From assembly GCF_900114605.1 (NCBI RefSeq), contig NZ_FOTP01000001.1, forward strand, positions 1,240,001-1,304,000: a DNA stretch of 64,000 nt, given 5' to 3'. Each line of letters starts with the position of its first letter. Position 1 is the first letter of the stretch. Shown piece after piece: positions 1 to 64,000 of the stretch. Origin of the DNA: Bradyrhizobium sp. NFR13. GTDB lineage: Bacteria > Pseudomonadota > Alphaproteobacteria > Rhizobiales > Xanthobacteraceae. The notes below the pieces were generated by a model, which had not been told where the DNA came from, searched no databases, and saw nothing but the letters and a program-made list of their open reading frames with translations. The position numbers were made by a program, and so were the translations under genes.

Positions 1-233
1 CCCCCGGCATCGGCTTCTCCGGCGCGGCAGCCATCGACAGCGACGGCAAATTCGCGGGCCTCGCGCAATTGAAGCCACTGCTCGTTGCTGGCCCGCCCAA
101 TGCAGCGCCACAGGCGGCACTGGTGCCCGCGGAACTCGTGCGGAATTTCGTCAAAGCGAATGGCGTGAGCGCGAACGGCACCTCGACCGATGCCAGGGCT
201 GCGATGGTGCGTGTGATCTGCGTGCGGAAGTAG
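1..233 (+). CDS. C-terminal fragment, possible trypsin-like protein
   Basis: The reading frame is open from the left edge (first full codon at base 3) to a TAG at 231-233, giving about 76 residues, so this is the 3' end of a gene that starts outside the window. The fragment begins PGIGFSGAAAIDSDGKFAGL, which resembles the strand after the active-site serine in trypsin-like S1 peptidases (a GxSG-like turn followed by D-x-x-G-x-h-h-G). In place of the usual GDSGG it reads GFSGA, so a degenerate or non-catalytic member is possible. The rest is Ala-rich and ends RVICVRK. The assignment is tentative because most of the protein is missing. Confidence 0.45.
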   Translation, partial: PGIGFSGAAAIDSDGKFAGLAQLKPLLVAGPPNAAPQAALVPAELVRNFVKANGVSANGTSTDARAAMVRVICVRK

Positions 234-264
234 CTATTAGGATCCTGAGCGCACCAACGCGTCT

Positions 265-942
265 CTAATCCACTTCCTCGTACATCGCATCCATCTGCGC
301 CGCGAATGGTGTCGCACGCGGCGGCGGCGCTGCGGGGGCGCAGATGATCCGGCGTTCGAGTTGTTCGCGGTTCTGCTGCTCGACAAATTTCACTGCGAAG
401 CCGCCTTCGAGATGACGCACAACGCGGCCGATGCAGGCACCGACCGCCAGCGGCGTTCCGACCTCCGGCTGTACATCGGCCGAGACCGCGGCGCCGGACA
501 CCGACATGTCGATGACGAAGCAGCTTTTCATCGATCCGTCGCCAAAGGTCAGCATGGAATGCGGGCTCGCGGGAATGATGCGGGCCTGCTTGCGCTCCTC
601 GCGCACCATCGGGTCCTTCTGGAATTTCTCCAGCCAGGTGAGCTTGTCCGACAGCTTCTGGCGCATCGGCGGCGTCATGTTCAGTTCGAGCAGAAAACTG
701 CCCGAGATAGTGTCCGTGATGCGACCTTCGAGCTGACCGAAATCGCCGAAATAGGGCGTGATGCGATCGCCGATACGACCGACCACCGGCACATCGACAA
801 TCATCCGGAACGGCGAGACGCGGCTGGTCCGGCAAGCAAAACTGCGCGGCCTGCCTTCGGAGTCCAGCCAGTTCGACAGCGTATATTGCCCGCTGACGAC
901 AACATTGACGGCCCGCTGCTTGAGGAATTTTTCGACGGACAC
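265..942 (-). CDS. PilZ domain protein
   Basis: A 225-residue protein with a C-terminal PilZ domain, the c-di-GMP binding module. The basic motif EERKQAR sits about two thirds along, followed by the D-x-S-x-x-G turn as DMSVSGAAV; together these are the two ligand-binding signatures of PilZ. The N-terminal half (SGQYTLSNWLD...RTSRVSPFRM) looks like a second, degenerate PilZ-like barrel (YcgR-N type), which is inference. I start at the GTG at 942, which has GAGGG about 8 bases upstream. An ATG at 999 in the same frame would add a 19-residue Trp-rich leader without a good ribosome site. It is monocistronic and a likely second-messenger effector with unknown target. Confidence 0.8.
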   Translation of the reverse strand: MSVEKFLKQRAVNVVVSGQYTLSNWLDSEGRPRSFACRTSRVSPFRMIVDVPVVGRIGDRITPYFGDFGQLEGRITDTISGSFLLELNMTPPMRQKLSDKLTWLEKFQKDPMVREERKQARIIPASPHSMLTFGDGSMKSCFVIDMSVSGAAVSADVQPEVGTPLAVGACIGRVVRHLEGGFAVKFVEQQNREQLERRIICAPAAPPPRATPFAAQMDAMYEEVD

Positions 943-1114
943 AGGTTCACCCTCTACGGTACATTTCCACCACCATAGAAAACCCAGCCACGCGAGCATT
1001 TCCGCCCGCCGTGGTTATTTCGTTACTTATATACCCCTTCAAGTTGAGGAAATATTACCTGCAAATCCGGGCTATTTGGCCATGGCAGCCAGAAACACTG
1101 CCTTAGTCGAGGCT

Positions 1115-1912
1115 TTAGCCGGGCACCCGCCCCTTGATGGCATTGGCGCGGGCACTGCAGGTGACCCGCCCCGTCGCATCCTGTGCAAGTCCCGCCCGGA
1201 CACGCGATTTGAGCTGCGCGATTTCTGCAGGCGACATCACCGTCAAAGCCGCTTTCACAGACGGGCCCGCTGACGAGGCCTCCCAGAAGTCCTCAAAGTC
1301 GATGAACACGCGAGTCACGTCGATCACACGCGTTTCGACGTCCACCAGACCGGCGGTGGTCCATAGCGACTGCATCACATCGAGGCGCGATGCGTCCACG
1401 CTCGGCGGAAGCGATGGCATCTGGCCCATTTTGCGGAGTTCACCGAGGATCGGCTCCAGCGGAAAGCCGCCCCCGTCCATGTCCCAGGCATAGGCGGCCA
1501 CCGTGCCGCCGGGCGACACGACACGGACCATTTCCGACACGCCCCTGGCCGGCTCCGGCACGAAGAAGATCACCAGCGCCATCACAGCCACATCAAAGCT
1601 GCGATCCGGAAACGGCAGCGCCATCGCATCGCCCTGATGAAACGCGGCCATCGCCGCGCCCGGCCGCGTCCGCGCATAAGCAAGCTGCGGCTCCGAGGGA
1701 TCGATGCCGTCGATTTTCGCCGGCGCATGGCGTTCGGCAATCAACTGCGTAAACGCGCCGTTACCACAGCCAACATCAACCCAGGCCAGCCCTGGTTTTG
1801 GCGCCATCCACTCCAGAAAAATCTCGCCGGCGCTGCGGCTCCACACGCCCATCATCCGCTCATAGGACGCGCCGTCGTTGAAACGGATGGAGGGGGAAGA
1901 TGCGTCGGTCAT
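1115..1912 (-). CDS. class I SAM-dependent methyltransferase
   Basis: A 265-residue class I methyltransferase. The SAM-binding glycine loop is visible as VDVGCGNG (residues 45-52), the acidic ribose-binding residue follows in IDGIDPS, and motif II/III appears as [13 protein letters not shown] and [13 protein letters not shown], the arrangement of the Methyltransf_11/25 small-molecule families. The substrate cannot be told from the sequence. I chose the ATG at 1912 because GAGGA lies 5 bases upstream; a TTG four codons earlier is in frame but has no such site. It is divergent from rutA with about 190 bases between them, so the two may share a control region, but no clear operator was seen. Confidence 0.8.
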
Positions 1913-2099
1913 GGGTGTCCTCAATAGGATGTTGGCGGCAGATCATGAACGGAAATGCATCGCCTGCAACCTCTGCCTTCGTGGCGGGATCGTGGCGTCG
2001 GCGCGAAAGCACGTATCGGCACGGTTGTTGCTTTGTTCAACGCAAGCAGAATGGTTCGCGATGCCTTGGGGGCATCACACGGTTGCGGAGGAGAGCGAG

Positions 2100-3200
2100 A
2101 TGAAGGTCGGCGTATTCATCCCAATCGGGAACAATGGCTGGTTACTGTCCGAAAATGCCCCGCAATACATGCCGACTTTCGATCTCAACAAGGAGGTCAC
2201 GCTGAAGGCCGAACATTACGGGCTCGATTTCGTGCTCTCGATGATCAAGCTGCGTGGTTTCGGCGGGAAAACCGAATTCTGGGATCACAATCTGGAATCC
2301 TTCACCCTGATGGCCGGACTGGCCGCGGTGACCAAACGCATCAAGTTGTTCGCGACGGCAGCGACACTCGTGATGCCTCCCGCGATTGCAGCAAGGATGG
2401 CTGTGACCATCGATTCGATTTCGCATGGCCGCTTCGGCCTCAATCTCATCACCGGATGGCAACGTCCGGAATATTCGCAGATGGGGCTTTGGCCGGGCGA
2501 CGACTATTTCGCACGCCGCTACGAGTATCTCTCGGAATATGTCGAAATTCTCCGCGACCTCTGGCAGACCGGCGCCTCGGATCGGAAAGGCGAGTTCTTC
2601 CAGATGGAGGACTGCCGTGTCAGTCCGCGGCCGCAAGCCGACATGAAGATCATCTGCGCCGGCCAGAGCGGCGCCGGAATGGCCTTCTCCGCAAAATACG
2701 CCGACTACAATTTCTGCTTCGGCAAAGGCATCAACACCCCGACCGATTTCGCCCCCGCCGCCGAACGGCTGATCGAGGCCACGCGGGAGAGCGGCCGGCA
2801 CGTGACGACCTATGTTCTGTTCATGGTGATCGCAGCGGAGACCGATGAAGCCGCCTTTGCAAAGTGGGAGCACTACAAGGCCGGCGTCGATCACGACGCC
2901 GTCGCCTGGCTGGGCGTACAGGGCGCCGCCGATACCAAGTCCGGCAAGGACACCAATATTCGCCAGATGGCGGACCCGACGTCAGCGGTCAATATCAATA
3001 TGGGGACCTTCGTCGGCTCGTTCGCAACTGTCGCCCGCATGCTCGACGACGTCGCCACCGTGCCGGGCACCGAGGGCGTCTTGCTCACCTTCGACGATTT
3101 CGTTCAGGGCGTTGAAGACTTTGGACAGCGCATTCAGCCGCTGATGACATCACGCAAGGGCGTTGCGGAGGCCGCGGCAGAGGCATTGAAGGAGATGTAA
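2100..3200 (+). CDS. rutA: pyrimidine monooxygenase RutA
   Basis: A 366-residue flavin-dependent luciferase-like monooxygenase closely resembling Escherichia coli RutA, which opens the uracil ring between N3 and C4 using FMNH2 and O2. Shared blocks include [62 protein letters not shown] and [14 protein letters not shown]. Start is the ATG at 2100 with GGAG 8-9 bases upstream; the frame is open 74 codons further upstream, but that part does not look like protein. No rutB, rutC, rutD, rutE, rutF or transporter gene lies beside it, so the reduced flavin and later steps must come from elsewhere. It could act on another cyclic amide, but similarity to RutA is strong along the whole length. Confidence 0.9.
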
Positions 3201-3213
3201 TGGCTGACGTCGG

Positions 3214-3841
3214 CTAGCCGGCGATCGCTGCGAGGATTTGCTCCTTGCCGGATTCCCGGCGTCCAGCGTCCTGCGACATCACCCGAGGCAACATGGAATG
3301 GGTCTCCTGGGCGTCTGTGGCCAGACCGTGGCGGGTAAGAAGCCCCTTACCAGCATGGTAACGCACCAGAGCATCGGAATCGTCGAGCGCCGCGATCAAC
3401 GCGCGTGTCACGGCAGGCGCGTTAATATCGCCAAGTGCCTCGGCGGCACTCTGTCGCTGCAACGCATCTGGCGCAGATGCGAGAATATTGACGATAGAGT
3501 CTGACCAACGTCGATCCGACCTGATCTGCAGCAAAGCCTTCGCCAGATGTATCAGCGCATAAGGCTGCCAATCATCGCCCGCCCCCGTCTCTTGATGCGT
3601 GCTGCATCTGCCGTTCGGCCTCGAACAGAACCTGCAACTCGGCTTCCGCTTTCTGCGAGCGCAGCACACCCAGGCCAATCACGCTGCGCGCGTCAGGCAA
3701 ACGCTGGAACAGCATATCCTCAGCGTCTGCACGTTCCTCGCCGACGAGTTGCGCAAGCACCTCGAGGTCGAGGCCCTGACGCGCGGAGTCCGCATCCTCG
3801 AAGAAGCTGACGCGAAACCGTTCAAATAGCTCCGATGTCAA
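3214..3841 (-). pseudogene. HEAT-repeat protein, one-base frameshift
   Basis: Two overlapping minus-strand frames together make one HEAT-repeat protein. The first part (from the ATG at 3841) reads MTSELFERFRVSFFEDAD through FEAERQMQHAS and then runs to a stop near 3572. The second part, in the next frame, carries DDWQPYALIHLAKALLQIRSD, LQRQSAAEALGDINAPAV and DALVRYHAGKGLLTRHGL, typical HEAT helical pairs. The switch falls at a run of five C on the plus strand (3582-3586); removing one C joins the frames into 208 codons without a stop (SRDGAGDDWQPY). Either the gene is truly broken or the run was miscalled. It lies just downstream of mutM on the same strand. Confidence 0.7.
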
Positions 3842-3870
3842 ACGCCGCCCTCCGTCTCGAAGCGGTCACG

Positions 3871-4767
3871 TCACCTCTGGCACTTCGGGCACCAGAAGGT
3901 CGACCGTCCGTTCTGCACGAAGCGCTTCACAATGCCCGAACAGCCATCTGTCTGGCACGGCTCGCCTTCGCGGTCGTAGACCTGAAACGAGTGCTGGAAG
4001 TAACCCAGTTCGCCATCGGTCTGGCGATGATCACGCAGCGATGAACCGCCGGCCTTGATGGCCTGGTTCAGCACCTCGTGGATCGCAATGACCAGTCGTC
4101 TGGAATGATCGGTTGGTTCACCTTTTTTGGTCGCCAGCGTCGCTGCCAGCCGCCGCGGCGACAAATGCGACCGAAACAGCGCCTCGCAGACATAGATGTT
4201 GCCGAGGCCGGCGACGACGCGCTGGTCGAGCAGCGCTGCCTTGAGACTGGTCTTCTTGCCCGCGGTCGCGCTGGCCAGCAGCGCGGCATCGAAGGCGTTG
4301 CCCAGCGGCTCCGGGCCGATGTCTTTCAGAAACGGCTCCTGATCGATCTGGCTGCGCGCAAAAATCCTCATGAAGCCGAAGCGACGGGGGTCGTTGTAGA
4401 TCACCGACGAGCCCGACGACATGTGAAACACCACATGGTCGTGCGCGCGCTCGTCGCTGCGCGGATGATGGAAGGCGCCGGGCATCACGTTATTTTCATC
4501 ACCTGCGGCAGCATCGGAGACCACCCGGAACGAGCCGGACATGCCCAGATGCATCAAGAGAACGTCGCCGGAATCCAGATCCGCGAGCAGATATTTGGCA
4601 CGGCGGCCGAGGCTGGTGATCACCCGGCCGTGCAATCGCGCCGAAAAATCCGGCTGAAACGGAAACCGCAGGTCTTTCCGGCGCAATTCCAGGCGGGTGA
4701 TCCTGGACCCCTCCATGGCCGGCTGCAGGCCCCGGCGGACGGTCTCGACTTCGGGTAATTCAGGCAT
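3871..4767 (-). CDS. mutM: formamidopyrimidine-DNA glycosylase
   Basis: A 298-residue bifunctional DNA glycosylase/AP lyase that removes 8-oxoguanine and formamidopyrimidines. It begins [14 protein letters not shown], giving the catalytic N-terminal proline (Pro2 before Met removal) and Glu3 used in base excision. The helix-two-turn-helix region with [15 protein letters not shown] is present. The C-terminal zinc finger reads CQTDGC ... [13 protein letters not shown], with four cysteines; the first pair is spaced C-x4-C as in many alphaproteobacterial MutM proteins. It is divergent from ubiE with about 85 bases between the starts, the usual arrangement in this family. Confidence 0.97.
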
Positions 4768-4852
4768 GATTCACGTCATTCACCTTGAGATAGGGACGTG
4801 ATAGCCCCATGCGCGCCGGCGCGCTATGGTCCGCCGCATTGAGGCTTTTGAG

Positions 4853-5623
4853 ATGAAAACGATGGATCAGCCGGGCGAAACCACCCATTTCGGCTTCAGG
4901 GACGTCCCGGTGGGCGATAAACAGACGCTGGTGAACGACGTGTTCCACAGCGTGGCCCAGCGCTACGACCTGATGAACGATCTGATGTCCGGCGGCATGC
5001 ATCGCGTCTGGAAGGACGTGATGATCAACCAGCTCAACCCGCCGCGCTCGGACGCACCGTTCGCGCTGCTGGACGTTGCCGGCGGTACCGGCGACATCTC
5101 GTTCCGCGCCGCCAGGGCGTCGGGCCTCGGCTTTTCCGCGACGGTCTGCGACATCAATACGGGGATGCTGGCAGTCGGCCGCGAGCGCGCGATCAAACAG
5201 CATCTCGAACATCAGGTGTCGTTCATCGAGGGCAACGCCGAAGAGTTGCCATTCGCCGACAAGAGCTATGACGCCTATACGATCGCCTTCGGCATCCGCA
5301 ATGTGCCACGCATCGACCGCGCCCTCAGCGAAGCTTACCGCGTGCTGAAGCCCGGCAGCCGTTTTCTCTGTCTCGAATTCTCGACCGTCGACGTGCCCGG
5401 TCTCGACAAGATCTATGACTTGTTCTCGTTCAAGGTGATCCCGCCGCTCGGCAAGGTCGTCACCGGCGACTCTGAATCGTATCAGTATCTCGTGGAATCG
5501 ATCCGCAAGTTTCCGAAGCCACCCGTCTTCGCCGACATGATCCGCGATGCGGGCTTTTCGCGCGTGAAATACGAACTTCTCTCGGGCGGCATCGTCGCAC
5601 TACATTCGGGCTGGCGTTTGTGA
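4853..5623 (+). CDS. ubiE: demethylmenaquinone/ubiquinone methyltransferase UbiE
   Basis: The C-methyltransferase of ubiquinone synthesis (also able to act in menaquinone synthesis), about 256 residues. The family signature is clear: [23 protein letters not shown] near the N-terminus, SAM loop [11 protein letters not shown], and IAFGIRNV with YRVLKPG further on. Start candidates are ATG 4853 (GAGG 8 bases upstream) and ATG 4862; I chose 4853. Its TGA overlaps the GTG start of ubiB (GTGA), so the two are translationally coupled; the ubiE-ubiB pair serves the same pathway at the inner membrane. Confidence 0.96.
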
Positions 5624-7188
5624 TCGCTGGTCTCTCTCATATGGCGCGGCTTGCCCGCGCCGGTTTCGTGTTTGCGCGCGAAGGCGTGTTCGGCGTCGTC
5701 GATCCGTCGCTGGTGCCGCCGCCGGGGCAACTCGCGCTGCGCATGGCGCGGCTCATTGAGCGGCCCGGCGCAAAATCCGGCGCAAGGCTGTCGCGCGCAC
5801 TGACGCGGCTCGGCCCGGCCTATCTCAAGCTCGGACAGTTTCTCGCGACCCGTCCCGACGTGGTCGGCGTTGCCATGGCGCGGGATCTGGAAAGCCTGCA
5901 GGACAGGCTGCCGCCATTCTCCCTGACCGAAGCCGAAGGCGTCGTCGCCGCTTCGCTGGAACGCCCTGTGGCGCAGCTCTATGCGAGCTTTAGCCCGCCG
6001 GTCGCCGCGGCCTCGATCGCGCAAGTGCATCGCGCCGAGATCGACAAGGACGGTGTCCGTAAGACGTACGCCGTGAAAGTGCTGCGCCCGAATGTCGCCG
6101 GGCAATTCCGCCGCGACCTCGGCGATTTCGCTTACGTCGCCCACAAGGCCGAAGAGCATTTTTCCGAAGCACGGCGCCTGCGCCTGATCGAGATTATCAC
6201 CACCATGTCGCGCTCGGTGGCCATGGAGATGGATCTCCGTCTCGAAGCCGCTGCGCTGTCCGAGATGGCGGAGAACACCCGCAGCGATCCGGATTTCCGT
6301 GTCCCCGAAGTGGACTGGGATCGTACCTCGCACAATGTGCTGACGATGGAGTGGATCGACGGCATCGCGCTGAACGATCACAAGCGCCTGGAAGACTCCA
6401 ACGTTGATCTGCCGGATCTCGGCCGCAAGGTGATCCAGAGCTTCCTGCGCCACGCATTGCGTGACGGCTTTTTCCATGCCGACATGCATCCCGGAAATTT
6501 GTTTCTGGACAGCGACGGCCACCTCGTCGCCGTCGACTTCGGCATCATGGGTCGGCTTGGCCTGAAGGAACGGCGCTTTCTCGCGGAGATTCTGCTGGGC
6601 TTCATCACCCGTGACTATCGCCGCGTCGCCGAAGTTCACTTCGAGGCCGGCTATGTGCCGGGTCACCACTCCGTGGAGAATTTCGCGCAGGCGATCCGCG
6701 CCATCGGCGAGCCGATCCACAATCGCACCGCCGAAGAAATCTCGATGGCCAAGCTGCTGACGCTGCTGCTCGAGGTCACCGGTCTGTTCGACATGCGCAC
6801 GCGGCCGGAATTGATCTTGCTGCAGAAGACCATGGTCGTCGTCGAAGGCGTCGCACGAAGCTTCGATCCCAAGCTGGATATCTGGAAGGTCGCCGATCCC
6901 GTCGTGCGCGAATGGATCGAGCGTAATCTTGGCCCATTGGGCAAGATTCAGGGGGCGGTCTCCGGCGCCGGCGAACTCGGAAAGGTCGTCGGCAGCCTGC
7001 CGGCCATGGCAACGCGCGCGCTGACGGTACTCGAACAGCTTGAGACCATGACCCGGGACGGCGTCAGGCTCGACGATGCGAGCATCGCCGCCATCGCACG
7101 GGCACGGGCCAAGCAGCTGCGCTGGCGCACGGTGGGCGTCTGGGTGATCGCGCTGTCGTTCCTCGGATTGCTGCTTTCCGTCCGCTAG
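5620..7188 (+). CDS. ubiB: ubiquinone biosynthesis kinase-like UbiB
   Basis: A 522-residue member of the ABC1/ADCK/UbiB protein-kinase-like family, required for ubiquinone synthesis. The family-specific KxGQ motif is [12 protein letters not shown] (Lys70-Gln73), the [10 protein letters not shown] block replaces the normal glycine-rich loop, and the catalytic segment HADMHPGNL and metal-binding [12 protein letters not shown] are intact. A C-terminal hydrophobic segment ([14 protein letters not shown], about residues 505-520) is the membrane anchor typical of bacterial UbiB. Translation starts at GTG 5620, overlapping the ubiE stop. UbiB is known as an ATPase helping lipid precursors reach the Ubi enzymes; a true protein-kinase role is unlikely. 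Confidence 0.95.
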
Positions 7189-7190
7189 GA

Positions 7191-7229
7191 TGATTGCAAT
7201 GCATGCACTTTGTGCTAGCATTGCTATCA
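7191..7229. promoter_or_regulatory. 39-bp inverted repeat, likely RHH operator
   Basis: Arms TGATTGCAATGCATGCAC (7191-7208) and GTGCTAGCATTGCTATCA (7212-7229) are inverted with 15 of 18 positions paired, around a 3-base TTT centre. The dyad lies right after the ubiB stop and ends 19 bases before the coaBC start. The outer half-site TTGCTATCA resembles, from memory, the half-site bound by gonococcal FitA, the family to which the N-terminal domain of the downstream protein belongs. A possible promoter (TTGCAA at 7194, TAGCAT at 7216, 16-base spacer) would lie inside the repeat, so binding would repress. Binding itself is inferred. Confidence 0.65.
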
Positions 7230-7248
7230 AAATAGCGCGAGACGCCTC

Positions 7249-8694
7249 ATGGCCAACCTGACGATCCGCAAGCTCGACGACGCCATTCGCGACGAATTGC
7301 GACTGCGAGCGGCGCGGAATGGGCGGTCGGTTGAGGACGAGGTGCGAGTCATTTTGCGGGAAGCGTCGCAAGACGGCCTCAAGACTGACGCAAGATTTCC
7401 GCAAGACGCGCCAAATCCGGAACCCCCACCCAAGCCCTTGAAAAATAGCGGCGATCAGCTCCGCGTCACGCTGATCATCGGCGGCGGAATCGCGGCCTAT
7501 AAAGCGCTCGATCTGATCCGCCGGCTGAAAGAGCGCGGCATCCATGTCCGCGTGGTGCTGACCCGCGCCGCGCAGCAATTTGTCACCCCGCTGGCCGCCA
7601 GCGCGCTGTCCAACGAGCGCGCCTATACGGACCTGTTCGATCCGCAGAGCGAATTCGATGCCGGGCATATTCGGCTCGCCAGGGAATGCGATCTCATCGT
7701 TGTGGCGCCGGCAACCGCTGATCTGATGGCGAAGATGGCCAATGGTCATGCGGATGATCTGGCCTCTGCGATTCTGCTCGCATCCGACAAACCGATCCTG
7801 ATTGCGCCGGCGATGAATCCGCTGATGTGGAATAACGCCGCCACGCGCCGCAATGTCGCGCAGTTGCAGCGTGACGGCGTGAGGATGATCGGGCCGAATG
7901 CCGGCGAGATGGCCGAACGTAACGAATCCGGTGTCGGCCGCATGGCGGAGCCGACCGAAATCGCGATTGCCGCTCACACATTCCTGCGGCCACCCACACC
8001 GAAGCCACTGGCCGGCAAGCGCGTGCTGATTACCGCAGGCCCGACCCATGAGCCGATCGATCCCGTGCGCTACATCGCCAACCGCTCGTCCGGCAAGCAA
8101 GGCTATGCAATTGCCGCTGCGGCACGGGCTGCAGGCGCCGAAGTGATTCTCGTCTCGGGTCCCGTCGATCTCGACGAAGTCCCGGACGTGACCATGACGC
8201 ATGTCGAATCGGCGCGCGACATGCTCGCTGCGGTCCGGTCCGCACTGCCCGTCGACATCGCGATCTTCGCGGCGGCCGTGGCCGACTGGCGCGTCGTCAA
8301 CGAGGGCGCGCAGAAGCTGAAGAAGACGGCCGGTGCTGCGATGGCGCCGCTGCAGCTCACGGAAAATCCCGACATCCTCGCGACGATCTCGAAACTTCCC
8401 GAGCATCGCCCGCCGCTGGTGATCGGCTTTGCCGCCGAGACCGAACATCTGATCGACAACGCCAAGGCCAAGATCGCGCGCAAGGGCTGCGACTGGATCG
8501 TTGCCAATGATGTCTCGCCAGCCACCGGTATCATGGGCGGCGACGACAACACCGTGCATCTGCTCACGCGCAGCAAGGACAGCGCCGATATCGCCGTTGA
8601 TTCGTGGGCACCGATGAGCAAGGAACAGGTCGCGACGACCCTGGTCGCGCGAATCGCCGATACCGTGACGCCATCCACGAAAGATCCATCATGA
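7249..8694 (+). CDS. coaBC: RHH domain-CoaBC fusion protein
   Basis: A 481-residue protein. Residues 1-40 ([36 protein letters not shown]) form a FitA-type ribbon-helix-helix DNA-binding domain. A Pro/Lys-rich linker (about 41-66) leads to a complete CoaBC: the CoaC flavoprotein decarboxylase ([16 protein letters not shown], catalytic His in [14 protein letters not shown]) and CoaB ligase ([38 protein letters not shown]). CoaBC makes phosphopantothenoylcysteine and decarboxylates it to 4'-phosphopantetheine for coenzyme A. No good internal start separates the domains. The flap where E. coli CoaC has its catalytic Cys (ACGDIGPGRM) reads [11 protein letters not shown], without Cys. The stop overlaps the dut ATG. 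The DNA-binding role of the fused domain is inferred. Confidence 0.93.
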
Positions 8695-9155
8695 GCGCTG
8701 CCATCCCCGTTCAGGTCGACGTCCGGCAGCTCCCGCATGGCGCAGGCCTCGCGCTGCCAGCCTATCAAACCGCGCATGCCGCCGGCCTCGATCTGCTCGC
8801 CGCGGTTCCCGAGGACAGCCCGATGATTCTCGCCAGCGGCAAATATGCGCTGGTGCCGACCGCGCTGACTATTGCGCTACCACCCGGCTATGAAGCGCAG
8901 GTGCGCCCGCGTTCGGGTCTGGCTGCCAAGCATGGCATCACCGTGCTGAACTCACCGGGCACCATCGACGCCGATTACCGCGGCGAGATCGGCGTGCTGC
9001 TGATCAATCACGGCCCGACAGACTTCACGATCAAACGCGGCGAGCGAATCGCGCAGATGGTGATCGCGCCGGTCACGCATGCGGAACTCGTGGTGGCCGC
9101 GGCGCTCAGCGAAACCGAACGTGGCAGCGGCGGCTTCGGATCCACCGGCCGCTAG
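8691..9155 (+). CDS. dut: dUTP diphosphatase
   Basis: A 154-residue trimeric dUTPase that hydrolyses dUTP to dUMP and PPi, keeping uracil out of DNA and feeding dTMP synthesis. All five family motifs are present: AGLDLLAA (I), RPRSGLA (II), [13 protein letters not shown] (III, with the catalytic Asp and uracil-binding Tyr), RIAQMVI (IV) and [11 protein letters not shown] (V, the flexible C-terminal arm). The ATG at 8691 overlaps the coaBC stop (ATGA). The coaBC-dut pair is a widespread bacterial arrangement. Confidence 0.97.
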
Positions 9156-9325
9156 CGCGCATTTCGTCACATCGCTTAGCATTTGAATCAAAGGCGCCTG
9201 CATTTTTTAACCGGGGACTCTGCGTTCACGGTCTGGACTCTTACCCGGCGACTCCCGAAGCGGATATTGTCGAACGATTCGCGATCGGTGAGGGGCTGGT
9301 CGGGAAGACGTGCGGTTTGGGGCGA

Positions 9326-11851
9326 ATGATGTCAGGCGTGATCGCGGCGATGCGTCGGACCTTGCTGTCGTGCACTTCTATGGTGCGCGACGGGCTTGTC
9401 GGCATCAGTGCGTCTGCACTTCTGGCCACCTCCTCGGCGTCGGCCGCCGACGAACCCTTCATTACCCAGACACTCGCCAATCTGCTCGATCTCGACCGCC
9501 AGGAAATCGCCGCGCTGACGACAGCCACAGCGGTGCTCGGCTTCTCCGTCGTCTCCGCCATCTTGTTGATGCACAATCGCATTCGCTCGGCCAAGACCGA
9601 GGCGAAGCTGCGCGCCGAGCTGCATACGCTGCAGGTAGAGTCCGACCGTTTTCGCGCTTTGCTGTTCACCGAACCGCAGGTGTTGATCGCCTGGGCTGCG
9701 GGCGAAACCCGCCCTGATATCTCCGGCGACACCGCATTGATGATGTCGCAGGATCCGCAGCAGCATCAGCCGCAGCGCATTCTCGCGTTCGGGACATGGC
9801 TGCCGCCGGAACCCGCGCTGCGGATGGATCACGCCGTCGATGCACTGCTCGATGCCGGCGAAGGCTTTGTGCTGAACCTGACGACCTCCAGCGGCCGCGC
9901 CATCGAGGCGATGGGCCGCGCCATCGGCGGTCAGGCCATTGTCCGGATTCGCGAATTGAGCGGTTTGCGCCGCGAGCTCGCCGAAGTCTCGCTGCGCCAC
10001 AAGGAGCTCGCGGAAGAAGCCGAAATTCTCCGCGGCTTCGCCAATGCTGCGCCATGGCCGATCTGGGCCAAGGGTGCAGACGGCGGCTTGAGCTTTGTCA
10101 ATGCGGCCTATGCGCGTGCGACTGATGCGGCTGATGCGGGCGATGCGGTTGGTCGCAATCTGGAACTGCTCGACAGCGACGACCGCAGCAATCTGGCGCG
10201 CGCGCTGAACGACAATCTGCCCTTCGCCGCGCGTGTGCCGATCGTGATTTCCGGCGAACGCCGCATCTTCGACGTCCACGCCGCAAAGGTCGCCAGCGGC
10301 AGCGCCGGCATGGCCATCGACGCCAGCGAAGCCGCCGCACTATCAGCCGCTTTGGTGCGCATGGCCGAAGCGCATCGCCGCACGCTCGATCAGCTGTCGT
10401 CGGGCGTCGCCGTATTCGACGGCCAGCGTCGCCTCGCTTTCTATAACGACTCCTATCGCCGGCTGTGGGATCTCGACCGCACCTTCCTCGACAGCAATCC
10501 CGACGACTCAAGCGTGCTGGATCGTCTCAGGGCCGCGCGAAAACTGCCGGAGCAGTCCGACTACCGCACCTGGAAGTCCAAGCTGCACGAGGCCTATCGT
10601 GCTGTCGAGGCAGCCAAGGACGTCTGGTATCTGCCGGATGGCCGTGCGCTCTCGATCGTCACCACGCCCAATCCCGAAGGCGGCGTTACCTATCTGTTCG
10701 ACGATGTGACCGAAAGCCTCGAACTGGCACGGCGCTTCGACGGCCTGATCCGCGTTCAGCGCGAGACGCTCGACAATCTCGCCGAAGCCGTCGCCGTGTT
10801 CGGCAGCAACGGCCGCGCGCAACTGTTCAATCCGGCTTTCGCCAAGATGTGGAAACTGTCGGACGAAGCGCTGGAGCAGCGGCCGCATATCGAAATGGTC
10901 GAGACCTGGTGCCGGCCGCTGTTCGACGATACTCCGACATGGCAGACAATCCGCAGCGCCATTACCGGCATCGACAATCGCAAGTCGGTTCCGCTCAAGC
11001 TTGAGCGCAAGGACGGTAGCGTCCTCGCCTGCATGACCATGCCGCTGCCCGACGGCGCGACCATGCTGACGTTCCAGGACATTTCCGATGCCGAGAATGT
11101 CGAGCGCGCGTTGCGCGAGCGCAACGAGGCGCTGGAGACCGCCGACCAGATGAAGGTCGACTTCGTCCACCACGTCTCCTACGAGCTGCGTTCGCCGCTG
11201 ACCACGATCATCGGCTTCGCGCATCTGCTCAGCGACCCCGTCACCGGCCCGCTAATGCCGAAGCAGGCCGAGTATCTCGATTACATCACCACCTCGACCG
11301 GTGCGCTGCTGGCGATCATCAATAATATTCTGGATCTCGCCACCATCGACGCCGGCGCGATGACACTGAATCTCGGCCCGATCGATATCCGCAAGACCAT
11401 CTCCGCGGCAGCCGAAGGCATCCAGGATCGTCTGGCAAAGGATCACATCGCACTGCAGATCGAAGTCGATCCCGCGATCGGCAGCTTCACCGGCGACGAG
11501 AGCCGCGTGGTGCAGGTGTTGTACAATCTGCTCGCCAATGCCGTCGGCTTCGCCCCGCAAAATTCGGCGGTTACGCTGACCGCGCGGCGGTCTGAACACA
11601 CCATCACCTTCACCGTCACCGATCGCGGCCCCGGCATTCCGCCCGAAGTGAAGGACAAGGTATTCGACTGGTTCGAGAGCCACGCCAATGGCTCGCGCCA
11701 CCGCGGCGCCGGCCTCGGCCTGTCGCTGGTCCGTTCTTTCGTCGAATTGCATGGCGGCAAGGTCCGCGTCGATTCCGCGGTCGGCAAGGGCACCACCGTC
11801 ACCTGCGACTTCCCCATCGACCAGACCGCGCATCGCAACGCCGCCGAATGA
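9326..11851 (+). CDS. divL: DivL-type PAS tyrosine pseudokinase
   Basis: About 841 residues: a signal-like/transmembrane N-terminus (LVGISASALLATSSASA, then a helix near VLGFSVVSAILLM), a coiled stretch, several PAS-like domains (about 200-300, 330-430, 440-560), then a histidine-kinase dimerisation and ATPase core. The phosphoacceptor box reads HHVSYELRSPLT: tyrosine (codon at 11180-11182) replaces the usual histidine, the hallmark of Caulobacter DivL. The N, G1 and G2 boxes remain (LLANAVGFAP, DRGPGIP, GAGLGLSLV). In Caulobacter DivL binds phosphorylated DivK and controls CckA and thus CtrA; the same role is inferred here. The start is uncertain: ATG 9326 or 9329, TTG 9317. Its stop overlaps the tsaE-amgK start. 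Confidence 0.9.
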   Translation: MMSGVIAAMRRTLLSCTSMVRDGLVGISASALLATSSASAADEPFITQTLANLLDLDRQEIAALTTATAVLGFSVVSAILLMHNRIRSAKTEAKLRAELHTLQVESDRFRALLFTEPQVLIAWAAGETRPDISGDTALMMSQDPQQHQPQRILAFGTWLPPEPALRMDHAVDALLDAGEGFVLNLTTSSGRAIEAMGRAIGGQAIVRIRELSGLRRELAEVSLRHKELAEEAEILRGFANAAPWPIWAKGADGGLSFVNAAYARATDAADAGDAVGRNLELLDSDDRSNLARALNDNLPFAARVPIVISGERRIFDVHAAKVASGSAGMAIDASEAAALSAALVRMAEAHRRTLDQLSSGVAVFDGQRRLAFYNDSYRRLWDLDRTFLDSNPDDSSVLDRLRAARKLPEQSDYRTWKSKLHEAYRAVEAAKDVWYLPDGRALSIVTTPNPEGGVTYLFDDVTESLELARRFDGLIRVQRETLDNLAEAVAVFGSNGRAQLFNPAFAKMWKLSDEALEQRPHIEMVETWCRPLFDDTPTWQTIRSAITGIDNRKSVPLKLERKDGSVLACMTMPLPDGATMLTFQDISDAENVERALRERNEALETADQMKVDFVHHVSYELRSPLTTIIGFAHLLSDPVTGPLMPKQAEYLDYITTSTGALLAIINNILDLATIDAGAMTLNLGPIDIRKTISAAAEGIQDRLAKDHIALQIEVDPAIGSFTGDESRVVQVLYNLLANAVGFAPQNSAVTLTARRSEHTITFTVTDRGPGIPPEVKDKVFDWFESHANGSRHRGAGLGLSLVRSFVELHGGKVRVDSAVGKGTTVTCDFPIDQTAHRNAAE

Positions 11852-13371
11852 CCGAACCGACCACATTTTCGCTGGCGCTCGCAAATGAGAACGCCACTGC
11901 GCAATTGATGGCCGATCTCGCTCTGCTGATCGGCCCCGGCGATGTCATCACGCTCTCGGGCGATCTCGGCGCCGGCAAGACGGCGGCGGCGCGCGCGATG
12001 ATCCGCTATCTCGCCGGGGATCCCGAGCTCGAAGTGCCGAGCCCGACCTTCACGCTGGCGCAGAGCTACGAGCTTCCGCCGTTTCCGCTCGTTCATGCCG
12101 ATCTCTATCGCATCAACGACGCGAGCGAACTCGAGGAGATCGGCCTGTCGCCGCTGCCAGACGGCGTGGTGGCGTTGATCGAATGGCCAGAGCGCGCCGA
12201 TGGCACGCTGCCGCCGGATCGTATCGATATCGCGTTCAGTCATCGGCCCGCGCTGGGCTCCGTGGCGCGCGCAGCAGAGATCACCGGTCACGGCAAGGCC
12301 GCATCGGTCGTTCTGCGCCTCAAGGCATTGCGCGAGTTTCTCGAAGAAGCGCGCCATCTCGACGCCACACGCCAGCGCATGGCCGGCGATGCCTCGACGC
12401 GCTCTTATGCGCGGCTGATCTGCGGTGATGACGTCTTCATCCTGATGAATGCGCCGAAGCGGCCGGACGGTGCGCCGGTCTATGATGGCAAATCCTATAG
12501 CGCAGCGGTGCATCTGGCGGAGGACGTCAAGCCGTTCGTCGCCATCGCGAACGGACTACGCGCGCAGGGTATCTCCGCGCCGGCGATCCATCACGCCGAT
12601 CTCGATGCCGGTTTCCTCATCACCGAGGATTTCGGCACAGCGTCCGTGATCGAAGGCGATCCGCCGGCACCGATTGCCGAACACTATCAGGTCGCGACCG
12701 ACATGCTGGCCGTGCTGCACAGCAAGACGCTGCCGGAGACGCTGCCGCTATTGCCGCATGTCGACTACGTCATTCCGATTTTCGATACGGACGCATTGCT
12801 GGTCGAGATCGGCCTGATGCCGGAATGGTATCTGCCGGACCGCGACGCACCGCTTGCCGATGACGCTCGCACTGAATTTGTGACGATGTGGCGTGAACTC
12901 CTGGCGAAGCCCGCGGCCGCGCCGAAGACCTGGGTGCTGCGCGACTTCCATTCGCCGAACATCATCTGGCTCGACGATCGCGAGGGCATCAAGAAGGTCG
13001 GCGTGATCGACTTTCAGGACACGGTGCTCGGCCCCGCCGCCTATGATCTCGTCTCGCTGCTGCAAGACGCGCGTATCGACGTGCCCGAGCAACTCGAGCT
13101 GACCATGTTGACGCGCTACATCAAGGCGCGCCGCGCAGCAGATCCCGCCTTCGATGCTGCGGCCTTTGCCGAACTCTATGCGATCATGTCGGCTCAGCGG
13201 AATACGCGATTACTTGGGACGTTTGCGCGCCTCAATCGCCGCGACGGCAAGCCGCATTATCTCAAGCACCAGCCGCGGATCTGGACCTATCTCAACCGCT
13301 CGCTGGCGCATCCGACGCTGGCGCCGTTCCAGCAGTGGTATGCGGCGCATGTACCACCGCCGCGAGTCTAA
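11848..13371 (+). CDS. tsaE: TsaE-AmgK fusion
   Basis: A 507-residue two-domain protein. Residues 1-150 are TsaE, the ATPase of the TsaBDE complex making t6A37 in ANN-decoding tRNAs (Walker A GDLGAGKT, residues 38-45; PSPTFTL; HADLYRI; IEWPER). The remainder is a phosphotransferase of the APH/choline-kinase fold (GDASTRSYARL, catalytic loop VLRDFHSPNII, metal site GVIDFQD), the family that contains AmgK, the anomeric MurNAc/GlcNAc kinase. A murU-like gene lies two genes downstream, supporting the AmgK assignment. Domain activity follows family knowledge; the sugar specificity is inferred. The start overlaps the divL stop by ATGA. Confidence 0.93.
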   Translation: MTEPTTFSLALANENATAQLMADLALLIGPGDVITLSGDLGAGKTAAARAMIRYLAGDPELEVPSPTFTLAQSYELPPFPLVHADLYRINDASELEEIGLSPLPDGVVALIEWPERADGTLPPDRIDIAFSHRPALGSVARAAEITGHGKAASVVLRLKALREFLEEARHLDATRQRMAGDASTRSYARLICGDDVFILMNAPKRPDGAPVYDGKSYSAAVHLAEDVKPFVAIANGLRAQGISAPAIHHADLDAGFLITEDFGTASVIEGDPPAPIAEHYQVATDMLAVLHSKTLPETLPLLPHVDYVIPIFDTDALLVEIGLMPEWYLPDRDAPLADDARTEFVTMWRELLAKPAAAPKTWVLRDFHSPNIIWLDDREGIKKVGVIDFQDTVLGPAAYDLVSLLQDARIDVPEQLELTMLTRYIKARRAADPAFDAAAFAELYAIMSAQRNTRLLGTFARLNRRDGKPHYLKHQPRIWTYLNRSLAHPTLAPFQQWYAAHVPPPRV

Positions 13372-13378
13372 CACTTAC

Positions 13379-13393
13379 TTAACCACTTATTAG
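13379..13393. promoter_or_regulatory. CtrA-like half-site pair (weak)
   Basis: TTAA, seven bases, then TTAG: one base short of the CtrA consensus TTAA-N7-TTAA. It lies between the tsaE-amgK stop and the small PilZ gene. A single near-match can occur by chance, so this is a low-confidence site, mentioned because divL, which controls CtrA in relatives, is just upstream. Confidence 0.2.
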
Positions 13394-13463
13394 TCGCGCA
13401 CGTTTTATCCTGTGTACGAGCCCTGCAATCGCGGGGCTTGGCGTACTGGACAAGGGACGTGTC

Positions 13464-13781
13464 ATGACGGAACGGCGTGCGGGAGATCGGGTCGTTTTCG
13501 AGCGCGGCTTTCCTGCGCACATGATGGGTATCGATGGCACCTGGCGTCGCTCCTGCATCATGGAAGACATTTCCGAAACCGGCGCCAAACTCACCGTCGA
13601 TGGTTCTGTCGAAGGACTGAACCTGAAAGAATTCTTCCTTCTGCTCTCATCCACAGGTCTCGCCTATCGCCGCTGCGAACTCGGCTGGGTCAATGGTGAC
13701 CAGATTGGTGTGAACTTTCTCAAACCAAACGACAAAAAGAAAAAGACGAAACGTCCCGAGACGCAGGCGGCAGAAACGTGA
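13464..13781 (+). CDS. small PilZ domain protein
   Basis: A 105-residue single-domain PilZ protein. The N-terminus gives the arginine motif as ERRAGDR, and DISETGAKL supplies the D-x-S-x-x-G turn, so both c-di-GMP contact motifs are present. The last 20 residues are Lys-rich (NDKKKKTKRPE), a disordered tail. It sits between tsaE-amgK and murU on the same strand, 92 bases after the former. Its target is unknown; the neighbourhood only suggests a link to envelope or cell-cycle functions. Confidence 0.85.
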   Translation: MTERRAGDRVVFERGFPAHMMGIDGTWRRSCIMEDISETGAKLTVDGSVEGLNLKEFFLLLSSTGLAYRRCELGWVNGDQIGVNFLKPNDKKKKTKRPETQAAET

Positions 13782-13907
13782 CGTTGCAGGCGGGTGCAAT
13801 TGTCGCATCCGCGTCATCTCGGCCGATTATGGCTCGATAGGTTCATGCATGCGACACGCCGCCGTGCTACCATTATTTCAGCTCAGAAATTCAAGAACGA
13901 TTCCATC

Positions 13908-13961
13908 AAGGCCCATCATTCTACCAAGGCCCGTCCTTCTATTAAGGCCAATGTCGCTATG
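13908..13961 (+). repeat. three 18-bp imperfect tandem repeats
   Basis: Three adjacent 18-base units each begin AAGGCC (13908, 13926, 13944). Units one and two share about 14 of 18 bases. The third is more divergent and ends exactly in the ATG chosen as the murU start. The units stay in the murU frame, where they would encode KAHHST, KARPSI and KANVAM. They may be a leader or a small in-frame expansion. Confidence 0.6.
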
Positions 13962-14681
13962 TCCGTAAAACCCACCAAAGCAATGGTTCTCGCCGCCGGC
14001 CTTGGCCTGCGCATGCGACCGCTCACCAACAATCTGCCGAAGCCGCTGGTCTCCGTCGCTGGACAGCCGCTGCTGGATCACGTGCTCGACAAGCTCGCCG
14101 CTGCTGGCGTGACCGAAGCGGTGGTCAATGTGCATTATCTGCCCGACCAGATCATCGATCATGTCGCGACGCGCACCAAACCGGAGATCATCATTTCCGA
14201 CGAGCGCGATCAGGTGCTTGGCACCGGCGGCGCCGTGGTGAAGGCCCTGCCGCTGCTCGGCAGCGAGCCGTTCTATCATCTCAATGCCGACACGATGTGG
14301 ATCGACGGCGTGCAGCCGAATCTCACGCGCCTCGCCGAAGCTTTCGATCCCACACGCATGGACATCCTGCTGCTGATGGCGCCGACCGCCAACAGCATCG
14401 GTTATGCCGGCTCCGGCGACTACGCGATGCTCACCGATGGCGCGCTGCGTCGCCGCAAGGAAAATCAGGTGGTGCCGTTCGTCTATGCCGGCGTTGCGAT
14501 CCTGTCGCCCGCACTGTTCAGGGACGCACCATCCGGCGAATTCTCGCTGACCAAACTGTTCGACAAGGCCAATGAACAGGAACGCCTGTTCGGGCTGCGC
14601 ATGGAAGGCGTCTGGATGCATGTCGGCACGCCCGACGCCGTGCGCGCCGCCGAAGAAGCCTTCCTCGCCAGCGTCGCCTGA
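13959..14681 (+). CDS. murU: MurNAc-1-phosphate uridylyltransferase-like MurU
   Basis: About 240 residues from the ATG at 13959. It is a nucleotidyltransferase of the sugar-1-phosphate type: the pyrophosphorylase loop is MVLAAGLGLRMRPLT followed by PKPLV, and metal-binding acidic residues appear in HLNADTMW. Size and sequence match the short MurU group (no C-terminal hexapeptide domain), which makes UDP-MurNAc from MurNAc-1-P in the AmgK-MurU recycling route that bypasses de novo synthesis and fosfomycin. The AmgK-like domain two genes upstream supports this. In-frame starts further upstream exist (ATG 13845, GTG 13794), but the family begins near the chosen one. Confidence 0.88.
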   Translation: MSVKPTKAMVLAAGLGLRMRPLTNNLPKPLVSVAGQPLLDHVLDKLAAAGVTEAVVNVHYLPDQIIDHVATRTKPEIIISDERDQVLGTGGAVVKALPLLGSEPFYHLNADTMWIDGVQPNLTRLAEAFDPTRMDILLLMAPTANSIGYAGSGDYAMLTDGALRRRKENQVVPFVYAGVAILSPALFRDAPSGEFSLTKLFDKANEQERLFGLRMEGVWMHVGTPDAVRAAEEAFLASVA

Positions 14682-14749
14682 GCTTCCTGCGACTCCCGTC
14701 CCCTTTCCAGCCATGCCATGATGCACCCTGATCGCGAATCAGGGTGTTC

Positions 14750-17700
14750 ATGCGCGTCTTCAATATTCCCTCCTCGGCGCCATTTCTGCGCACGCTGATC
14801 ACCGCGCTCATCGACGGTGATCTCGTCGAGGGATTCTCTGCGCGCAACGCCCCGGAGAAACTGGCCACCGTCACTTTGTATCTGCCGACACGCCGCGCCG
14901 GCCGCATGGCACAGGAGATCTTTCTCGACGTGCTCGGCACCGACGCCGTACTGCTGCCGCGCATCGTGCCGCTCGGCGATGTCGACGAGGAGGAACTGGC
15001 CTTTGCTCAGGCGGCAGCGCCCGAGGCACTTGAGCGGCTGGATGAACCTCCCGCTCTCGACGGACTACAACGCCGACTTCTATTGGCGCAGTTGATCGCC
15101 GCATGGGCGAAGCAACTCGCACCAGGCGATTCCGGCCAGACACCACTCGTGGTCGGCGGCCCGGCCTCGACGCTCGCTCTCGCCGACGATCTTGCGCGGC
15201 TGATGGACGACATGGCGACGCGCAAGGTCGACTGGAGCGCGCTGGACGGGCTGGTGCCCGATGCGCTCGATCAATACTGGCAACTCACGCTGCAGTTTCT
15301 GAGCATCGCCAGGAACGTATGGCCGGACATCCTCGCCGCACACACTGCAATCGAACCCGCGATGCGCCGCGATCTGCTGATCGACGCAGAGGCCGCGCGC
15401 CTGAAAGCGCACAAAGGCGGGCCGATCATTGCGGCCGGTTCGACCGGCTCGATGCCGACCACGGCAAAATTCCTGCGCGAAGTCGCGCAGATGCCGCAGG
15501 GTGCTGTCGTCCTCCCCGGACTCGACACCGACCTCGACGACACAGCATGGAATCTCATCGGCGGTACCAAGGATGCACTCGGCCGAGCCGAATCCTCGGC
15601 ATCGAACCATCCGCAATTCGCGCTGCATACCCTGCTGGAGCGCTTCGGCATCACGCGCCGCGATGTGATGACGCTTGGCACACCGTCGCCGCAGGGTCGC
15701 GAACTCTTGGCCTCGGAAGCGATGCGGCCATCCAATGCCACGGCGCAATGGCATACGCGTCTCGCTCAGCCGGCCGTCGAACAGAAAATCGCGGCCGGCA
15801 TGCAGAATCTCGCTGTCATCGCGGCCGCCAATCCGGAAATGGAAGCGCTGGCCATCGCCATTGCGATGCGCGAGGCCCATGAGTTGAAGAAATCCGCAGC
15901 CCTCGTGACGCCCGACCGCGCGCTGGCGCGCCGGGTGATGGCCGCGCTGGGCCGCTGGAATCTCGTCTTCGACGATTCCGGCGGCGATGCGCTGACCGAG
16001 ACCTCGGCGGGCATCTTCGCGCGCCTCATTGCCGAAGCGGCAGCAGAACAGCTCGAACCGGCAACATTGTTGGCGCTGCTGAAACATCCCCTGTTTCGCC
16101 TTGGCGCCGCACCGAACACCTGGAAAGACGCGATCGAGACGCTCGAACTGGCGCTGCTGCGTGGCACGCGGCCGACACCGGGCACGGCGGGACTGGCGCA
16201 GGATTTCGCGCGGTTCCGCGACGAACTCGGCAAGCTGCGCCGCCGCGAAGCGTCGATGCTGCACGGTGCCGAGCCACGCGCAAAACTCAATGACGATCGC
16301 CTCGACCGCACCGAAGACCTGATCGCGGCATTGCGCGCAGCGCTCGCGCCGCTGGAGAGCATCCACCCCATCAGGCCCATCGATTTCGCCGAGGTCGCGC
16401 TGCGGCATCGCGAGGCGATTAAATTTTTGTCGCGCGACGACAGGGACAGTGAAGCCGCATTTGCCGGACGCGAGGGCGCGGCGCTCGCCAAGGCGTTCGA
16501 CGATCTCGTCGTCATGGAGACCATCGACGCCGAGAGCGGCAGCGAGGAGCGGCTGCGCCCCAGCGGGCTGATGATGCAGCTCCGCGATTATCCCGATGTG
16601 TTCCACACGGCGTTTTCCGACCGTATCGTGCGCCGGCCGGAAGTCGCCAATGCCAGCTTGCGCATCTACGGCCAGCTCGAAGCACGGCTGACGCAATCGG
16701 ACCGCGTGATTCTCGGCGGCCTTGTCGAAGGCATCTGGCCACCGTCGCCGCGGATCGATCCGTGGCTCAGCCGGCCGATGCGGTATCAGCTCGGCCTCGA
16801 TTTGCCGGAGCGCCGCATCGGTCTCACCGCGCATGACTTCGTGCAATTGCTCGGCACCGAAGACGTCATTCTCAGCCACGCCGCGAAAGTCGGCGGCGCG
16901 CCCGCCGTCGCATCGCGCTTCCTGCATCGTCTCGAAGCCGTCGCCGGCGAGGCTCGCTGGGAGGCCGCGCTGGCTGCCGGCGAGCATTATGTTCGCTATG
17001 CCGAAGAACTCGATCGCCCCGAACAGGTCACGCCGATTGCCCAGCCGGAGCCGCGGCCGCCACGCGCGGCGCGCCCGCTCAGGCTCTCGGTCACTGCCAT
17101 CGAGGACTGGTTGCGCGATCCCTACACGATATACGCTAAATATATTCTGGGCCTCGTGCCGCTCGATCCCGTCGACATGCCGCTATCGGCTGCCGACCGG
17201 GGATCGGCGATCCATGCGTCGCTCGGCGACTTCACTATGGAATACAGCAAGGCACTGCCTGACGATCCTGCCGCTGCTCTGCGCCGGATCGGACAGACAC
17301 ACTTTGCGCCCCTGATGACGCGGCCGGAAGCGCGTGCGCTGTGGTGGCCGCGCTTCCTGCGCATTGCATCGTGGTTTGGCGCCTGGGAAATCGACCGTCG
17401 CATCAATGTCGCCAGCATCGATGCGGAAGTGCGCGGCGAGATCGCGATCCCACTCGATCACGGCCGTGTCTTCCATCTCTCGGCCCGCGCCGACCGCATC
17501 GAACATCGCAGCGACCGCACTTTTGCGCTGCTCGATTACAAGACCGGCCAGCCGCCGACCGGCAAACAGGTGCGCATGGGCCTGTCGCCGCAGCTCACGC
17601 TGGAAGCCGCGATCCTGCGCGAGGGCGGCTTCAAGGGCATTGCTGCCGGCTCGTCCGTCAGCGAGCTGGTCTATGTCCGGCTCAGCGGCAACAATCCGCC

Positions 17701-17941
17701 GGGTGAAGAGCGACTGCTCGAACTGAAGATCGAGCGCAAGGACGAGGCGCAGTTGCCCGATGACGCCGCGATCGAAGCGCGCGCCAAGCTGGAAGCGCTG
17801 ATCCGCACCTTCGAGGACGAGGCCACTGCCTATACGTCACTCAGCCTGTCCATGTGGTCGAACCGCTATGGCAGCTATGACGATCTGGCCCGCATCAAGG
17901 AATGGTCGGCCAATGGTGGCTCTGGGGGAGGCGAGTCATGA
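14750..17941 (+). CDS. addB: double-strand break repair protein AddB
   Basis: About 1,063 residues, the AddB subunit of the AddAB helicase-nuclease that processes double-strand breaks for RecA loading. The N-terminal part is the inactivated helicase fold (LYLPTRRAGRMAQEIFL, in place of a functional Walker A), and the C-terminus has the PD-(D/E)XK nuclease core with FALLDYKTGQPP. Alphaproteobacteria use AddAB instead of RecBCD. Start is the ATG at 14750 with AGGG 5-6 bases upstream; a GTG two codons earlier is less likely. The stop overlaps the addA ATG. Confidence 0.95.
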   Translation: MRVFNIPSSAPFLRTLITALIDGDLVEGFSARNAPEKLATVTLYLPTRRAGRMAQEIFLDVLGTDAVLLPRIVPLGDVDEEELAFAQAAAPEALERLDEPPALDGLQRRLLLAQLIAAWAKQLAPGDSGQTPLVVGGPASTLALADDLARLMDDMATRKVDWSALDGLVPDALDQYWQLTLQFLSIARNVWPDILAAHTAIEPAMRRDLLIDAEAARLKAHKGGPIIAAGSTGSMPTTAKFLREVAQMPQGAVVLPGLDTDLDDTAWNLIGGTKDALGRAESSASNHPQFALHTLLERFGITRRDVMTLGTPSPQGRELLASEAMRPSNATAQWHTRLAQPAVEQKIAAGMQNLAVIAAANPEMEALAIAIAMREAHELKKSAALVTPDRALARRVMAALGRWNLVFDDSGGDALTETSAGIFARLIAEAAAEQLEPATLLALLKHPLFRLGAAPNTWKDAIETLELALLRGTRPTPGTAGLAQDFARFRDELGKLRRREASMLHGAEPRAKLNDDRLDRTEDLIAALRAALAPLESIHPIRPIDFAEVALRHREAIKFLSRDDRDSEAAFAGREGAALAKAFDDLVVMETIDAESGSEERLRPSGLMMQLRDYPDVFHTAFSDRIVRRPEVANASLRIYGQLEARLTQSDRVILGGLVEGIWPPSPRIDPWLSRPMRYQLGLDLPERRIGLTAHDFVQLLGTEDVILSHAAKVGGAPAVASRFLHRLEAVAGEARWEAALAAGEHYVRYAEELDRPEQVTPIAQPEPRPPRAARPLRLSVTAIEDWLRDPYTIYAKYILGLVPLDPVDMPLSAADRGSAIHASLGDFTMEYSKALPDDPAAALRRIGQTHFAPLMTRPEARALWWPRFLRIASWFGAWEIDRRINVASIDAEVRGEIAIPLDHGRVFHLSARADRIEHRSDRTFALLDYKTGQPPTGKQVRMGLSPQLTLEAAILREGGFKGIAAGSSVSELVYVRLSGNNPPGEERLLELKIERKDEAQLPDDAAIEARAKLEALIRTFEDEATAYTSLSLSMWSNRYGSYDDLARIKEWSANGGSGGGES

Positions 17942-20900
17942 GCGGCCCGCGCAATATCCCGCCGGCCGCGAGCGCCAGGCAGCAACTGGCATCCGATCCG
18001 GCATCATCGGTGTTCGTCTCGGCCAATGCCGGCTCCGGCAAGACCTATGTGCTGGTCAATCGCGTCATACGCTTGTTGCTTGACGGCGTCCCACCCGAGA
18101 AGATTCTCTGCGTCACCTTCACCAAGGCGGCGGCCGCGAACATGGCGGAGCGCGTCTTCACACGGCTCGGCCACTGGGTCACGCTGGATGACGCCGCGCT
18201 CGATGCGGAAATCAGGAATGCCGGCGTTCCCGCCTCGAACAGCAGGCTGCGTTCGCGTGCACGTGAGCTATTCGCCAGCGCGCTTGAAACGCCGGGCGGG
18301 CTGAAGGTGCAAACCATCCACGCGCTGTGCACGCGGCTGCTGCAGCAATTTCCGTTCGAAGCCAATGTGCCGGCGCGGTTCAGCGTGCTCGACGACCGCG
18401 ACCAGAACGAGATGATGGAACGCGCCAGCCTGCAGGTGCTGCTGTACGCGGCGGCTGCGCCCGACAGCGCCGAAGGCCGCGCGCTGACGACCGCCATGAC
18501 ATCGGCGGCCGACGTGACATTCCGCGACGTTGTCCGCGAGGCGAGTCTGTCCCGCGACCGGTTCCTGGCCTGGATCGAACGTGCGGGCTCGACCGACGCT
18601 GCGATGGCGCAGCTCTCGGCGACGCTGGGCGTCGGGCCCGGAGACAGCCGCGAGAGTGTCGAACTGGAGATCATCGACGGCCCGCATCTGCCACGCGAGC
18701 GCTGGATACCCGCCGCGGAAATCTTTGAGACTGGCAGCAAGACCGATAACGATCAGGCGGCGCGGCTACGCGAGGCTTTGGCGCTGTCGGGCACCGAACA
18801 GGTCGAGAAATATCTCGAACTGTTCCTGACCAAGGATCAGAGCTTACGCAAATCGTTGGCCACCAAGAAGATCGCCGACAGCCGGCCGGATCTTCTCGCC
18901 GCCCTGCAGCGCGAAGGCGACCGCGTGATCCCGCTGCTGGAACGCTGCCGCGCCGTCGCTATGCGTGAACGCACCCAGTCGCTGCTGGTGATCGCCAGCC
19001 AGGTCGCGGAAAATTATCGCCGTGAGAAGAACGAGCGCGGCCTCCTGGATTACGACGACCTGATCGCGCGCACGCTGGAGATGCTCGACAGGGTGTCGTC
19101 GAGTTGGGTGCATTTCAAGCTCGACCGCGGCGTCGATCACGTGCTGATCGACGAGGCGCAGGACACGAGCCCGCGGCAGTGGGACATCATCACCCACCTG
19201 ATTTCGGAATTCACCTCCGGCGAAGGCGCGCGCGACGGGATCAAGCGCACGATCTTTGCGGTCGGCGACGAGAAGCAGTCGATCTTCTCGTTCCAGGGCG
19301 CGGCACCCCGCGAATTCGATCTGCGCCGCAAGGCATTGCAGAGCAGGTTCAAGGACGCCGGGATGAAGTTCGATCCCATCGCGTTCAGCCATTCGTTCCG
19401 CTCTGGATCGGCGATCCTACAATCGGTCGATCACGTGTTTCGCGAAGAGGCGATCTTCCGCAGCATCCACGCCGTGGAGAACGGCTATCCCATTCATGAA
19501 ACGCTGGAGGATGCCGGTCCCAGCCTGATCGATCTGTGGGAGCTGGAACAGCCCGACGACCGGCCCAGTATCGAAGGCTGGCAGGCACCGTTCGACAAAC
19601 GCTCCGAGACCAGCCCCGAAGTGAAGCTCGCACGCCGTGTCCAGACCGAGATCAAGGGATTGATCGCGGCCAAGACGGAGACCGGCCCCATCGGCAAGCG
19701 CCGCCCGCTGCGCTACGGCGACATGCTGGTGCTCGTGCGTCGCCGCGGCAAGGCGTTTGACGCCATCATCCAGGCGCTGAAGCATGCGGGTATTCCCGTC
19801 GCCGGTGCGGACCGACTCAAGCTCACCGAACATATCGCCATTATCGACCTGATGAATCTGGCCGACGCGCTGCTGCTGCCGCAGGACGATCTGGCGCTGG
19901 CGACCGTGTTGAAGAGCCCGCTGTTCGGCCTCGACGACGATGATCTGTTCAAGCTGGCCTGGGAGCGCACGGGATCGCTGCGCGATGCGCTTGGCAGACA
20001 GGCGGAGGGCAATCCCAAACTGACCAGCGCGCTGAAACGGTTGATCGCCTGCGAAAAGCGCTTTGCCAGCGAGACTCCTTTCGCGTTTTACGCCTGGCTG
20101 CTCGGCGGCGACCATGGCCGCGCCCGCATCCTGCGCCGGCTCGGCCATGAGGCCAATGATGCGCTCGATGAATTTCTCGAACTCGCGCTTGGCTATGAGC
20201 GCAAGGCGCCGGCCTCGCTGCAGGGCTTCGTCGCCTGGCTGCGCGCGGCCGACACAGAAGTGAAGCGCGACATGGAGATCACGCGCGACGAAGTCCGCGT
20301 GATGACCGTGCACGGCGCCAAGGGCCTGGAAGCGCCTGTCGTCTTCATGGTCGACACCACGTCATCGCCTGCGGATTCGCAGCGGCTCAACCTGATCCAC
20401 CTGCCGCAGGGCAACGCCGCGCCGAACGCACCGGGCGTCGTGGTCTGGGCCGGCAAGAAGGCCGACGATCCTCCGGCCGTGGCCGTGGCGCGTGCCGACA
20501 TGATCCGTGACACCGAGGATGAGTATCGCCGGTTGCTTTATGTAGCGATGACGCGCGCAGCCGATCGGCTGATCGTCGGCGGCTGCATGCCCGGCAACCG
20601 CAACGAGGTGCGGCCGCTGTCCTGGTACGACCTGATCCAGAAAGGCCTCGAAAATTCGGGCCTTCACATGCAGCAGGTGCCGCCGCCAGACGGCGTGGTG
20701 AAACGCTATACGCGGGTGGAAGACGTCGTACCTGCGCCGGGCACTGCAACGCCTGTCGCTACAACTGCGCCGATTGTGCTGCCGGCCTGGCTACGCGACA
20801 AGGTCGGCGATCAGCCGCGCCGCGAGAGCCTGCTGCGACCGTCGGATGCCGAGGATGACGACGGGCGCGGCCAGCGCACGGGTGAATCCGAGCGGCTGCG

Positions 20901-21429
20901 TCAACTCGCTTTACAGCGCGGCAACCTGGTGCACCGGCTATTGCAATCGCTGCCCGACATCGCCGCCGAGAAGCGCCGCGAGACCGGACTGAACTTCCTC
21001 GCCCGCAACGCCAAGGACTGGACCGACCTCGACCGGGTGGCGCTGGCCACGCAGGTGCTGTCGCTGATTGGCGATCCGCGCCTCGCCGAGCTGTTTGCCC
21101 CCGGCAGTCGCGCCGAGGTGGCGGTGGCCGGACGGTTGACGCGAAAGAATGGCTCGCCCGTGCTCGTGTCGGGTCAGATCGACCGGCTGGTACTGACCAA
21201 GACCGAGATCCGGATCGTCGATTACAAGACCAACCACAACCCACCGCGCAAGCTGATCGAGGCGCCCAAGGCCTATATCCGGCAGTTGGCGCTGTATCGT
21301 GGCGTACTCGCCAAGTTATACCCAGACCGGCCTATCCGCGCCGCCCTGCTCTGGACGGAAACGATTGAAATGATGGAGATTTCCGGTGCTGCGCTGGACG
21401 CGGAGCTGGCCGCCATCATCTCACTGTGA
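17938..21429 (+). CDS. addA: double-strand break repair helicase AddA
   Basis: About 1,163 residues, a UvrD/Rep-type superfamily 1 helicase with a C-terminal RecB-type nuclease. Visible motifs: Q/Walker A SANAGSGKTYVLVNR (about 26-40), Ia CVTFTKAAAANMAERV, Walker B HVLIDEAQDTSPRQW, motif III AVGDEKQSIFSFQGA, motif V VMTVHGAKGLEAPVV, motif VI YRRLLYVAMTRAADRL, and the nuclease core IRIVDYKTNHNPP. Start is ATG 17938, overlapping the addB stop, with GGGGGAGG upstream; the frame extends 12 codons further back but this is the natural start. Partner of AddB in the same operon. Confidence 0.97.
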   Translation: MSGPRNIPPAASARQQLASDPASSVFVSANAGSGKTYVLVNRVIRLLLDGVPPEKILCVTFTKAAAANMAERVFTRLGHWVTLDDAALDAEIRNAGVPASNSRLRSRARELFASALETPGGLKVQTIHALCTRLLQQFPFEANVPARFSVLDDRDQNEMMERASLQVLLYAAAAPDSAEGRALTTAMTSAADVTFRDVVREASLSRDRFLAWIERAGSTDAAMAQLSATLGVGPGDSRESVELEIIDGPHLPRERWIPAAEIFETGSKTDNDQAARLREALALSGTEQVEKYLELFLTKDQSLRKSLATKKIADSRPDLLAALQREGDRVIPLLERCRAVAMRERTQSLLVIASQVAENYRREKNERGLLDYDDLIARTLEMLDRVSSSWVHFKLDRGVDHVLIDEAQDTSPRQWDIITHLISEFTSGEGARDGIKRTIFAVGDEKQSIFSFQGAAPREFDLRRKALQSRFKDAGMKFDPIAFSHSFRSGSAILQSVDHVFREEAIFRSIHAVENGYPIHETLEDAGPSLIDLWELEQPDDRPSIEGWQAPFDKRSETSPEVKLARRVQTEIKGLIAAKTETGPIGKRRPLRYGDMLVLVRRRGKAFDAIIQALKHAGIPVAGADRLKLTEHIAIIDLMNLADALLLPQDDLALATVLKSPLFGLDDDDLFKLAWERTGSLRDALGRQAEGNPKLTSALKRLIACEKRFASETPFAFYAWLLGGDHGRARILRRLGHEANDALDEFLELALGYERKAPASLQGFVAWLRAADTEVKRDMEITRDEVRVMTVHGAKGLEAPVVFMVDTTSSPADSQRLNLIHLPQGNAAPNAPGVVVWAGKKADDPPAVAVARADMIRDTEDEYRRLLYVAMTRAADRLIVGGCMPGNRNEVRPLSWYDLIQKGLENSGLHMQQVPPPDGVVKRYTRVEDVVPAPGTATPVATTAPIVLPAWLRDKVGDQPRRESLLRPSDAEDDDGRGQRTGESERLRQLALQRGNLVHRLLQSLPDIAAEKRRETGLNFLARNAKDWTDLDRVALATQVLSLIGDPRLAELFAPGSRAEVAVAGRLTRKNGSPVLVSGQIDRLVLTKTEIRIVDYKTNHNPPRKLIEAPKAYIRQLALYRGVLAKLYPDRPIRAALLWTETIEMMEISGAALDAELAAIISL

Positions 21430-21530
21430 CCAACCTTGACCCGGCAAGGGGCCGTTCATAGGTTGGATGCATCATTCCAGCGCGCGAATCTTCTGGCGCG
21501 CCTTTCATTGAACAGGACGAGGATACGACC

Positions 21531-21851
21531 ATGGCCGTTGGCAAGGTGACAGACGCCGATTTCGAAGCGGAAGTGCTCAAGGCGACCGGCCCGGTCGTGA
21601 TCGATTTCTGGGCCGAGTGGTGCGGTCCGTGCCGCATGATCGCGCCGGCGCTCGACGAAATCTCCGCTGCCATGGGCGAAAAGGTCACCATCCTGAAGCT
21701 CAATGTCGACGAAAACCCGAAGACCGCCTCCAAGTATGGCGTGATGTCGATCCCGACGCTGATGATCTTCAAGGGCGGCGAAATGGCCTCGCGTCAGGTC
21801 GGCGCCGCGCCAAAGGCGAAGCTGCAGCAGTGGATCAGCGCCGCGGTGTGA
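21531..21851 (+). CDS. trxA: thioredoxin
   Basis: A 106-residue classical thioredoxin with active site WCGPC at residues 30-34, the buried Asp in VVIDFWAEW, and the cis-proline turn in MSIPTLMIF. It reduces protein disulfides in the cytoplasm (ribonucleotide reductase, peroxiredoxins and others). It follows addA by about 100 bases and is closed by a strong hairpin terminator. Confidence 0.97.
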
Positions 21852-21877
21852 TCGCGCGCGTGAGCTGACGAATTCGA

Positions 21878-21908
21878 ACGGCCGGTGAGACAATCACCGG
21901 CCGTTTTT
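21878..21908 (+). terminator. trxA terminator
   Basis: Perfect 11-bp stem ACGGCCGGTGA / TCACCGGCCGT with the 5-base loop GACAA, followed by five T. It stands 27 bases after the trxA stop and also separates it from the convergent phosphoesterase gene. Confidence 0.9.
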
Positions 21909-21915
21909 CTTTGCG

Positions 21916-22656
21916 TTAGCGAATCCATCCTGTCGCCAGCGCGCTGGCCCATTCGGGTCGCCCGTTCTGCCGCGCCAGTTCTGCCATCGCCTCATGGTCA
22001 TACGGCACCTGACGAAACGTCACCTGCCAGCGACCTGAGTCGGAATCCAGAATCGCATAGCAGGCATCGGGCGTGCCGACTTCGAGCGTGTGCGGATAGG
22101 GCGTGACGTCGCGATAGCCGGGACCGCCGACGCTGCCGGGATTGACGATCATGCGGCCATCGCGAAGCCGCACCGACCGCGCGATATGCGTGTGCGCGCA
22201 CAGGATCAGCGATTGCGTGATGCCTCTCGCCTTGTCCTCGATGGCTTCGATGGCAGCCATGTGCACCACGCCTTCCGGCGTCACCGCTTCCATCCAGTAG
22301 GTGTTGTCGTCATCGGGCGTCGCGTGAACGAGATAGACCTCATCGCGATAGATCGTGCTGAAGGGCAGCGCGCGGAGCCAGTCCATCTGCTCTGGTTCCA
22401 GCTGGCTATGTGCCAGCCGATCGGATGGCCACATGTCGTCAAGTTTGTAATCGGTGATGTAGCGATCGTGATTGCCGCGGACATTGGCGGCGTTGAGACC
22501 CATCATGATGTCCACCGCACGGCGCGCATCGAGCGCACCGCTGGCCATATCACCCAGATTGACGATGTCGGTGATGCCTTGGTTACGGATATCGGCGACA
22601 ACCGCCTCCAGGGCAAAGTGATTGCCATGAACATCGGCAATGGCAGCGAAACGCAT
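21916..22656 (-). CDS. metallophosphoesterase family protein
   Basis: A 246-residue calcineurin-like phosphoesterase. Metal-binding motifs in order: AAIADVHGNHFALEAV (D-x-H), IVNLGDMASG (GD), VRGNHDRYI (GNHD), and late histidines in LVHATPDD and LILCAHTHIARSV (GHTH-like, here AHTH). The size and motifs match the YfcE/MJ0936-type phosphodiesterases. Substrate unknown. It stands alone, convergent to trxA and just downstream of folC on the same strand. Confidence 0.85.
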   Translation of the reverse strand: MRFAAIADVHGNHFALEAVVADIRNQGITDIVNLGDMASGALDARRAVDIMMGLNAANVRGNHDRYITDYKLDDMWPSDRLAHSQLEPEQMDWLRALPFSTIYRDEVYLVHATPDDDNTYWMEAVTPEGVVHMAAIEAIEDKARGITQSLILCAHTHIARSVRLRDGRMIVNPGSVGGPGYRDVTPYPHTLEVGTPDACYAILDSDSGRWQVTFRQVPYDHEAMAELARQNGRPEWASALATGWIR

Positions 22657-22713
22657 CGAACCTCCCCAAAATCAGGCAAAGATCAATCAGAGACCACTCG
22701 TATCGATGCGATT

Positions 22714-24045
22714 CTATGCAGGTAGCGTGCCGTTCTCGGCAAGCACATGGCCGGCCAGATAGAGCGAGCCTGCGATCAGGATCCGCGGTGGTACCTCATA
22801 GGCCAGCCGCGTGAGAGACTGCAGCGCATCGGTGACACTCGGCGCTGTCTCGACGCGCATGCCGAGACTTCGCGCAGCATCGGCGAGCGCCTCCGGCGCC
22901 ATGGCGCCGTCGCGACCGGGGATTTTCACGGCGATGATATGCCGCGTCTGGCCGGCGAAATTCGCCAGAAAGCCCGTCGCATCCTTGTTGGCCATCATCC
23001 CGGCGATGACCACCAGCGGCCGCGGCACGCGCTCCTCGAGATCGCCGAGCGCCGCCGCAATCACGCGTCCGCCATCGGCATTGTGGCCACCATCGAGCCA
23101 GATCTCGGAATCGGCGGGCGCCGCAACGACAAGCTTGCCCGATGTCAGCCGCTGCATACGCGCGGGCCACTCCGCGCGCGCGACACCGGTCTCATAGGCG
23201 GCCGGATCGATCCTGAACCGATCCAGCGCGCGCAGTGTCGCAATCGCAAGGCCGGCATTGCCGAACTGATGGCGCCCGAACAGCCGCGGCGCCGCGATAT
23301 CCATCAGCCCGCGATCGTCCTGATAGACGAGACGTCCGCGCTCGATATTGACGTGCCATTCCTGACCGGCGCTCACAAGCGGCGCGTGCATCCTGCGCGC
23401 CTGCTGTTCGATCACCTCGGTGACATCGGGCGATTGCTCCGCAGTGATGACCGGCACGCGACGCTTGATGATGCCAGCTTTCTCGGTAGCGATCTTCGCG
23501 AGCGTATCGCCGAGAAAATCCGTGTGGTCGATGGTAATCGGCGTGAACACGCAGGCGGCGGGCGCCTCAACGACATTGGTCGCATCGAGGCGGCCACCGA
23601 GGCCGACTTCGAGCAGCACGACATCGGCGGGATGTCTGGCGAACAGATCGAATGCGACCGCGGTCTCGGCCTCGAACAGCGTGATCGGCGCGCCGGCATT
23701 GATCGACTCAACATGAGCGAATGCATCACGCAATTCGTCGTCACCCACCAATGTGCCGGCGAGACGAATGCTCTCGTTCATGCGAACGAGATGCGGCGAG
23801 GTATAGACGTGGACGCGCAGGCCTCCGGCCTCGCAGATCGCGCGCAGATAGGCAATGGTCGAGCCCTTGCCGTTGGTGCCGGCGACATGGATCACCGGCG
23901 GCAACTTCTGCTCGGGATTGCCGAGCTGCGCCATGAGCCGCTGCATGCGGTCCAGCGACAGATCGATGGCGGTCGGATGCAGCTTTGACAGCCGCGCCAG
24001 GATCTCGCCGAGTTCCGGCGACGATGGCGGCGCGGAGGTGCTCAC
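22714..24045 (-). CDS. folC: dihydrofolate/folylpolyglutamate synthase
   Basis: A 443-residue Mur-ligase-fold enzyme that adds glutamate to dihydropteroate and to folates. The ATP loop is [15 protein letters not shown], followed by [29 protein letters not shown] and [10 protein letters not shown], all characteristic of FolC. The C-terminal domain has [10 protein letters not shown]. The start overlaps the accD stop by four bases, and accD-folC is a conserved pair in many Proteobacteria. Confidence 0.96.
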
Positions 24046-24971
24046 GCGTGGGCGGCCGGCACCGCGTCCGGAGCCACAACGATCTCGGCCGGAATGTTCT
24101 CCGCACGCGGCGGACTCGCAATGGCCGGCGACTTCGTCAGCAGGCGACAGAGACGCGCCAGCGTCGGCTTCAGATCGTGGCGATGCACCACCATGTCGAC
24201 CATGCCATGGTCACGCAGATATTCGGCGCGCTGGAAACCTTCCGGCAGCTTTTCGCGGATGGTCTGTTCGATCACGCGCGCACCGGCAAAGCCGATCAGC
24301 GCACCGGGCTCGGCGATCTGCACGTCGCCCAGCATCGCATAGGACGCGGTGACGCCGCCGGTGGTCGGATTGGTGAGCACGACGATATAGGGGAGCTTGG
24401 CCTCGCGCAGCATCTGCACGCCCACCGTGGTGCGCGGCAGCTGCATCAGCGACAAAATGCCTTCCTGCATGCGCGCGCCGCCGGAGGCTGCGAACACGAT
24501 GAAGGGCGACTTCTTCTCGACCGCAAGTTCGAGCCCGCGGACCAGCGCCTCACCGGCAGCCATGCCGAGCGAGCCACCCATGAAGTCGAAATCCTGCACG
24601 GCGACGACGACGCCGGAGCCTTCCATCTTGCCGTAACCGACCTTCACCGAGTCGTTCATGCTGGTCTTGGTGCGCGCATCCTTGATGCGGTCGACATATT
24701 TGCGCTCGTCGCGGAACTTCAGCGGATCCGCGATCACTTCGGGCAGCGCCACGTCGTACCAGGTCTCGTTGTCGAAGATCGACTTCATGCGGGCGGTGGC
24801 GCCCATGCGCATGTGATAGTTCGAGCCGGGAATGACGAACTGGTTGCTCTCGACGTCCTTGTAGAACACGAGCTGCCCGGTATCCGGGCATTTGATCCAG
24901 AGATTCTCGGGCGTATCGCGCTTGAGGATGCTGCGGATCTTCGGCCGGACGACGTTGGTGAGCCAGTTCAT
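24042..24971 (-). CDS. accD: acetyl-CoA carboxylase carboxyltransferase beta
   Basis: A 309-residue AccD, the beta subunit of carboxyltransferase that moves the carboxyl group from biotin to acetyl-CoA in fatty acid synthesis. The crotonase-like core is clear ([67 protein letters not shown]). The N-terminal zinc ribbon is degenerate: where E. coli has two C-x2-C pairs, here [10 protein letters not shown] keeps one cysteine (Cys28) and the second pair is VIPGSNYH. The 45-residue tail after the core is Pro/Ala-rich. It lies between trpA and folC, a usual order. Confidence 0.96.
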
Positions 24972-25076
24972 ATGTGTCTCCGCGTCGCTGAGATGATGCG
25001 TCGCTCTGATGTCTATATGGCGGCCGGGACGGAGCCCGGCAACCGTTGTTCCCGGTTGATGGAGGCCAATTATGGC

Positions 25077-25913
25077 TTATTCCGCAGCCTGTTTGGCCTC
25101 ATGAACGCCCTGGGCGAGGGCTGCGGCCAGATCGGCGACCGCGCCGACGGTCCTGGCCGTGGCCTTGCCATCGGCGTCCAGCGACGCCTTCAGGGCATCG
25201 ACCAGCGCGGTGCCGACCACGGCGCCATTGGCATGCTGCGCAATGTCGTGGGCCGCTTCCGGCGTCCGAATGCCGAAACCAACACAGACCGGCAGCTTCG
25301 TATGGCGCTTGATCCGCGCCACGGCCGCGCTCACGGCGGATGAATCCGCGCTGGCACTGCCGGTGATTCCGGTGATCGAGACGTAATAGACGAAGCCCGA
25401 AGTGTTCGCGAGCACCGCCGGCAGGCGCTTGTCGTCGGTGGTCGGCGTCGCCAGACGAATGAAGTTCAGGCCGGCCTTCATGGCGGGCAGGCACAGCTCG
25501 GCGTCTTCTTCCGGCGGCAGGTCGACGATGATCAGGCCGTCGACGCCAGCAGCCTTGGCATCGGGCAGGAATTTATCGACGCCGTAGATATAGATCGGAT
25601 TGTAGTAGCCCATCAGCACGATCGGCGTCTTGTTGTCGGAGCTGCGGAAGTCGCGCACGAGCTGCAGCGTCTTCTTCAGCGTCATGCCGGCCTGCAGCGC
25701 GCGCAGGCCCGCGGCCTGGATCGACGGGCCGTCGGCCATCGGATCGGTGAAGGGCATGCCGATCTCGATGATATCGGCGCCGGCCTTGGGCAGCGCTTTC
25801 ACGATCTCCAGCGAGGTGGCGGGATCGGGATCGCCGGCCATGACGAAAGTCACGAAAGCCGCACGGCCTTCTGCCTTGAGTTCGGCGAAACGGGTATCGA
25901 TGCGGGTGGTCAC
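25077..25913 (-). CDS. trpA: tryptophan synthase alpha subunit
   Basis: A 278-residue TIM barrel that cleaves indole-3-glycerol phosphate, passing indole to TrpB. Catalytic Glu and Asp are in [17 protein letters not shown], and the phosphate-binding loop is [21 protein letters not shown] is also typical. Its start overlaps the trpB stop by four bases. The tail is Ala/Lys-rich and ends EAKQAAE. Confidence 0.97.
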
Positions 25914-27127
25914 GACTGCCTGCCCTTCAGGATATCGCCGACCTGCGGGACGTCCTTGTCGCCGCGGCCGGAGAGGTTGACAACCATCAGGTGATCCTTC
26001 GGCAGTTTAGGCGCGAGTTCGGATACCTTGGCGAGGGCATGCGCCGGCTCCAGCGCCGGGATGATGCCTTCGAGTTTCGACAGCAACTGGAATGCGGCCA
26101 GCGCTTCCTCATCCGTCGCCGACAGATACTTCACGCGGCCGATCGTATGCAGCCATGAATGTTCGGGGCCGATGCCGGGATAATCGAGGCCGGCGGAGAT
26201 CGAATGACCTTCCTGAATCTGGCCGTCTTCATCCATCAGCAGATAAGTGCGGTTGCCGTGCAGCACACCGGGACGCCCGCCAGCGATCGATGCGGCGTGC
26301 AGGTTGGTGAGCCCATGGCCCGCCGCTTCGACGCCGTAGATATCGACCGAGGGATCGTCGAGGAACGGATGAAAGAGCCCCATCGCATTGGAGCCGCCGC
26401 CGATGCAGGCAATCAGCGAATCCGGCAGGCGACCTTCGATCTCCTGCATCTGCGCACGGGTCTCATCGCCAATGATCGACTGGAAGTCGCGCACCATCAT
26501 CGGATAGGGATGCGGGCCGGCGACGGTACCGATGCAATAGAACGTGTTGTGCACATTGGTGACCCAGTCACGCAGCGCCTCGTTCATGGCATCCTTCAGC
26601 GTGCGCGCACCGACCTGCACCGGCACCACCTTGGCGCCGAGCATTTCCATGCGGATCACGTTGGGCTGCTGACGCGCGACGTCCACTGCGCCCATGTAGA
26701 CGATGCATTCGAGACCAAAGCGTGCGCAGAGCGTCGCCGTCGCCACGCCATGCTGGCCGGCACCGGTTTCGGCGATGATGCGCTTCTTGCCCATGCGGCG
26801 CGCGACCATGATCTGGCCGAGCACATTGTTCACCTTGTGCGAACCGGTGTGGTTCAGCTCCTCGCGCTTCAGATAGATTTTTGCGCCACCGAGATGTTCG
26901 GTGAGACGCTCGGCAAAATACAGCGGCGACGGGCGGCCGACATAGGCCTTGAGATAACCGTCCATCTCCTTGCGGAAGGCGGGATCGGCTTTGGCGTCCT
27001 CATAGGCCTTCTGCAGATCGAGAATCAGCGGCATCAGCGTCTCGGCGACGAAGCGGCCGCCGAAAATGCCGAAGTGACCGGTGTCGTCGGGACCGGACCG
27101 GTAGGAATTGGGAATGGCTTGAGTCAT
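25910..27127 (-). CDS. trpB: tryptophan synthase beta subunit
   Basis: A 405-residue PLP enzyme joining indole and serine to give tryptophan. The PLP lysine is in [16 protein letters not shown], the phosphate-binding glycine loop is [12 protein letters not shown], and [19 protein letters not shown] and [13 protein letters not shown] are standard. It abuts trpF (stop and start share base 27127), so trpF-trpB-trpA form one operon, translated in a coupled way. Confidence 0.98.
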
Positions 27128-27783
27128 CAGGTCGTCAACTCTTCCGTTGCGCGCGCGGCGCGGATGAAAGCGCGGATCATGTCGGGATCCTTGATGCCCG
27201 GCGCGCTTTCCACGCCGGACGAAATGTCGACACCGCCGGCGCGCGTGATGCGCAGGGCTTCGGCGACGTTGGCAGCATTGAGGCCGCCCGACACCATGAA
27301 GGGCAGCTTCAGATCGAGGCCTTCAAGCAGATGCCAGTCGAAGGCCTCGCCGAGACCACCCGGTCGCGTGGCATCCTTCGGCGGTTTGGCATCGAACAGG
27401 ATGCGATCGCAGACGGCGGCATAGCCGGGCAATGCGGCCAGATCGGCCCTGGTCTCGACGGCAAGCGCCTTCATGACCGGCAGGCCGAACTTCTGTTTGA
27501 TATCACGCACCCGCGCCACGCTCTCCTTGCCGTGGAGCTGCAGGATATCGGGTTTCAAGGCGTCGATGCCGTTTTCGAGATCGGCGTCATCGGCATCGAC
27601 CGATAGCGCGACCTTCACGGCACGGCCCTTTGCCTGCTTGCCCAAAGCCCGCGCAATGTCGAGCGTGACGTGACGCGGCGATGGCGGAAAGAACACGAAG
27701 CCGACCATATCCGCGCCGCCGACCAGAGCCGCGTCGAGCGTCTCCGGAGTGGACAGGCCGCAAATTTTGACGATCAGAGACAT
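27127..27783 (-). CDS. trpF: phosphoribosylanthranilate isomerase
   Basis: A 218-residue (beta-alpha)8 isomerase carrying out the Amadori rearrangement in tryptophan synthesis. Catalytic Cys is in [10 protein letters not shown] and Asp in RILFDAKPP; the phosphate-binding segments [13 protein letters not shown] and [10 protein letters not shown] are intact. It leads the trpFBA set and follows the LapA-domain gene by 57 bases. Confidence 0.97.
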
Positions 27784-27840
27784 GCTTCAAATGGCCGCTG
27801 GCAATACCGGGAATGGCAGGAAAAGCCTGTGCGCGGGGTT

Positions 27841-28233
27841 CTACAACGTCGCGCCGGACTTGTCTCGCTCACCGGCCATATAAGGGGAACCCGGCCCCGG
27901 GAGCCGCTGCGTACCATTCCGCGAGGCAGTCGCCGTATAAGCGCGCAGATCGGCCAGTTCAGCCCGGGCCTGCTGCGCATCGGCCTCGCGCTGGCGCGCT
28001 GCACGGCGCCAGTGGCCCTGCCTGAACCAGGTCGCCATGCCGCCTGCAATGACACCCAGGATGGCCGACAGGATGATCACGGCGAATAGCGGCAACGTGG
28101 CGCCGACCGCCGGATCGCTGCTGTTGAACGGATCAAAGGACACCGTGACCAGATGACGGTTGGCGACGGCGAACACGACAAAGACGATCGCGAGGGGGAT
28201 GATCACCAGAGCTGAGAAGAATTTACGCATCAA
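27841..28233 (-). CDS. LapA-domain membrane protein
   Basis: A 130-residue inner-membrane protein with two transmembrane helices (about residues 5-23 and 47-67) separated by a short loop (ANRHLVTVSFDPFNSS) typical of the LapA/YciS (DUF1049) family. After the second helix comes a basic coiled-coil tail (FRQGHWRRAARQREADAQQARAELADL). In E. coli LapA works with LapB in regulating LpxC and lipopolysaccharide synthesis; here no lapB is adjacent, so the role is inferred from family only. Position between ihfB and trpF is conserved in relatives. Confidence 0.85.
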   Translation of the reverse strand: MMRKFFSALVIIPLAIVFVVFAVANRHLVTVSFDPFNSSDPAVGATLPLFAVIILSAILGVIAGGMATWFRQGHWRRAARQREADAQQARAELADLRAYTATASRNGTQRLPGPGSPYMAGERDKSGATL

Positions 28234-28317
28234 CGTCTCTCGCGAAGGCGATGCGGGCGCGCATTCCGCTATCTGACTCAGACCTGTCGGCCCGAATGCG
28301 CACTACCTCAAAGTTCT

Positions 28318-28629
28318 TTATGGAGCTGCGCTTGCTTCCGGCGCAGGATTGTCGCGATTCAGGCGCTCGCGCATTTCCTTGCCGGTCTTGAAGAACGGAA
28401 CGCTCTTCTGGTCCACCGGCACGTGCTCGCCAGTCCGGGGATTGCGGCCCGCGCGCGCAGGGCGATGCTTCACCGAGAATGCACCGAAGCCACGGAGTTC
28501 GACACGGTCACCGCGTGCCAGCGCGGCCACGATCTCATCGAGAATCGCATTCACGATGTTCTCAACATCCCGCTGGTAGAGGTGCGGGTTATGCTCAGCG
28601 ATGCGTTGAACGAGTTCGGATTTGATCAT
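28318..28629 (-). CDS. ihfB: integration host factor subunit beta
   Basis: A 103-residue HU/IHF family DNA-bending protein. Motifs: [17 protein letters not shown] at the N-terminus, [29 protein letters not shown] for the beta-arm, with the intercalating proline in the NPRTGE segment, and [15 protein letters not shown] at the end. The residues before the arm (RVELRGFG) distinguish the beta subunit from HU and IHF-alpha. It lies downstream of sppA. Confidence 0.96.
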
Positions 28630-28781
28630 CGAGACGTTGGACTCTGAACGGGAGGATGCATTTCCGTGAAAATGCCTTGAACTGTCAAGACGCTAAATGA
28701 ATTCGGGCACCTTCGAAAATGCGTGACAAATGCCCGAAACCGTTGTTGCAGCCTTCTTTGCAGTGCGGGACGAGCGGTTCC

Positions 28782-29762
28782 TTAGTTAGTGGTGGCGGGC
28801 CGCCATAGCGCCAGCATGCCATCGAGCCCGAAGCCGTCCATGGCCTGCGCGAGACCGGCCTGCTCGACCTGCCGCGCGATCGCGTTAAGACCCACTGCAT
28901 CGAGCGTGATCGTGGCAGCAGCACGCAGGAAGGTGAAATCGCTGAATTTAGGCGTCAGCTTGAAGTCGCGAACCGGCAGGTCGCTCTTGATCTTCTTCTC
29001 GGATACCAGCCACGCCACGGCGGCTTTCTCGTCGCCGAGCTGATCAATCAGCTTGAGATCCACGGCCTGGCGACCCGTGAAAACACGGCCATCGGCGACT
29101 TTCTGTAGTTGCGCGTCGTCCATGGCGCGGCGGCTCTGCACGAGCCCGCGGAACCAGCCGTAGGAGTCCTTCACCAGCGATTCCAGCGCTGCCCGCGCCT
29201 CCGGGCTGGTCGGCTCGAAACCGTTCGGCGCCGCCTTCAGCGGCGAGGATTTGACCTGTTCGACCTCGACACCGACTGTTTTCATCAACCCCGTGAAATT
29301 GGGAAACTGGAACAGAACACCGATGGAGCCGACCAGCGAGCTCTGCTGCGCGACGATATGGTCGGATGCGAGCGCTGCGATGTAGCCGCCCGATGCGGCC
29401 AGGCCCTCGACGACAACGACCATCGGCTTCTTGGCCTTGAGGCGCATCAGCGCGTCATAGAGCTGCTCGGAGCCAGCCGTGGTACCGCCCGGCGAATTGA
29501 TATGTACCACCACCGCCGCCGCGGATGACTTCTCCAGCCGCTCCAGCGCCTCGACGCGATCGTTGTTGCTCTGGATCAGACCCTCGATCTTGATGCGCGC
29601 GATCGCCCCTGACGACGACAGCGCCGCGGACCCCGACCGCGTCACGGCGACGCCAACGACGACCACCGCAGCGACTGCGACCAGCACCGCCGCCACGCGC
29701 CAGAACGTCAGCTTGCGACGCATCCTGCGGCGATCGACGATCACATCGGAATCAAGCGACAT
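28782..29762 (-). CDS. sppA: signal peptide peptidase SppA
   Basis: A 326-residue S49-family membrane peptidase, the short single-domain form. An N-terminal transmembrane helix (about 22-42, VAAVLVAVAAVVVVGVAV) anchors it with the active site outside the cytoplasm. The nucleophile is Ser124 in GLAASGGYIAAL and the general base is probably Lys176 in SSPLKAAPNGFEP. SppA degrades leftover signal peptides. It sits between rpsA and ihfB, the usual location in this family. Confidence 0.93.
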   Translation of the reverse strand: MSLDSDVIVDRRRMRRKLTFWRVAAVLVAVAAVVVVGVAVTRSGSAALSSSGAIARIKIEGLIQSNNDRVEALERLEKSSAAAVVVHINSPGGTTAGSEQLYDALMRLKAKKPMVVVVEGLAASGGYIAALASDHIVAQQSSLVGSIGVLFQFPNFTGLMKTVGVEVEQVKSSPLKAAPNGFEPTSPEARAALESLVKDSYGWFRGLVQSRRAMDDAQLQKVADGRVFTGRQAVDLKLIDQLGDEKAAVAWLVSEKKIKSDLPVRDFKLTPKFSDFTFLRAAATITLDAVGLNAIARQVEQAGLAQAMDGFGLDGMLALWRPATTN

Positions 29763-29896
29763 CGGAAATCTCCTGGAAGCCCTCGGGAGAGCTTGCGTCT
29801 GACGATTGCTGCATCTGTCGTCCGGGCAGCGTTTATTTGAGGTATCTCAAATACATCAATTGCGAGGCAATATGAAGAAAACATGGTCGAAACAGT

Positions 29897-29924
29897 AAAA
29901 AGGGCCCCGGTGAAACCGGGGCCC
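29897..29924 (-). terminator. rpsA terminator
   Basis: Perfect 10-bp stem GGGCCCCGGT / ACCGGGGCCC with a GAA loop (29902-29924). On the minus strand it is followed by five T (29897-29901), the orientation expected for ending rpsA transcription about 40 bases after its stop. Confidence 0.9.
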
Positions 29925-29964
29925 TCCTTGATAGCAACAAGTGAGTCGAAACTTACTTGTGCGC

Positions 29965-31668
29965 TTACTTGTCGGTGCGCTGCTTGAGCGCGGTGCCGAG
30001 AATGTCGCCGAGGGTCGCGCCCGAATCCGACGATCCGTACTGCGCGATGGCTTCCTTCTCTTCCGCCACTTCGAGAGCCTTGATCGACACCTGGACCTTG
30101 CGGGCCTTCTTGTCGAACTGGATCACGCGGGCATCGACCTTTTCGCCGACGGCGAAACGCTCAGCGCGCTGATCCGAACGCTCACGCGCCAGTTCCGAAC
30201 GCTTGATGAAGGTCGTGAAGTCGGTGCCGGCGATCTGAACGTCGATGCCGGATTCCTTCACTTCGAGCACTTCGCAAGTCACGACAGCGCCCTTCTTGAC
30301 GTCGCCCGGCTCCGCGAAGGGGTCGCCTTCGAGCTGCTTGACGCCGAGCGAGATGCGCTCCTTCTCGACATCCACATCGAGGACGATGGCCTTGACCATG
30401 TCGCCCTTCTTGAAGTTGTCAATGACCTGCTCACCCGGCTGCTTCCAGTCGAGGTCGGAGAGATGGACCATGCCGTCCACGTCGCCTTCGAGACCCAGGA
30501 ACAGACCGAACTCGGTCTTGTTCTTGACTTCGCCTTCGACGGTCGAGCCGACCGGGAACTTCTCGACGAACACTTCCCACGGATTGCGCATGGTTTGCTT
30601 GAGACCAAGCGAAATGCGGCGCTTGACGCTGTCGACTTCGAGAACCTGCACTTCGACTTCCTGCGAGGTCGAAACGATCTTGCCGGGGTGCATGTTTTTC
30701 TTGGTCCACGACATCTCCGAGACGTGGATCAGGCCTTCGATGCCCGGCTCCAGTTCGACGAATGCGCCGTAGTCGGTGATGTTGGTGACGCGACCCGAGA
30801 AACGTGCGTTCAGCGGGTACTTTGCCTCGATGCCCTGCCACGGATCGTCGAGCAGCTGCTTCATGCCGAGCGAGATACGATGGGTCTCGTGGTTGATCTT
30901 GATGATCTTGACCTTGACGGTCTGACCGATGGTGAGCACTTCGGTCGGGTGGTTGACGCGACGCCATGCGATGTCGGTAACGTGCAGCAGGCCGTCGATG
31001 CCGCCGAGGTCAACGAACGCACCGTAATCGGTGATGTTCTTGACGACGCCGTCGATCACCTGACCCTCTTCGAGGTTCTGGACCAGTTCCTGACGCTGTT
31101 CGGCGCGGGTCTCTTCGAGAACCGTACGACGCGACACGACGATGTTGCCGCGGCGGCGATCCATCTTGAGGATCTGGAACGGCTGCGAGTTGTTCATCAG
31201 CGGAGCAACGTCGCGGATCGGACGGATGTCCACCTGCGAGCGCGGCAGGAAGGCCACTGCGCCGTCGAGATCGACGGTGAAGCCACCCTTGACCTGATTG
31301 AAGATAACGCCGTGAACCTTCTCGTTGTTGTTGAAGGCCTTCTCGAGCTTGCCCCAGCTCTCTTCGCGGCGCGCCTTGTCGCGCGACAAAACGGCTTCGC
31401 CCAGTGCGTTTTCGATCCGGTCGAGGAACACTTCGACTTCGTCGCCGACCTTGAGTTCGCTGTCACGGCCGGGACCGGCGAATTCGCGCAGTGCCACACG
31501 GCCTTCAGTCTTCAGGCCGACGTCGATGACGGCCATGTCCTTTTCAATCGCAACCACGCGGCCCTTGATGACCGAGCTTTCCTGAAGGTTGCCGCCCGCG
31601 AAGGACTCGTCGAGCATTGCCGCGAAATCATCGCGGGAAGGATTATACGAAGAAGCAGTCGAAGCCAT
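29965..31668 (-). CDS. rpsA: 30S ribosomal protein S1
   Basis: A 567-residue S1 with six tandem S1/OB repeats, recognisable by repeated segments such as GxVxxITDYGAFVDLGGIDGLLHVTD, SEMSW and LGxKQL. The first two repeats bind the ribosome and the rest bind mRNA. MASTASSYNPSRDDFAAMLDESF at the start is the usual alphaproteobacterial N-terminus. It lies between cmk and sppA and has its own terminator; cmk-rpsA is a classic pair. Confidence 0.98.
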   Translation of the reverse strand: MASTASSYNPSRDDFAAMLDESFAGGNLQESSVIKGRVVAIEKDMAVIDVGLKTEGRVALREFAGPGRDSELKVGDEVEVFLDRIENALGEAVLSRDKARREESWGKLEKAFNNNEKVHGVIFNQVKGGFTVDLDGAVAFLPRSQVDIRPIRDVAPLMNNSQPFQILKMDRRRGNIVVSRRTVLEETRAEQRQELVQNLEEGQVIDGVVKNITDYGAFVDLGGIDGLLHVTDIAWRRVNHPTEVLTIGQTVKVKIIKINHETHRISLGMKQLLDDPWQGIEAKYPLNARFSGRVTNITDYGAFVELEPGIEGLIHVSEMSWTKKNMHPGKIVSTSQEVEVQVLEVDSVKRRISLGLKQTMRNPWEVFVEKFPVGSTVEGEVKNKTEFGLFLGLEGDVDGMVHLSDLDWKQPGEQVIDNFKKGDMVKAIVLDVDVEKERISLGVKQLEGDPFAEPGDVKKGAVVTCEVLEVKESGIDVQIAGTDFTTFIKRSELARERSDQRAERFAVGEKVDARVIQFDKKARKVQVSIKALEVAEEKEAIAQYGSSDSGATLGDILGTALKQRTDK

Positions 31669-31929
31669 TTGTTCTCCAGATGCGGGTATCGCCGGCCATT
31701 CGGGTTAAGGGGCGTCTCAAACGTGAAGTGTCAGGGGTCCGCAACCTCTAACGACCGCCTTGCAGGAGTATGCAAGAACGGGCCGGCAGCATGCCTTCAC
31801 GATCAAAACGTGGGTAGTACTTGATGGTGTCCGGAGCCTGAAGCGCGTATCGCAGCTCGAGATCGGGAGCGGGCTTTCCTCCAATGACGGCAACGGTTTT
31901 GTCTGAGGACTTTCGGAAAGAAAGAAAAA

Positions 31930-32568
31930 TCAGACCCGTTGCCGGCCCGCTCGGACGGCCTCGACAATGTCGATGGCGGCCCGGACACCGCCTTCTATAT
32001 CCAAATTGGAATTATCCAGCAAGTATGCATCCGCGGCCGGCTTTAAAGGCGCGATCGGGCGGTTCTTGTCGCGTTCGTCGCGCCTGATGATATCGGCCAG
32101 CACGGCGGCCTCATCGGCCACTTCCCCTCGCCCCAGGGCCTCCAGGGTGCGTCTGCGGGCGCGAACCCTGGCATCGGCCACGACGAAGATCTTCACGTCG
32201 GCATGGGGGCAGATCACGGTTCCAATGTCGCGGCCATCGAGCACCGCTCCCGGCGGATCCTCGGCAAAGCGCCGCTGGAAGTTCAAAAGAACCTCCCGCA
32301 CCCGGGGGATGGCCGAAACCACGGAGGCCGCATCGCCGACTTCCTGGGTCTTCAGCGCCGGATTGCCGAATTTCTCGGGATCGAGCTCGCTGGCGACAGC
32401 CACGGCCTGCGCCTCATCGGTCAGATCCGCGCCGAGATCGAGCATTGCCTTGGCGACTGCGCGATAGATCACACCGGTATCGAGGTGCCGGTAACCGTAA
32501 TGGTGCGCAAGCCGTTTGCCCAGCGTGCCTTTTCCGGATGCGGCGGGACCGTCGATAGCAATGATCAT
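31930..32568 (-). CDS. cmk: (d)CMP kinase
   Basis: A 212-residue nucleoside monophosphate kinase, ATP + (d)CMP to ADP + (d)CDP. The P-loop is [19 protein letters not shown] (GPAASGKG, residues 7-14), [12 protein letters not shown] and [21 protein letters not shown] are family blocks, and RRDERDKNR is the lid. I start at ATG 32568, directly before the P-loop strand; a longer frame upstream (to 32676) adds 36 residues unlike any Cmk. It is between aroA and rpsA. Confidence 0.96.
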
Positions 32569-32678
32569 GCGTTGCGTGTGCTCGTCTTGTCGCGATGAAT
32601 GGCGGTGGATCGGGAGCCAGGCTCGCGCGACCTGCGCGGGCTTAGCACCCGTCTCCGGAAATATCCACGCCGGCAACC

Positions 32679-34028
32679 TCAGGAGAAATCAGCACCCAGC
32701 CGACGCATCATCGGGATGAAATCGGGGAAGCTGGTGGCGATGAATGTGGTGTCGTCGATGGTTACGGGCTTGTCGGAAGCGAGGCCCATGGCCAGCGCCG
32801 ACATGGCGATGCGGTGGTCCATATGAGTGGCGACAAGGCCACCGCCAGCAACACGGCCATTTCCGTGCACGATGAGGTCGTCGCCAACGATCTCGACATT
32901 GACGCCATTGACCCGCAGCATCGCCGCAGTGGCTTCCAGACGGTCGGATTCCTTCACACGCAGCTCCTGCAGCCCGCGCATGATGGTCGTGCCCTCGGCG
33001 AAAGCGGCAGCTACCGCCAGCACCAGATATTCATCGATCATCGACGGCGCGCGCTCCGGCGGCACTTCGACGCCGTGCAGCTTCGATGCAGTGATCCGGA
33101 ACTGCGCCATCGGTTCGCCGGCATCGCCCCGAATGTCGCTTTCCTCAATGGATGCGCCCATCTCGCGCAACGTCGTGAACAGCCCGGTGCGCAGCGGGTT
33201 GGTCATCACATCGGTGAGCACGATCTCCGAGCCCGGCACGATCAATGCCGCGACCATCGGGAATGCTGCAGAGGACGGATCCGCCGGCACCACGACATCG
33301 GCGCCCTTCAATTCGGGCTGGCCAGTGAGCGTGATCTTGCGACCGTGCGCGCCTTCTTTCTCGGAGACGATCTCGGCGCCGAAATGCTTGAGCATCAACT
33401 CGGTGTGGTCCCGACTGGCCTCTGTCTCGATCACCGTGGTGGTGCCAGGGGCCGACAAGCCGGCCAACAGCACGGCTGACTTGATCTGGGCGGAGGCGAC
33501 CGGAGTGCGATAGACGATCGGCAGCGGATCACGCGCGCCTTTGAGCGTCAGCGGAAGACGCCCGCCGTCCTGGCTCGCGGTGACCTTGGCGCCCATTAAT
33601 TCCAAGGGATCGACGATCCGTCGCATCGGCCGGCTGCGCAGCGAGGCATCGCCATCGAACGTCGCCTCGATCGGGCAGCCCGCGACGGCACCCATCACCA
33701 ACCGGCATCCGGTACCCGAATTGCCGAAATCCAGCGGCGCCTTGGGCGCGGCGAAGCCGGCAACGCCGACGCCGTTGACCTTCCACGCAAAATCGCCTGT
33801 TCGCTCGACCCTGGCGCCCAGTGCCTGCATCGATTTGGCGGTATTCAGGACGTCCTCGCCCTCCAGCAATCCCGCAATCCGGGTCTCGCCGACCGCCAGG
33901 GCACCCAGAATGAGGGCCCGGTGCGAAATCGACTTGTCGCCCGGCACGCGGGTGCTGCCGCGCAGGGCGCCGGATTTTCGCGCTGTCAGCGGTGTCGGCT
34001 GGGCGGCGGCTGTGTCTGATTGGGTCAA
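32679..34028 (-). CDS. aroA: EPSP synthase, class II type
   Basis: A 449-residue 3-phosphoshikimate 1-carboxyvinyltransferase of the shikimate pathway. [32 protein letters not shown] and [16 protein letters not shown] are standard. Sequence is closer to class II enzymes such as CP4 ([21 protein letters not shown], [13 protein letters not shown]). At the position where CP4 has the alanine giving glyphosate insensitivity, this protein has Gly105 (N-S-G-T). It heads the long minus-strand run and is divergent from the TIGR02300 gene. Confidence 0.96.
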
Positions 34029-34174
34029 GATTGTGTTCCTTCGCGCAGGCGGCTCGTAGCATATGAGCCACGCTGCGTCACGCGGCGGTCATTCTCACGC
34101 AAACCGCTATTGACAGGGGCGCGTCAACTAGCCAAGTGAAGCACCGTTTTTCAAAAATCCCCAGGACCCTTCAC

Positions 34175-34588
34175 GTGGCCAAATCCGATCTCGGAACCAA
34201 ACGCATTTGCCCCACGACGGGCAAGAAGTTCTACGACCTGAACAAGAGCCCGGTGATTTCGCCGTATACGGGCGAGGTTGTGCCGATCGCGCCGATTGCG
34301 CCGCCGCGGACCCGCGCGGATGCAGCCGCACGCGCTGCTGCAGCGTCTGCTGCCGCAGAAACTCCGGAAGCCGCCGAGAACGAAGAATTGGTCTCGCTGG
34401 AGGAAGCCGACGCCGAGGAAAATACCGGCAAGAAGGCTGCCGTGTTGGAATCCGAGGACGATATCGAAGTCGATGACACCATCGATGACGATGAAGACGA
34501 TGATTCGACCTTCATTGCCGACGAAGAAGAAGGCGATGAGGACGTGACCGACATTATCGGCGACGTCTCGGGCGACGAAGAAAGTTAA
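34175..34588 (+). CDS. TIGR02300 family acidic protein
   Basis: A 137-residue protein of the TIGR02300 family (FYDLN acid domain), restricted to alphaproteobacteria and of unknown function. The N-terminal signature DLGTKRICPTTGKKFYDLNKSPVISPYTGE is followed by an Ala-rich stretch and a strongly acidic tail (many Asp/Glu, about residues 90-137). I start at GTG 34175 with AGGA 8 bases upstream; another GTG at 34136 would add 13 unlikely residues. It precedes tRNA-Ala, a placement seen in relatives. Confidence 0.85.
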   Translation: MAKSDLGTKRICPTTGKKFYDLNKSPVISPYTGEVVPIAPIAPPRTRADAAARAAAASAAAETPEAAENEELVSLEEADAEENTGKKAAVLESEDDIEVDDTIDDDEDDDSTFIADEEEGDEDVTDIIGDVSGDEES

Positions 34589-34669
34589 GCTCAGAAGAGA
34601 CTTGAGATCACTCCTGATATGTGATCTTGGTTTGCCGCGCGACGCCCCACCCAGTGCGTCGCAGGTATT

Positions 34670-34745
<76 letters not shown>

Positions 34746-34751
34746 TCCTTC

Positions 34752-34783
34752 GCTCGCTTCGCGAGCTTCGGCTCGGCGAGCCG
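34752..34783. repeat. tandem hairpins after tRNA-Ala
   Basis: Two neighbouring perfect palindromic stems: GCTCGC-TTC-GCGAGC (34752-34766) and CGGCTC-GGC-GAGCCG (34769-34783). There is no T-run, so an ordinary terminator is unlikely; the paired GC-rich stems look like a short REP-type element. The same kind of sequence is, from memory, common near genes in Bradyrhizobium relatives. Confidence 0.55.
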
Positions 34784-34814
34784 CACCAATCCATCCTCGT
34801 AGAGAATGACCGCC

Positions 34815-35273
34815 CTAATCCCCGATCGCAGCGTTCAGCCTGTCGCGGAGTGCCACGAGGTCATTTTTCATCGCGGCCATTTCGCCGACCGTGCAGCCTG
34901 ACGCTGCGAGGATTCCCTGCGGCACGGCCTTGGCTTTTTCACGGAGCGCCTGACCTTGCGCCGTCAACGCGATCAGCATCTGCCGCTCGTCTTCGACACT
35001 GCGGGTGCGTTTGATCAGGCCGGCCGCTTCCAGACGCTTCAACAGCGGCGTCAGTGTGCCGGAATCGAGAAACAGCCGCTCGCCGATATCCTTGACCGGA
35101 ACATTGTCCTGTTCCCACAGCACCAGCATCGCCAGATATTGCGGATAGGTCAGCTTCAGGCGCTCCAACAGCGGCTTGTAGACGCGGTTGAAGGCATGGC
35201 CGGCTGAGTAGACGGCGAAGCAGAGCTGGTTATCGAGCTGCAATAGCGGATTCGGTGCGGGTTTCTTGGCCAT
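34815..35273 (-). CDS. ohrR: organic hydroperoxide regulator OhrR
   Basis: A 152-residue MarR-family repressor. The redox-sensing cysteine is Cys18 in LDNQLCFAVYSA, and LKLTYPQYLAMLVLWE, RLFLDSGTLTPLLKRLEAAGLIKR and EDERQMLIALT form the winged-helix core of OhrR. Oxidation of this Cys by organic peroxides releases DNA. It is divergent from ohr with a perfect inverted repeat in between. GGAG lies 6 bases before the start. Confidence 0.95.
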   Translation of the reverse strand: MAKKPAPNPLLQLDNQLCFAVYSAGHAFNRVYKPLLERLKLTYPQYLAMLVLWEQDNVPVKDIGERLFLDSGTLTPLLKRLEAAGLIKRTRSVEDERQMLIALTAQGQALREKAKAVPQGILAASGCTVGEMAAMKNDLVALRDRLNAAIGD

Positions 35274-35338
35274 GGTTATCTCCGGAGCTTATCTGGCCAC
35301 AGGTAATCCCAGACCCAAACCCCTTCACGATCAGTTGA

Positions 35339-35352
35339 GCACAATTCGATTG
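35339..35352. promoter_or_regulatory. secondary OhrR site
   Basis: GCACAATTCGATTG matches the core GCACAAT-NNN-ATTG of the main ohr operator. Its centre is 36 bases from the main centre, on the ohrR side, where it could mediate autorepression or cooperative binding. Confidence 0.5.
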
Positions 35353-35369
35353 CCTCGTCCATTTTATGT

Positions 35370-35396
35370 ATTGCGCACAATCTAATTGTGCGCAAT
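35370..35396. promoter_or_regulatory. OhrR operator
   Basis: Perfect inverted repeat: ATTGCGCACAAT, CTA, ATTGTGCGCAAT (12-bp arms). It lies in the ohrR/ohr intergenic region and is directly followed by a perfect -10 box TATAAT (35397-35402) for ohr, so bound repressor would cover the ohr promoter. Confidence 0.88.
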
Positions 35397-35433
35397 TATA
35401 ATGAGGCAAGACGCAAACAACGAGGAGACGACA

Positions 35434-35859
35434 ATGTCTGTAAATGTGCTCTACAAGACCAGCGCCAAGGCAACCGGTGGTCGCGATGGCCATGCCGCTA
35501 CGCTTGATGGCGCGCTCGACGTCAAGCTCACCACGCCGAAGGAACTCGGCGGCGCAGGTGGCGCCGGCAACAATCCCGAGCAACTGTTCGCGGCCGGCTA
35601 CGCCGCCTGCTTCATCGGCGCGATGAAGTTTGTGGGCTCGCAGGGTGGCCCGAAAGTACCGGCCGACGTGTCGGTCACCTCCACCGTCGGTATCGGTCCG
35701 CGCTCGGCCGGCGGTTTCGGCCTCGATGTCGAACTCGCAGTCTCGCTCCCGGGCTTGCCGCGCGCAGAAGCCGAAGCGCTGGTCGAGAAGGCGCATCAGA
35801 TCTGCCCGTATTCCAACGCCACCCGCGGCAATATCGACGTCCGCACCGTCGTGGTGTGA
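35434..35859 (+). CDS. ohr: organic hydroperoxide resistance protein Ohr
   Basis: A 141-residue thiol peroxidase of the Ohr/OsmC family, reducing organic and fatty-acid hydroperoxides with lipoylated proteins. The two catalytic cysteines are Cys59 ([11 protein letters not shown]) and Cys124 ([15 protein letters not shown]). It starts at ATG 35434 with GAGGAG upstream. Regulation by the divergent OhrR through the 27-bp operator is expected; the gene ends at a strong terminator. Confidence 0.97.
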
Positions 35860-35921
35860 TCGATCTCGCAAATTGATCTCGTGGTCCCGCGGATATTCCG
35901 CCGCGCGACGCAAATCCAAAA

Positions 35922-35948
35922 GGGCTCGGCCATTGGCCGGGCCCTTTT
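35922..35948 (+). terminator. ohr terminator
   Basis: Stem GGGCTCGGCC / GGCCGGGCCC (one G-T pair) with an ATT loop, followed by four T, 63 bases after the ohr stop. Confidence 0.85.
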
Positions 35949-36095
35949 CTGTTCGCCTGACGGCACCCTTACACCTGCCCATAGCGGCCATCCCGCGGTT
36001 GGGCATTGCCGCTGCGGCGGAAGCCGGCTAGCTCTGACAGCCTTCACGATGCTCTCCGGCATAATAACAACGACACTAGAGAGAAGGCTGATTGA

Positions 36096-37304
36096 ATGAG
36101 CTTACCCGTAGCCCCCGGCGCCATTGCCGGCCTGCGCGTGATCGATCTGTCGCGTGTGCTCGGTGGCCCCTACTGCACGCAGATTCTGGGCGACCACGGC
36201 GCTGACATCGTCAAGGTCGAGCCGCCCGCCGGCGACGAGACCCGCGACTGGGGCCCCCCGTTCCATGACGAGGACGCGGCCTATTTCGTCGGCGCCAACC
36301 GCAACAAGCGCTCCATCGGCCTCGACCTCGCGTCCGAAGGCGGCCGCGCCGTGCTGATGCGGATGCTCGAAGACGCCGATGTGATGATCGAGAACTTCAA
36401 GCCGGGCACGCTCGACAAATGGGGCATCGGCAATGATTTCCTGCGCGAGAAATTCCCGCAACTGATCCATTGCCGCATCTCCGGCTTCGGCGCCGACGGT
36501 CCGCATGGCGGCCATCCCGGCTATGACGCGATCATCCAGTCGATGGTCGGCCTGATGGCGTCCACCGGCTCGCAGGAAAGCGGCCCGACCCGTATCGGCG
36601 TTGCGCTGGTGGATATGTGTACCGGCCTCTATGCCTGCGTCGGCATCCTGATGGCACTGCAGGAGCGAGCCAAATCCGGCCTCGGACAGTTCGTGGAAGC
36701 GACTTTGTATGAGACCGGTCTGGCGATCATGCATCCGCACACCTCGAACTACTTCTACAATGGCGGCAAGCCGCCTGCCTTGACCGGCAACGAGCATCCG
36801 AATCTGGTGCCCTATGCCGTGTTCAAGGCGCGCGACGGCAACATCTTCATGGGTGTTGGCAATGACGGCACCTTCCGGAAGCTGTGCCGCGAACTTGGTA
36901 AGCCGGATCTCGGCACCGATGAGCGCTTTGCGCGCAATCGCGACCGCGTGGCCAATCGCGACGCGCTACGGGCGGAGCTGGAAGCGATCCTCGCCAATCA
37001 CGACAGCGCGCCGCTTTGCGAACGCCTGCTCGGCGCCGGCCTGCCTGCAGGCCCGGTGCAGTCGATCGACAAGGCGCTCGCCAATGCACACACCAAGCAT
37101 CGCGGCGATGTCATCGAGAAGGACTGGTACAAGGGCGTTGCCTCACCGGTCCGTTTCGACCGCACCAAAGCGAGCCTGCGCCGCGTACCGCCGATGTTCA
37201 ACGAGCACTTCAACGAGATCCTCACCGAGTTCGGCTATTCCGGCGATGAGATCAAGGAGCTCGTCGCCAAGGGAACCGTGAGCGGCTCCGAGCGCAAGCG
37301 ATAG
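36096..37304 (+). CDS. CaiB/BaiF family CoA-transferase
   Basis: A 402-residue class III CoA-transferase, which moves CoA between carboxylic acids. Family blocks: GLRVIDLSRVLGGPYCTQILGDHGADIVKVE, NRNKRSIGLDL and the catalytic aspartate Asp173 in GVALVDMCTGLYA. The substrate pair is not readable from sequence. Good ribosome site (GAGAAGG) precedes the ATG. It is monocistronic, with a perfect hairpin after it. Confidence 0.92.
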   Translation: MSLPVAPGAIAGLRVIDLSRVLGGPYCTQILGDHGADIVKVEPPAGDETRDWGPPFHDEDAAYFVGANRNKRSIGLDLASEGGRAVLMRMLEDADVMIENFKPGTLDKWGIGNDFLREKFPQLIHCRISGFGADGPHGGHPGYDAIIQSMVGLMASTGSQESGPTRIGVALVDMCTGLYACVGILMALQERAKSGLGQFVEATLYETGLAIMHPHTSNYFYNGGKPPALTGNEHPNLVPYAVFKARDGNIFMGVGNDGTFRKLCRELGKPDLGTDERFARNRDRVANRDALRAELEAILANHDSAPLCERLLGAGLPAGPVQSIDKALANAHTKHRGDVIEKDWYKGVASPVRFDRTKASLRRVPPMFNEHFNEILTEFGYSGDEIKELVAKGTVSGSERKR

Positions 37305-37311
37305 GAACAAT

Positions 37312-37338
37312 ACGGGGCTGCGCGATCCGCAGCCCCGT
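37312..37338 (+). terminator. CoA-transferase terminator
   Basis: Perfect 11-bp stem ACGGGGCTGCG / CGCAGCCCCGT with loop CGATC, 7 bases after the stop of the CoA-transferase. The T-rich stretch (TTTTT) comes about 10 bases later, so it is a fair but not ideal intrinsic terminator. Confidence 0.7.
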
Positions 37339-37471
37339 TCGTCTTCGACTTTTTGCGGCTTCCCAACGCCGCCATTTCCCGCCTAGCATCCGCGCTGTCA
37401 AAATGTCGCATGCACGTCATCCGGCGCAGCTTTGTTGCAACGAGACGATGACGGCTAACGGGAGAAACTGG

Positions 37472-38785
37472 ATGATCCGCCCCCCATTCGCACTTGCCAC
37501 CTTGTTCGCATCCACGCTGGCGCTCGCTTCGCCCGCGCATGCGGTGACCGAGATCCAGTGGTGGCACGCGATGACCGGCGGCAACAACGACATCGTCAAC
37601 AAGCTCGCGGCTGACTTCAATGCCAGCCAGCCGGACTACAAGGTGGTCCCGACCTTCAAGGGCAGCTATCCCGACACCATGAATGCCGGCATCGCAGCAT
37701 TCCGCGCCGGCACCGCACCGCACATCCTGCAGGTCTTCGAGGTCGGTACCGCGACCATGATGAGCGCCAAGGGCGCCGTCAAACCTGTCTACCAGCTGAT
37801 GAAGGATGCGGGCGAACCGTTCGATCCAAACAATTATCTGCCTGCGATCACAGGCTACTACTCGACATCGAAGGGCGAGATGCTGTCGTTTCCCTTCAAC
37901 TCGTCGTCGATGGTGATGTGGGTCAATCTGGATGCACTGAAGAAGGCCAACATTGCCGAGATTCCCAAGACCTGGCCCGAAGTGTTCGAGGACGCCAAGA
38001 AGCTCAAGGCGGCCGGCTATGCAACCTGCGGCTTCTCCAATGCCTGGGCGACCTGGGCCAATATCGAGCAGTTCTCGGCGTGGCATAATGTGCCGATCGG
38101 CACGAAGGCAAATGGACTCGACGGTTTCGACACCGAGCTGAAGTTCAACACGCCACTGCATGTCAAACATCTGCAGACGCTGATCGAATTGCAGAAGGAC
38201 AAGACCTACGATTATTCCGGTCGCGGCAATGCCAGCGAAAGCCGCTTCGGCTCCGGCGAATGTCCAATCTTCCTGACCTCGTCGGGCTACTACGCCAGCG
38301 CCAAGGGCACCGCGAAGTTTGCCTTCACCTCGGCGCCGATGCCTTACTATCCCGAAACTGCCGGCGCGCCGCAGAATTCAATCATCGGCGGCGCCTCGCT
38401 CTGGGTGATGGGCGGCAAGAAGCCCGACGAATACAAAGGCATCGCGAAATTCTTCAGCTTCCTGTCCGACACAGATCGCCAGGCCAGACTGCATCAGGAG
38501 TCCGGCTATCTGCCGATCACCAAGGCTGCCTATGAAAAGACAAAGGCCGACGGTTTCTACGAGAAGAATCCGATCCTGCAGACTCCGCTGAAGGAGCTGA
38601 CCAACAAGGAGCCGACCGAAAATTCGCGCGGGCTTCGATTCGGCAACATGGTGCAGCTGCGAGACATCTGGTCCGAAGAGATCGAGGCTGCGCTGGGCGG
38701 CCAGAAGACCGCGCAACAGGCACTCGACACCGCCGTGAGCCGCGGCAACGCCATGTTGCGAACCTTCGAAAAGACTGCGAAGTAA
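37472..38785 (+). CDS. ugpB: sn-glycerol-3-phosphate ABC transporter, UgpB-type
   Basis: A 437-residue periplasmic solute-binding protein (family 1, UgpB group). N-terminal signal peptide MIRPPFALATLFASTLALASPAHA, cleaved after AHA. Mature part begins VTEIQWWHAMTGGNNDIVNKLA, strongly UgpB-like, as are GSYPDTMNAGIAAFRAGTAPHI and FPFNSSSMVMWVN. Start ATG 37472 has GGAG 8-9 bases upstream. First gene of ugpBAEC; glycerol-3-phosphate or its diesters are the likely ligands, with other polyol phosphates possible. Confidence 0.92.
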   Translation: MIRPPFALATLFASTLALASPAHAVTEIQWWHAMTGGNNDIVNKLAADFNASQPDYKVVPTFKGSYPDTMNAGIAAFRAGTAPHILQVFEVGTATMMSAKGAVKPVYQLMKDAGEPFDPNNYLPAITGYYSTSKGEMLSFPFNSSSMVMWVNLDALKKANIAEIPKTWPEVFEDAKKLKAAGYATCGFSNAWATWANIEQFSAWHNVPIGTKANGLDGFDTELKFNTPLHVKHLQTLIELQKDKTYDYSGRGNASESRFGSGECPIFLTSSGYYASAKGTAKFAFTSAPMPYYPETAGAPQNSIIGGASLWVMGGKKPDEYKGIAKFFSFLSDTDRQARLHQESGYLPITKAAYEKTKADGFYEKNPILQTPLKELTNKEPTENSRGLRFGNMVQLRDIWSEEIEAALGGQKTAQQALDTAVSRGNAMLRTFEKTAK

Positions 38786-38812
38786 TATTCAAGCGAACGC
38801 TGCCATGCCCGA

Positions 38813-38840
38813 CCTCGCGCGCATTGCGCGCCTGGCGAGG
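38813..38840 (+). other. ugpB-ugpA intercistronic hairpin
   Basis: GCGCGC-ATT-GCGCGC inner stem, extended across a 5-base bulge by CCTC / GAGG. It sits in the 103-base gap between ugpB and ugpA with no T-run. In ABC operons such hairpins often protect the binding-protein mRNA and lower downstream expression; that role is inferred here. Confidence 0.55.
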
Positions 38841-38888
38841 CGATGACACGAGCAGACTAGGGCTGCTTTCTGGGGCACGACGAACTGC

Positions 38889-39770
38889 ATGGAAAAGTCC
38901 GCGGTCTTCAAGGGCAAGCTGCTGCCATATCTGCTGCTCGTGCCGCAGCTGGTCATCACTCTGGTGTTTTTCTACTGGCCGGCCAGCCAGGCCGTCTGGC
39001 AATCGTTCCTGCGCGAGGACGCGTTCGGCCTGAATTCTGAATTCATCGGGCTGGAGAATTATCAGGCATTGCTCGCCCAGCCGGAATACTACAAGGCAAT
39101 GGCCACGACCGTGGTGTTCTCATCGCTGGTCGCCGCGCTGTCGCTGTCGATCGCGCTTCTGTTCGCGACCCAGGCCGACAAGAACCTGAAAGCGGCGCCG
39201 ACCTTCAAGGTCATGATGATCTGGCCCTATGCGGTGGCTCCCGCGGTCGCCGGCGTGCTGTGGCTGTTCATCTTCCACCCAACGCTCGGCACCATGGCAC
39301 GGCCGCTGCGCCTGATGGGTTTCAACTGGAATCCGATGTTGAACGGCAACCACGCCATGGCGCTGGTCGTCATGGCCGCGGTGTGGAAGCAGATCGCATA
39401 TAATTTCCTGTTCTTCCTGGCCGGCCTGCAGGCGATCCCGCGCAGCGTGCTCGAAGCCGGGGCGATCGACGGCGCCGGGCCGTATCGACGGTTCTGGACG
39501 ATCACGTTCCCACTGCTGTCCCCAACCACGTTCTTCCTGCTGGTGGTCAATGTCGTCTATGTGTTTTTCGACACCTTCGGCATCATCGACGCGGTCACCG
39601 GCGGCGGACCTGCTGGGGCGACGACCACCCTGGTCTACAAGGTTTATGCCGACGGCAGGCTCGGCGGCGACCTCGGCGGATCGGCCGCGCAGTCGGTGAT
39701 CCTGATGGTTATCGTGATCGCGCTCACGGCCATCCAGTTTCGTTATGTCGAGCGCAAGGTGCAGTACTGA
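38889..39770 (+). CDS. ugpA: UgpA-type ABC permease
   Basis: A 293-residue inner-membrane permease with six predicted helices. The EAA loop that contacts the ATPase is [21 protein letters not shown]-terminus [23 protein letters not shown] and the pair ESVxxx[16 protein letters not shown] match UgpA. Its stop shares one base with the ugpE start. Confidence 0.93.
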
Positions 39771-40618
39771 TGGTCGAGCACCGCCGCTGGAACGACATTC
39801 TCGCTTACGCGATCCTGACCCTCGGCGTGTTCATCGTCGTGTTCCCGGTCTATGTCGCGCTGATCGCCTCGACCCATGACGCAGCGACGGTGGTCAACGG
39901 CAACATGCCGATGCTGCCGGGCAGTCATACGCTGGAGAACTATTACCGGGCGATTTTCGTCGGCGGGTCTCGCTACAGCCGCGAGCCGGTCGGTCAGATG
40001 CTGATGAACTCGTTCATCTCGGCTGCGGGCATCGCAATCGGCAAGATCTTCATTTCGATCCTGTCGGCCTATGCCGTGGTGTATTTCCGCTTCCCGTTTC
40101 GCAAGACGGCGTTCTGGATCATCTTCGTCACGCTGATGCTGCCGGTCGAGGTCCGTATCTATCCGACCTACAAGGTGATTGCCGATCTGAAGATGCTCGA
40201 CACTTATAGCGGGCTGATCCTGCCGCTGATCGCATCGGCTACCGGTACGCTGCTGTTTCGCCAGTTCTTCATGACCGTCCCCGATGAATTGCTCGAAGCC
40301 TCGCGCATCGACGGCGCCGGTCCCTTTCGCTTTTTCAAGGATACGCTGCTGCCGCTGTCGGTCACGACAATGGCAGCGCTGTTCGTGATCCAGTTCATCT
40401 ATGGCTGGAACCAGTATCTGTGGCCGCTGCTGATCACGACGCAGGAATCGATGCAGACCATCGTCACCGGCATCAAGAAGATGCTGACGACGACGGACGA
40501 GCTTGCCGAATGGCAGCTAGCGATGGCGACGGCGATCCTTGCGATGGTGCCTCCTGTCGCCGTGGTGGTGTTCATGCAGCGGCTGTTCGTGCGCGGCCTG
40601 GTCGAGACGGAGAAGTAA
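39770..40618 (+). CDS. ugpE: UgpE-type ABC permease
   Basis: A 282-residue permease, the second membrane subunit, with six predicted helices and EAA loop EASRIDGAGPFRFFKDTLLP. HTLENYYRAIF and QFIYGWNQYLWPLLIT are UgpE-like. The ATG overlaps the ugpA stop by one base, indicating coupled translation. Confidence 0.93.
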   Translation: MVEHRRWNDILAYAILTLGVFIVVFPVYVALIASTHDAATVVNGNMPMLPGSHTLENYYRAIFVGGSRYSREPVGQMLMNSFISAAGIAIGKIFISILSAYAVVYFRFPFRKTAFWIIFVTLMLPVEVRIYPTYKVIADLKMLDTYSGLILPLIASATGTLLFRQFFMTVPDELLEASRIDGAGPFRFFKDTLLPLSVTTMAALFVIQFIYGWNQYLWPLLITTQESMQTIVTGIKKMLTTTDELAEWQLAMATAILAMVPPVAVVVFMQRLFVRGLVETEK

Positions 40619-40624
40619 ATTCAG

Positions 40625-41722
40625 ATGGCCAATGTTTCGCTGCGCAGCGTCCGCAAGACCTATCCCGGCGGTTTCGAGGCCATCAAGGGCATCGATTTCG
40701 AAATCGGCGACGGCCAGTTCTGCGTGCTGGTGGGACCAAGCGGCTGCGGCAAGTCCACCTTGCTGCGCATGGTCGCCGGCCTTGAGACCGTCACCTCCGG
40801 TGAGGTCGATATCGGCGGTCGTGTCGTCAACGAGATCGAACCGGCGGATCGCGACATCGCCATGGTATTCCAGAATTACGCGCTCTATCCGCATATGAGC
40901 GTCTACAACAACATGGCTTACGGTCTGCGCAACAGGGGCATGCCAAAGCCCGAGATCGATACGCGCGTACGCGAAGCCGCACAGACACTCGAACTCGCCG
41001 GCATGCTCGATCGCAAGCCCAGACAATTGTCGGGCGGCCAGCGCCAGCGGGTCGCCATGGGCCGCGCTATTGTCCGCCAGCCGAAAGTGTTCCTGTTCGA
41101 CGAGCCATTGTCCAATCTCGACGCCAAGCTGCGCGTTGCCATGCGGGTCGAAATCCGCAAGCTGCAACGCCGCCTCAAGACGACGTCGATCTACGTCACC
41201 CACGACCAGTTGGAGGCGATGACGCTGGCCGATATTCTGGTGGTGATGAATGGCGGCCAGGTCGAACAGATCGGCAGCCCACTCGATATCTATCGCAAGC
41301 CGGCGACCACTTTCGTCGCCTCCTTCATCGGCGCGCCGCCAATGAATCTGATCAAGCTGAGCGGCGATGAGATTCGTACGCAGTTCGCCGGCGACAGCCG
41401 CAGCGCTGCCGAGGCCGGTATCCTGGGCGTCCGACCGGAAGACCTTGCGATCTCCGGCGAGGCCACAGCTGGCGGCGGCATCACCCTGAACCTGACAGTC
41501 GAGGCCATCGAGCGGGTCGGCGCGGAAACCTTCGTCTATGGCACCCGTGCGCGGGCCGAGAAGGCCGTCAGCGCCACCCCGGGCGAGCTGCCCGAGGGCG
41601 AGGTCATCGTGCGTATCCCCGGCCAGGATGCCCCGGCCATAGGTGCTTCGATCCGCGCCTCGGCCCCCCGCGACAAACTGCACCTGTTCAGCGCCGATGG
41701 CCGCAACCGGATCGATATCTGA
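40625..41722 (+). CDS. ugpC: UgpC-type ABC ATPase
   Basis: A 365-residue ATPase of the MalK/UgpC group. Walker [10 protein letters not shown] (residues 37-45), signature [17 protein letters not shown], Walker [17 protein letters not shown] and the H-loop [12 protein letters not shown] are intact; the C-terminal TOBE/OB regulatory domain (GVRPEDLAI and following) is present. It completes the importer; the order B-A-E-C resembles enteric ugp. Confidence 0.94.
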
Positions 41723-41767
41723 TCCGTTTCAAGGCCTTAGTAACGGTTTCCCTGCAATTTAGGGGTG

Positions 41768-41795
41768 CTTGAACCGGGCTTTGGCATGCCCATAT
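41768..41795 (+). promoter_or_regulatory. RpoH-type heat-shock promoter
   Basis: CTTGAA (41768-41773), a 15-base spacer, and CCCATAT (41789-41795) match the sigma-32 consensus CTTGAA-N13-15-CCCATNT closely and the alphaproteobacterial RpoH form CTTG-N17-18-CYTAT reasonably. It is about 86 bases before the hsp20 start. Confidence 0.75.
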
Positions 41796-41845
41796 TGTTG
41801 ATTGACCGGTTGGCAGAGTGCCGATTGGCCAGGGGTGCCGTAAGG

Positions 41846-41871
41846 GCCCCTCAAAGTCGCTTCGAGAGGGC
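41846..41871 (+). promoter_or_regulatory. SD-sequestering hairpin, RNA thermometer candidate
   Basis: In the hsp20 leader, GCCC-CTC-A-AAG-(TCG)-CTT-C-GAG-A-GGGC folds into a hairpin: outer 4 bp and 3 bp separated by a bulged A, then an A-C mismatch and 3 bp. The likely Shine-Dalgarno GAGAGGG (41864-41870, 10 bases before ATG 41881) is wholly inside the 3' arm. Melting on heating would expose it. Small heat-shock genes in Bradyrhizobium are known to use ROSE thermometers; this one lacks the typical ROSE sequence, so it is a separate candidate. Confidence 0.6.
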
Positions 41872-41880
41872 TTTGTAGGT

Positions 41881-42306
41881 ATGTCTCGTGTTCCTTCGTT
41901 ATCCAGTCCGTTCCTTTTGGGATTCGACGAGATTGAGCGTGCGCTCGATCGCGTCGTCAAAGGCGCCGACGGTTATCCTCCCTACAACATCGAGCGGTGC
42001 GACCGTAACAACGGTCAACCCGAACGCCTGCGGATCACGCTGGCGGTCGCAGGTTTTACCCGCGATCAGCTCGATGTAACCACCGAGGAAAACCAGCTCG
42101 TGATCCGGGGCCGCCAGCAGGACGACAAGGCCCGGCAATACATCCATCGCGGCATCGCCGCGCGCCACTTCCAGCGCACGTTCGTGCTGGCGGAGGGGAT
42201 GCTGGTGCTGGGTGCGGATCTGAAGAACGGGCTGTTGTCGATTGATCTGGCCAGGCCTGAGCCTGAAAGGGTCATTAAGACAATCGCTATCAATGAACAC
42301 GAATAA
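41881..42306 (+). CDS. Hsp20 small heat-shock protein
   Basis: A 141-residue class-A-like bacterial small heat-shock protein that holds unfolding proteins. The alpha-crystallin domain spans about residues 35-135, with YNIERC, RITLAVAGFTRDQLDVTTEENQLVIRG and the A-x-x-x-n-G-L-L motif ADLKNGLLSIDLARPEPE. The ATG at 41881 follows a leader with a hairpin over the ribosome site and an RpoH-like promoter. A DUF1150 gene follows 51 bases later, the usual pairing in alphaproteobacteria. Confidence 0.94.
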   Translation: MSRVPSLSSPFLLGFDEIERALDRVVKGADGYPPYNIERCDRNNGQPERLRITLAVAGFTRDQLDVTTEENQLVIRGRQQDDKARQYIHRGIAARHFQRTFVLAEGMLVLGADLKNGLLSIDLARPEPERVIKTIAINEHE

Positions 42307-42357
42307 TGGAACGAGTAGCGGACTCGACCGCTTGATCTACCAGAAGGAGTCGAGACG

Positions 42358-42624
42358 ATGACTGAAGTTGCTACGATCACTGAAAATGTTGCCGTAACCA
42401 CCGAGGCACTGGCACATCTGGGCGAAGGCCTGATTGCTTATGTGAAGCCGGTTCGTTCGGAAGACGTGCCCGGACTGTTCCCGCAGGCGCCTAATATCGC
42501 GCCGGGATTGCAGCTGTTCGCGCTGCACGCCGCCGACGGCACACCGATCATGCTCACCGACAGCCGCGAAGCGGCGATCGCGAATGCGTGGAGCCAGGAA
42601 TTGCAGGCCGTCAGCGTTCACTAA
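42358..42624 (+). CDS. DUF1150 family protein
   Basis: An 88-residue protein of the DUF1150 family. The central EGLIAYVKPVRSEDVPGLFP and LFALHAADGTPIMLTDSREAAIANA are typical. Function is unknown, but it almost always accompanies hsp20 in Rhizobiales, so it is likely part of the heat response. GGAG precedes the ATG. Confidence 0.9.
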   Translation: MTEVATITENVAVTTEALAHLGEGLIAYVKPVRSEDVPGLFPQAPNIAPGLQLFALHAADGTPIMLTDSREAAIANAWSQELQAVSVH

Positions 42625-42980
42625 CGCGGACTGTTTGGCATGCAGACGTCAGGATACGCGGTGACAGCCGCGTATCCAATGTCCAGTATCCCAGTATTCA
42701 AACCACGATCATCACGTGCAGGCGCTCGGCTTGCATGACGCCGTATCTGTTTAACCCGTCGTCAACATCGTGAGCGCAACATCAGACGCAATCGAGTCGC
42801 ACGCGACCTTTCATCCGCTGCGTCATCTGAAAAACTGATCCCCCCATCAATAGAAATCTGGATATCCGGCGCGATGGCATCATTGCGTCTGATCTTTGCT
42901 GCCGTTTCGCAGAAGAAAATGGTGACCACGCATTCACCATGACTTGAGAAAATCTGGTCATGTTGAGATTCGAGGCCGCC
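42625..42980. other. 356-base intergenic stretch
   Basis: Between DUF1150 and the next gene. It holds one perfect palindrome (listed separately), which probably ends the hsp20-DUF1150 transcript. The remaining approximately 300 bases contain no convincing gene, tRNA or repeat on either strand. A promoter for the following hypothetical gene must lie here, but no sigma-70 pair stood out. Confidence 0.6.
42652..42677 (+). terminator. hsp20-DUF1150 terminator-like hairpin
   Basis: Perfect 10-bp stem GGATACGCGG / CCGCGTATCC with loop TGACAG, 28 bases after the DUF1150 stop. There is no T-run, so termination may be partial or need Rho. Confidence 0.6.
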
Positions 42981-43568
42981 ATGAATGGATCGACACAAGC
43001 CCAGATCGTTCAAATCGAAGACTTGCTGCGGAGCTTCGGTGCGACGGTCATCGATCCAGAGACAGAGGGGGTCGCGCCAAGCCGCTCCCGGAGTTTCGAT
43101 AGTCGGCCGGTGATCGCGGCCTGTTTCGCGCTCTTTGTTTTTGCACCGGGCTGCGCTGCGGCCGCCGTGTTCCTGATGCGCGCCGACGGCACCATCCCTC
43201 CCGTGGTTACGCCCGACAGCAATCCGCCTTTCGTGACCAAGTCAGATCGTTTGCCGCTCGAGCAATGGAGCACCGGCGCAGTTCAGAACCTCAGCGCCCG
43301 GGATGATGCGCGCCTTGCGACGACCGCCGCACTCGCAGATCCCGCATTTCTCTCAGCCATCCTGATCCGTGGCAGCCTTGAAGACGGCACGCTCACGACC
43401 TTCGCCGAGCCTGCGGTCATGCCAGGGCCAACCATGCTGCCGTCAAAGCTGCGGGTGAAGCGCGACGTCCGGCGCTCCAAGCCAGCCAGACTCGTCGCCG
43501 AAATCATTCGCCCTGAGCCACCACAACCAACCTTCTTCGAAAAGCTGTTCGGACAACGTTTCAACTAA
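42981..43568 (+). CDS. hypothetical single-pass membrane protein
   Basis: About 195 residues, not recognised. After a soluble N-terminus (STQAQIVQIEDLLRSFGATVIDPE) comes one hydrophobic helix (PVIAACFALFVFAPGCAAAAVFLM, about residues 43-66), then a Pro-rich outer part and a basic segment (SKLRVKRDVRRSKPAR), ending EKLFGQRFN. ATG 42981 has GAGG 5 bases upstream; an ATG at 42960 is also possible. The duplicated-repeat gene follows 32 bases later on the same strand, so the two may be one operon. No function can be assigned. Confidence 0.65.
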   Translation: MNGSTQAQIVQIEDLLRSFGATVIDPETEGVAPSRSRSFDSRPVIAACFALFVFAPGCAAAAVFLMRADGTIPPVVTPDSNPPFVTKSDRLPLEQWSTGAVQNLSARDDARLATTAALADPAFLSAILIRGSLEDGTLTTFAEPAVMPGPTMLPSKLRVKRDVRRSKPARLVAEIIRPEPPQPTFFEKLFGQRFN

Positions 43569-43600
43569 CCCAGTCATTCTTCTCACAAGCGAGGACCACG

Positions 43601-44128
43601 ATGCAAAACACTGCCGCGATGAATTCGGACATCAAAGCTCTCCTCACTTTGCTGTTGCTGAAGACCGGCACCAGTTCGCCGGAGATTCACAACGCTCTGC
43701 AGCTTGCTGCCGCATCGCGAGTGATGATGGCGGAAGAACATGCCAATCCGGCGCGCATGCAGGGCACAGAAACCTCGGGCAGTAACGTCGCCAAGCTTCG
43801 CCCCGTAGCCGCAGTCAACGTTCCTGAAACGTCAGCGGCGGTGCGACGCATGAAGCAGAGCGCGGACACCATGAATTCCGACATCAAGGCTCTGCTGACG
43901 TTGCTGCTGCTCAAGAGTGGTGCGGATGCCAACGAGATCCAGACAGCACTGCGGATGGCAGCCTCATCGCGCGCAGCCGCTGCAGCCGAAGAAGCGGAAT
44001 CTGTCCGGGCCGAAACGCAGGCCGAAGCTGCCTCTGCAGCCATGAACGAGCTCGCATCGATCACCGCGCGGCAGGCGGTGCGCAACGAATCGCTCGCCCC
44101 AATCTCGGCCAAGGAATTCGCGGCGTAA
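43601..44128 (+). CDS. hypothetical protein with duplicated 34-residue unit
   Basis: A 175-residue protein, not recognised. Residues 7-40 and 91-124 are copies of one unit beginning MNSDIKALLTLLLLK, identical at 24 of 34 positions and also similar as DNA (43619-43720 and 43871-43972). Each unit could be an amphipathic helix pair (DIKALLTLLLLK and EIxxALxxAAxSR). The link is polar and the C-terminus is a long Ala/Glu-rich helix (AAAAEEAESVRAETQAEAASAAMNELAS). GAGGA lies 6-7 bases before the ATG. It may bind a partner or self-associate, but this is only inference. Confidence 0.7.
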   Translation: MQNTAAMNSDIKALLTLLLLKTGTSSPEIHNALQLAAASRVMMAEEHANPARMQGTETSGSNVAKLRPVAAVNVPETSAAVRRMKQSADTMNSDIKALLTLLLLKSGADANEIQTALRMAASSRAAAAAEEAESVRAETQAEAASAAMNELASITARQAVRNESLAPISAKEFAA

Positions 44129-44190
44129 GCTGGCGAGGCCAACGGCCTTCCAATCCCACGCAAGCAGGAATCGGTTCGGAGTCAGAGAAT

Positions 44191-44209
44191 CGCCCGGTCC
44201 AACCGGGCG
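44191..44209. terminator. bidirectional hairpin between hypothetical gene and ptsN
   Basis: Perfect 8-bp stem CGCCCGGT / ACCGGGCG with a CCA loop, between convergent genes. No T-run, so efficiency is uncertain. Confidence 0.55.
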
Positions 44210-44238
44210 CTTCCAGCGTAAGTTGCGGGGTGAGATGG

Positions 44239-44700
44239 TTAGGCGGCTGTCGCTGGCGGCAGTGCGAGAACCGAATAGATCGCCTGGGCGTCGCGAGAAG
44301 CGCGCAGTTTCTTGGCGACGTCCTGATCGCGCAGCAGACGCGCAATCCGCGCCAGCGCCTTCAGATGATCGGCGCCCGCACCTTCCGGCGCCAGCAGCAG
44401 AAACACCAGATCGACCGGCTGACCGTCCATGGCCTCGAAATCGATCGGACGCTCCAGGCGCGCAAACAGGCCGAACAGCTTGTCGAGCTTCGGCAACTTG
44501 CCATGCGGAATGGCGACGCCATAGCCCACAGCCGTCGTGCCGAGCTTCTCACGCTGCAACAGCACCTCGAAAACGGCGCGGTCGTTCTGGCCGGTGAGCG
44601 CGGAAGCGCGCGCAGCGAGCTCCTGCAGCGCCTGCTTCTTGCTGTTGACCTTCAACGCCGGGATTATCGCCTCGGGCGCGACCAGATCGGTAATCGTCAT
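44239..44700 (-). CDS. ptsN: PTS IIA-like nitrogen regulatory protein
   Basis: A 153-residue EIIA-Ntr protein. The phosphorylated histidine is His66 in TTAVGYGVAIPHGKLPKLDK, and the fold region (KKQALQELAARASALTGQ, DLVFLLLAPEGAGADHLKALARIARLL) is complete. It takes phosphate from the PtsP-PtsO chain and regulates potassium uptake and other functions. It lies downstream of hpf and rpoN, the classic rpoN-neighbour set. Interaction with the KdpDE system at the far end of the window is known for E. coli and R. leguminosarum-type bacteria, but not shown here. Confidence 0.95.
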   Translation of the reverse strand: MTITDLVAPEAIIPALKVNSKKQALQELAARASALTGQNDRAVFEVLLQREKLGTTAVGYGVAIPHGKLPKLDKLFGLFARLERPIDFEAMDGQPVDLVFLLLAPEGAGADHLKALARIARLLRDQDVAKKLRASRDAQAIYSVLALPPATAA

Positions 44701-44940
44701 TGACCGTTCCGAGGATGTTTGACCGTCAGCGGGTAGTTAGAACCAAAACCGGCAGCGTCAAGAAAGACTGGAAAGGGACATCGTTCCCTGTGGCGGAAAA
44801 CGCGCCGGGCGCGAACGCCCGAACGTACTCTAGCACCGGAACCCCCCATGCGAAATCCATTGACTGGCATAACCTGCCAAAGGCGGCGGACCATAGGGAG
44901 GGGCCGTTTGGGCGTCAATGCTGTTAAACAGAATTGGCCG

Positions 44941-45546
44941 TCAGGACGGTTTGACCACCGGCGGATCGACCCAACCCACGTTCCCGTCACCCCTGCGATA
45001 GACGATATTTAGCCGGCCGGTGCTTCCATGCTGGAATACCACGACGGCAGCGCCGGTAAAGTCGAGTTCCATGACAGCTTCGCTCACCGAGAGCCGCTTC
45101 AGCGACCTGGTCGATTCGGCAATGATGACCGGATCGTAGCCGCCGTCTGCATCGTCCTCATGATCGGGCGCCTCAAGGATGTAGCTAGGTGCGTCTAAAG
45201 TCGGGGCCGTGAGTTCGGCCATTGCCTGATTTTCAGCATGCGCCTTGCGCGCGGAGCGATCCTTCAGCCGACTCTTGTAGCGACGTAAACGTTTCTCGAT
45301 CTGGAGGAGAGCCTGATCGGCGCTGGCATAAGCATCCGCTGCATTGGAGTCCGCTTCGAGCGTAATTCCGGAATCAAGATGCAACGCACAATCGGTGCGG
45401 AAGCCGAAGCCATCTTTGCTGAGCGTGATGTGACCGGAATAGTTGCCATCGAAATATTTACGAAGGACCTCATCGGTCCGCTCGCTCACGCGGCCTCGCA
45501 AGGCGTCTCCGACATTGATGCTTTTTCCCGAGATACGAAGGGTCAT
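44941..45546 (-). CDS. hpf: long-form ribosome hibernation factor
   Basis: A 201-residue HPF/RaiA family protein. N-terminal domain: LRISGKSINVGDALRGRV through the basic helix IEKRLRRYKSRLKDRS, which lies in the ribosome's mRNA/tRNA channel. The C-terminal domain (PVIIAESTRSLKRLSVSEAVMELDFTGAAVVVFQHGSTGRLNIVYRRGDGNVGWVDP) is the dimerisation domain that makes 100S particles. ATG 45546 is the natural start; a longer frame to 45609 adds an unlikely 21 residues. It is downstream of rpoN by 60 bases. Confidence 0.95.
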   Translation of the reverse strand: MTLRISGKSINVGDALRGRVSERTDEVLRKYFDGNYSGHITLSKDGFGFRTDCALHLDSGITLEADSNAADAYASADQALLQIEKRLRRYKSRLKDRSARKAHAENQAMAELTAPTLDAPSYILEAPDHEDDADGGYDPVIIAESTRSLKRLSVSEAVMELDFTGAAVVVFQHGSTGRLNIVYRRGDGNVGWVDPPVVKPS

Positions 45547-45605
45547 GCTGATGCCTCGATTCTTCTGCCTTGAACCGACAGTATCCCGTTTCCACGGGAG
45601 TGCAA

Positions 45606-47297
45606 TCAAGCTGGTGCAGTGTCGCGGGATCGGTCGGGTGTCCTGTCAGACTGTGTCCTATCGGACGGAGTGGCGGGCGCCGTGAGTGCATTGCCGAGCA
45701 TACTCTGCTTGTCGCGGCGGCGCTGGACCGAAGACGGAATACGCATGGCTTCACGGTATTTGGCAACGGTACGGCGCGCGATATCAATTCCGGCTTCGCG
45801 CAAGCGTTCCACGATCGTGTCGTCCGAAAGAATAAGAGAAGGACTTTCTCCGTCAATCAATTGCTTGATGTGATGTCGCACCGCTTCAGCCGAATGTGCT
45901 TCGCCACCATCAGCCGACGCGATCGACGCCGTAAAGAAGTATTTCAATTCAAAGCTGCCGCGATTTGTCGCCATGTATTTATTGGCGGTAACGCGCGACA
46001 CTGTCGATTCATGCATTTGAATGGCATCAGCAACCGCCTTGAGATTCAGCGGCCGTAGATGTGCAACACCCTGCGTGAAGAAGCCGTCCTGCTGCCGGAC
46101 GATCTCGGTCGCAACCTTCAGGATAGTACGCGCGCGCTGATCGAGTGCACGCACCAACCAGGTCGCGTTCTGTAAACAATCAGTGAAGTACGACTTGTCG
46201 CCATCCTTGCGGATCGTTTTCGACAATTCAGAATAATAAACCTGGTTCACGAGAACGCGCGGCAGCGTGTCGCTGTTCAACTCAACGTGCCAGCCACCAT
46301 CGGGACCGGGCCGCACGTAAACATCAGGTACCACGGTCTGCGTCCGCGCCGAGCCAAACTTCAGACCAGGCTTCGGATCGAGCCTGCGAATCTCACCGAT
46401 CATGTCGGTCAGATCTTCGTCGTCGACGCCGCAGATTTTTCTGAGATTACCGATATCACGCTTGGCCAGAAGATCGAGATGCTCGACCAGTGCCTGCATT
46501 GCGGGGTCGTAGCGGTTCTGTTCACGCAACTGGATTGCGAGACATTCGCTGAGGCTGCGCGCGCAGACACCCGGCGGATCGAATTTCTGCAACGCGCCAA
46601 GAACGCTTTCGACATCCGCAGCCGAGGCGCCGAGCCGCTCATGCACGTCACCGAGATCTTGCGGCAGGTAGCCGGCCTCATCGACGAGATCGATCAGATA
46701 CTGACCGATCATGCGCTGCGCGGGCGACGAGAACGCCACCGCGAGCTGTTCGGCGAGATGGCTGGCGAGCGTCACTTCCGCGGCGACGAAGGCCTCGAGA
46801 TTGTAACTGTCGTCGTTGGAGGCGCCGCCGCCCCATTCGGTATAGGCGGTCGGAGCAGCGTCCTGCGCGTTGCGCGCGGCGGCCTCGGCCGGTTCTTCGG
46901 AGAAGACGTTGTCCAGCCCGGTATCCAGGGTCTGTTCGATCTCGGCGCGGGTGCCGAGCTCGCGGTTCATCCACTCGTCAGGTGCCGGCGCATCGAAGCT
47001 ATCGCCGCCCGAACGATCGGAAAAATCGGAATGGTCGCCGCCGTCGTCGTGGCCGGAGGCATAGCCCGCCTCGTCCTGGCCCGAAAACTCGCTGCGCTCG
47101 GGGCCAGCCTCGCCGGCCACCGGTGGCTCAGGACCGTCACTGGCGCGCTCGAGCAGCGGATTGCGCTCCAGTTCATCTTCGACAAAGGTTGCGAGATCGA
47201 GATTCGACAGCTGCAGCAGCTTGATGGCCTGCATCAACTGCGGCGTCATCACCAGCGACTGGGATTGCCGGAACTCTAGTCTCTGCGTCAGCGCCAT
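45606..47297 (-). CDS. rpoN: RNA polymerase sigma-54 factor
   Basis: A 563-residue sigma-54. Region I (MALTQRLEFRQSQSLVMTPQLMQAIKLLQLSN) is glutamine/leucine-rich as usual. Region II is long and acidic (about 60-190). Region III holds the core-binding domain, the helix-turn-helix (LKAVADAIQMHESTVSRVTANKYM), and the RpoN box ARRTVAKYREAMRIPSS, which reads the -24 element. It controls nitrogen and other genes together with enhancer proteins. It lies between lptB and hpf, the standard order. Confidence 0.97.
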   Translation of the reverse strand: MALTQRLEFRQSQSLVMTPQLMQAIKLLQLSNLDLATFVEDELERNPLLERASDGPEPPVAGEAGPERSEFSGQDEAGYASGHDDGGDHSDFSDRSGGDSFDAPAPDEWMNRELGTRAEIEQTLDTGLDNVFSEEPAEAAARNAQDAAPTAYTEWGGGASNDDSYNLEAFVAAEVTLASHLAEQLAVAFSSPAQRMIGQYLIDLVDEAGYLPQDLGDVHERLGASAADVESVLGALQKFDPPGVCARSLSECLAIQLREQNRYDPAMQALVEHLDLLAKRDIGNLRKICGVDDEDLTDMIGEIRRLDPKPGLKFGSARTQTVVPDVYVRPGPDGGWHVELNSDTLPRVLVNQVYYSELSKTIRKDGDKSYFTDCLQNATWLVRALDQRARTILKVATEIVRQQDGFFTQGVAHLRPLNLKAVADAIQMHESTVSRVTANKYMATNRGSFELKYFFTASIASADGGEAHSAEAVRHHIKQLIDGESPSLILSDDTIVERLREAGIDIARRTVAKYREAMRIPSSVQRRRDKQSMLGNALTAPATPSDRTQSDRTPDRSRDTAPA

Positions 47298-47387
47298 GGA
47301 GGCAAAAACCGATCCAAAAGTTGGTCCGTTTCTTGCTTATCTCTTTCCCGGCATGATGTACACGGCTTGACGAATTGTAAATTTGGG

Positions 47388-48404
47388 CTAGAGGCGGAAT
47401 TCCTCGCCAAGGTAAAGGCGACGCACGTCCGGGTCAGCCACGATCTCTTCTGGAGATCCTTCCGTCAGGATTTCCCCAGCATAGACGATGTAGGCGCGGT
47501 CTGTCAGCCCCAGCGTTTCGCGGACGTTATGGTCGGTGATCAGCACGCCGATGCCGCGATTGGTGAGGTGACGGACCAGATCCTGAATGTCGCCCACCGC
47601 GATCGGGTCGATACCCGCGAAGGGTTCGTCGAGCAGCATGTAATTCGGCCGCGTCGCCAGCGCGCGCGCGATTTCGACACGGCGACGCTCGCCGCCAGAC
47701 AGAGCGATCGAGGGCGACTTGCGTAGCTTCTGGATGTTGAACTCTTCGAGCAGCCCGTCGAGCTCGCGCTCGCGCTTCTTGCGGCTGGGCTCGACGACTT
47801 CCAGCACCGCACGGATGTTCTGCTCGACGGTAAGACCGCGGAAAATCGAGGCTTCCTGCGGCAGATAGCCGATGCCAAGGCGCGCTCGCTGATACATCGG
47901 CAACTGCGTGACGTTGTGGCCATCCAGTTCGATGGCGCCGCTGTCGGGCTTGATCAGGCCGGTGATCATGTAGAACACCGTGGTCTTGCCGGCGCCGTTC
48001 GGTCCGAGCAGGCCGACGGCCTCGCCGCGGCGAACATAGATACTGACGCCGCGGGTGACCTGGCGTGAACCGAAGCTCTTTTTGACGTTATGAACGGCCA
48101 GATAGCCTGCGCGCGGGGCCGCTTTTGGCGCAGCGGCTCCGTTGGTTCTCGGCCGCGGCGGCGCCTTGTCCGGACGACGGGCCGGCGCTTGCTGCGGGGC
48201 GCGCGGCGCTTCAGCCCGGGTCTGTGGAACGGGGGGCGTATCGGCCGGGGCTGTGCGTGCCAGCGGCGGGGCCTCACGGCCCGGATTACCCAGCATATCG
48301 CCCATGCTGTCGCCAAGCGCGGTGATGTCGACCGGCGAGCGCGCAAAGCCTTGCGGACCGCGTTTCGGAGCGCGCCGACGGAACATGCCGAGGAAATCAA
48401 CCAT
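47388..48404 (-). CDS. lptB: LPS export ABC ATPase LptB, N-terminally extended
   Basis: A 338-residue LptB. Residues about 100-338 are the standard ATPase: Walker A GPNGAGKT (134-141), signature ALSGGERRRVEIARAL, Walker B YMLLDEPFAGIDPIAV and the H-loop ITDHNVRETL. About 100 extra N-terminal residues are Pro/Ala/Arg-rich and probably disordered (VPQTRAEAPRAPQQAPARRP). No better internal start was seen. With LptFG it drives lipopolysaccharide transport through LptC, LptA and LptD. Confidence 0.94.
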   Translation of the reverse strand: MVDFLGMFRRRAPKRGPQGFARSPVDITALGDSMGDMLGNPGREAPPLARTAPADTPPVPQTRAEAPRAPQQAPARRPDKAPPRPRTNGAAAPKAAPRAGYLAVHNVKKSFGSRQVTRGVSIYVRRGEAVGLLGPNGAGKTTVFYMITGLIKPDSGAIELDGHNVTQLPMYQRARLGIGYLPQEASIFRGLTVEQNIRAVLEVVEPSRKKRERELDGLLEEFNIQKLRKSPSIALSGGERRRVEIARALATRPNYMLLDEPFAGIDPIAVGDIQDLVRHLTNRGIGVLITDHNVRETLGLTDRAYIVYAGEILTEGSPEEIVADPDVRRLYLGEEFRL

Positions 48405-48602
48405 TCGCGCTTCGATCAGCCTCTAGACGTCATCCGCGCCAGGTCGCGGCATATTCGGTTCCCTGGGAACAACATGGTGCAGTAGATGTCCCTTGCCCAG
48501 CCGAACGCCAAGCCTTCGATATCGATTAAAACAATGGCGATAACGGGTTAGGCGGTCAGATTCAACCGGAACCGGGTCGTCCAAATGGGCAAACCCTTCG
48601 AG

Positions 48603-49289
48603 TTACTTGGGTTTTCCGCCTCCGGACCCCGGTATGATGGAGGTCGGGCCGCCACCACCGCCCTTCTGCTGGCCGGACGACTCGAACATGCCCTGGACCC
48701 TGCCGCTATTGGATTCGACGCGTGAGGTACCGGTGGTCATATCCACGGTCAGACGATCGCCGCGCAGCACATTCTTGCCCTGGGTGAGCACAACATTGCC
48801 CTGCATCGTGACGAGATTAGTCCGGGTATCGAATACCGCCGTCTCGCCGGTGACGACCTGGTCTTTCTGGGTGACGATGACGCCGCCGCGCGCTTCAAGC
48901 CGCTTGATCGCCGACGAGCCACCGGGACCTGGCTGCGCAGCCTTGATCGGTGCCTTGGGCGCAGCCTTGGCCGCCGGCTCGTTCGCAGAGCCGCCGCCGT
49001 CATAGAAGACCACGAGAGTCTTCGACTTCATCGTGGTGTCGCCCTGCACGACCTTCACATCGCCTGCGAAGGTCGCTTCCTTTTTCTTGTCGCGCATTTC
49101 CAGTGATGCGGCCTCGATCTGAATGGGCTGATCGCGATTCTGCGAGAAGCCCTGCATCGCATTCGGCACACCCTGCACCGCGCTCTGCGCATGTGCATCG
49201 GCCGTCAAAGCCAGCATGAGCACGGCGATCGCAGCGCCGGTCGCCCCGCGGTATCGGACATTACTGACGGGAAAAATCATCACATTCAT
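48603..49289 (-). CDS. lptA: LPS transport periplasmic protein LptA
   Basis: A 228-residue OstA/LptA family protein. An N-terminal signal peptide ends near ADAHAQ (about residue 34). The beta-jellyroll is visible in QIEAASLEMRDKKKEATFAGDVKVVQGDTTMKSKTLVVFYDG and RLEARGGVIVTQKDQVVTGETAVFDTRTNLVTMQGNVVLTQGKNVLRGDRLTVDM. The C-terminus is Gly-rich. The start overlaps the lptC stop (ATGA), giving lptC-lptA-lptB in one transcript. Confidence 0.93.
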   Translation of the reverse strand: MNVMIFPVSNVRYRGATGAAIAVLMLALTADAHAQSAVQGVPNAMQGFSQNRDQPIQIEAASLEMRDKKKEATFAGDVKVVQGDTTMKSKTLVVFYDGGGSANEPAAKAAPKAPIKAAQPGPGGSSAIKRLEARGGVIVTQKDQVVTGETAVFDTRTNLVTMQGNVVLTQGKNVLRGDRLTVDMTTGTSRVESNSGRVQGMFESSGQQKGGGGGPTSIIPGSGGGKPK

Positions 49290-50035
49290 TTCGCGTTGGC
49301 GCGCTTGCCGTTGGCGGCCCGCGGTTTGACGAGCTCCGGCGTGACTTCAGGCTCTGCCACGGTCTCAGGCTGAGCCGAAGCATCCGGCGAAGGCGGGTCC
49401 ATCTTCAGGTTCATCGACACACCGCCCTCGAACCGAACCAGCTCACCGTGTTCCGTGATGCGCATCCGTTGCCCGAGCAGAGTGCCGTTGAGAAGTTTGA
49501 CGTCGACCGGCTCGTCCGACGTGACGATGCCATTGGCAATATCAATGTTCGCCTGAGTCAGCCGCGCTTCGTAGCCGGTCGTCGTTTGCAGGAAAACGTC
49601 CTGGTACAGATAAAGCATCTGCGCCTTCGAATTGAACTTCCCGGTGCGGGCATCCATCGTCATCGTCGACTTGTCTTCCATCATCACCTTGGCGCGCAAG
49701 GTCGTCAGTTCGACATTGTCGGGATCCGTCAGATCCTGCGTCGCGGCCTTGGCCCATAATTCATATGGCCGCCCGTCCGGTGAGAAACCGGCCAGATGCG
49801 GCGTCTCCATGGTGATCTTGGTCCCCGAAACAACCAGATTGCCCATATCGAGCGGTAATTTGGCGAGGATCCGGAACGGATTGAAAATCGACACGCCGAC
49901 AATTGCCGCCATCGACAGGATCACGACAGCAGGGACAGCAATCCGCAGCAGACGCACCAGACGGCTATGGCGTGCCGCGGCCCTGAACCGCGCATCCATG
50001 CCCGCCTGATAGCTGGGAATCTGAACTGAACTCAC
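49286..50035 (-). CDS. lptC: LPS export inner-membrane protein LptC
   Basis: A 249-residue LptC. One N-terminal helix (about residues 31-50, RIAVPAVVILSMAAIVGVSI) anchors it and the rest is the periplasmic jellyroll (NLVVSGTKITMETPHLAGFSPDGRPYELWAKAATQDLTDPDNVEL). The tail is Pro-rich. It hands LPS from LptB2FG to LptA. It heads lptC-lptA-lptB-rpoN. Confidence 0.92.
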   Translation of the reverse strand: MSSVQIPSYQAGMDARFRAAARHSRLVRLLRIAVPAVVILSMAAIVGVSIFNPFRILAKLPLDMGNLVVSGTKITMETPHLAGFSPDGRPYELWAKAATQDLTDPDNVELTTLRAKVMMEDKSTMTMDARTGKFNSKAQMLYLYQDVFLQTTTGYEARLTQANIDIANGIVTSDEPVDVKLLNGTLLGQRMRITEHGELVRFEGGVSMNLKMDPPSPDASAQPETVAEPEVTPELVKPRAANGKRANAK

Positions 50036-50211
50036 CGTCGCTCCAACGGGTCATGCCAAAAAGGGCCACACCGAAAGGCCTGCCAAACCGGCGCCAGTCT
50101 ACGCTGAAATGCACCGGTTTGCAGCCCCGCCCCACCAGAACGAGGAGTATGACCGAAACGCGGCGGGAGGGACCCTGAACTGTTTCAGAAAGTCACTTCG
50201 CCGCAGGCCGG

Positions 50212-50826
50212 TCACGAATGAGCGAAAATGTCCTCGTTTTCCCAGCCCGAAAGGTCCAGTTTGGCCCGAGTCGGAAGGAAGTCGAAACAGGCCTGCGCCA
50301 GCTCGGCGCGCCCCTCCCGCGCCAGCATGACGTTCAGCCGCTCGCGCAGCCCGTGCAAATGCAGCACATCCGACGCCGCATAAGATAGCTGGGCTTCGCT
50401 GAGGGTCTGACTGCCCCAGTCGCTCGACTGCTGCTGCTTCGACAGATCTACACCCAGGACTTCGCGGACCAGATCCTTGAGACCATGCCTGTCGGTATAA
50501 GTGCGGCACAGGCGGGAGGCGATCTTGGTGCAATAGACTGGCTCGGGCATAACGCCGAGCGCGTTGTAGAGGGCGGCGAGATCGAACCGGGCGAAGTGGA
50601 AAATCTTGGTGATCTTGGGATCGCCGAGAAGCTTCTTCAGGTTCGGCGCGTCCGTGTGGCCCATTGGGATCTGCACGACATCGGCACTTCCATCACCGGG
50701 CGAAAGCTGCACCACGCATAACCGGTCGCGATGCGGATTGAGACCCATGGTCTCGGTGTCGATCGCAACCGAATCGGTGTAGCGGCTCAAATCCGGCAAA
50801 TCGCCGCGATGCAGGCGGATGGTCAT
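50212..50826 (-). CDS. rnd: short RNase D-type 3'-5' exonuclease
   Basis: A 204-residue DEDDy exonuclease. Acidic residues are in VAIDTETMGLNPHRDRL (D, E), IFHFARFDLAALYNAL (D), and the Tyr and last Asp in LSYAASDVLHLHGL. Unlike E. coli RNase D (about 375 residues), it lacks the HRDC domains; this short form is usual in Rhizobiales. It would trim structured RNA such as tRNA precursors. Confidence 0.9.
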   Translation of the reverse strand: MTIRLHRGDLPDLSRYTDSVAIDTETMGLNPHRDRLCVVQLSPGDGSADVVQIPMGHTDAPNLKKLLGDPKITKIFHFARFDLAALYNALGVMPEPVYCTKIASRLCRTYTDRHGLKDLVREVLGVDLSKQQQSSDWGSQTLSEAQLSYAASDVLHLHGLRERLNVMLAREGRAELAQACFDFLPTRAKLDLSGWENEDIFAHS

Positions 50827-50997
50827 GTCTGGTCAAATGCCTCTGTCAGTGCCCGCGATTCGAGGGCTTTGAGTGACTTTACCGCGCAATGACCGGGCTG
50901 ACGAGAGATACGGTCCCTTAGGTATGTTTCGCCAGCAACAAAAAGCTGACAGACTGAGCGGGCTACTCATCCATTGCGGAGCGGGCAGAGGTTGCAG

Positions 50998-51834
50998 ATG
51001 AATGTCGCACAGCAGCGCTTGCCCCGTTTCGCGGTCCTGATCGATGCCGACAACACGTCCCCGCAGATCGCCGGCGGCCTGTTCGAGGAAATCTCCAAAT
51101 TCGGCGAAGCCAGCGTTCGCCGGATCTACGGCGACTTCTCGAGTCCGCAGCTAAAATCCTGGGCCGACATCCTGCAAAAACACGCCATCGATCCTTACCA
51201 GCAATTCGCCTACACGAAGGGCAAGAACTCATCCGACATCGCGCTGGTGATCGACGCGATGGACCTGCTGCATAGCGGACGGTTCGACGGCTTTTGCCTG
51301 GTGTCCTCCGACAGCGACTTCACACGTCTCGCCTCCCGGCTGCGCGAGCAGGGCGCTGACGTCTACGGCTTCGGCACGCGGAAAACGCCCGAGAGTTTTC
51401 GGCAGGCATGCCGGCGCTTTGTCTATACGGAAAACCTGATCGCAGAGCGTGCGACGACGACAACAGAACAGCCGCCGGCCACCGTCGCCCTGAAGAACCC
51501 CGCTGCGGCAATTCCCATACTGGAAAGGGTCGTGGCCCAGCTTGGCAATGAAGACGGCTGGGTCAATCTGGATCGTGTCGGAGAGCAACTGCCCAACGTC
51601 GTCTCCGATTTCGATGTCCGGAATTACGGTTTTAGAAAATTAAGCGATCTCGTGCGCAAGACTGAAATCTTCGAGATCGAGAAGACCGAGGCCGGTCGCC
51701 TGAGGCTTCGGGCTAAGCCGAAGGCGAAGCCGGCAGAACCGGCGCCGACGGAAACGAAGGCGAAACGGAAAGCGGCGGCTGGCCGCGCCAGAAAAGCTAC
51801 AAAGGACGGCGAAAAAGCCGCCAGCCAGAGTTAG
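50998..51834 (+). CDS. NYN nuclease-like and OST-HTH/LOTUS domain protein
   Basis: A 278-residue two-domain protein. Residues about 8-150 form a NYN (LabA/PIN-like) domain: acidic residues in FAVLIDADNTS, SSDIALVIDAMDLLHSG and FCLVSSDSDFTRLASRLREQG could hold metal for RNA cleavage. Residues about 170-245 match the OST-HTH/LOTUS RNA-binding fold (AIPILERVVAQL...DGWVNLDRVGEQL...DFDVRNYGFRKLSDLVRKTEIFEIE). The C-terminus is a Lys/Ala tail. Start ATG 50998 has GAGG 7 bases upstream. Likely an RNA-processing or RNA-binding protein, with target unknown. Confidence 0.88.
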   Translation: MNVAQQRLPRFAVLIDADNTSPQIAGGLFEEISKFGEASVRRIYGDFSSPQLKSWADILQKHAIDPYQQFAYTKGKNSSDIALVIDAMDLLHSGRFDGFCLVSSDSDFTRLASRLREQGADVYGFGTRKTPESFRQACRRFVYTENLIAERATTTTEQPPATVALKNPAAAIPILERVVAQLGNEDGWVNLDRVGEQLPNVVSDFDVRNYGFRKLSDLVRKTEIFEIEKTEAGRLRLRAKPKAKPAEPAPTETKAKRKAAAGRARKATKDGEKAASQS

Positions 51835-51870
51835 CGGTTTTCCCAATCAACGACAGGCTCCGGACCAGCC

Positions 51871-53547
51871 TCAGATGCGCCTATCAGGCGTCAACTGGTT
51901 ACGATTGACGCGCAATTCGATGATCGAGGGCGCCTTGGCCTCCACCGCCCGAGCAAAAGCCGCGGGAAATTCATCATGCGCCTCGATGGCCTCGCCATGG
52001 GCGCCATAAGATCGGGCAAGTGCCGCGAAGTCCGGATTGAGCAGGTCCGTGCCGCTCGGGCGATTCGGGAAATTCAGCTCCTGATGCATCCGAATCGAAC
52101 CATACATCGCGTTGTTGACGATAATCACAATGATCGGCAATCGCTGCTGGACCGCGGTGGCGAATTCCTGCGAGGCCATCATGAAGCAGCCGTCACCGGC
52201 CAGGCAAACGACCCTGCGTTCGGGATGGCGCAACTGCGCGGCGATCGCCGCAGGCAGGCCGTAGCCCATAGAGCCGGACTTCGGCGCGATCTGGGTGCCC
52301 AGCTTTCTGTAGCGGTAGTAGCGATGCAGCCATATCGTGTAGTTACCGGCACCATTGGTGACGACAGCATCGTCGGGCAATTCGGTATTGAGGTGATCGA
52401 TCACCGTGGCGAGATCGAATGGCGGCGCATCGGTGCGCGGCGCCTGATAGTCGACATAAGCCTGACGCAACTCCATGCGCCAGCCCGCCCATGTCTTGCT
52501 GTCCAGCGGCGGCAGACCGGCCAGCGCTTCGGCGAAGCGCGAGGAATTGGCCGGAATGCCGAGGATCGGCACATAGACGCGGCCGAGCTCTTCGGGTCCC
52601 GGGAAAACATGGACCAAAGTCTGTTTCGGAGTTGGGACGTCGAACAGCGAATAGTGATTGGTCGTGACATCTCCGAGCCTGTCGCCGATCACCAGCAGCA
52701 GATCCGCCGTCTTGACCCGCGCCATCAACGGACGGCTGCAACCGAGACTGATATCGCCGATATACTGGTCGCTGCGGTTATCGAGCACATCCTGCGAGCG
52801 GAAACCGGCGACAACCGGCAAATCATTTCGTTCGACAAAGGCCCTGAACTGTTCCGCCGCGGCGGCGGTCCAGCCGAGATTGCCGACGATCACCAGCGGC
52901 CGCTGTGCCTTTTGTAGCAGCGCGTGCACTTCGGCTATCTGCGACGCCGACGGCGAAGCTTCGATGACGGTCGCAGGTGTCACGTCGGCAACGTCGCTCA
53001 TCGCGCTGAGCACGTCTTCGGGGATCGAGAGCACCACCGGCCCCGGCCGCCCCTGCATCGCGACATGAAAGGCCCGGCTCACCAGTTCCGGAATGCGATC
53101 GACCGAGTCAATCTCGACGACCCATTTCGTCATGTCGTCGAAGGTGCGGACGTAATTCATCTCCTGAAAGCCTTCACGGCCAAGATGACTGCGCGGCACC
53201 TGTCCGACGATCAGGATCATCGGCGTCGAATCTTGCCAGGCGGTATGCAATCCGAGCGCCGCCTGCATAGCGCCGGGGCCCCGGCTGACGACGCAGATGC
53301 CCGGACGGCCTGAGATCTTGCCGTCGGCTTCAGCCATGTGAGACGCCGTGGTCTCGTGCCGGCAGACAATGAAGCGGATTCCGGCATCCGGCTCATACAG
53401 TGCGTCAAAGATCGGCAGCGCGCTTTCGCCGGGAACGCCGAACATGCGATCGGCGCCATTGCGCCGCAAGGCCGCGATGAGAATCTGACCGCCATTGCGT
53501 TGACCGGTCTTGCTGACCGACGACTGTGTCGGTTCGTGCTTGTTCAT
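51871..53547 (-). CDS. ThDP-dependent acetolactate synthase-like enzyme
   Basis: About 558 residues, three-domain ThDP enzyme of the acetolactate synthase-like group. The N-terminal PYR domain has GVPGESALPIFDAL and the activating Glu in VCRHETTASHMAEADG; the C-terminal PP domain has the ThDP/Mg motif VCLAGDGCFMMASQEFATAVQQRLPIIVIIVNNAMYG (GDG...NN). Function beyond this family is open: a 2-oxoacid decarboxylase, carboligase or oxalyl-CoA-type role are all possible. It is 49 bases beyond the tctA stop at the end of the catabolic run. The ATG 53547 is preferred over ATG 53577. Confidence 0.85.
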   Translation of the reverse strand: MNKHEPTQSSVSKTGQRNGGQILIAALRRNGADRMFGVPGESALPIFDALYEPDAGIRFIVCRHETTASHMAEADGKISGRPGICVVSRGPGAMQAALGLHTAWQDSTPMILIVGQVPRSHLGREGFQEMNYVRTFDDMTKWVVEIDSVDRIPELVSRAFHVAMQGRPGPVVLSIPEDVLSAMSDVADVTPATVIEASPSASQIAEVHALLQKAQRPLVIVGNLGWTAAAAEQFRAFVERNDLPVVAGFRSQDVLDNRSDQYIGDISLGCSRPLMARVKTADLLLVIGDRLGDVTTNHYSLFDVPTPKQTLVHVFPGPEELGRVYVPILGIPANSSRFAEALAGLPPLDSKTWAGWRMELRQAYVDYQAPRTDAPPFDLATVIDHLNTELPDDAVVTNGAGNYTIWLHRYYRYRKLGTQIAPKSGSMGYGLPAAIAAQLRHPERRVVCLAGDGCFMMASQEFATAVQQRLPIIVIIVNNAMYGSIRMHQELNFPNRPSGTDLLNPDFAALARSYGAHGEAIEAHDEFPAAFARAVEAKAPSIIELRVNRNQLTPDRRI

Positions 53548-53596
53548 GGCGTCTCTCGTCCTGATCTTGCTCACCAAAATTGCGGATAGCGCAATC

Positions 53597-55099
53597 TCAT
53601 TCCTGGAATACTTCGCCCCGGCGCTTGCTGATCGACGGCATCACGATCGAAATCAGCAGGGCAGCCGATAGCAGGAGCAGCGTGAGGCTGATCGGCCTTT
53701 GCAGGAACACCATCGGATCACCGTGCGACGTGATCAGGCTGCGCCGGAAATTCTCCTCGACCATCGGACCGAGCACGAAACCCATCAGCAGTGGCGCCGG
53801 TTCTGCGTCGAGCTTGCGCAGGATGTAGCCCAGCGCTGTAAAGCCCACGGTCATATAGATGTCGAAGCTCGAATTATTGACCGAGAACACCCCGATCGCG
53901 CAGACCACGAGAATGACGAGATAGAGAATACGATACGGCACGTTGAGCAGCCGGACCCAGATGCCGATCATCGGCAGATTGATGATCACCAGCATCGCAT
54001 TGCCGAGGAACATGCTGGCGATCAGACCCCAGAAAAGATCCGGCTGACGCGAGATAATCGTCGGCCCTGGCGCAATACCGTGCAGCGTGAGCGCGCCGAC
54101 CAGCAGCGCCATGGTCGCGCTGGTCGGAATCCCCATGGTCAATAGCGGAACGAATGACGTTTGCGCCGCAGCGTTATTGGCCGACTCCGGCCCGGCAACG
54201 CCCTCGATAGCGCCGTTACCGAAGCGCTCGGGCGTTTTGGATACGCGCTTCTCCAGCGCATAAGACGAGAACGACGCGATGGTGGCGCCGCCACCGGGCA
54301 AGATTCCAAACAGCGTACCCAGCAGCGTACCGCGAGTCACCGCTCCCCAGGCGCCGCGCAACACTTTAAACGACGGCCAGATACTGTTGATCTTCGAATG
54401 GTTCACGATGCGGGTCGAGACGTTTTCGAGGTTGGAGATCACCTCGGCCACGCCAAACAGACCCATCACCAGCGCGACGAAATTGATGCCATCAGACAGT
54501 TCGATCAGTCCGAACGTCATTCGTGCTTCACCGGTATTGATATCCATACCCACCATGCCGAGCAGCAGGCCGAGGAAGATCATCGCCACGGCCCGGAAGG
54601 CCGAACCGTTGGCCAGCACCACCGCAGACACCAAACCCAACACCATCAGCGAGAAGTAGTCCGGCGAGGCGAACTTCTGCGTCATGAGCGCAAGCGGCGG
54701 ACCGAGCAGTGCAATCACGACAGTTCCGAAACATCCCGCGATGAAAGAACCGATTGCGGCGATGGCCAGCGCCTCGCCAGCGCGGCCCTGTTGCGCCATC
54801 TTGTAACCGTCGATGGCTGTAACCACCGACGTCGACTCACCCGGAATATTGACCAAGATGGCCGTAGTCGAACCGCCATATTGCGCGCCGTAATAAATTC
54901 CGGCGAGCATGATGATGGCGCCAATCGGATCGAGCGCGTACGTGGCCGGCAACAGCAGCGAGATAGTGGCCACTGGACCGAGGCCGGGCAGCACGCCGAT
55001 CAACGTGCCGCAAACGGCACCAACGAGGCAGAACAACAAGTTGAGCGGCGTCGCGGCGATGGAAAACCCGTGGCCGAGGCCGGCGAAGATATCCATCAT
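53597..55099 (-). CDS. tctA: tripartite tricarboxylate transporter TctA
   Basis: A 500-residue membrane protein of the TctA family, with about 10-12 predicted helices. Family blocks: GTLIGVLPGLGPVATISLLLP, GGSTTAILVNIPGESTSVVTAIDGYKMAQQGRAGEALAIAAIGSFIAG and GILPGGGATIASFSSYALEKRVSK. It is the large permease subunit, driven by an ion gradient. Its start overlaps the tctB stop by four bases. Confidence 0.95.
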   Translation of the reverse strand: MMDIFAGLGHGFSIAATPLNLLFCLVGAVCGTLIGVLPGLGPVATISLLLPATYALDPIGAIIMLAGIYYGAQYGGSTTAILVNIPGESTSVVTAIDGYKMAQQGRAGEALAIAAIGSFIAGCFGTVVIALLGPPLALMTQKFASPDYFSLMVLGLVSAVVLANGSAFRAVAMIFLGLLLGMVGMDINTGEARMTFGLIELSDGINFVALVMGLFGVAEVISNLENVSTRIVNHSKINSIWPSFKVLRGAWGAVTRGTLLGTLFGILPGGGATIASFSSYALEKRVSKTPERFGNGAIEGVAGPESANNAAAQTSFVPLLTMGIPTSATMALLVGALTLHGIAPGPTIISRQPDLFWGLIASMFLGNAMLVIINLPMIGIWVRLLNVPYRILYLVILVVCAIGVFSVNNSSFDIYMTVGFTALGYILRKLDAEPAPLLMGFVLGPMVEENFRRSLITSHGDPMVFLQRPISLTLLLLSAALLISIVMPSISKRRGEVFQE

Positions 55100-55545
55100 G
55101 GCAGCACACTCACCGGAATCTTGAGAAGCCAGACAAAGACCACCGAGGAAGCGATCGCCAGAAGGCCTCCGGTAATCGCGCTGGCAAGCCAGGTCGTCTC
55201 GCGCGAGGCGAAATGAGACAGACCGACCTGCACCAGGATCGCGATCACGAGACCGGCGCGTTCGACCAGGAGACCGAACGCCACGAAGGACAACAGAACG
55301 AAAAACAATGGCCGCAGATGCAGTCTACCGACCGACACGCCCTCCGTCGTCACCCCCTTGACGATCATCACGAGACCCATGCCGAGCAGGATCAGGGCCA
55401 AGCCAAGCGGAAAATAGCCCGGCCCCATCTCGAGCACGGTGCCGATCGTCAGCGTACGGATGTAAAGTAAAGCGACGACGGCGACGACGACCAGAAGCAG
55501 ACCCGAATAGAAGTCCGAATTCCCTCGCTGCGCGATCGATTTCAT
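55096..55545 (-). CDS. tctB: tripartite tricarboxylate transporter TctB
   Basis: A 149-residue small membrane subunit with four predicted helices (for example LLLVVVAVVALLYI and VLLSFVAFGLLVERAGLVIAILV). MGPGYFPLGLALILLGMGLVMIVKG is the family signature. It lies between tctC and tctA. Confidence 0.93.
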   Translation of the reverse strand: MKSIAQRGNSDFYSGLLLVVVAVVALLYIRTLTIGTVLEMGPGYFPLGLALILLGMGLVMIVKGVTTEGVSVGRLHLRPLFFVLLSFVAFGLLVERAGLVIAILVQVGLSHFASRETTWLASAITGGLLAIASSVVFVWLLKIPVSVLP

Positions 55546-55619
55546 GGCGGGCTCCTATACCGTCGGAAGCGGGATGCGGGCGGCGACGCAATGAACACGC
55601 CGCCCGCGATGTCGGGTGA

Positions 55620-56585
55620 TCAGGTCTTCTTCTCGGAAATTTCCTTGAGCAGCGTGCGCCACTGCTCGACTTCTTTGGTGATTTGCGCGGTGTATTCGGC
55701 CGGCGTTGTGAAAACGGTCGATGCACCGGCGACCGCCATGTTCTTCTTCACTTCGGGGTCCGCAGCCATCTTCTTCAGGGCGGCTGACACCTTTTCAACG
55801 ATCGCATCCGGTGTCGACGCGGGCGCCATGACGCCGTTCCAGGACTCCACCGCATAGCCCGGCGATACGGTCTCGGCGACTGTGGGAAGCTTCGGCGTGA
55901 ATTCGCTGCGTGTTGCAGACGTCACGGCAAGTGCGCGCACTGTATTGGCTTCAATCTGCGGCAGTGCGTCGGTCATGTTGGTGAAAGACAGATTGACCTC
56001 ACCCGCAACAACTGCGGCCGTCGCCGGCGAACCGCCCTTGAACGGCACATGGGTCATCTTGGTGCCCACGCGGGCATCGAACAGCGCGACAGAGAAATAC
56101 ATCAGACCGCCAGCACCGCTGGAGCCATAGGTCAGCTTGCCGGGATTGGCCTTGGCATATTTGACCAGATCTTCCATCGAGTTGATTGGAAGCGACGGAT
56201 TGACGATCACAGTCTGCGGAATGGTGCTGACGACACTGATCGGCTTGAAGCTCTTGACCGGATCGTAGGAGGTGGTCTGCGCGACCGGCGCAATCGAGAT
56301 CGCACCCACGCTGCAGACGCACAGCGTGTAGCCATCGCCCGGCGACTTCGACACGAGATCGGAGCCGACGATGCCACCGGCACCGGCGCGATTGTCGACG
56401 ATCACCGTCTGACCGAGTTCCTTCTCTAGGAAACGCGCGGTGATGCGCCCGACCGCGTCGGTGTAGCCACCGGGTGCATAGGGCACAACGAGCTTGATCG
56501 GCTTCGTCGGCCACTCCTGCGCCGAGGCAGTAGTGGCACTCAATCCGGTGCCCATCAGCAGGGCCGCTACAAGAAGTCGCTTCAT
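55620..56585 (-). CDS. tctC: tripartite tricarboxylate transporter substrate-binding protein
   Basis: A 321-residue periplasmic Bug/TctC family receptor. The signal peptide is MKRLLVAALLMGTGLSATTASA. The mature part has WPTKPIKLVVPYAPGGYTDAVGR, VDNRAGAGGIVGSDLVSKSPGDGYTL and YGSSGAGGLMYF, all common to Bug proteins, which bind mono- or dicarboxylates, aromatic acids or amino acids. It lies just downstream of ubiD, so the ligand may be the acid that UbiD decarboxylates. Confidence 0.93.
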   Translation of the reverse strand: MKRLLVAALLMGTGLSATTASAQEWPTKPIKLVVPYAPGGYTDAVGRITARFLEKELGQTVIVDNRAGAGGIVGSDLVSKSPGDGYTLCVCSVGAISIAPVAQTTSYDPVKSFKPISVVSTIPQTVIVNPSLPINSMEDLVKYAKANPGKLTYGSSGAGGLMYFSVALFDARVGTKMTHVPFKGGSPATAAVVAGEVNLSFTNMTDALPQIEANTVRALAVTSATRSEFTPKLPTVAETVSPGYAVESWNGVMAPASTPDAIVEKVSAALKKMAADPEVKKNMAVAGASTVFTTPAEYTAQITKEVEQWRTLLKEISEKKT

Positions 56586-56631
56586 CGGTTTTTCCTAGTG
56601 ATTGAGAAAATGTCGAGAGGGCTTCAACTAC

Positions 56632-58056
56632 TTATGCAATGTTCGTTCCCACGAGCCCGAGTGCCTGGGTCGCCTTGTCCTCACCCGCGGCAAAATGGCT
56701 GAGTTCGATATCGGTCTTCGCGAATTCAACGCGCCGGAACTTGTCCTGATCTTCGAACGGCACCGTGGCGTCGATGCCAAGCTTGGTGCGAATGCCTTCC
56801 TTGCTGACACGCACATATTCATGGCCCCGCGCGCCGGGAATCAGAATGAGATCACTGGACGCTTCCATGCGCGTGGCGACAGCGTATTCGACATCGATGG
56901 GGTCGCGAATGTCGATGTCGTGATCGACCATGGTAATCAGATCGAGATCCTTCAGCGCACCAAAGGCCGCCATCATCGCATTGCGCTGCAGACCGTTATG
57001 CTGGCGGCTCTGCTTCTTCACCTGAATGACCGCATGGAAACGATGCAGGCCACCTGACGTCATCTCGACGTCGGTGACGATCGGAATCGCTGACTGCAGC
57101 ACCTTGAGCAGGCTGGCTTCGAGCACGTATTTGCGGAGGATAATGGTTTCGCGACCAAAGCCGTTGATGACGTGATAGATCGGCCGCAGGCGATGGGTGA
57201 CAGCCGTGACCTTCAACACCGGCGCATCCGCAGCCGGCGCGGCAAAGCCAACGAACTCGCCGAACGGACCTTCCGGCGCGACGTCGTCGATCGAGATTTC
57301 ACCTTCCAGCACGAATTCGCACTCGGCCGGCACGATCATGTCCTGCGATACGGCCTTCACCACCGCCAGCGGCTTGCCTGCAAGGCCGCCGGCGACCGCA
57401 AGCTCGTCCGCCGTTTCAGGCATCTGCGAACCCATCGTCGCGGCGGTGAAATGCAGCGCGAGATCGGTACCGATGCAAACGGCAACCGGCAGAGACTTGC
57501 CCCGCGCCTTGGCGCGTTCGAATGCGAGGCGAAGATGGCGGCCGAAATCGAGTTTAATGGCGACGCTATCCGGCCCTAGCAACTGCAGCCGATGATAGGA
57601 CGCATTATAAATGCCGGTCTCCGGATCCTTTACGATCACAATACCGGCGGTGATGTAGCGACCTGCATCGCCCGGCGCATGGAACAACGCTGGCAGTAAC
57701 TTGGTAATATCGAACCCGGTCTTCAGCACGACTTCCTGGGACGGCGCGCTGGAGACGACTTCCGGCGGCAACGGACCACCCATCGCACGCTGCACGAGAC
57801 CGCGGATACCGTTGAAATCGAGACCGAACGCGGCCTCGCAATTCTCCTTCGAGCTCAGCAGATTTCCGATCAGCGGAACGTCGTAACCCTTGACCGACGG
57901 GAACAGCAGCGTCTGACGTCCGTCATGCTTCTTCAGAACCGCTGCGATCTCCAGATGCGGATCGGCGGGTCGCTCGAATGTCATAATGCGATCATTCTTG
58001 GCCAGGCGCGCCAATGCGGAACGGAACCGTGTATCGAGGATCTGCGGATGCGGCAT
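56632..58056 (-). CDS. UbiD family prFMN decarboxylase
   Basis: A 474-residue reversible decarboxylase of the UbiD family using prenylated FMN. Metal/cofactor segment NASYHRLQLLGPDSVAIKL, catalytic Glu pair in APEGPFGEFVGF, and MVDHDIDIRDPIDVEYAVATR are typical. Substrates for this family include aromatic, heteroaromatic and alpha,beta-unsaturated acids. The ubiquinone-pathway role is less likely because of the catabolic neighbours. It starts a sub-operon with tctC, tctB and tctA, behind its own promoter with an operator-like palindrome. UbiX, needed to make prFMN, is encoded 0.7 kb upstream. Confidence 0.93.
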   Translation of the reverse strand: MPHPQILDTRFRSALARLAKNDRIMTFERPADPHLEIAAVLKKHDGRQTLLFPSVKGYDVPLIGNLLSSKENCEAAFGLDFNGIRGLVQRAMGGPLPPEVVSSAPSQEVVLKTGFDITKLLPALFHAPGDAGRYITAGIVIVKDPETGIYNASYHRLQLLGPDSVAIKLDFGRHLRLAFERAKARGKSLPVAVCIGTDLALHFTAATMGSQMPETADELAVAGGLAGKPLAVVKAVSQDMIVPAECEFVLEGEISIDDVAPEGPFGEFVGFAAPAADAPVLKVTAVTHRLRPIYHVINGFGRETIILRKYVLEASLLKVLQSAIPIVTDVEMTSGGLHRFHAVIQVKKQSRQHNGLQRNAMMAAFGALKDLDLITMVDHDIDIRDPIDVEYAVATRMEASSDLILIPGARGHEYVRVSKEGIRTKLGIDATVPFEDQDKFRRVEFAKTDIELSHFAAGEDKATQALGLVGTNIA

Positions 58057-58100
58057 GTCGGTCTTTTTCTCGTTTTCGCCTGATCACATAATTGCGAAGA

Positions 58101-58128
58101 AAGATAGCTAAGTACCAAAGCTAGTCAA
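58101..58128 (-). promoter_or_regulatory. ubiD promoter
   Basis: On the minus strand: -35 TTGACT (58128-58123), 16-base spacer, -10 TATCTT (58106-58101), 45 bases before the ubiD start. The 19-bp palindrome fills the spacer, the classic position for repression. Confidence 0.65.
58105..58123. promoter_or_regulatory. MarR-type operator copy 2
   Basis: TAGCTAAGTACCAAAGCTA, agreeing at 15 of 19 positions with the palindrome beside marR (61878-61896). Symmetry core TAGCT-N9-AGCTA. It lies between the ubiD -35 and -10. Binding by the cluster's MarR protein is inferred. Confidence 0.65.
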
Positions 58129-58175
58129 GCACGCTCCCTAGGCACGGACTGACTAATTTCGATGCGTGCACTGCA

Positions 58176-58715
58176 TCATTGCATTAATTTATCAGTGGCT
58201 GAGAGGATCGCCCCGATCGCGCGCGACAGCCCGTCGATCCGGTGATGATGCTCCTTGCCCAGCGCATGACGAACGACATGGTGCAGGACGTCACTCACCT
58301 CGCCACGCGTCGATCTGCGCTGTTGCGAGGCATACTGCCCCAACCATGCGACGAGCAGATCATTCTCCAGCGACTCGGCGGCGAGTTCTCCAGCCTTGAT
58401 CTGCGCACGCAGTTGTTCGCTGGCGACCGATGGTGCGGGAGCCGGCCCCAACTTCAACGTGGTTCGGATCGCGCGGAGGGGGTGCACGATCTGTTCGCGC
58501 CAGGGACGGCAGGCACGATCCATATTCTCGATGTCGGAAGGAGTAAGAGGAATACGCCGCTGCGCCACCGCAAAAGTCGCAACCAGCAGCAACATCACAT
58601 CGACGCCCGCCTCAGCCTGCAGCTTCAGGCAAGCATCCGACACGCCGGGTTCCGCGTAAAGCTTGAGGGCAAAGGCCCAACTTTCACGTGCGGTGAGCGG
58701 GCCGTCATCGGTCAT
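58176..58715 (-). CDS. TIGR02444 family protein
   Basis: A 179-residue protein of the TIGR02444 family, function unknown. The signature is SWAFALKLYAEPGVSDACLKLQAEAGVDVMLLLVATFA followed by WREQIVHPLRAIRTTLK. I start at ATG 58715, which agrees with family length; the frame extends further upstream but the extra part overlaps ubiX and is not protein-like. It is 43 bases after ubiX. Members are usually housekeeping neighbours of other genes, so its presence inside this catabolic set is noteworthy but perhaps accidental. Confidence 0.8.
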   Translation of the reverse strand: MTDDGPLTARESWAFALKLYAEPGVSDACLKLQAEAGVDVMLLLVATFAVAQRRIPLTPSDIENMDRACRPWREQIVHPLRAIRTTLKLGPAPAPSVASEQLRAQIKAGELAAESLENDLLVAWLGQYASQQRRSTRGEVSDVLHHVVRHALGKEHHHRIDGLSRAIGAILSATDKLMQ

Positions 58716-58758
58716 TGTCGTCACGCCATCAGATCGGGTGAAGCCGACAATGCCGCGC

Positions 58759-59370
58759 TCATTGGATGTCTCGGGTCCTGGCGGGATTAAGGCCTTCCCA
58801 GCGACTGACGACGCCGGTCTGGATGTCGAACAGATCCAGCACCCGCCCGAGCGTCTGGTCGACCATTTCTTCGAGACTGCTGGGCCGGGCATAAAATGCC
58901 GGTACCGGCGGATAGACGATGGCACCGATTTCGGTCACTGCTGCCATCGATCTGAGGTGACCGAGATGCAGCGGCGCCTCGCGCGCCATCAGAACAAGCC
59001 GACGGCGCTCCTTGAGGACCACGTCGGCGGCCCGCGTTACAAGCGACGAGGTAATGCCGGTCGCAATTTCCCCCAGGCTGCGCATGGAACATGGCGCGAT
59101 CACCATGCCCATGGTCCGGAACGATCCGCTGGAAATCGTCGCGCCGATATTGTCGGCCTGATGCACGACGTTGGCCAGAGCGGCTACATCGGACACCGCA
59201 AAGTCCAGTTCCTGGGTCAGCGTGATCTTCGCCGACCGGCTCAATACGAGATGCGTTTCGACGTCGGTCGCCTGTAACAACCGCAGCAGCCGGACACCAT
59301 AAATGGTGCCCGACGCTCCGGTGATGCCGACGATCAGGCGCCGCGGTGCAATCTCAGGCTGGGTCGAAAT
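58759..59370 (-). CDS. ubiX: flavin prenyltransferase UbiX, ATT start?
   Basis: About 203 residues. UbiX joins dimethylallyl phosphate to FMN, making the prFMN used by UbiD. The N-terminal FMN loop RLIVGITGASGTIYGVRLL, then VIAPCSMRSLGEIATGITSSLVTRAADVVLKERRRLVLMARE and HLRSM are complete. The frame has no ATG, GTG or TTG before the FMN loop. ATT at 59370-59368 is preceded by GGAG with a 7-base gap and gives (M)STQPEIAPRRLIVG, a natural UbiX start, overlapping the cupin stop by 17 bases. CTG just before IVG is a weaker option. TTG 59280 would remove the FMN loop. Confidence 0.85.
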   Translation of the reverse strand: MSTQPEIAPRRLIVGITGASGTIYGVRLLRLLQATDVETHLVLSRSAKITLTQELDFAVSDVAALANVVHQADNIGATISSGSFRTMGMVIAPCSMRSLGEIATGITSSLVTRAADVVLKERRRLVLMAREAPLHLGHLRSMAAVTEIGAIVYPPVPAFYARPSSLEEMVDQTLGRVLDLFDIQTGVVSRWEGLNPARTRDIQ

Positions 59371-59734
59371 AGTGAATCTCCATCAGGACGCAGCCACCGA
59401 CCGATTTGAACGGGCCGTGATAGGCACCGGGCGGACGGCAGGCATAGGTGTTGGGCTGGAAGGACTCACCGCCATTACCCTGCTTGTCGTTACCGACAAT
59501 CAAGTCGCCGGTGAACAGGAACACTTCTTCCCAGTATTCGTGCACGAAAGGCTCGGTGGTGTAAACGCCGGGCGCGAAACGCAACAGGCGGGTGCGGCTG
59601 CCGCGCTTGTTCACCTCATCGAGCGCCCCCGACAGGATCTTCTGCTGGATGCCGGCGGGGTAGCCCGCAGGCGTCTCCCATCCCGAGGACATATCGACGG
59701 TGCGGAATTCATCGTGAAGTTTGTTGATGGCCAT
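59354..59734 (-). CDS. cupin domain protein
   Basis: A 126-residue single-cupin protein. The barrel includes FAPGVYTTEPFVHEYWEEVFLFTGDLIVG (metal-type residues H, E, E) and GAYHGPFKSVGGCVLMEIHYF (late H). It resembles ChrR-like or small dioxygenase-type cupins. Because it is between the monooxygenase and ubiX, it may open or isomerise the ring product, but this is unproven. ATG 59734 has AGGA 9 bases upstream. Confidence 0.82.
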   Translation of the reverse strand: MAINKLHDEFRTVDMSSGWETPAGYPAGIQQKILSGALDEVNKRGSRTRLLRFAPGVYTTEPFVHEYWEEVFLFTGDLIVGNDKQGNGGESFQPNTYACRPPGAYHGPFKSVGGCVLMEIHYFDPA

Positions 59735-59758
59735 AGTCAAGTTTCCTGCAGGGACGGA

Positions 59759-61258
59759 TCAAGCGACAGCGCGCGGCGATGTGGCCGGCGCCGTGGAGGT
59801 GGTGACTTCATCGGCAAGGTCATAGCTCGCCAGCATCTTGTCGAGCAACGCCGCCGATTTCATCCAGTCATAGGTCCGGAAAGCATGGCCCTTGGTGACA
59901 AAGGTCGCGCCCGCGAAGAACATCTCGTATTGCGAGTGACGCGAGGCGAATTCCGAACCGACCGCATCCCAGGCCAACTTGTAGAACTTGACCTTCTCGG
60001 TCGCGCTGGCGGCGGGGGACTGCTGGGTCTTGCCGATCAGGCGCGCCAGTTCCGGATTGCCGAAGTCCTTCACCGAGGACGGCAGCATGATCATGCCACC
60101 GCCGGCGAGTTCACGCAGCGTGTTGATGACCTTGGAGTAGAGCTGCTGGGTCAGGACCTGTGCCGAATACAGCATCGCCCGGTCCGGCACATAATAGGCG
60201 CCGCGCTCCGTGCCCTTGGTCTCCATCGCGACGACAAAGGCTTCGACCATCGACACTTCGGCTGCAAGCTGACCTAGCATTTCCCTGACCTGCGGGAAGC
60301 CGGCGATGCCATTGGTCTCGGCGGTCCGATGCGCGATACCGATCAGGAAACGCAGCTTCACCGAGAGCCGGATCATGGCCTGATAATTCTGATACACATG
60401 CGCCGGGGTGGCGTGGAACTGCTTCTGGCACATCGCGATGTCATCGACGATGAACACGCGATCCCAGGGCACCTTTACGTCGTCGAAATACAGCACGGCA
60501 TCGTTTTCATCGAAGCGGCTCGACAGCGGATTATCGAACACCGATGGCGACGCAGCTTCATAGGACTTGCGCGACAGGACCTTCAGACCCTTCGTATTCA
60601 TCGGAATCGCGAAAGACACTGCATATTTCTCGTCGCCGGGCTGCAGCGGCTGGATACAGGTGACGAATACCTCGTTCGCCATGATGCCGCCGGTGGCCAG
60701 CATCTTGGCGCCGCGGATCGTCAGACCCTCGGCATCGCGTGAAACCACGCCCGCCGACAGGAACGGATCGGCCTGCTCGGCTGCGCTCTTGGAACGGTCG
60801 GCCTGCGGGTTAATGATCACATAAGTGAGGTAAAGGTCGTTATCGCGGGCATAGCGATAGTAATCCGCCAGCGCCTTGGCGCGATCCTTGTTGTAGGCCT
60901 CGAAGACTTCAAGACCCATATACATACCGGCGATGCAGGAGGCGACGTGATCCGGCGCGCGGCCCATGAAGCCGGCATGCAACTCAGTCCAGGCCTCCAG
61001 ACCGCGGCGGCGATTGACCAGCGCATCGTAGCTACCGGGCAATTCCCAGATCCGGTTCGCGCGAGTGCCGGTATCGGTCTCGAAAGTCATCAGCTCGCGA
61101 TTTTCCGGCGCGCTCTGGAAATCGAACATCCGACCGATCGAAGCCACCGCACCCCGGAACGCCGGATGAGTGGTCACGTCATCCACCAGTTCGCCATCGA
61201 GATAGATTTCGCGGCCGTCGCGCAGGCTCGCGATGTGCTGTTCGCCGGTCTTGATCAT
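59759..61258 (-). CDS. HpaB-type flavin-dependent monooxygenase
   Basis: A 499-residue oxygenase of the 4-hydroxyphenylacetate 3-monooxygenase (HpaB) family, using reduced flavin given by a partner reductase. HPAFRGAVASIGRMFDFQ, YMGLEVFEAYNKDRAKALADYYRYARDNDLYLTYVIINPQADRSKS, DNPLSSRFDENDAVLYFDDVKVPWDRVF and AGGGMIMLPSSVKDF are HpaB-like. The acyl-CoA dehydrogenase fold is retained and no clustered cysteines for an Fe-S centre exist, excluding 4-hydroxybutyryl-CoA dehydratase. The ring substrate is unknown. A flavin reductase is 51 bases upstream. Confidence 0.9.
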   Translation of the reverse strand: MIKTGEQHIASLRDGREIYLDGELVDDVTTHPAFRGAVASIGRMFDFQSAPENRELMTFETDTGTRANRIWELPGSYDALVNRRRGLEAWTELHAGFMGRAPDHVASCIAGMYMGLEVFEAYNKDRAKALADYYRYARDNDLYLTYVIINPQADRSKSAAEQADPFLSAGVVSRDAEGLTIRGAKMLATGGIMANEVFVTCIQPLQPGDEKYAVSFAIPMNTKGLKVLSRKSYEAASPSVFDNPLSSRFDENDAVLYFDDVKVPWDRVFIVDDIAMCQKQFHATPAHVYQNYQAMIRLSVKLRFLIGIAHRTAETNGIAGFPQVREMLGQLAAEVSMVEAFVVAMETKGTERGAYYVPDRAMLYSAQVLTQQLYSKVINTLRELAGGGMIMLPSSVKDFGNPELARLIGKTQQSPAASATEKVKFYKLAWDAVGSEFASRHSQYEMFFAGATFVTKGHAFRTYDWMKSAALLDKMLASYDLADEVTTSTAPATSPRAVA

Positions 61259-61309
61259 GGGTTGCCTCGGTCACTTTCAGTCATGGGTAGCATTTCAGGT
61301 GCGTGATTT

Positions 61310-61840
61310 TCAGTAGTGCATCGGCAGCGGCCATTCCGGACTGCGCTCGGTACTTGCGAGGCTGCGATAGGCCCCGCGAAAGAAGACCAACGGCTCGTTA
61401 GCCGGATAGGCGGTGAACTTCACCACCCGGCCGACGAAGATCACATGGTCCCCGCCGTCATATTGCGCGTATGGCGCGCATTCGAAATGCGCCAGCGCGC
61501 CGGCGATTAGGGGCGCTGCCTCATGGCCCAGCGTATGTTCGACCGCAGCCCACTTGTCGCCGAGCGCCTTGGCGAACTTGTTCGACAGATGCTCCTGATC
61601 GCGACCGAGGATGTTCACGGCATAGCCCTTGGCCTCGGTCATCGCCTTGAGGCTGAAGGCCTTGCGATCGATCGAGAACAGGATCAGCGGCGGATCGACC
61701 GAAACCGAGTTGAACGAACTCATGGTCAAGCCGATCGCCTGGCCATCGGCCGCTTCAGCCGTGATCACGGCGACGCCGGTGGCAAACTGTCCGAGCGCCC
61801 GTCGGAAGGCGCGGGGATCCAAGTCGGCAGTGGCGCCCAT
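61310..61840 (-). CDS. flavin reductase (HpaC-like)
   Basis: A 176-residue FMN/FAD:NAD(P)H reductase of the short-chain flavin reductase family. FRRALGQFATGVAVITAEAADGQAIGLTMSSFNSVSVDPPLILFSIDRKAFS and FVGRVVKF are characteristic. It supplies reduced flavin to the HpaB-type oxygenase downstream. I start at ATG 61840, with AGGAG 6 bases upstream; an ATG at 61846 sits too near the ribosome site. First gene of the catabolic transcript, divergent from marR. Confidence 0.92.
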   Translation of the reverse strand: MGATADLDPRAFRRALGQFATGVAVITAEAADGQAIGLTMSSFNSVSVDPPLILFSIDRKAFSLKAMTEAKGYAVNILGRDQEHLSNKFAKALGDKWAAVEHTLGHEAAPLIAGALAHFECAPYAQYDGGDHVIFVGRVVKFTAYPANEPLVFFRGAYRSLASTERSPEWPLPMHY

Positions 61841-61877
61841 GGTCATCTCCTGATCGCGAAACCTGAACGACGCGCAT

Positions 61878-61896
61878 TAGCTTTATAACAAAGCTA
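61878..61896. promoter_or_regulatory. MarR-type operator copy 1
   Basis: TAGCTTT-ATAAC-AAAGCTA, perfect 7-bp arms, between marR and the flavin reductase start. A TATAAA element of a possible reductase promoter lies within it on the minus strand. The same motif occurs in the ubiD promoter. Confidence 0.7.
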
Positions 61897-61963
61897 TATT
61901 ATCGAACGAAAGCGCGCGCTGTCAAGCATGGCTGGCCTGCTATCAAAACGCGCTGGTTCCAAC

Positions 61964-61992
61964 TTGTTTGTGCGTAACGTCGCCGCTATACG
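61964..61992 (+). promoter_or_regulatory. marR promoter
   Basis: TTGTTT (61964-61969), 17-base spacer and TATACG (61987-61992), ending 23 bases before the marR ATG. Sigma-70-like spacing; moderate match. Confidence 0.45.
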
Positions 61993-62015
61993 ACTCATAG
62001 GTGTGCGGGGACCTG

Positions 62016-62582
62016 ATGGCGATTAAAAGCAAATCACGTAAAATGAAGGTAGAACCGACGATTTCGCGGCCACAATTGATGGTCGACGGATCGGATCGGG
62101 CTTTCCGCCAATTTGTCCATGACACATTGGCGTTTTCGGCGCGGCTTCAGGCCGTGCGCGGGCAACTCGGCGCAGTGATTGGCCTGTCCGGCACGCAATA
62201 CACCGTGCTGATCGCAATTGCTCATTTGAGCGGCACAGATGAGAAGATCGGCGTCAATCAGGTCGCCGAGCACCTACACTTCAGCGGCGCGTTCATTACG
62301 ATCGAGATCAACAAGCTGGTATCAAACGGCCTTGTTGAAAAAGAGACCGATGCGGAAGACCGCCGCCGCGTCATTCTAACCATCACACCGAAAGCGCGCG
62401 CGCTGCTCAATGAACTGGCACCCGTTCAGCGTCCGGTGAACGATATGCTGTTTCGCAGCATGTCGGCTGCGGATTTCGAGCGAACGCGCAAACTGATGTC
62501 GGAGATGGTGGATGCCGCCGACGAAGCGATCCGGCTGCTGGACTACAACGCCCCGGCCTCGGTCGCCCGGCAGACCAAATAA
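62016..62582 (+). CDS. MarR family transcription regulator
   Basis: A 188-residue winged-helix regulator. HLHFSGAFITIEINKLVSNGLVEKETDAEDRRRVILTITPKARALL is the MarR DNA-binding core; the helices around it (FRQFVHDTLAFSARLQAVR) make the dimer. No OhrR-type cysteine. It is divergent from the catabolic operon and likely controls it through the 19-bp palindromes, lifted by the pathway's aromatic substrate. ATG 62016 has GGGGA 5 bases upstream. Confidence 0.88.
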   Translation: MAIKSKSRKMKVEPTISRPQLMVDGSDRAFRQFVHDTLAFSARLQAVRGQLGAVIGLSGTQYTVLIAIAHLSGTDEKIGVNQVAEHLHFSGAFITIEINKLVSNGLVEKETDAEDRRRVILTITPKARALLNELAPVQRPVNDMLFRSMSAADFERTRKLMSEMVDAADEAIRLLDYNAPASVARQTK

Positions 62583-62609
62583 CCTGCTGTTTGACCGGTT
62601 TGTCGCTGG

Positions 62610-63299
62610 CTATTCGCCGGCGCGCAGCCGGTAGCCGATACCCGTTTCGGTCAGGACGAATTGCGGGCGCTCCGGATCAAGCTCGATCTTTTGACGTAAC
62701 TGGCGGACATAGACGCGCAGATATTGTGCGTCGGTGAGTTCATCCCACAACTCCTTCAGCAGAAACCGGTGAGTCAGCACCTTGCCGGCATGCTGCACCA
62801 GGACCCGCAGCAACTCATATTCCTTCGGGGACAGCTTCACATCGCGGTCACCGACCTTGACGATGCGGCGCACCAGATCAACCGACAATTCGCCGGATCG
62901 GAATACCGGTCGCTCGCCATGGACCTGCAGCTGATGCCTGAGCGCGGCCCGCATGCGCGCCAGCAGTTCGTCCATGCCAAACGGCTTGGTGAGATAGTCG
63001 TCGGCGCCGAGATCCAGCGCCTGCACCTTGCCGGCTTCGTCGCCGCGGCTGGACAGCACCACGATCGGCACGCTGTCATCGCGCGCGCGAATCATCTGCA
63101 GCAGATCGTGGCCCTGGATGTCCGGCAGGCCGAGATCGAGGATGATCACGGCCGGCTTCTCCGCCAGTTTCTCCAGCGCGATCTTGCCGTTGCTGGCCTC
63201 CAGGACGTCATAGCCCTGGGTGCTGAGGCCCATGCGCAGCAATTTGCGGATCGGCGGCTCATCGTCGATGATCAGGACCTTGATGGCAGTGGTGTTCAT
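62610..63299 (-). CDS. kdpE: response regulator KdpE
   Basis: A 229-residue OmpR-family regulator. The receiver has IDDEPPIRKLL, phosphorylated Asp55 in VIILDLGLPD and Lys in LTKPFGMDELLARMRAALR; the C-terminal winged helix ends QFVLTETGIGYRLRA. The sequence AALRHQL, KLSPKEYELLRVLVQHAGKVLTHRFLLKELW matches KdpE, which turns on the Kdp potassium ATPase. The ATG overlaps the kdpD stop. Confidence 0.95.
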   Translation of the reverse strand: MNTTAIKVLIIDDEPPIRKLLRMGLSTQGYDVLEASNGKIALEKLAEKPAVIILDLGLPDIQGHDLLQMIRARDDSVPIVVLSSRGDEAGKVQALDLGADDYLTKPFGMDELLARMRAALRHQLQVHGERPVFRSGELSVDLVRRIVKVGDRDVKLSPKEYELLRVLVQHAGKVLTHRFLLKELWDELTDAQYLRVYVRQLRQKIELDPERPQFVLTETGIGYRLRAGE

Positions 63300-64000
63300 G
63301 CGGCGGTGTCCAGAGCTTCGGAGGCCGGCGGGATGGGAAGGCGGATGGTCAGCACGGCCCCTGACCGGTCGGCGCGATTGGTGGCCGAGATCGTGCCATG
63401 CATTGCCTCAACAAAGCCCCGCGAGATCGCAAGGCCGAGGCCGGTACCTGCCCGAACGTGATCACCCTTGTTGGCGCGATAGAATTTATCGAACACCTGT
63501 TCGAGATCGGCGGGTGGAATGCCCGCACCCTCGTCCATCACCTGCAGCAAGACCGAGTCCTTGTCACGGATGGCTCTGATCGCGATGGTGGTGTCATCCG
63601 GTGCATATTTCGCGGCATTGTCGAGCAGATTGAACAGCACCTGCTCGAACAATACCGCATCAAGCTCCAGCATCGGCAGGTTTGGCGCCAGATCGAGCGC
63701 GACGCGATGCCTGCCGAGAATCTTGCCGGCCCGGCGCAGCGCGCTGCCGACAATCTCGGTGAGATCCTGCAGCGTTGCATTGGGCACCACGGCGCCTGAC
63801 TCCAGCTTGGTCATATCCAGCAGATTGGCGATGAAGCGGTTCAGCCGTTCGGATTCGTCAATCACCGTGCCGAGCAGATCGGCCTTCTCGGCCTCGCTGA
63901 GCTTCGGCGACAGATCGCGCAGCGTGGAAGCCGCGCCGAGCACGGAGGCCAGTGGCGTCTTCAGATCATGCGAGATCGAGGTCAGCAGCGCCTGACGCAG
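63296..64000 (-). CDS. kdpD: sensor kinase KdpD, C-terminal part
   Basis: The 3' part of a gene that continues past the right edge. About 234 residues are visible. The phosphoacceptor box reads TSISHDLKTPLASVLGAASTLRDL, followed by the ATPase N box (LFNLLDNAAKYAP), G1 (VMDEGAGIPP), F and G2 (GTGLGLAISRGFVEAMHGTI). These are KdpD-specific. It senses potassium limitation and phosphorylates KdpE. The Usp and membrane domains are outside the window. Confidence 0.95.
   Translation of the reverse strand: MRQALLTSISHDLKTPLASVLGAASTLRDLSPKLSEAEKADLLGTVIDESERLNRFIANLLDMTKLESGAVVPNATLQDLTEIVGSALRRAGKILGRHRVALDLAPNLPMLELDAVLFEQVLFNLLDNAAKYAPDDTTIAIRAIRDKDSVLLQVMDEGAGIPPADLEQVFDKFYRANKGDHVRAGTGLGLAISRGFVEAMHGTISATNRADRSGAVLTIRLPIPPASEALDTAA

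What the first reader, a model, noticed from the sequence alone, without database searches (positions are those of the whole stretch)
7249..8694. FitA-type ribbon-helix-helix domain fused to CoaBC
An antitoxin-like RHH DNA-binding domain (residues 1-40) precedes a full CoaC-CoaB enzyme in one frame. No reasonable start codon would allow CoaBC alone to be made. A coenzyme A synthesis enzyme that can bind DNA could regulate its own gene in response to flavin, CoA or substrate, as PutA does for proline. The domains are seen in the sequence and the moonlighting function is inferred.
Basis: partly seen in the sequence, partly recalled or inferred. Interest (0 to 1): 0.72.

Follow-up and report, generated by a model that had tools for sequence, protein, structure and literature searches.

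The report
CoA enzyme with captured antitoxin DNA-binding domain
In this Bradyrhizobium-like bacterium an enzyme that makes coenzyme A carries the DNA-binding part of what looks like a former toxin-antitoxin pair, and a matching DNA site sits at its own promoter, so the enzyme probably turns its own gene down.

Summary
The fusion is real. Residues 2-39 match Pfam FitA-like RHH (3e-15), followed by a complete CoaBC; these are the genome's only CoaBC and only FitA-like matches. A fused representative was seen in at least 27 of 47 family genera. The RHH is the most constrained region (dN/dS 0.046; linker 0.65).

A 17-bp palindrome, TGATTGCAnTGCAATCA, lies upstream of 57 of 59 fused representatives (3 mismatches or fewer) and of 0 of 63 unfused; a promoter-like pair overlaps it in 42 of 57. 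The exact palindrome occurs once each in 60 of 248 genomes; 56 of these sites precede an RHH gene at the coaBC locus.

Relatives show intermediates: an intact fitAB toxin-antitoxin module with a perfect operator between ubiB and an unfused coaBC (G079, G174), and toxin-deleted versions (G009, G049). So CoaBC most likely captured an antitoxin's DNA-binding domain and operator and represses its own gene. Elsewhere in the order CoaBC carries Cro-type HTH domains, also beside palindromes. DNA binding, repression and any CoA/flavin response are inferred, not shown; structure prediction did not finish.

The parts
7249..8694 (+). RHH-CoaBC fusion gene (481 aa)
   Evidence: Open frame with Pfam RHH + Flavoprotein + DFP; only CoaBC match of the genome
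7252..7365 (+). FitA-like ribbon-helix-helix domain, residues 2-39
   Evidence: PF22513 E 3.2e-15; dN/dS 0.046 within the genus; only PF22513 match of the genome
7366..7461 (+). unconserved proline-rich linker, residues 40-71; stands where FitA has its toxin-binding tail (role of that tail recalled)
   Evidence: mean pairwise identity 0.148, dN/dS 0.65 for residues 40-70
7462..7956 (+). CoaC domain (residues 72-236)
   Evidence: PF02441; H140 and N190 invariant in alignment A1; their catalytic role is recalled
8008..8565 (+). CoaB domain (residues 254-439)
   Evidence: PF04127; K356, K358, K359 invariant; role recalled
7191..7207 (+). operator-like palindrome O1, TGATTGCAATGCATGCA
   Evidence: 2 mismatches to TGATWGCANYGCWATCA; conserved in relatives
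7213..7229 (+). operator-like palindrome O2, TGCTAGCATTGCTATCA, centre 22 bp from O1
   Evidence: 1 mismatch, shared-best match of the 6.2-Mb genome
7194..7199 (+). possible -35 element TTGCAA, inside O1
   Evidence: similar geometry in relatives; prediction only
7216..7221 (+). possible -10 element TAGCAT, inside O2
   Evidence: prediction only; the sigma-70 scan reported no site
5620..7188 (+). upstream neighbour ubiB; two bases lie between its stop and O1
   Evidence: ORF; name from sequence likeness, recalled
8691..9155 (+). dut, overlapping the coaBC stop by 4 bases, probably co-transcribed
   Evidence: name recalled

Best explanation
The gene makes a CoaBC enzyme that doubles as the repressor of its own promoter. 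A fitAB toxin-antitoxin module once sat between ubiB and coaBC. The toxin and the toxin-binding tail of the antitoxin were lost, and the antitoxin's RHH domain became the N-terminus of CoaBC, keeping the module's promoter and operator. RHH domains of neighbouring subunits pair and bind the palindromes O1 and O2, which cover the probable -35 and -10 region, so rising enzyme lowers coaBC (and probably dut) transcription. The CoaBC oligomer (a dodecamer in mycobacteria) would hold several RHH pairs together, the clamping job FitB does for FitA. Shown: fusion, conservation, constraint, operator co-occurrence and position, toxin-antitoxin intermediates. Inferred: binding, repression, replacement of the toxin clamp, order of events. 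Open: whether CoA thioesters, CTP, substrate or flavin state alter binding.
For: RHH and full CoaBC in one frame, sole matches in the genome. RHH dN/dS 0.046 against CoaC 0.097, CoaB 0.113, inter-domain stretch 0.175, linker 0.65. Palindrome within 3 mismatches upstream of 57 of 59 fused, 0 of 63 unfused, 18 of 2440 shuffles. In 42 of 57 a TTGnnn-N16-18-nAnnnT pair overlaps it, against 88 of 1140 shuffles. Exact palindrome once each in 60 of 248 genomes, 0 in all for the reversed control pattern; 56 of 60 sites precede an RHH gene at the coaBC locus. RHH-CoaBC fusions of two other families, not used to define the motif, have it too: 5 of 5 examined, 0-3 mismatches. Intact FitA+PIN modules with a perfect operator before fitA, and nothing better than 7 mismatches between fitA and coaBC, at the same locus in G079 and G174; the G079 toxin matches FitB (2h1o_A, E 1.7e-27). 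Toxin-deleted remnants in G009 and G049. CoaBC dodecamer and its inhibition by CoA thioesters: PMC7794376, passages seen. The FitB clamp: PMC3920265, passages seen.
Against: No binding, footprint or expression data. The motif was read by eye from the fused genes, so one search is partly circular (searches are the more independent checks). In many loci the promoter-like hexamers lie within the palindromes, so one search is not independent of the operator; its shuffles are mononucleotide, and 15 of 57 show no such pair. The stricter sigma-70 scan found no site in the window. Two of 59 fused genes have only 4-mismatch sites (L061, L145). In four loci the site lies 156-291 nt upstream of the start (L055, L142, L177, L181). 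Free-standing FitA modules use varied operators: only 5 of 16 fit this motif within 3 mismatches. The g44 modules and G009 have poor sites (4 and 5 mismatches). Four of 60 exact palindromes lie elsewhere. The trees do not settle whether fusion happened once with losses or several times.
Confidence: 0.77

Rival explanations
1. The RHH is a leftover that only helps folding or oligomerisation; the palindrome is read by another FitA-type antitoxin or another regulator.
For: FitA-type domains are common in the family: 119 of 149 genomes, the fused ones included. RHH domains dimerise in any case (established for the fold).
Against: The own genome holds no other PF22513 match. The RHH is the most constrained region, and R7 is invariant in 58 of 58. 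The palindrome is absent upstream of unfused coaBC (0 of 63) and sits before fitA, not before coaBC, where the module is intact.
Confidence: 0.08
2. The palindrome acts as an RNA hairpin or terminator of ubiB and has nothing to do with the RHH.
For: It lies just after the ubiB stop and is an imperfect inverted repeat.
Against: Unfused ubiB-coaBC junctions lack it (0 of 63 upstream regions). In 42 of 57 it overlaps the promoter-like pair, so it would be mostly outside the coaBC transcript. The terminator scan of 7100-7300 found nothing on the + strand.
Confidence: 0.05
3. RHH-CoaBC is a wider regulator with a regulon of CoA or lipid genes.
For: 77 sites within 3 mismatches per strand in the genome, against 39 and 41 for the reversed control pattern.
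Against: The exact palindrome occurs at most once per genome in 248 genomes. The next best own-genome sites (9 loci inspected by eye) showed no CoA gene.
Confidence: 0.1
4. Two products are made: full-length regulator-enzyme and a shorter CoaBC from an internal start.
For: In-frame TTG at codon 64; 42 of 58 fused representatives have some ATG/GTG/TTG between RHH and the CoaC core, 9 of 58 an ATG.
Against: The codons are at scattered positions, and 16 of 58 have none.
Confidence: 0.12

Closest known systems
PutA, type C (trifunctional proline utilization A)
   Same: Metabolic enzyme with an N-terminal RHH domain that represses its own genes (PMC5293562, passages seen).
   Different: Different enzyme; PutA also binds membranes and switches with proline. 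Here the RHH and operator trace to a toxin-antitoxin module, and no inducer is known.
FitAB toxin-antitoxin system (Neisseria gonorrhoeae; PDB 2h1o, 2bsq)
   Same: Same Pfam RHH family; an intact module with a FitB-like toxin occurs at the coaBC locus of relatives. From memory (no call), the FitAB operator half-site TGATAGCA/TGCTATCA equals half-sites seen here.
   Different: No toxin in the window's locus, no toxin-binding tail; the RHH is covalently part of an enzyme.
Bacterial CoaBC (Dfp), e.g. M. smegmatis 6TGV
   Same: Full CoaC-CoaB architecture.
   Different: 6TGV matches only residues 71-449; ordinary CoaBC lacks the roughly 70 extra N-terminal residues with the DNA-binding domain.
BirA, NadR and other autoregulating enzymes (recalled)
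   Same: Enzyme and repressor in one chain.
   Different: Other folds, effectors and histories.

Membership tests
CoaBC (bifunctional PPCDC/PPCS) | Flavoprotein (CoaC) plus DFP (CoaB) domains in one chain | tested here: met
   PF02441, PF04127, TIGR00521 390 bits against cut-off 219.7
CoaBC (bifunctional PPCDC/PPCS) | Catalytic residues kept | tested here: met
   H140, N190, K356, K358, K359 invariant in 43 rows; their role is recalled
FitA-like RHH | PF22513 above its curated cut-off | tested here: met
   56.2 bits against 27
FitA-like RHH | Binds DNA as a dimer | not testable with these tools
   binding needs the bench; the structure job had not finished
FitAB toxin-antitoxin system | Cognate PIN toxin next to the antitoxin | tested here: not met
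   the next gene is dut; no free FitA in the genome. Met only in relatives G079, G174, G044, G074
PutA-type autogenous RHH enzyme (way of working) | RHH fused N-terminally to a metabolic enzyme | tested here: met
PutA-type autogenous RHH enzyme (way of working) | Operator at the own promoter | tested here: inconclusive
   conserved operator-like palindromes at a predicted promoter; binding not tested
PutA-type autogenous RHH enzyme (way of working) | Ligand switches between DNA-bound and enzymatic state | not tested
   no data
PutA (family) | Proline dehydrogenase and P5C dehydrogenase domains | tested here: not met
   absent from the Pfam matches

The most novel reading that the evidence does not exclude
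In Hyphomicrobiales the CoA-synthesis enzyme CoaBC has repeatedly been turned into the sensor and repressor of its own gene by acquiring a DNA-binding domain: a domesticated FitA antitoxin with its operator (perhaps several times at one toxin-antitoxin insertion site) and, separately, Cro-type HTH domains with other palindromes. CoaBC's oligomeric state or CoA-thioester occupancy would gate DNA binding, giving a transcriptional feedback loop on CoA synthesis.
Probability: 0.4. Interest if true: 0.88.

Novelty: new variant of a known kind. Interest (0 to 1): 0.78.

Why it matters
To my knowledge transcriptional control of coaBC is little described; the searches (open-access library only, listings with title and start of abstract) turned up nothing that describes a DNA-binding CoaBC. 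If true, a core-metabolism enzyme regulates its own gene with parts taken from a toxin-antitoxin module, and intact module, toxin-deleted remnants and finished fusion all exist in living relatives at one locus. That makes the domestication of a toxin-antitoxin system directly testable, and proposes a feedback loop on coenzyme A supply in Bradyrhizobium-like bacteria.

Tried and rejected
Regulon idea: the next best own-genome sites (9 loci) showed no CoA gene by eye. Single-origin idea: fused rows need 6 changes or 9 on the trees; strongly supported branches force 1, 1 and 3, so neither one origin with losses nor several origins is excluded. G049 is a fragmented assembly (about 400 contigs) and may not represent its genus. 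Structure: alignment A1 was queued, but the job had not finished. A search of 385 class genomes with the Cro-HTH CoaBC listed no match from residue 1 (one row, G676, starts at residue 4 but holds four stops and was not followed), so that fusion was seen only in f32 g157 and record L075.

Rows dropped: 122 representatives (under 90% identity) of 175 distinct cores; short cores L212, L235, L236 were left out. One search used 98 of the 122, one search used 78 rows (76 of the 122 plus two new), one search used 114. The dN/dS used 13 loci of the genus named in the script (L008 and L009 not included). The frame-broken L062 counts as fused and is left out (58 rows). Match lists are cut by the tool; genus counts use rows shown. 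The first check of the stretch between fitA and coaBC covered only part of it; one search repeated it over nearly the whole stretch (from 20 bases after the start of fitA).

Motif caveat: TGATWGCANYGCWATCA was read by eye, whose 74 loci include duplicates (for example L001/L002, L007/L032).

Full report
Observation. The window holds one open frame at 7249-8694 (+), 481 residues. Pfam finds FitA-like_RHH at residues 2-39 (E 3.2e-15), Flavoprotein at 72-236 and DFP at 254-439; NCBIfam calls it CoaBC. The nearest solved RHH is FitA (2h1o, 2bsq; E 0.012); the enzyme part matches M. smegmatis CoaBC 6TGV (E 7e-70, residues 71-449). In the 6.22-Mb genome there is one CoaBC match and one PF22513 match, both this gene. 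Residues H140, N190, K356, K358 and K359 are invariant in 43 aligned CoaBC rows; that they are catalytic is recalled.

Spread. Of 80 named genome loci kept by the tool, 43 match from residue 1 (among them Bradyrhizobium, Rhodopseudomonas, Nitrobacter, Afipia, Pseudolabrys); 37 start at residue 18 or later (among them Xanthobacter, Ancylobacter, Azospirillum, Roseovarius). In the family, 292 of 296 genomes have a CoaBC match. Rows shown give a fused representative in at least 27 of 47 genera (10 plus 17); 17 further genera have an unfused representative. Outside the family, fused genes occur in f16 g160 (L271) and f24 g108 (L272-L275); one search adds three rows in f24 that match from residue 1 or 3 and were not examined. 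In the 398 genomes the rows shown outside the order start at residue 17 or later (list cut by the tool).

Selection. Among 58 fused representatives the RHH averages 71% pairwise identity, the linker 15%. In the window's genus (13 loci) dN/dS is 0.046 for the RHH, 0.65 for the linker, 0.097 for CoaC, 0.175 for the stretch between the enzyme domains and 0.113 for CoaB. An unused leftover would not be the most constrained part. No internal start codon is conserved; the window has a TTG at codon 64.

Operator. The upstream repeat resolves into two 17-bp palindromes, 7191-7207 and 7213-7229, 22 bp centre to centre; two bases separate the ubiB stop from the first and 19 the second from the ATG. Reading 74 fused loci (some duplicates) gave the pattern TGATWGCANYGCWATCA. 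In 300 bp upstream, 57 of 59 representatives have a site with 3 mismatches or fewer (26 perfect), against 0 of 63 unfused and 18 of 2440 dinucleotide shuffles. Because the pattern came from these loci, two further checks matter. The exact palindrome TGATTGCANTGCAATCA is found in 60 of 248 genomes, once each, and the reversed control pattern in none; by coordinates 56 of 60 sites directly precede an RHH gene at the coaBC locus (G164 judged from overlapping contig ends), and 4 do not (G205 and G065, about 4.2 kb away; G060 and G094, inside longer repeats). And the five fused genes of the two other families have sites with 0, 0, 0, 1 and 3 mismatches. In the own genome the two palindromes have 1 and 2 mismatches; one other place ties with 1 mismatch on one strand, within mechanical open frames, and no two other listed places lie within 25 bp of each other (list cut by the tool).

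Promoter. In 42 of 57 loci with the operator, a TTGnnn-N16-18-nAnnnT pair overlaps it, against 88 of 1140 mononucleotide shuffles, in two main geometries: -35 beginning one base before a single palindrome, or -35 in O1 and -10 in O2. In the second geometry the hexamers are part of the palindromes, so this count is not independent of the operator. In the window: TTGCAA 7194-7199 and TAGCAT 7216-7221. This is where a repressor would sit. The generic sigma-70 scan found no site at its stricter threshold, so the promoter is a prediction.

Origin. Between ubiB and an unfused coaBC, G079 has an intact module: operator TGATTGCAATGCAATCA, a FitA-like antitoxin (PF22513 1.1e-19), a PIN toxin (PF01850 1.7e-11; FitB 2h1o_A E 1.7e-27), then coaBC. 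G174, whose CoaBC groups with Xanthobacter, has the same order with TGATTGCACTGCAATCA. G044 and G074 have a FitA/PIN module there with a poorer site, 4 mismatches. In G009 and G049 the antitoxin remains and the toxin is internally deleted, leaving pieces of its two ends before an unfused coaBC; G049 has a perfect site, G009 only a 5-mismatch one. Between the start of fitA and coaBC the best match has 7 mismatches in G079 and G174, which ties the palindrome to the RHH gene rather than to coaBC. The G079 antitoxin's RHH is nearer to the fused ones (mean 25.7 of 37 identical, best 30) than to the 16 other family FitAs compared (21.2). The simplest reading is capture of antitoxin RHH and operator by CoaBC after loss of the toxin. 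Trees of the CoaBC core do not say how often: fused rows need 6 changes or 9, strongly supported branches force 1 or 3, and the toxin-deleted G049 lies inside a fused genus.

Mechanism. FitA pairs bind operator DNA and FitB holds them together (PMC3920265, passages). CoaBC of mycobacteria is a dodecamer and its CoaB activity is inhibited by CoA and acyl-CoAs (PMC7794376, passages). A dodecamer would carry up to six RHH pairs, so the enzyme could replace the toxin as the bridge; this is inference. Negative autoregulation is inferred from site position; any metabolite control is open. PutA shows that the design works (PMC5293562, passages).

Parallel cases. Seven distinct CoaBC genes (six f32 g157 genomes and record L075; L081 and L089 repeat two of them) carry a Cro-type HTH (HTH_3 E 2.3e-8 and 5.8e-10 for the two tested). 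In one search all nine rows form one clade. TTACATnnnATGTAA is perfect just upstream in 3 of 7 (one, L303/L081, read by eye), with 1 to 3 mismatches in the other 4; in L075 it is at another position. No shuffle control was run for this motif. L307 (G357) has another Cro-type HTH (HTH_3 7e-7) with two copies of GGATATATCC upstream; L315 (G494) has an N-terminal stretch that looks HTH-like by eye but has no Pfam match. Of 20 further long-framed CoaBC loci taken from the order and class searches, none showed such a domain by eye. If the HTH forms work alike, CoaBC has been put under its own DNA-binding domain more than once.

Literature. Searches of the open-access library gave no listing that by title and start of abstract describes a DNA-binding CoaBC; subscription papers and preprints are not covered. 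The Makarova toxin-antitoxin survey (PMC2701414) has no occurrence of 'flavoprotein' or 'pantothen' in its main text.

Verdict. Real, conserved and under selection; autoregulation by a captured antitoxin domain is the best explanation at 0.77, not yet shown by experiment.

Noticed in passing
L301-L306, L075, L081, L089 (start of coaBC): CoaBC with an N-terminal Cro/XRE-type HTH instead of RHH, with full or partial TTACATnnnATGTAA palindromes upstream.
   Followed up: partly
L307 (G357), upstream of coaBC: Another Cro-type HTH-CoaBC fusion, with two copies of GGATATATCC directly upstream of the start.
   Followed up: partly
L315 (G494), start of coaBC: About 70 extra N-terminal residues that look HTH-like by eye but match no Pfam model.
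   Followed up: no
window 8685-8700: coaBC stop and dut start overlap by 4 bases, so repression of coaBC would probably also cover dut.
   Followed up: no
L341 4237, L342 1421 (G205, G065): Exact operator palindrome about 4.2 kb from coaBC, at a similar place in two genomes of g26, not before an RHH gene.
   Followed up: partly
L343, L344 (G060, G094): Exact palindrome inside longer inverted repeats (CCGATC flanks), probably unrelated repeats.
   Followed up: partly
L062 and L163 (G236, Afipia MAG): RHH and CoaBC parts lie in different frames near codon 60; sequencing error or real break not settled.
   Followed up: no
L055, L142, L177, L181: Extra sequence, some of it repeat-like, lies between operator and start, putting the palindrome 156-291 nt upstream.
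   Followed up: no
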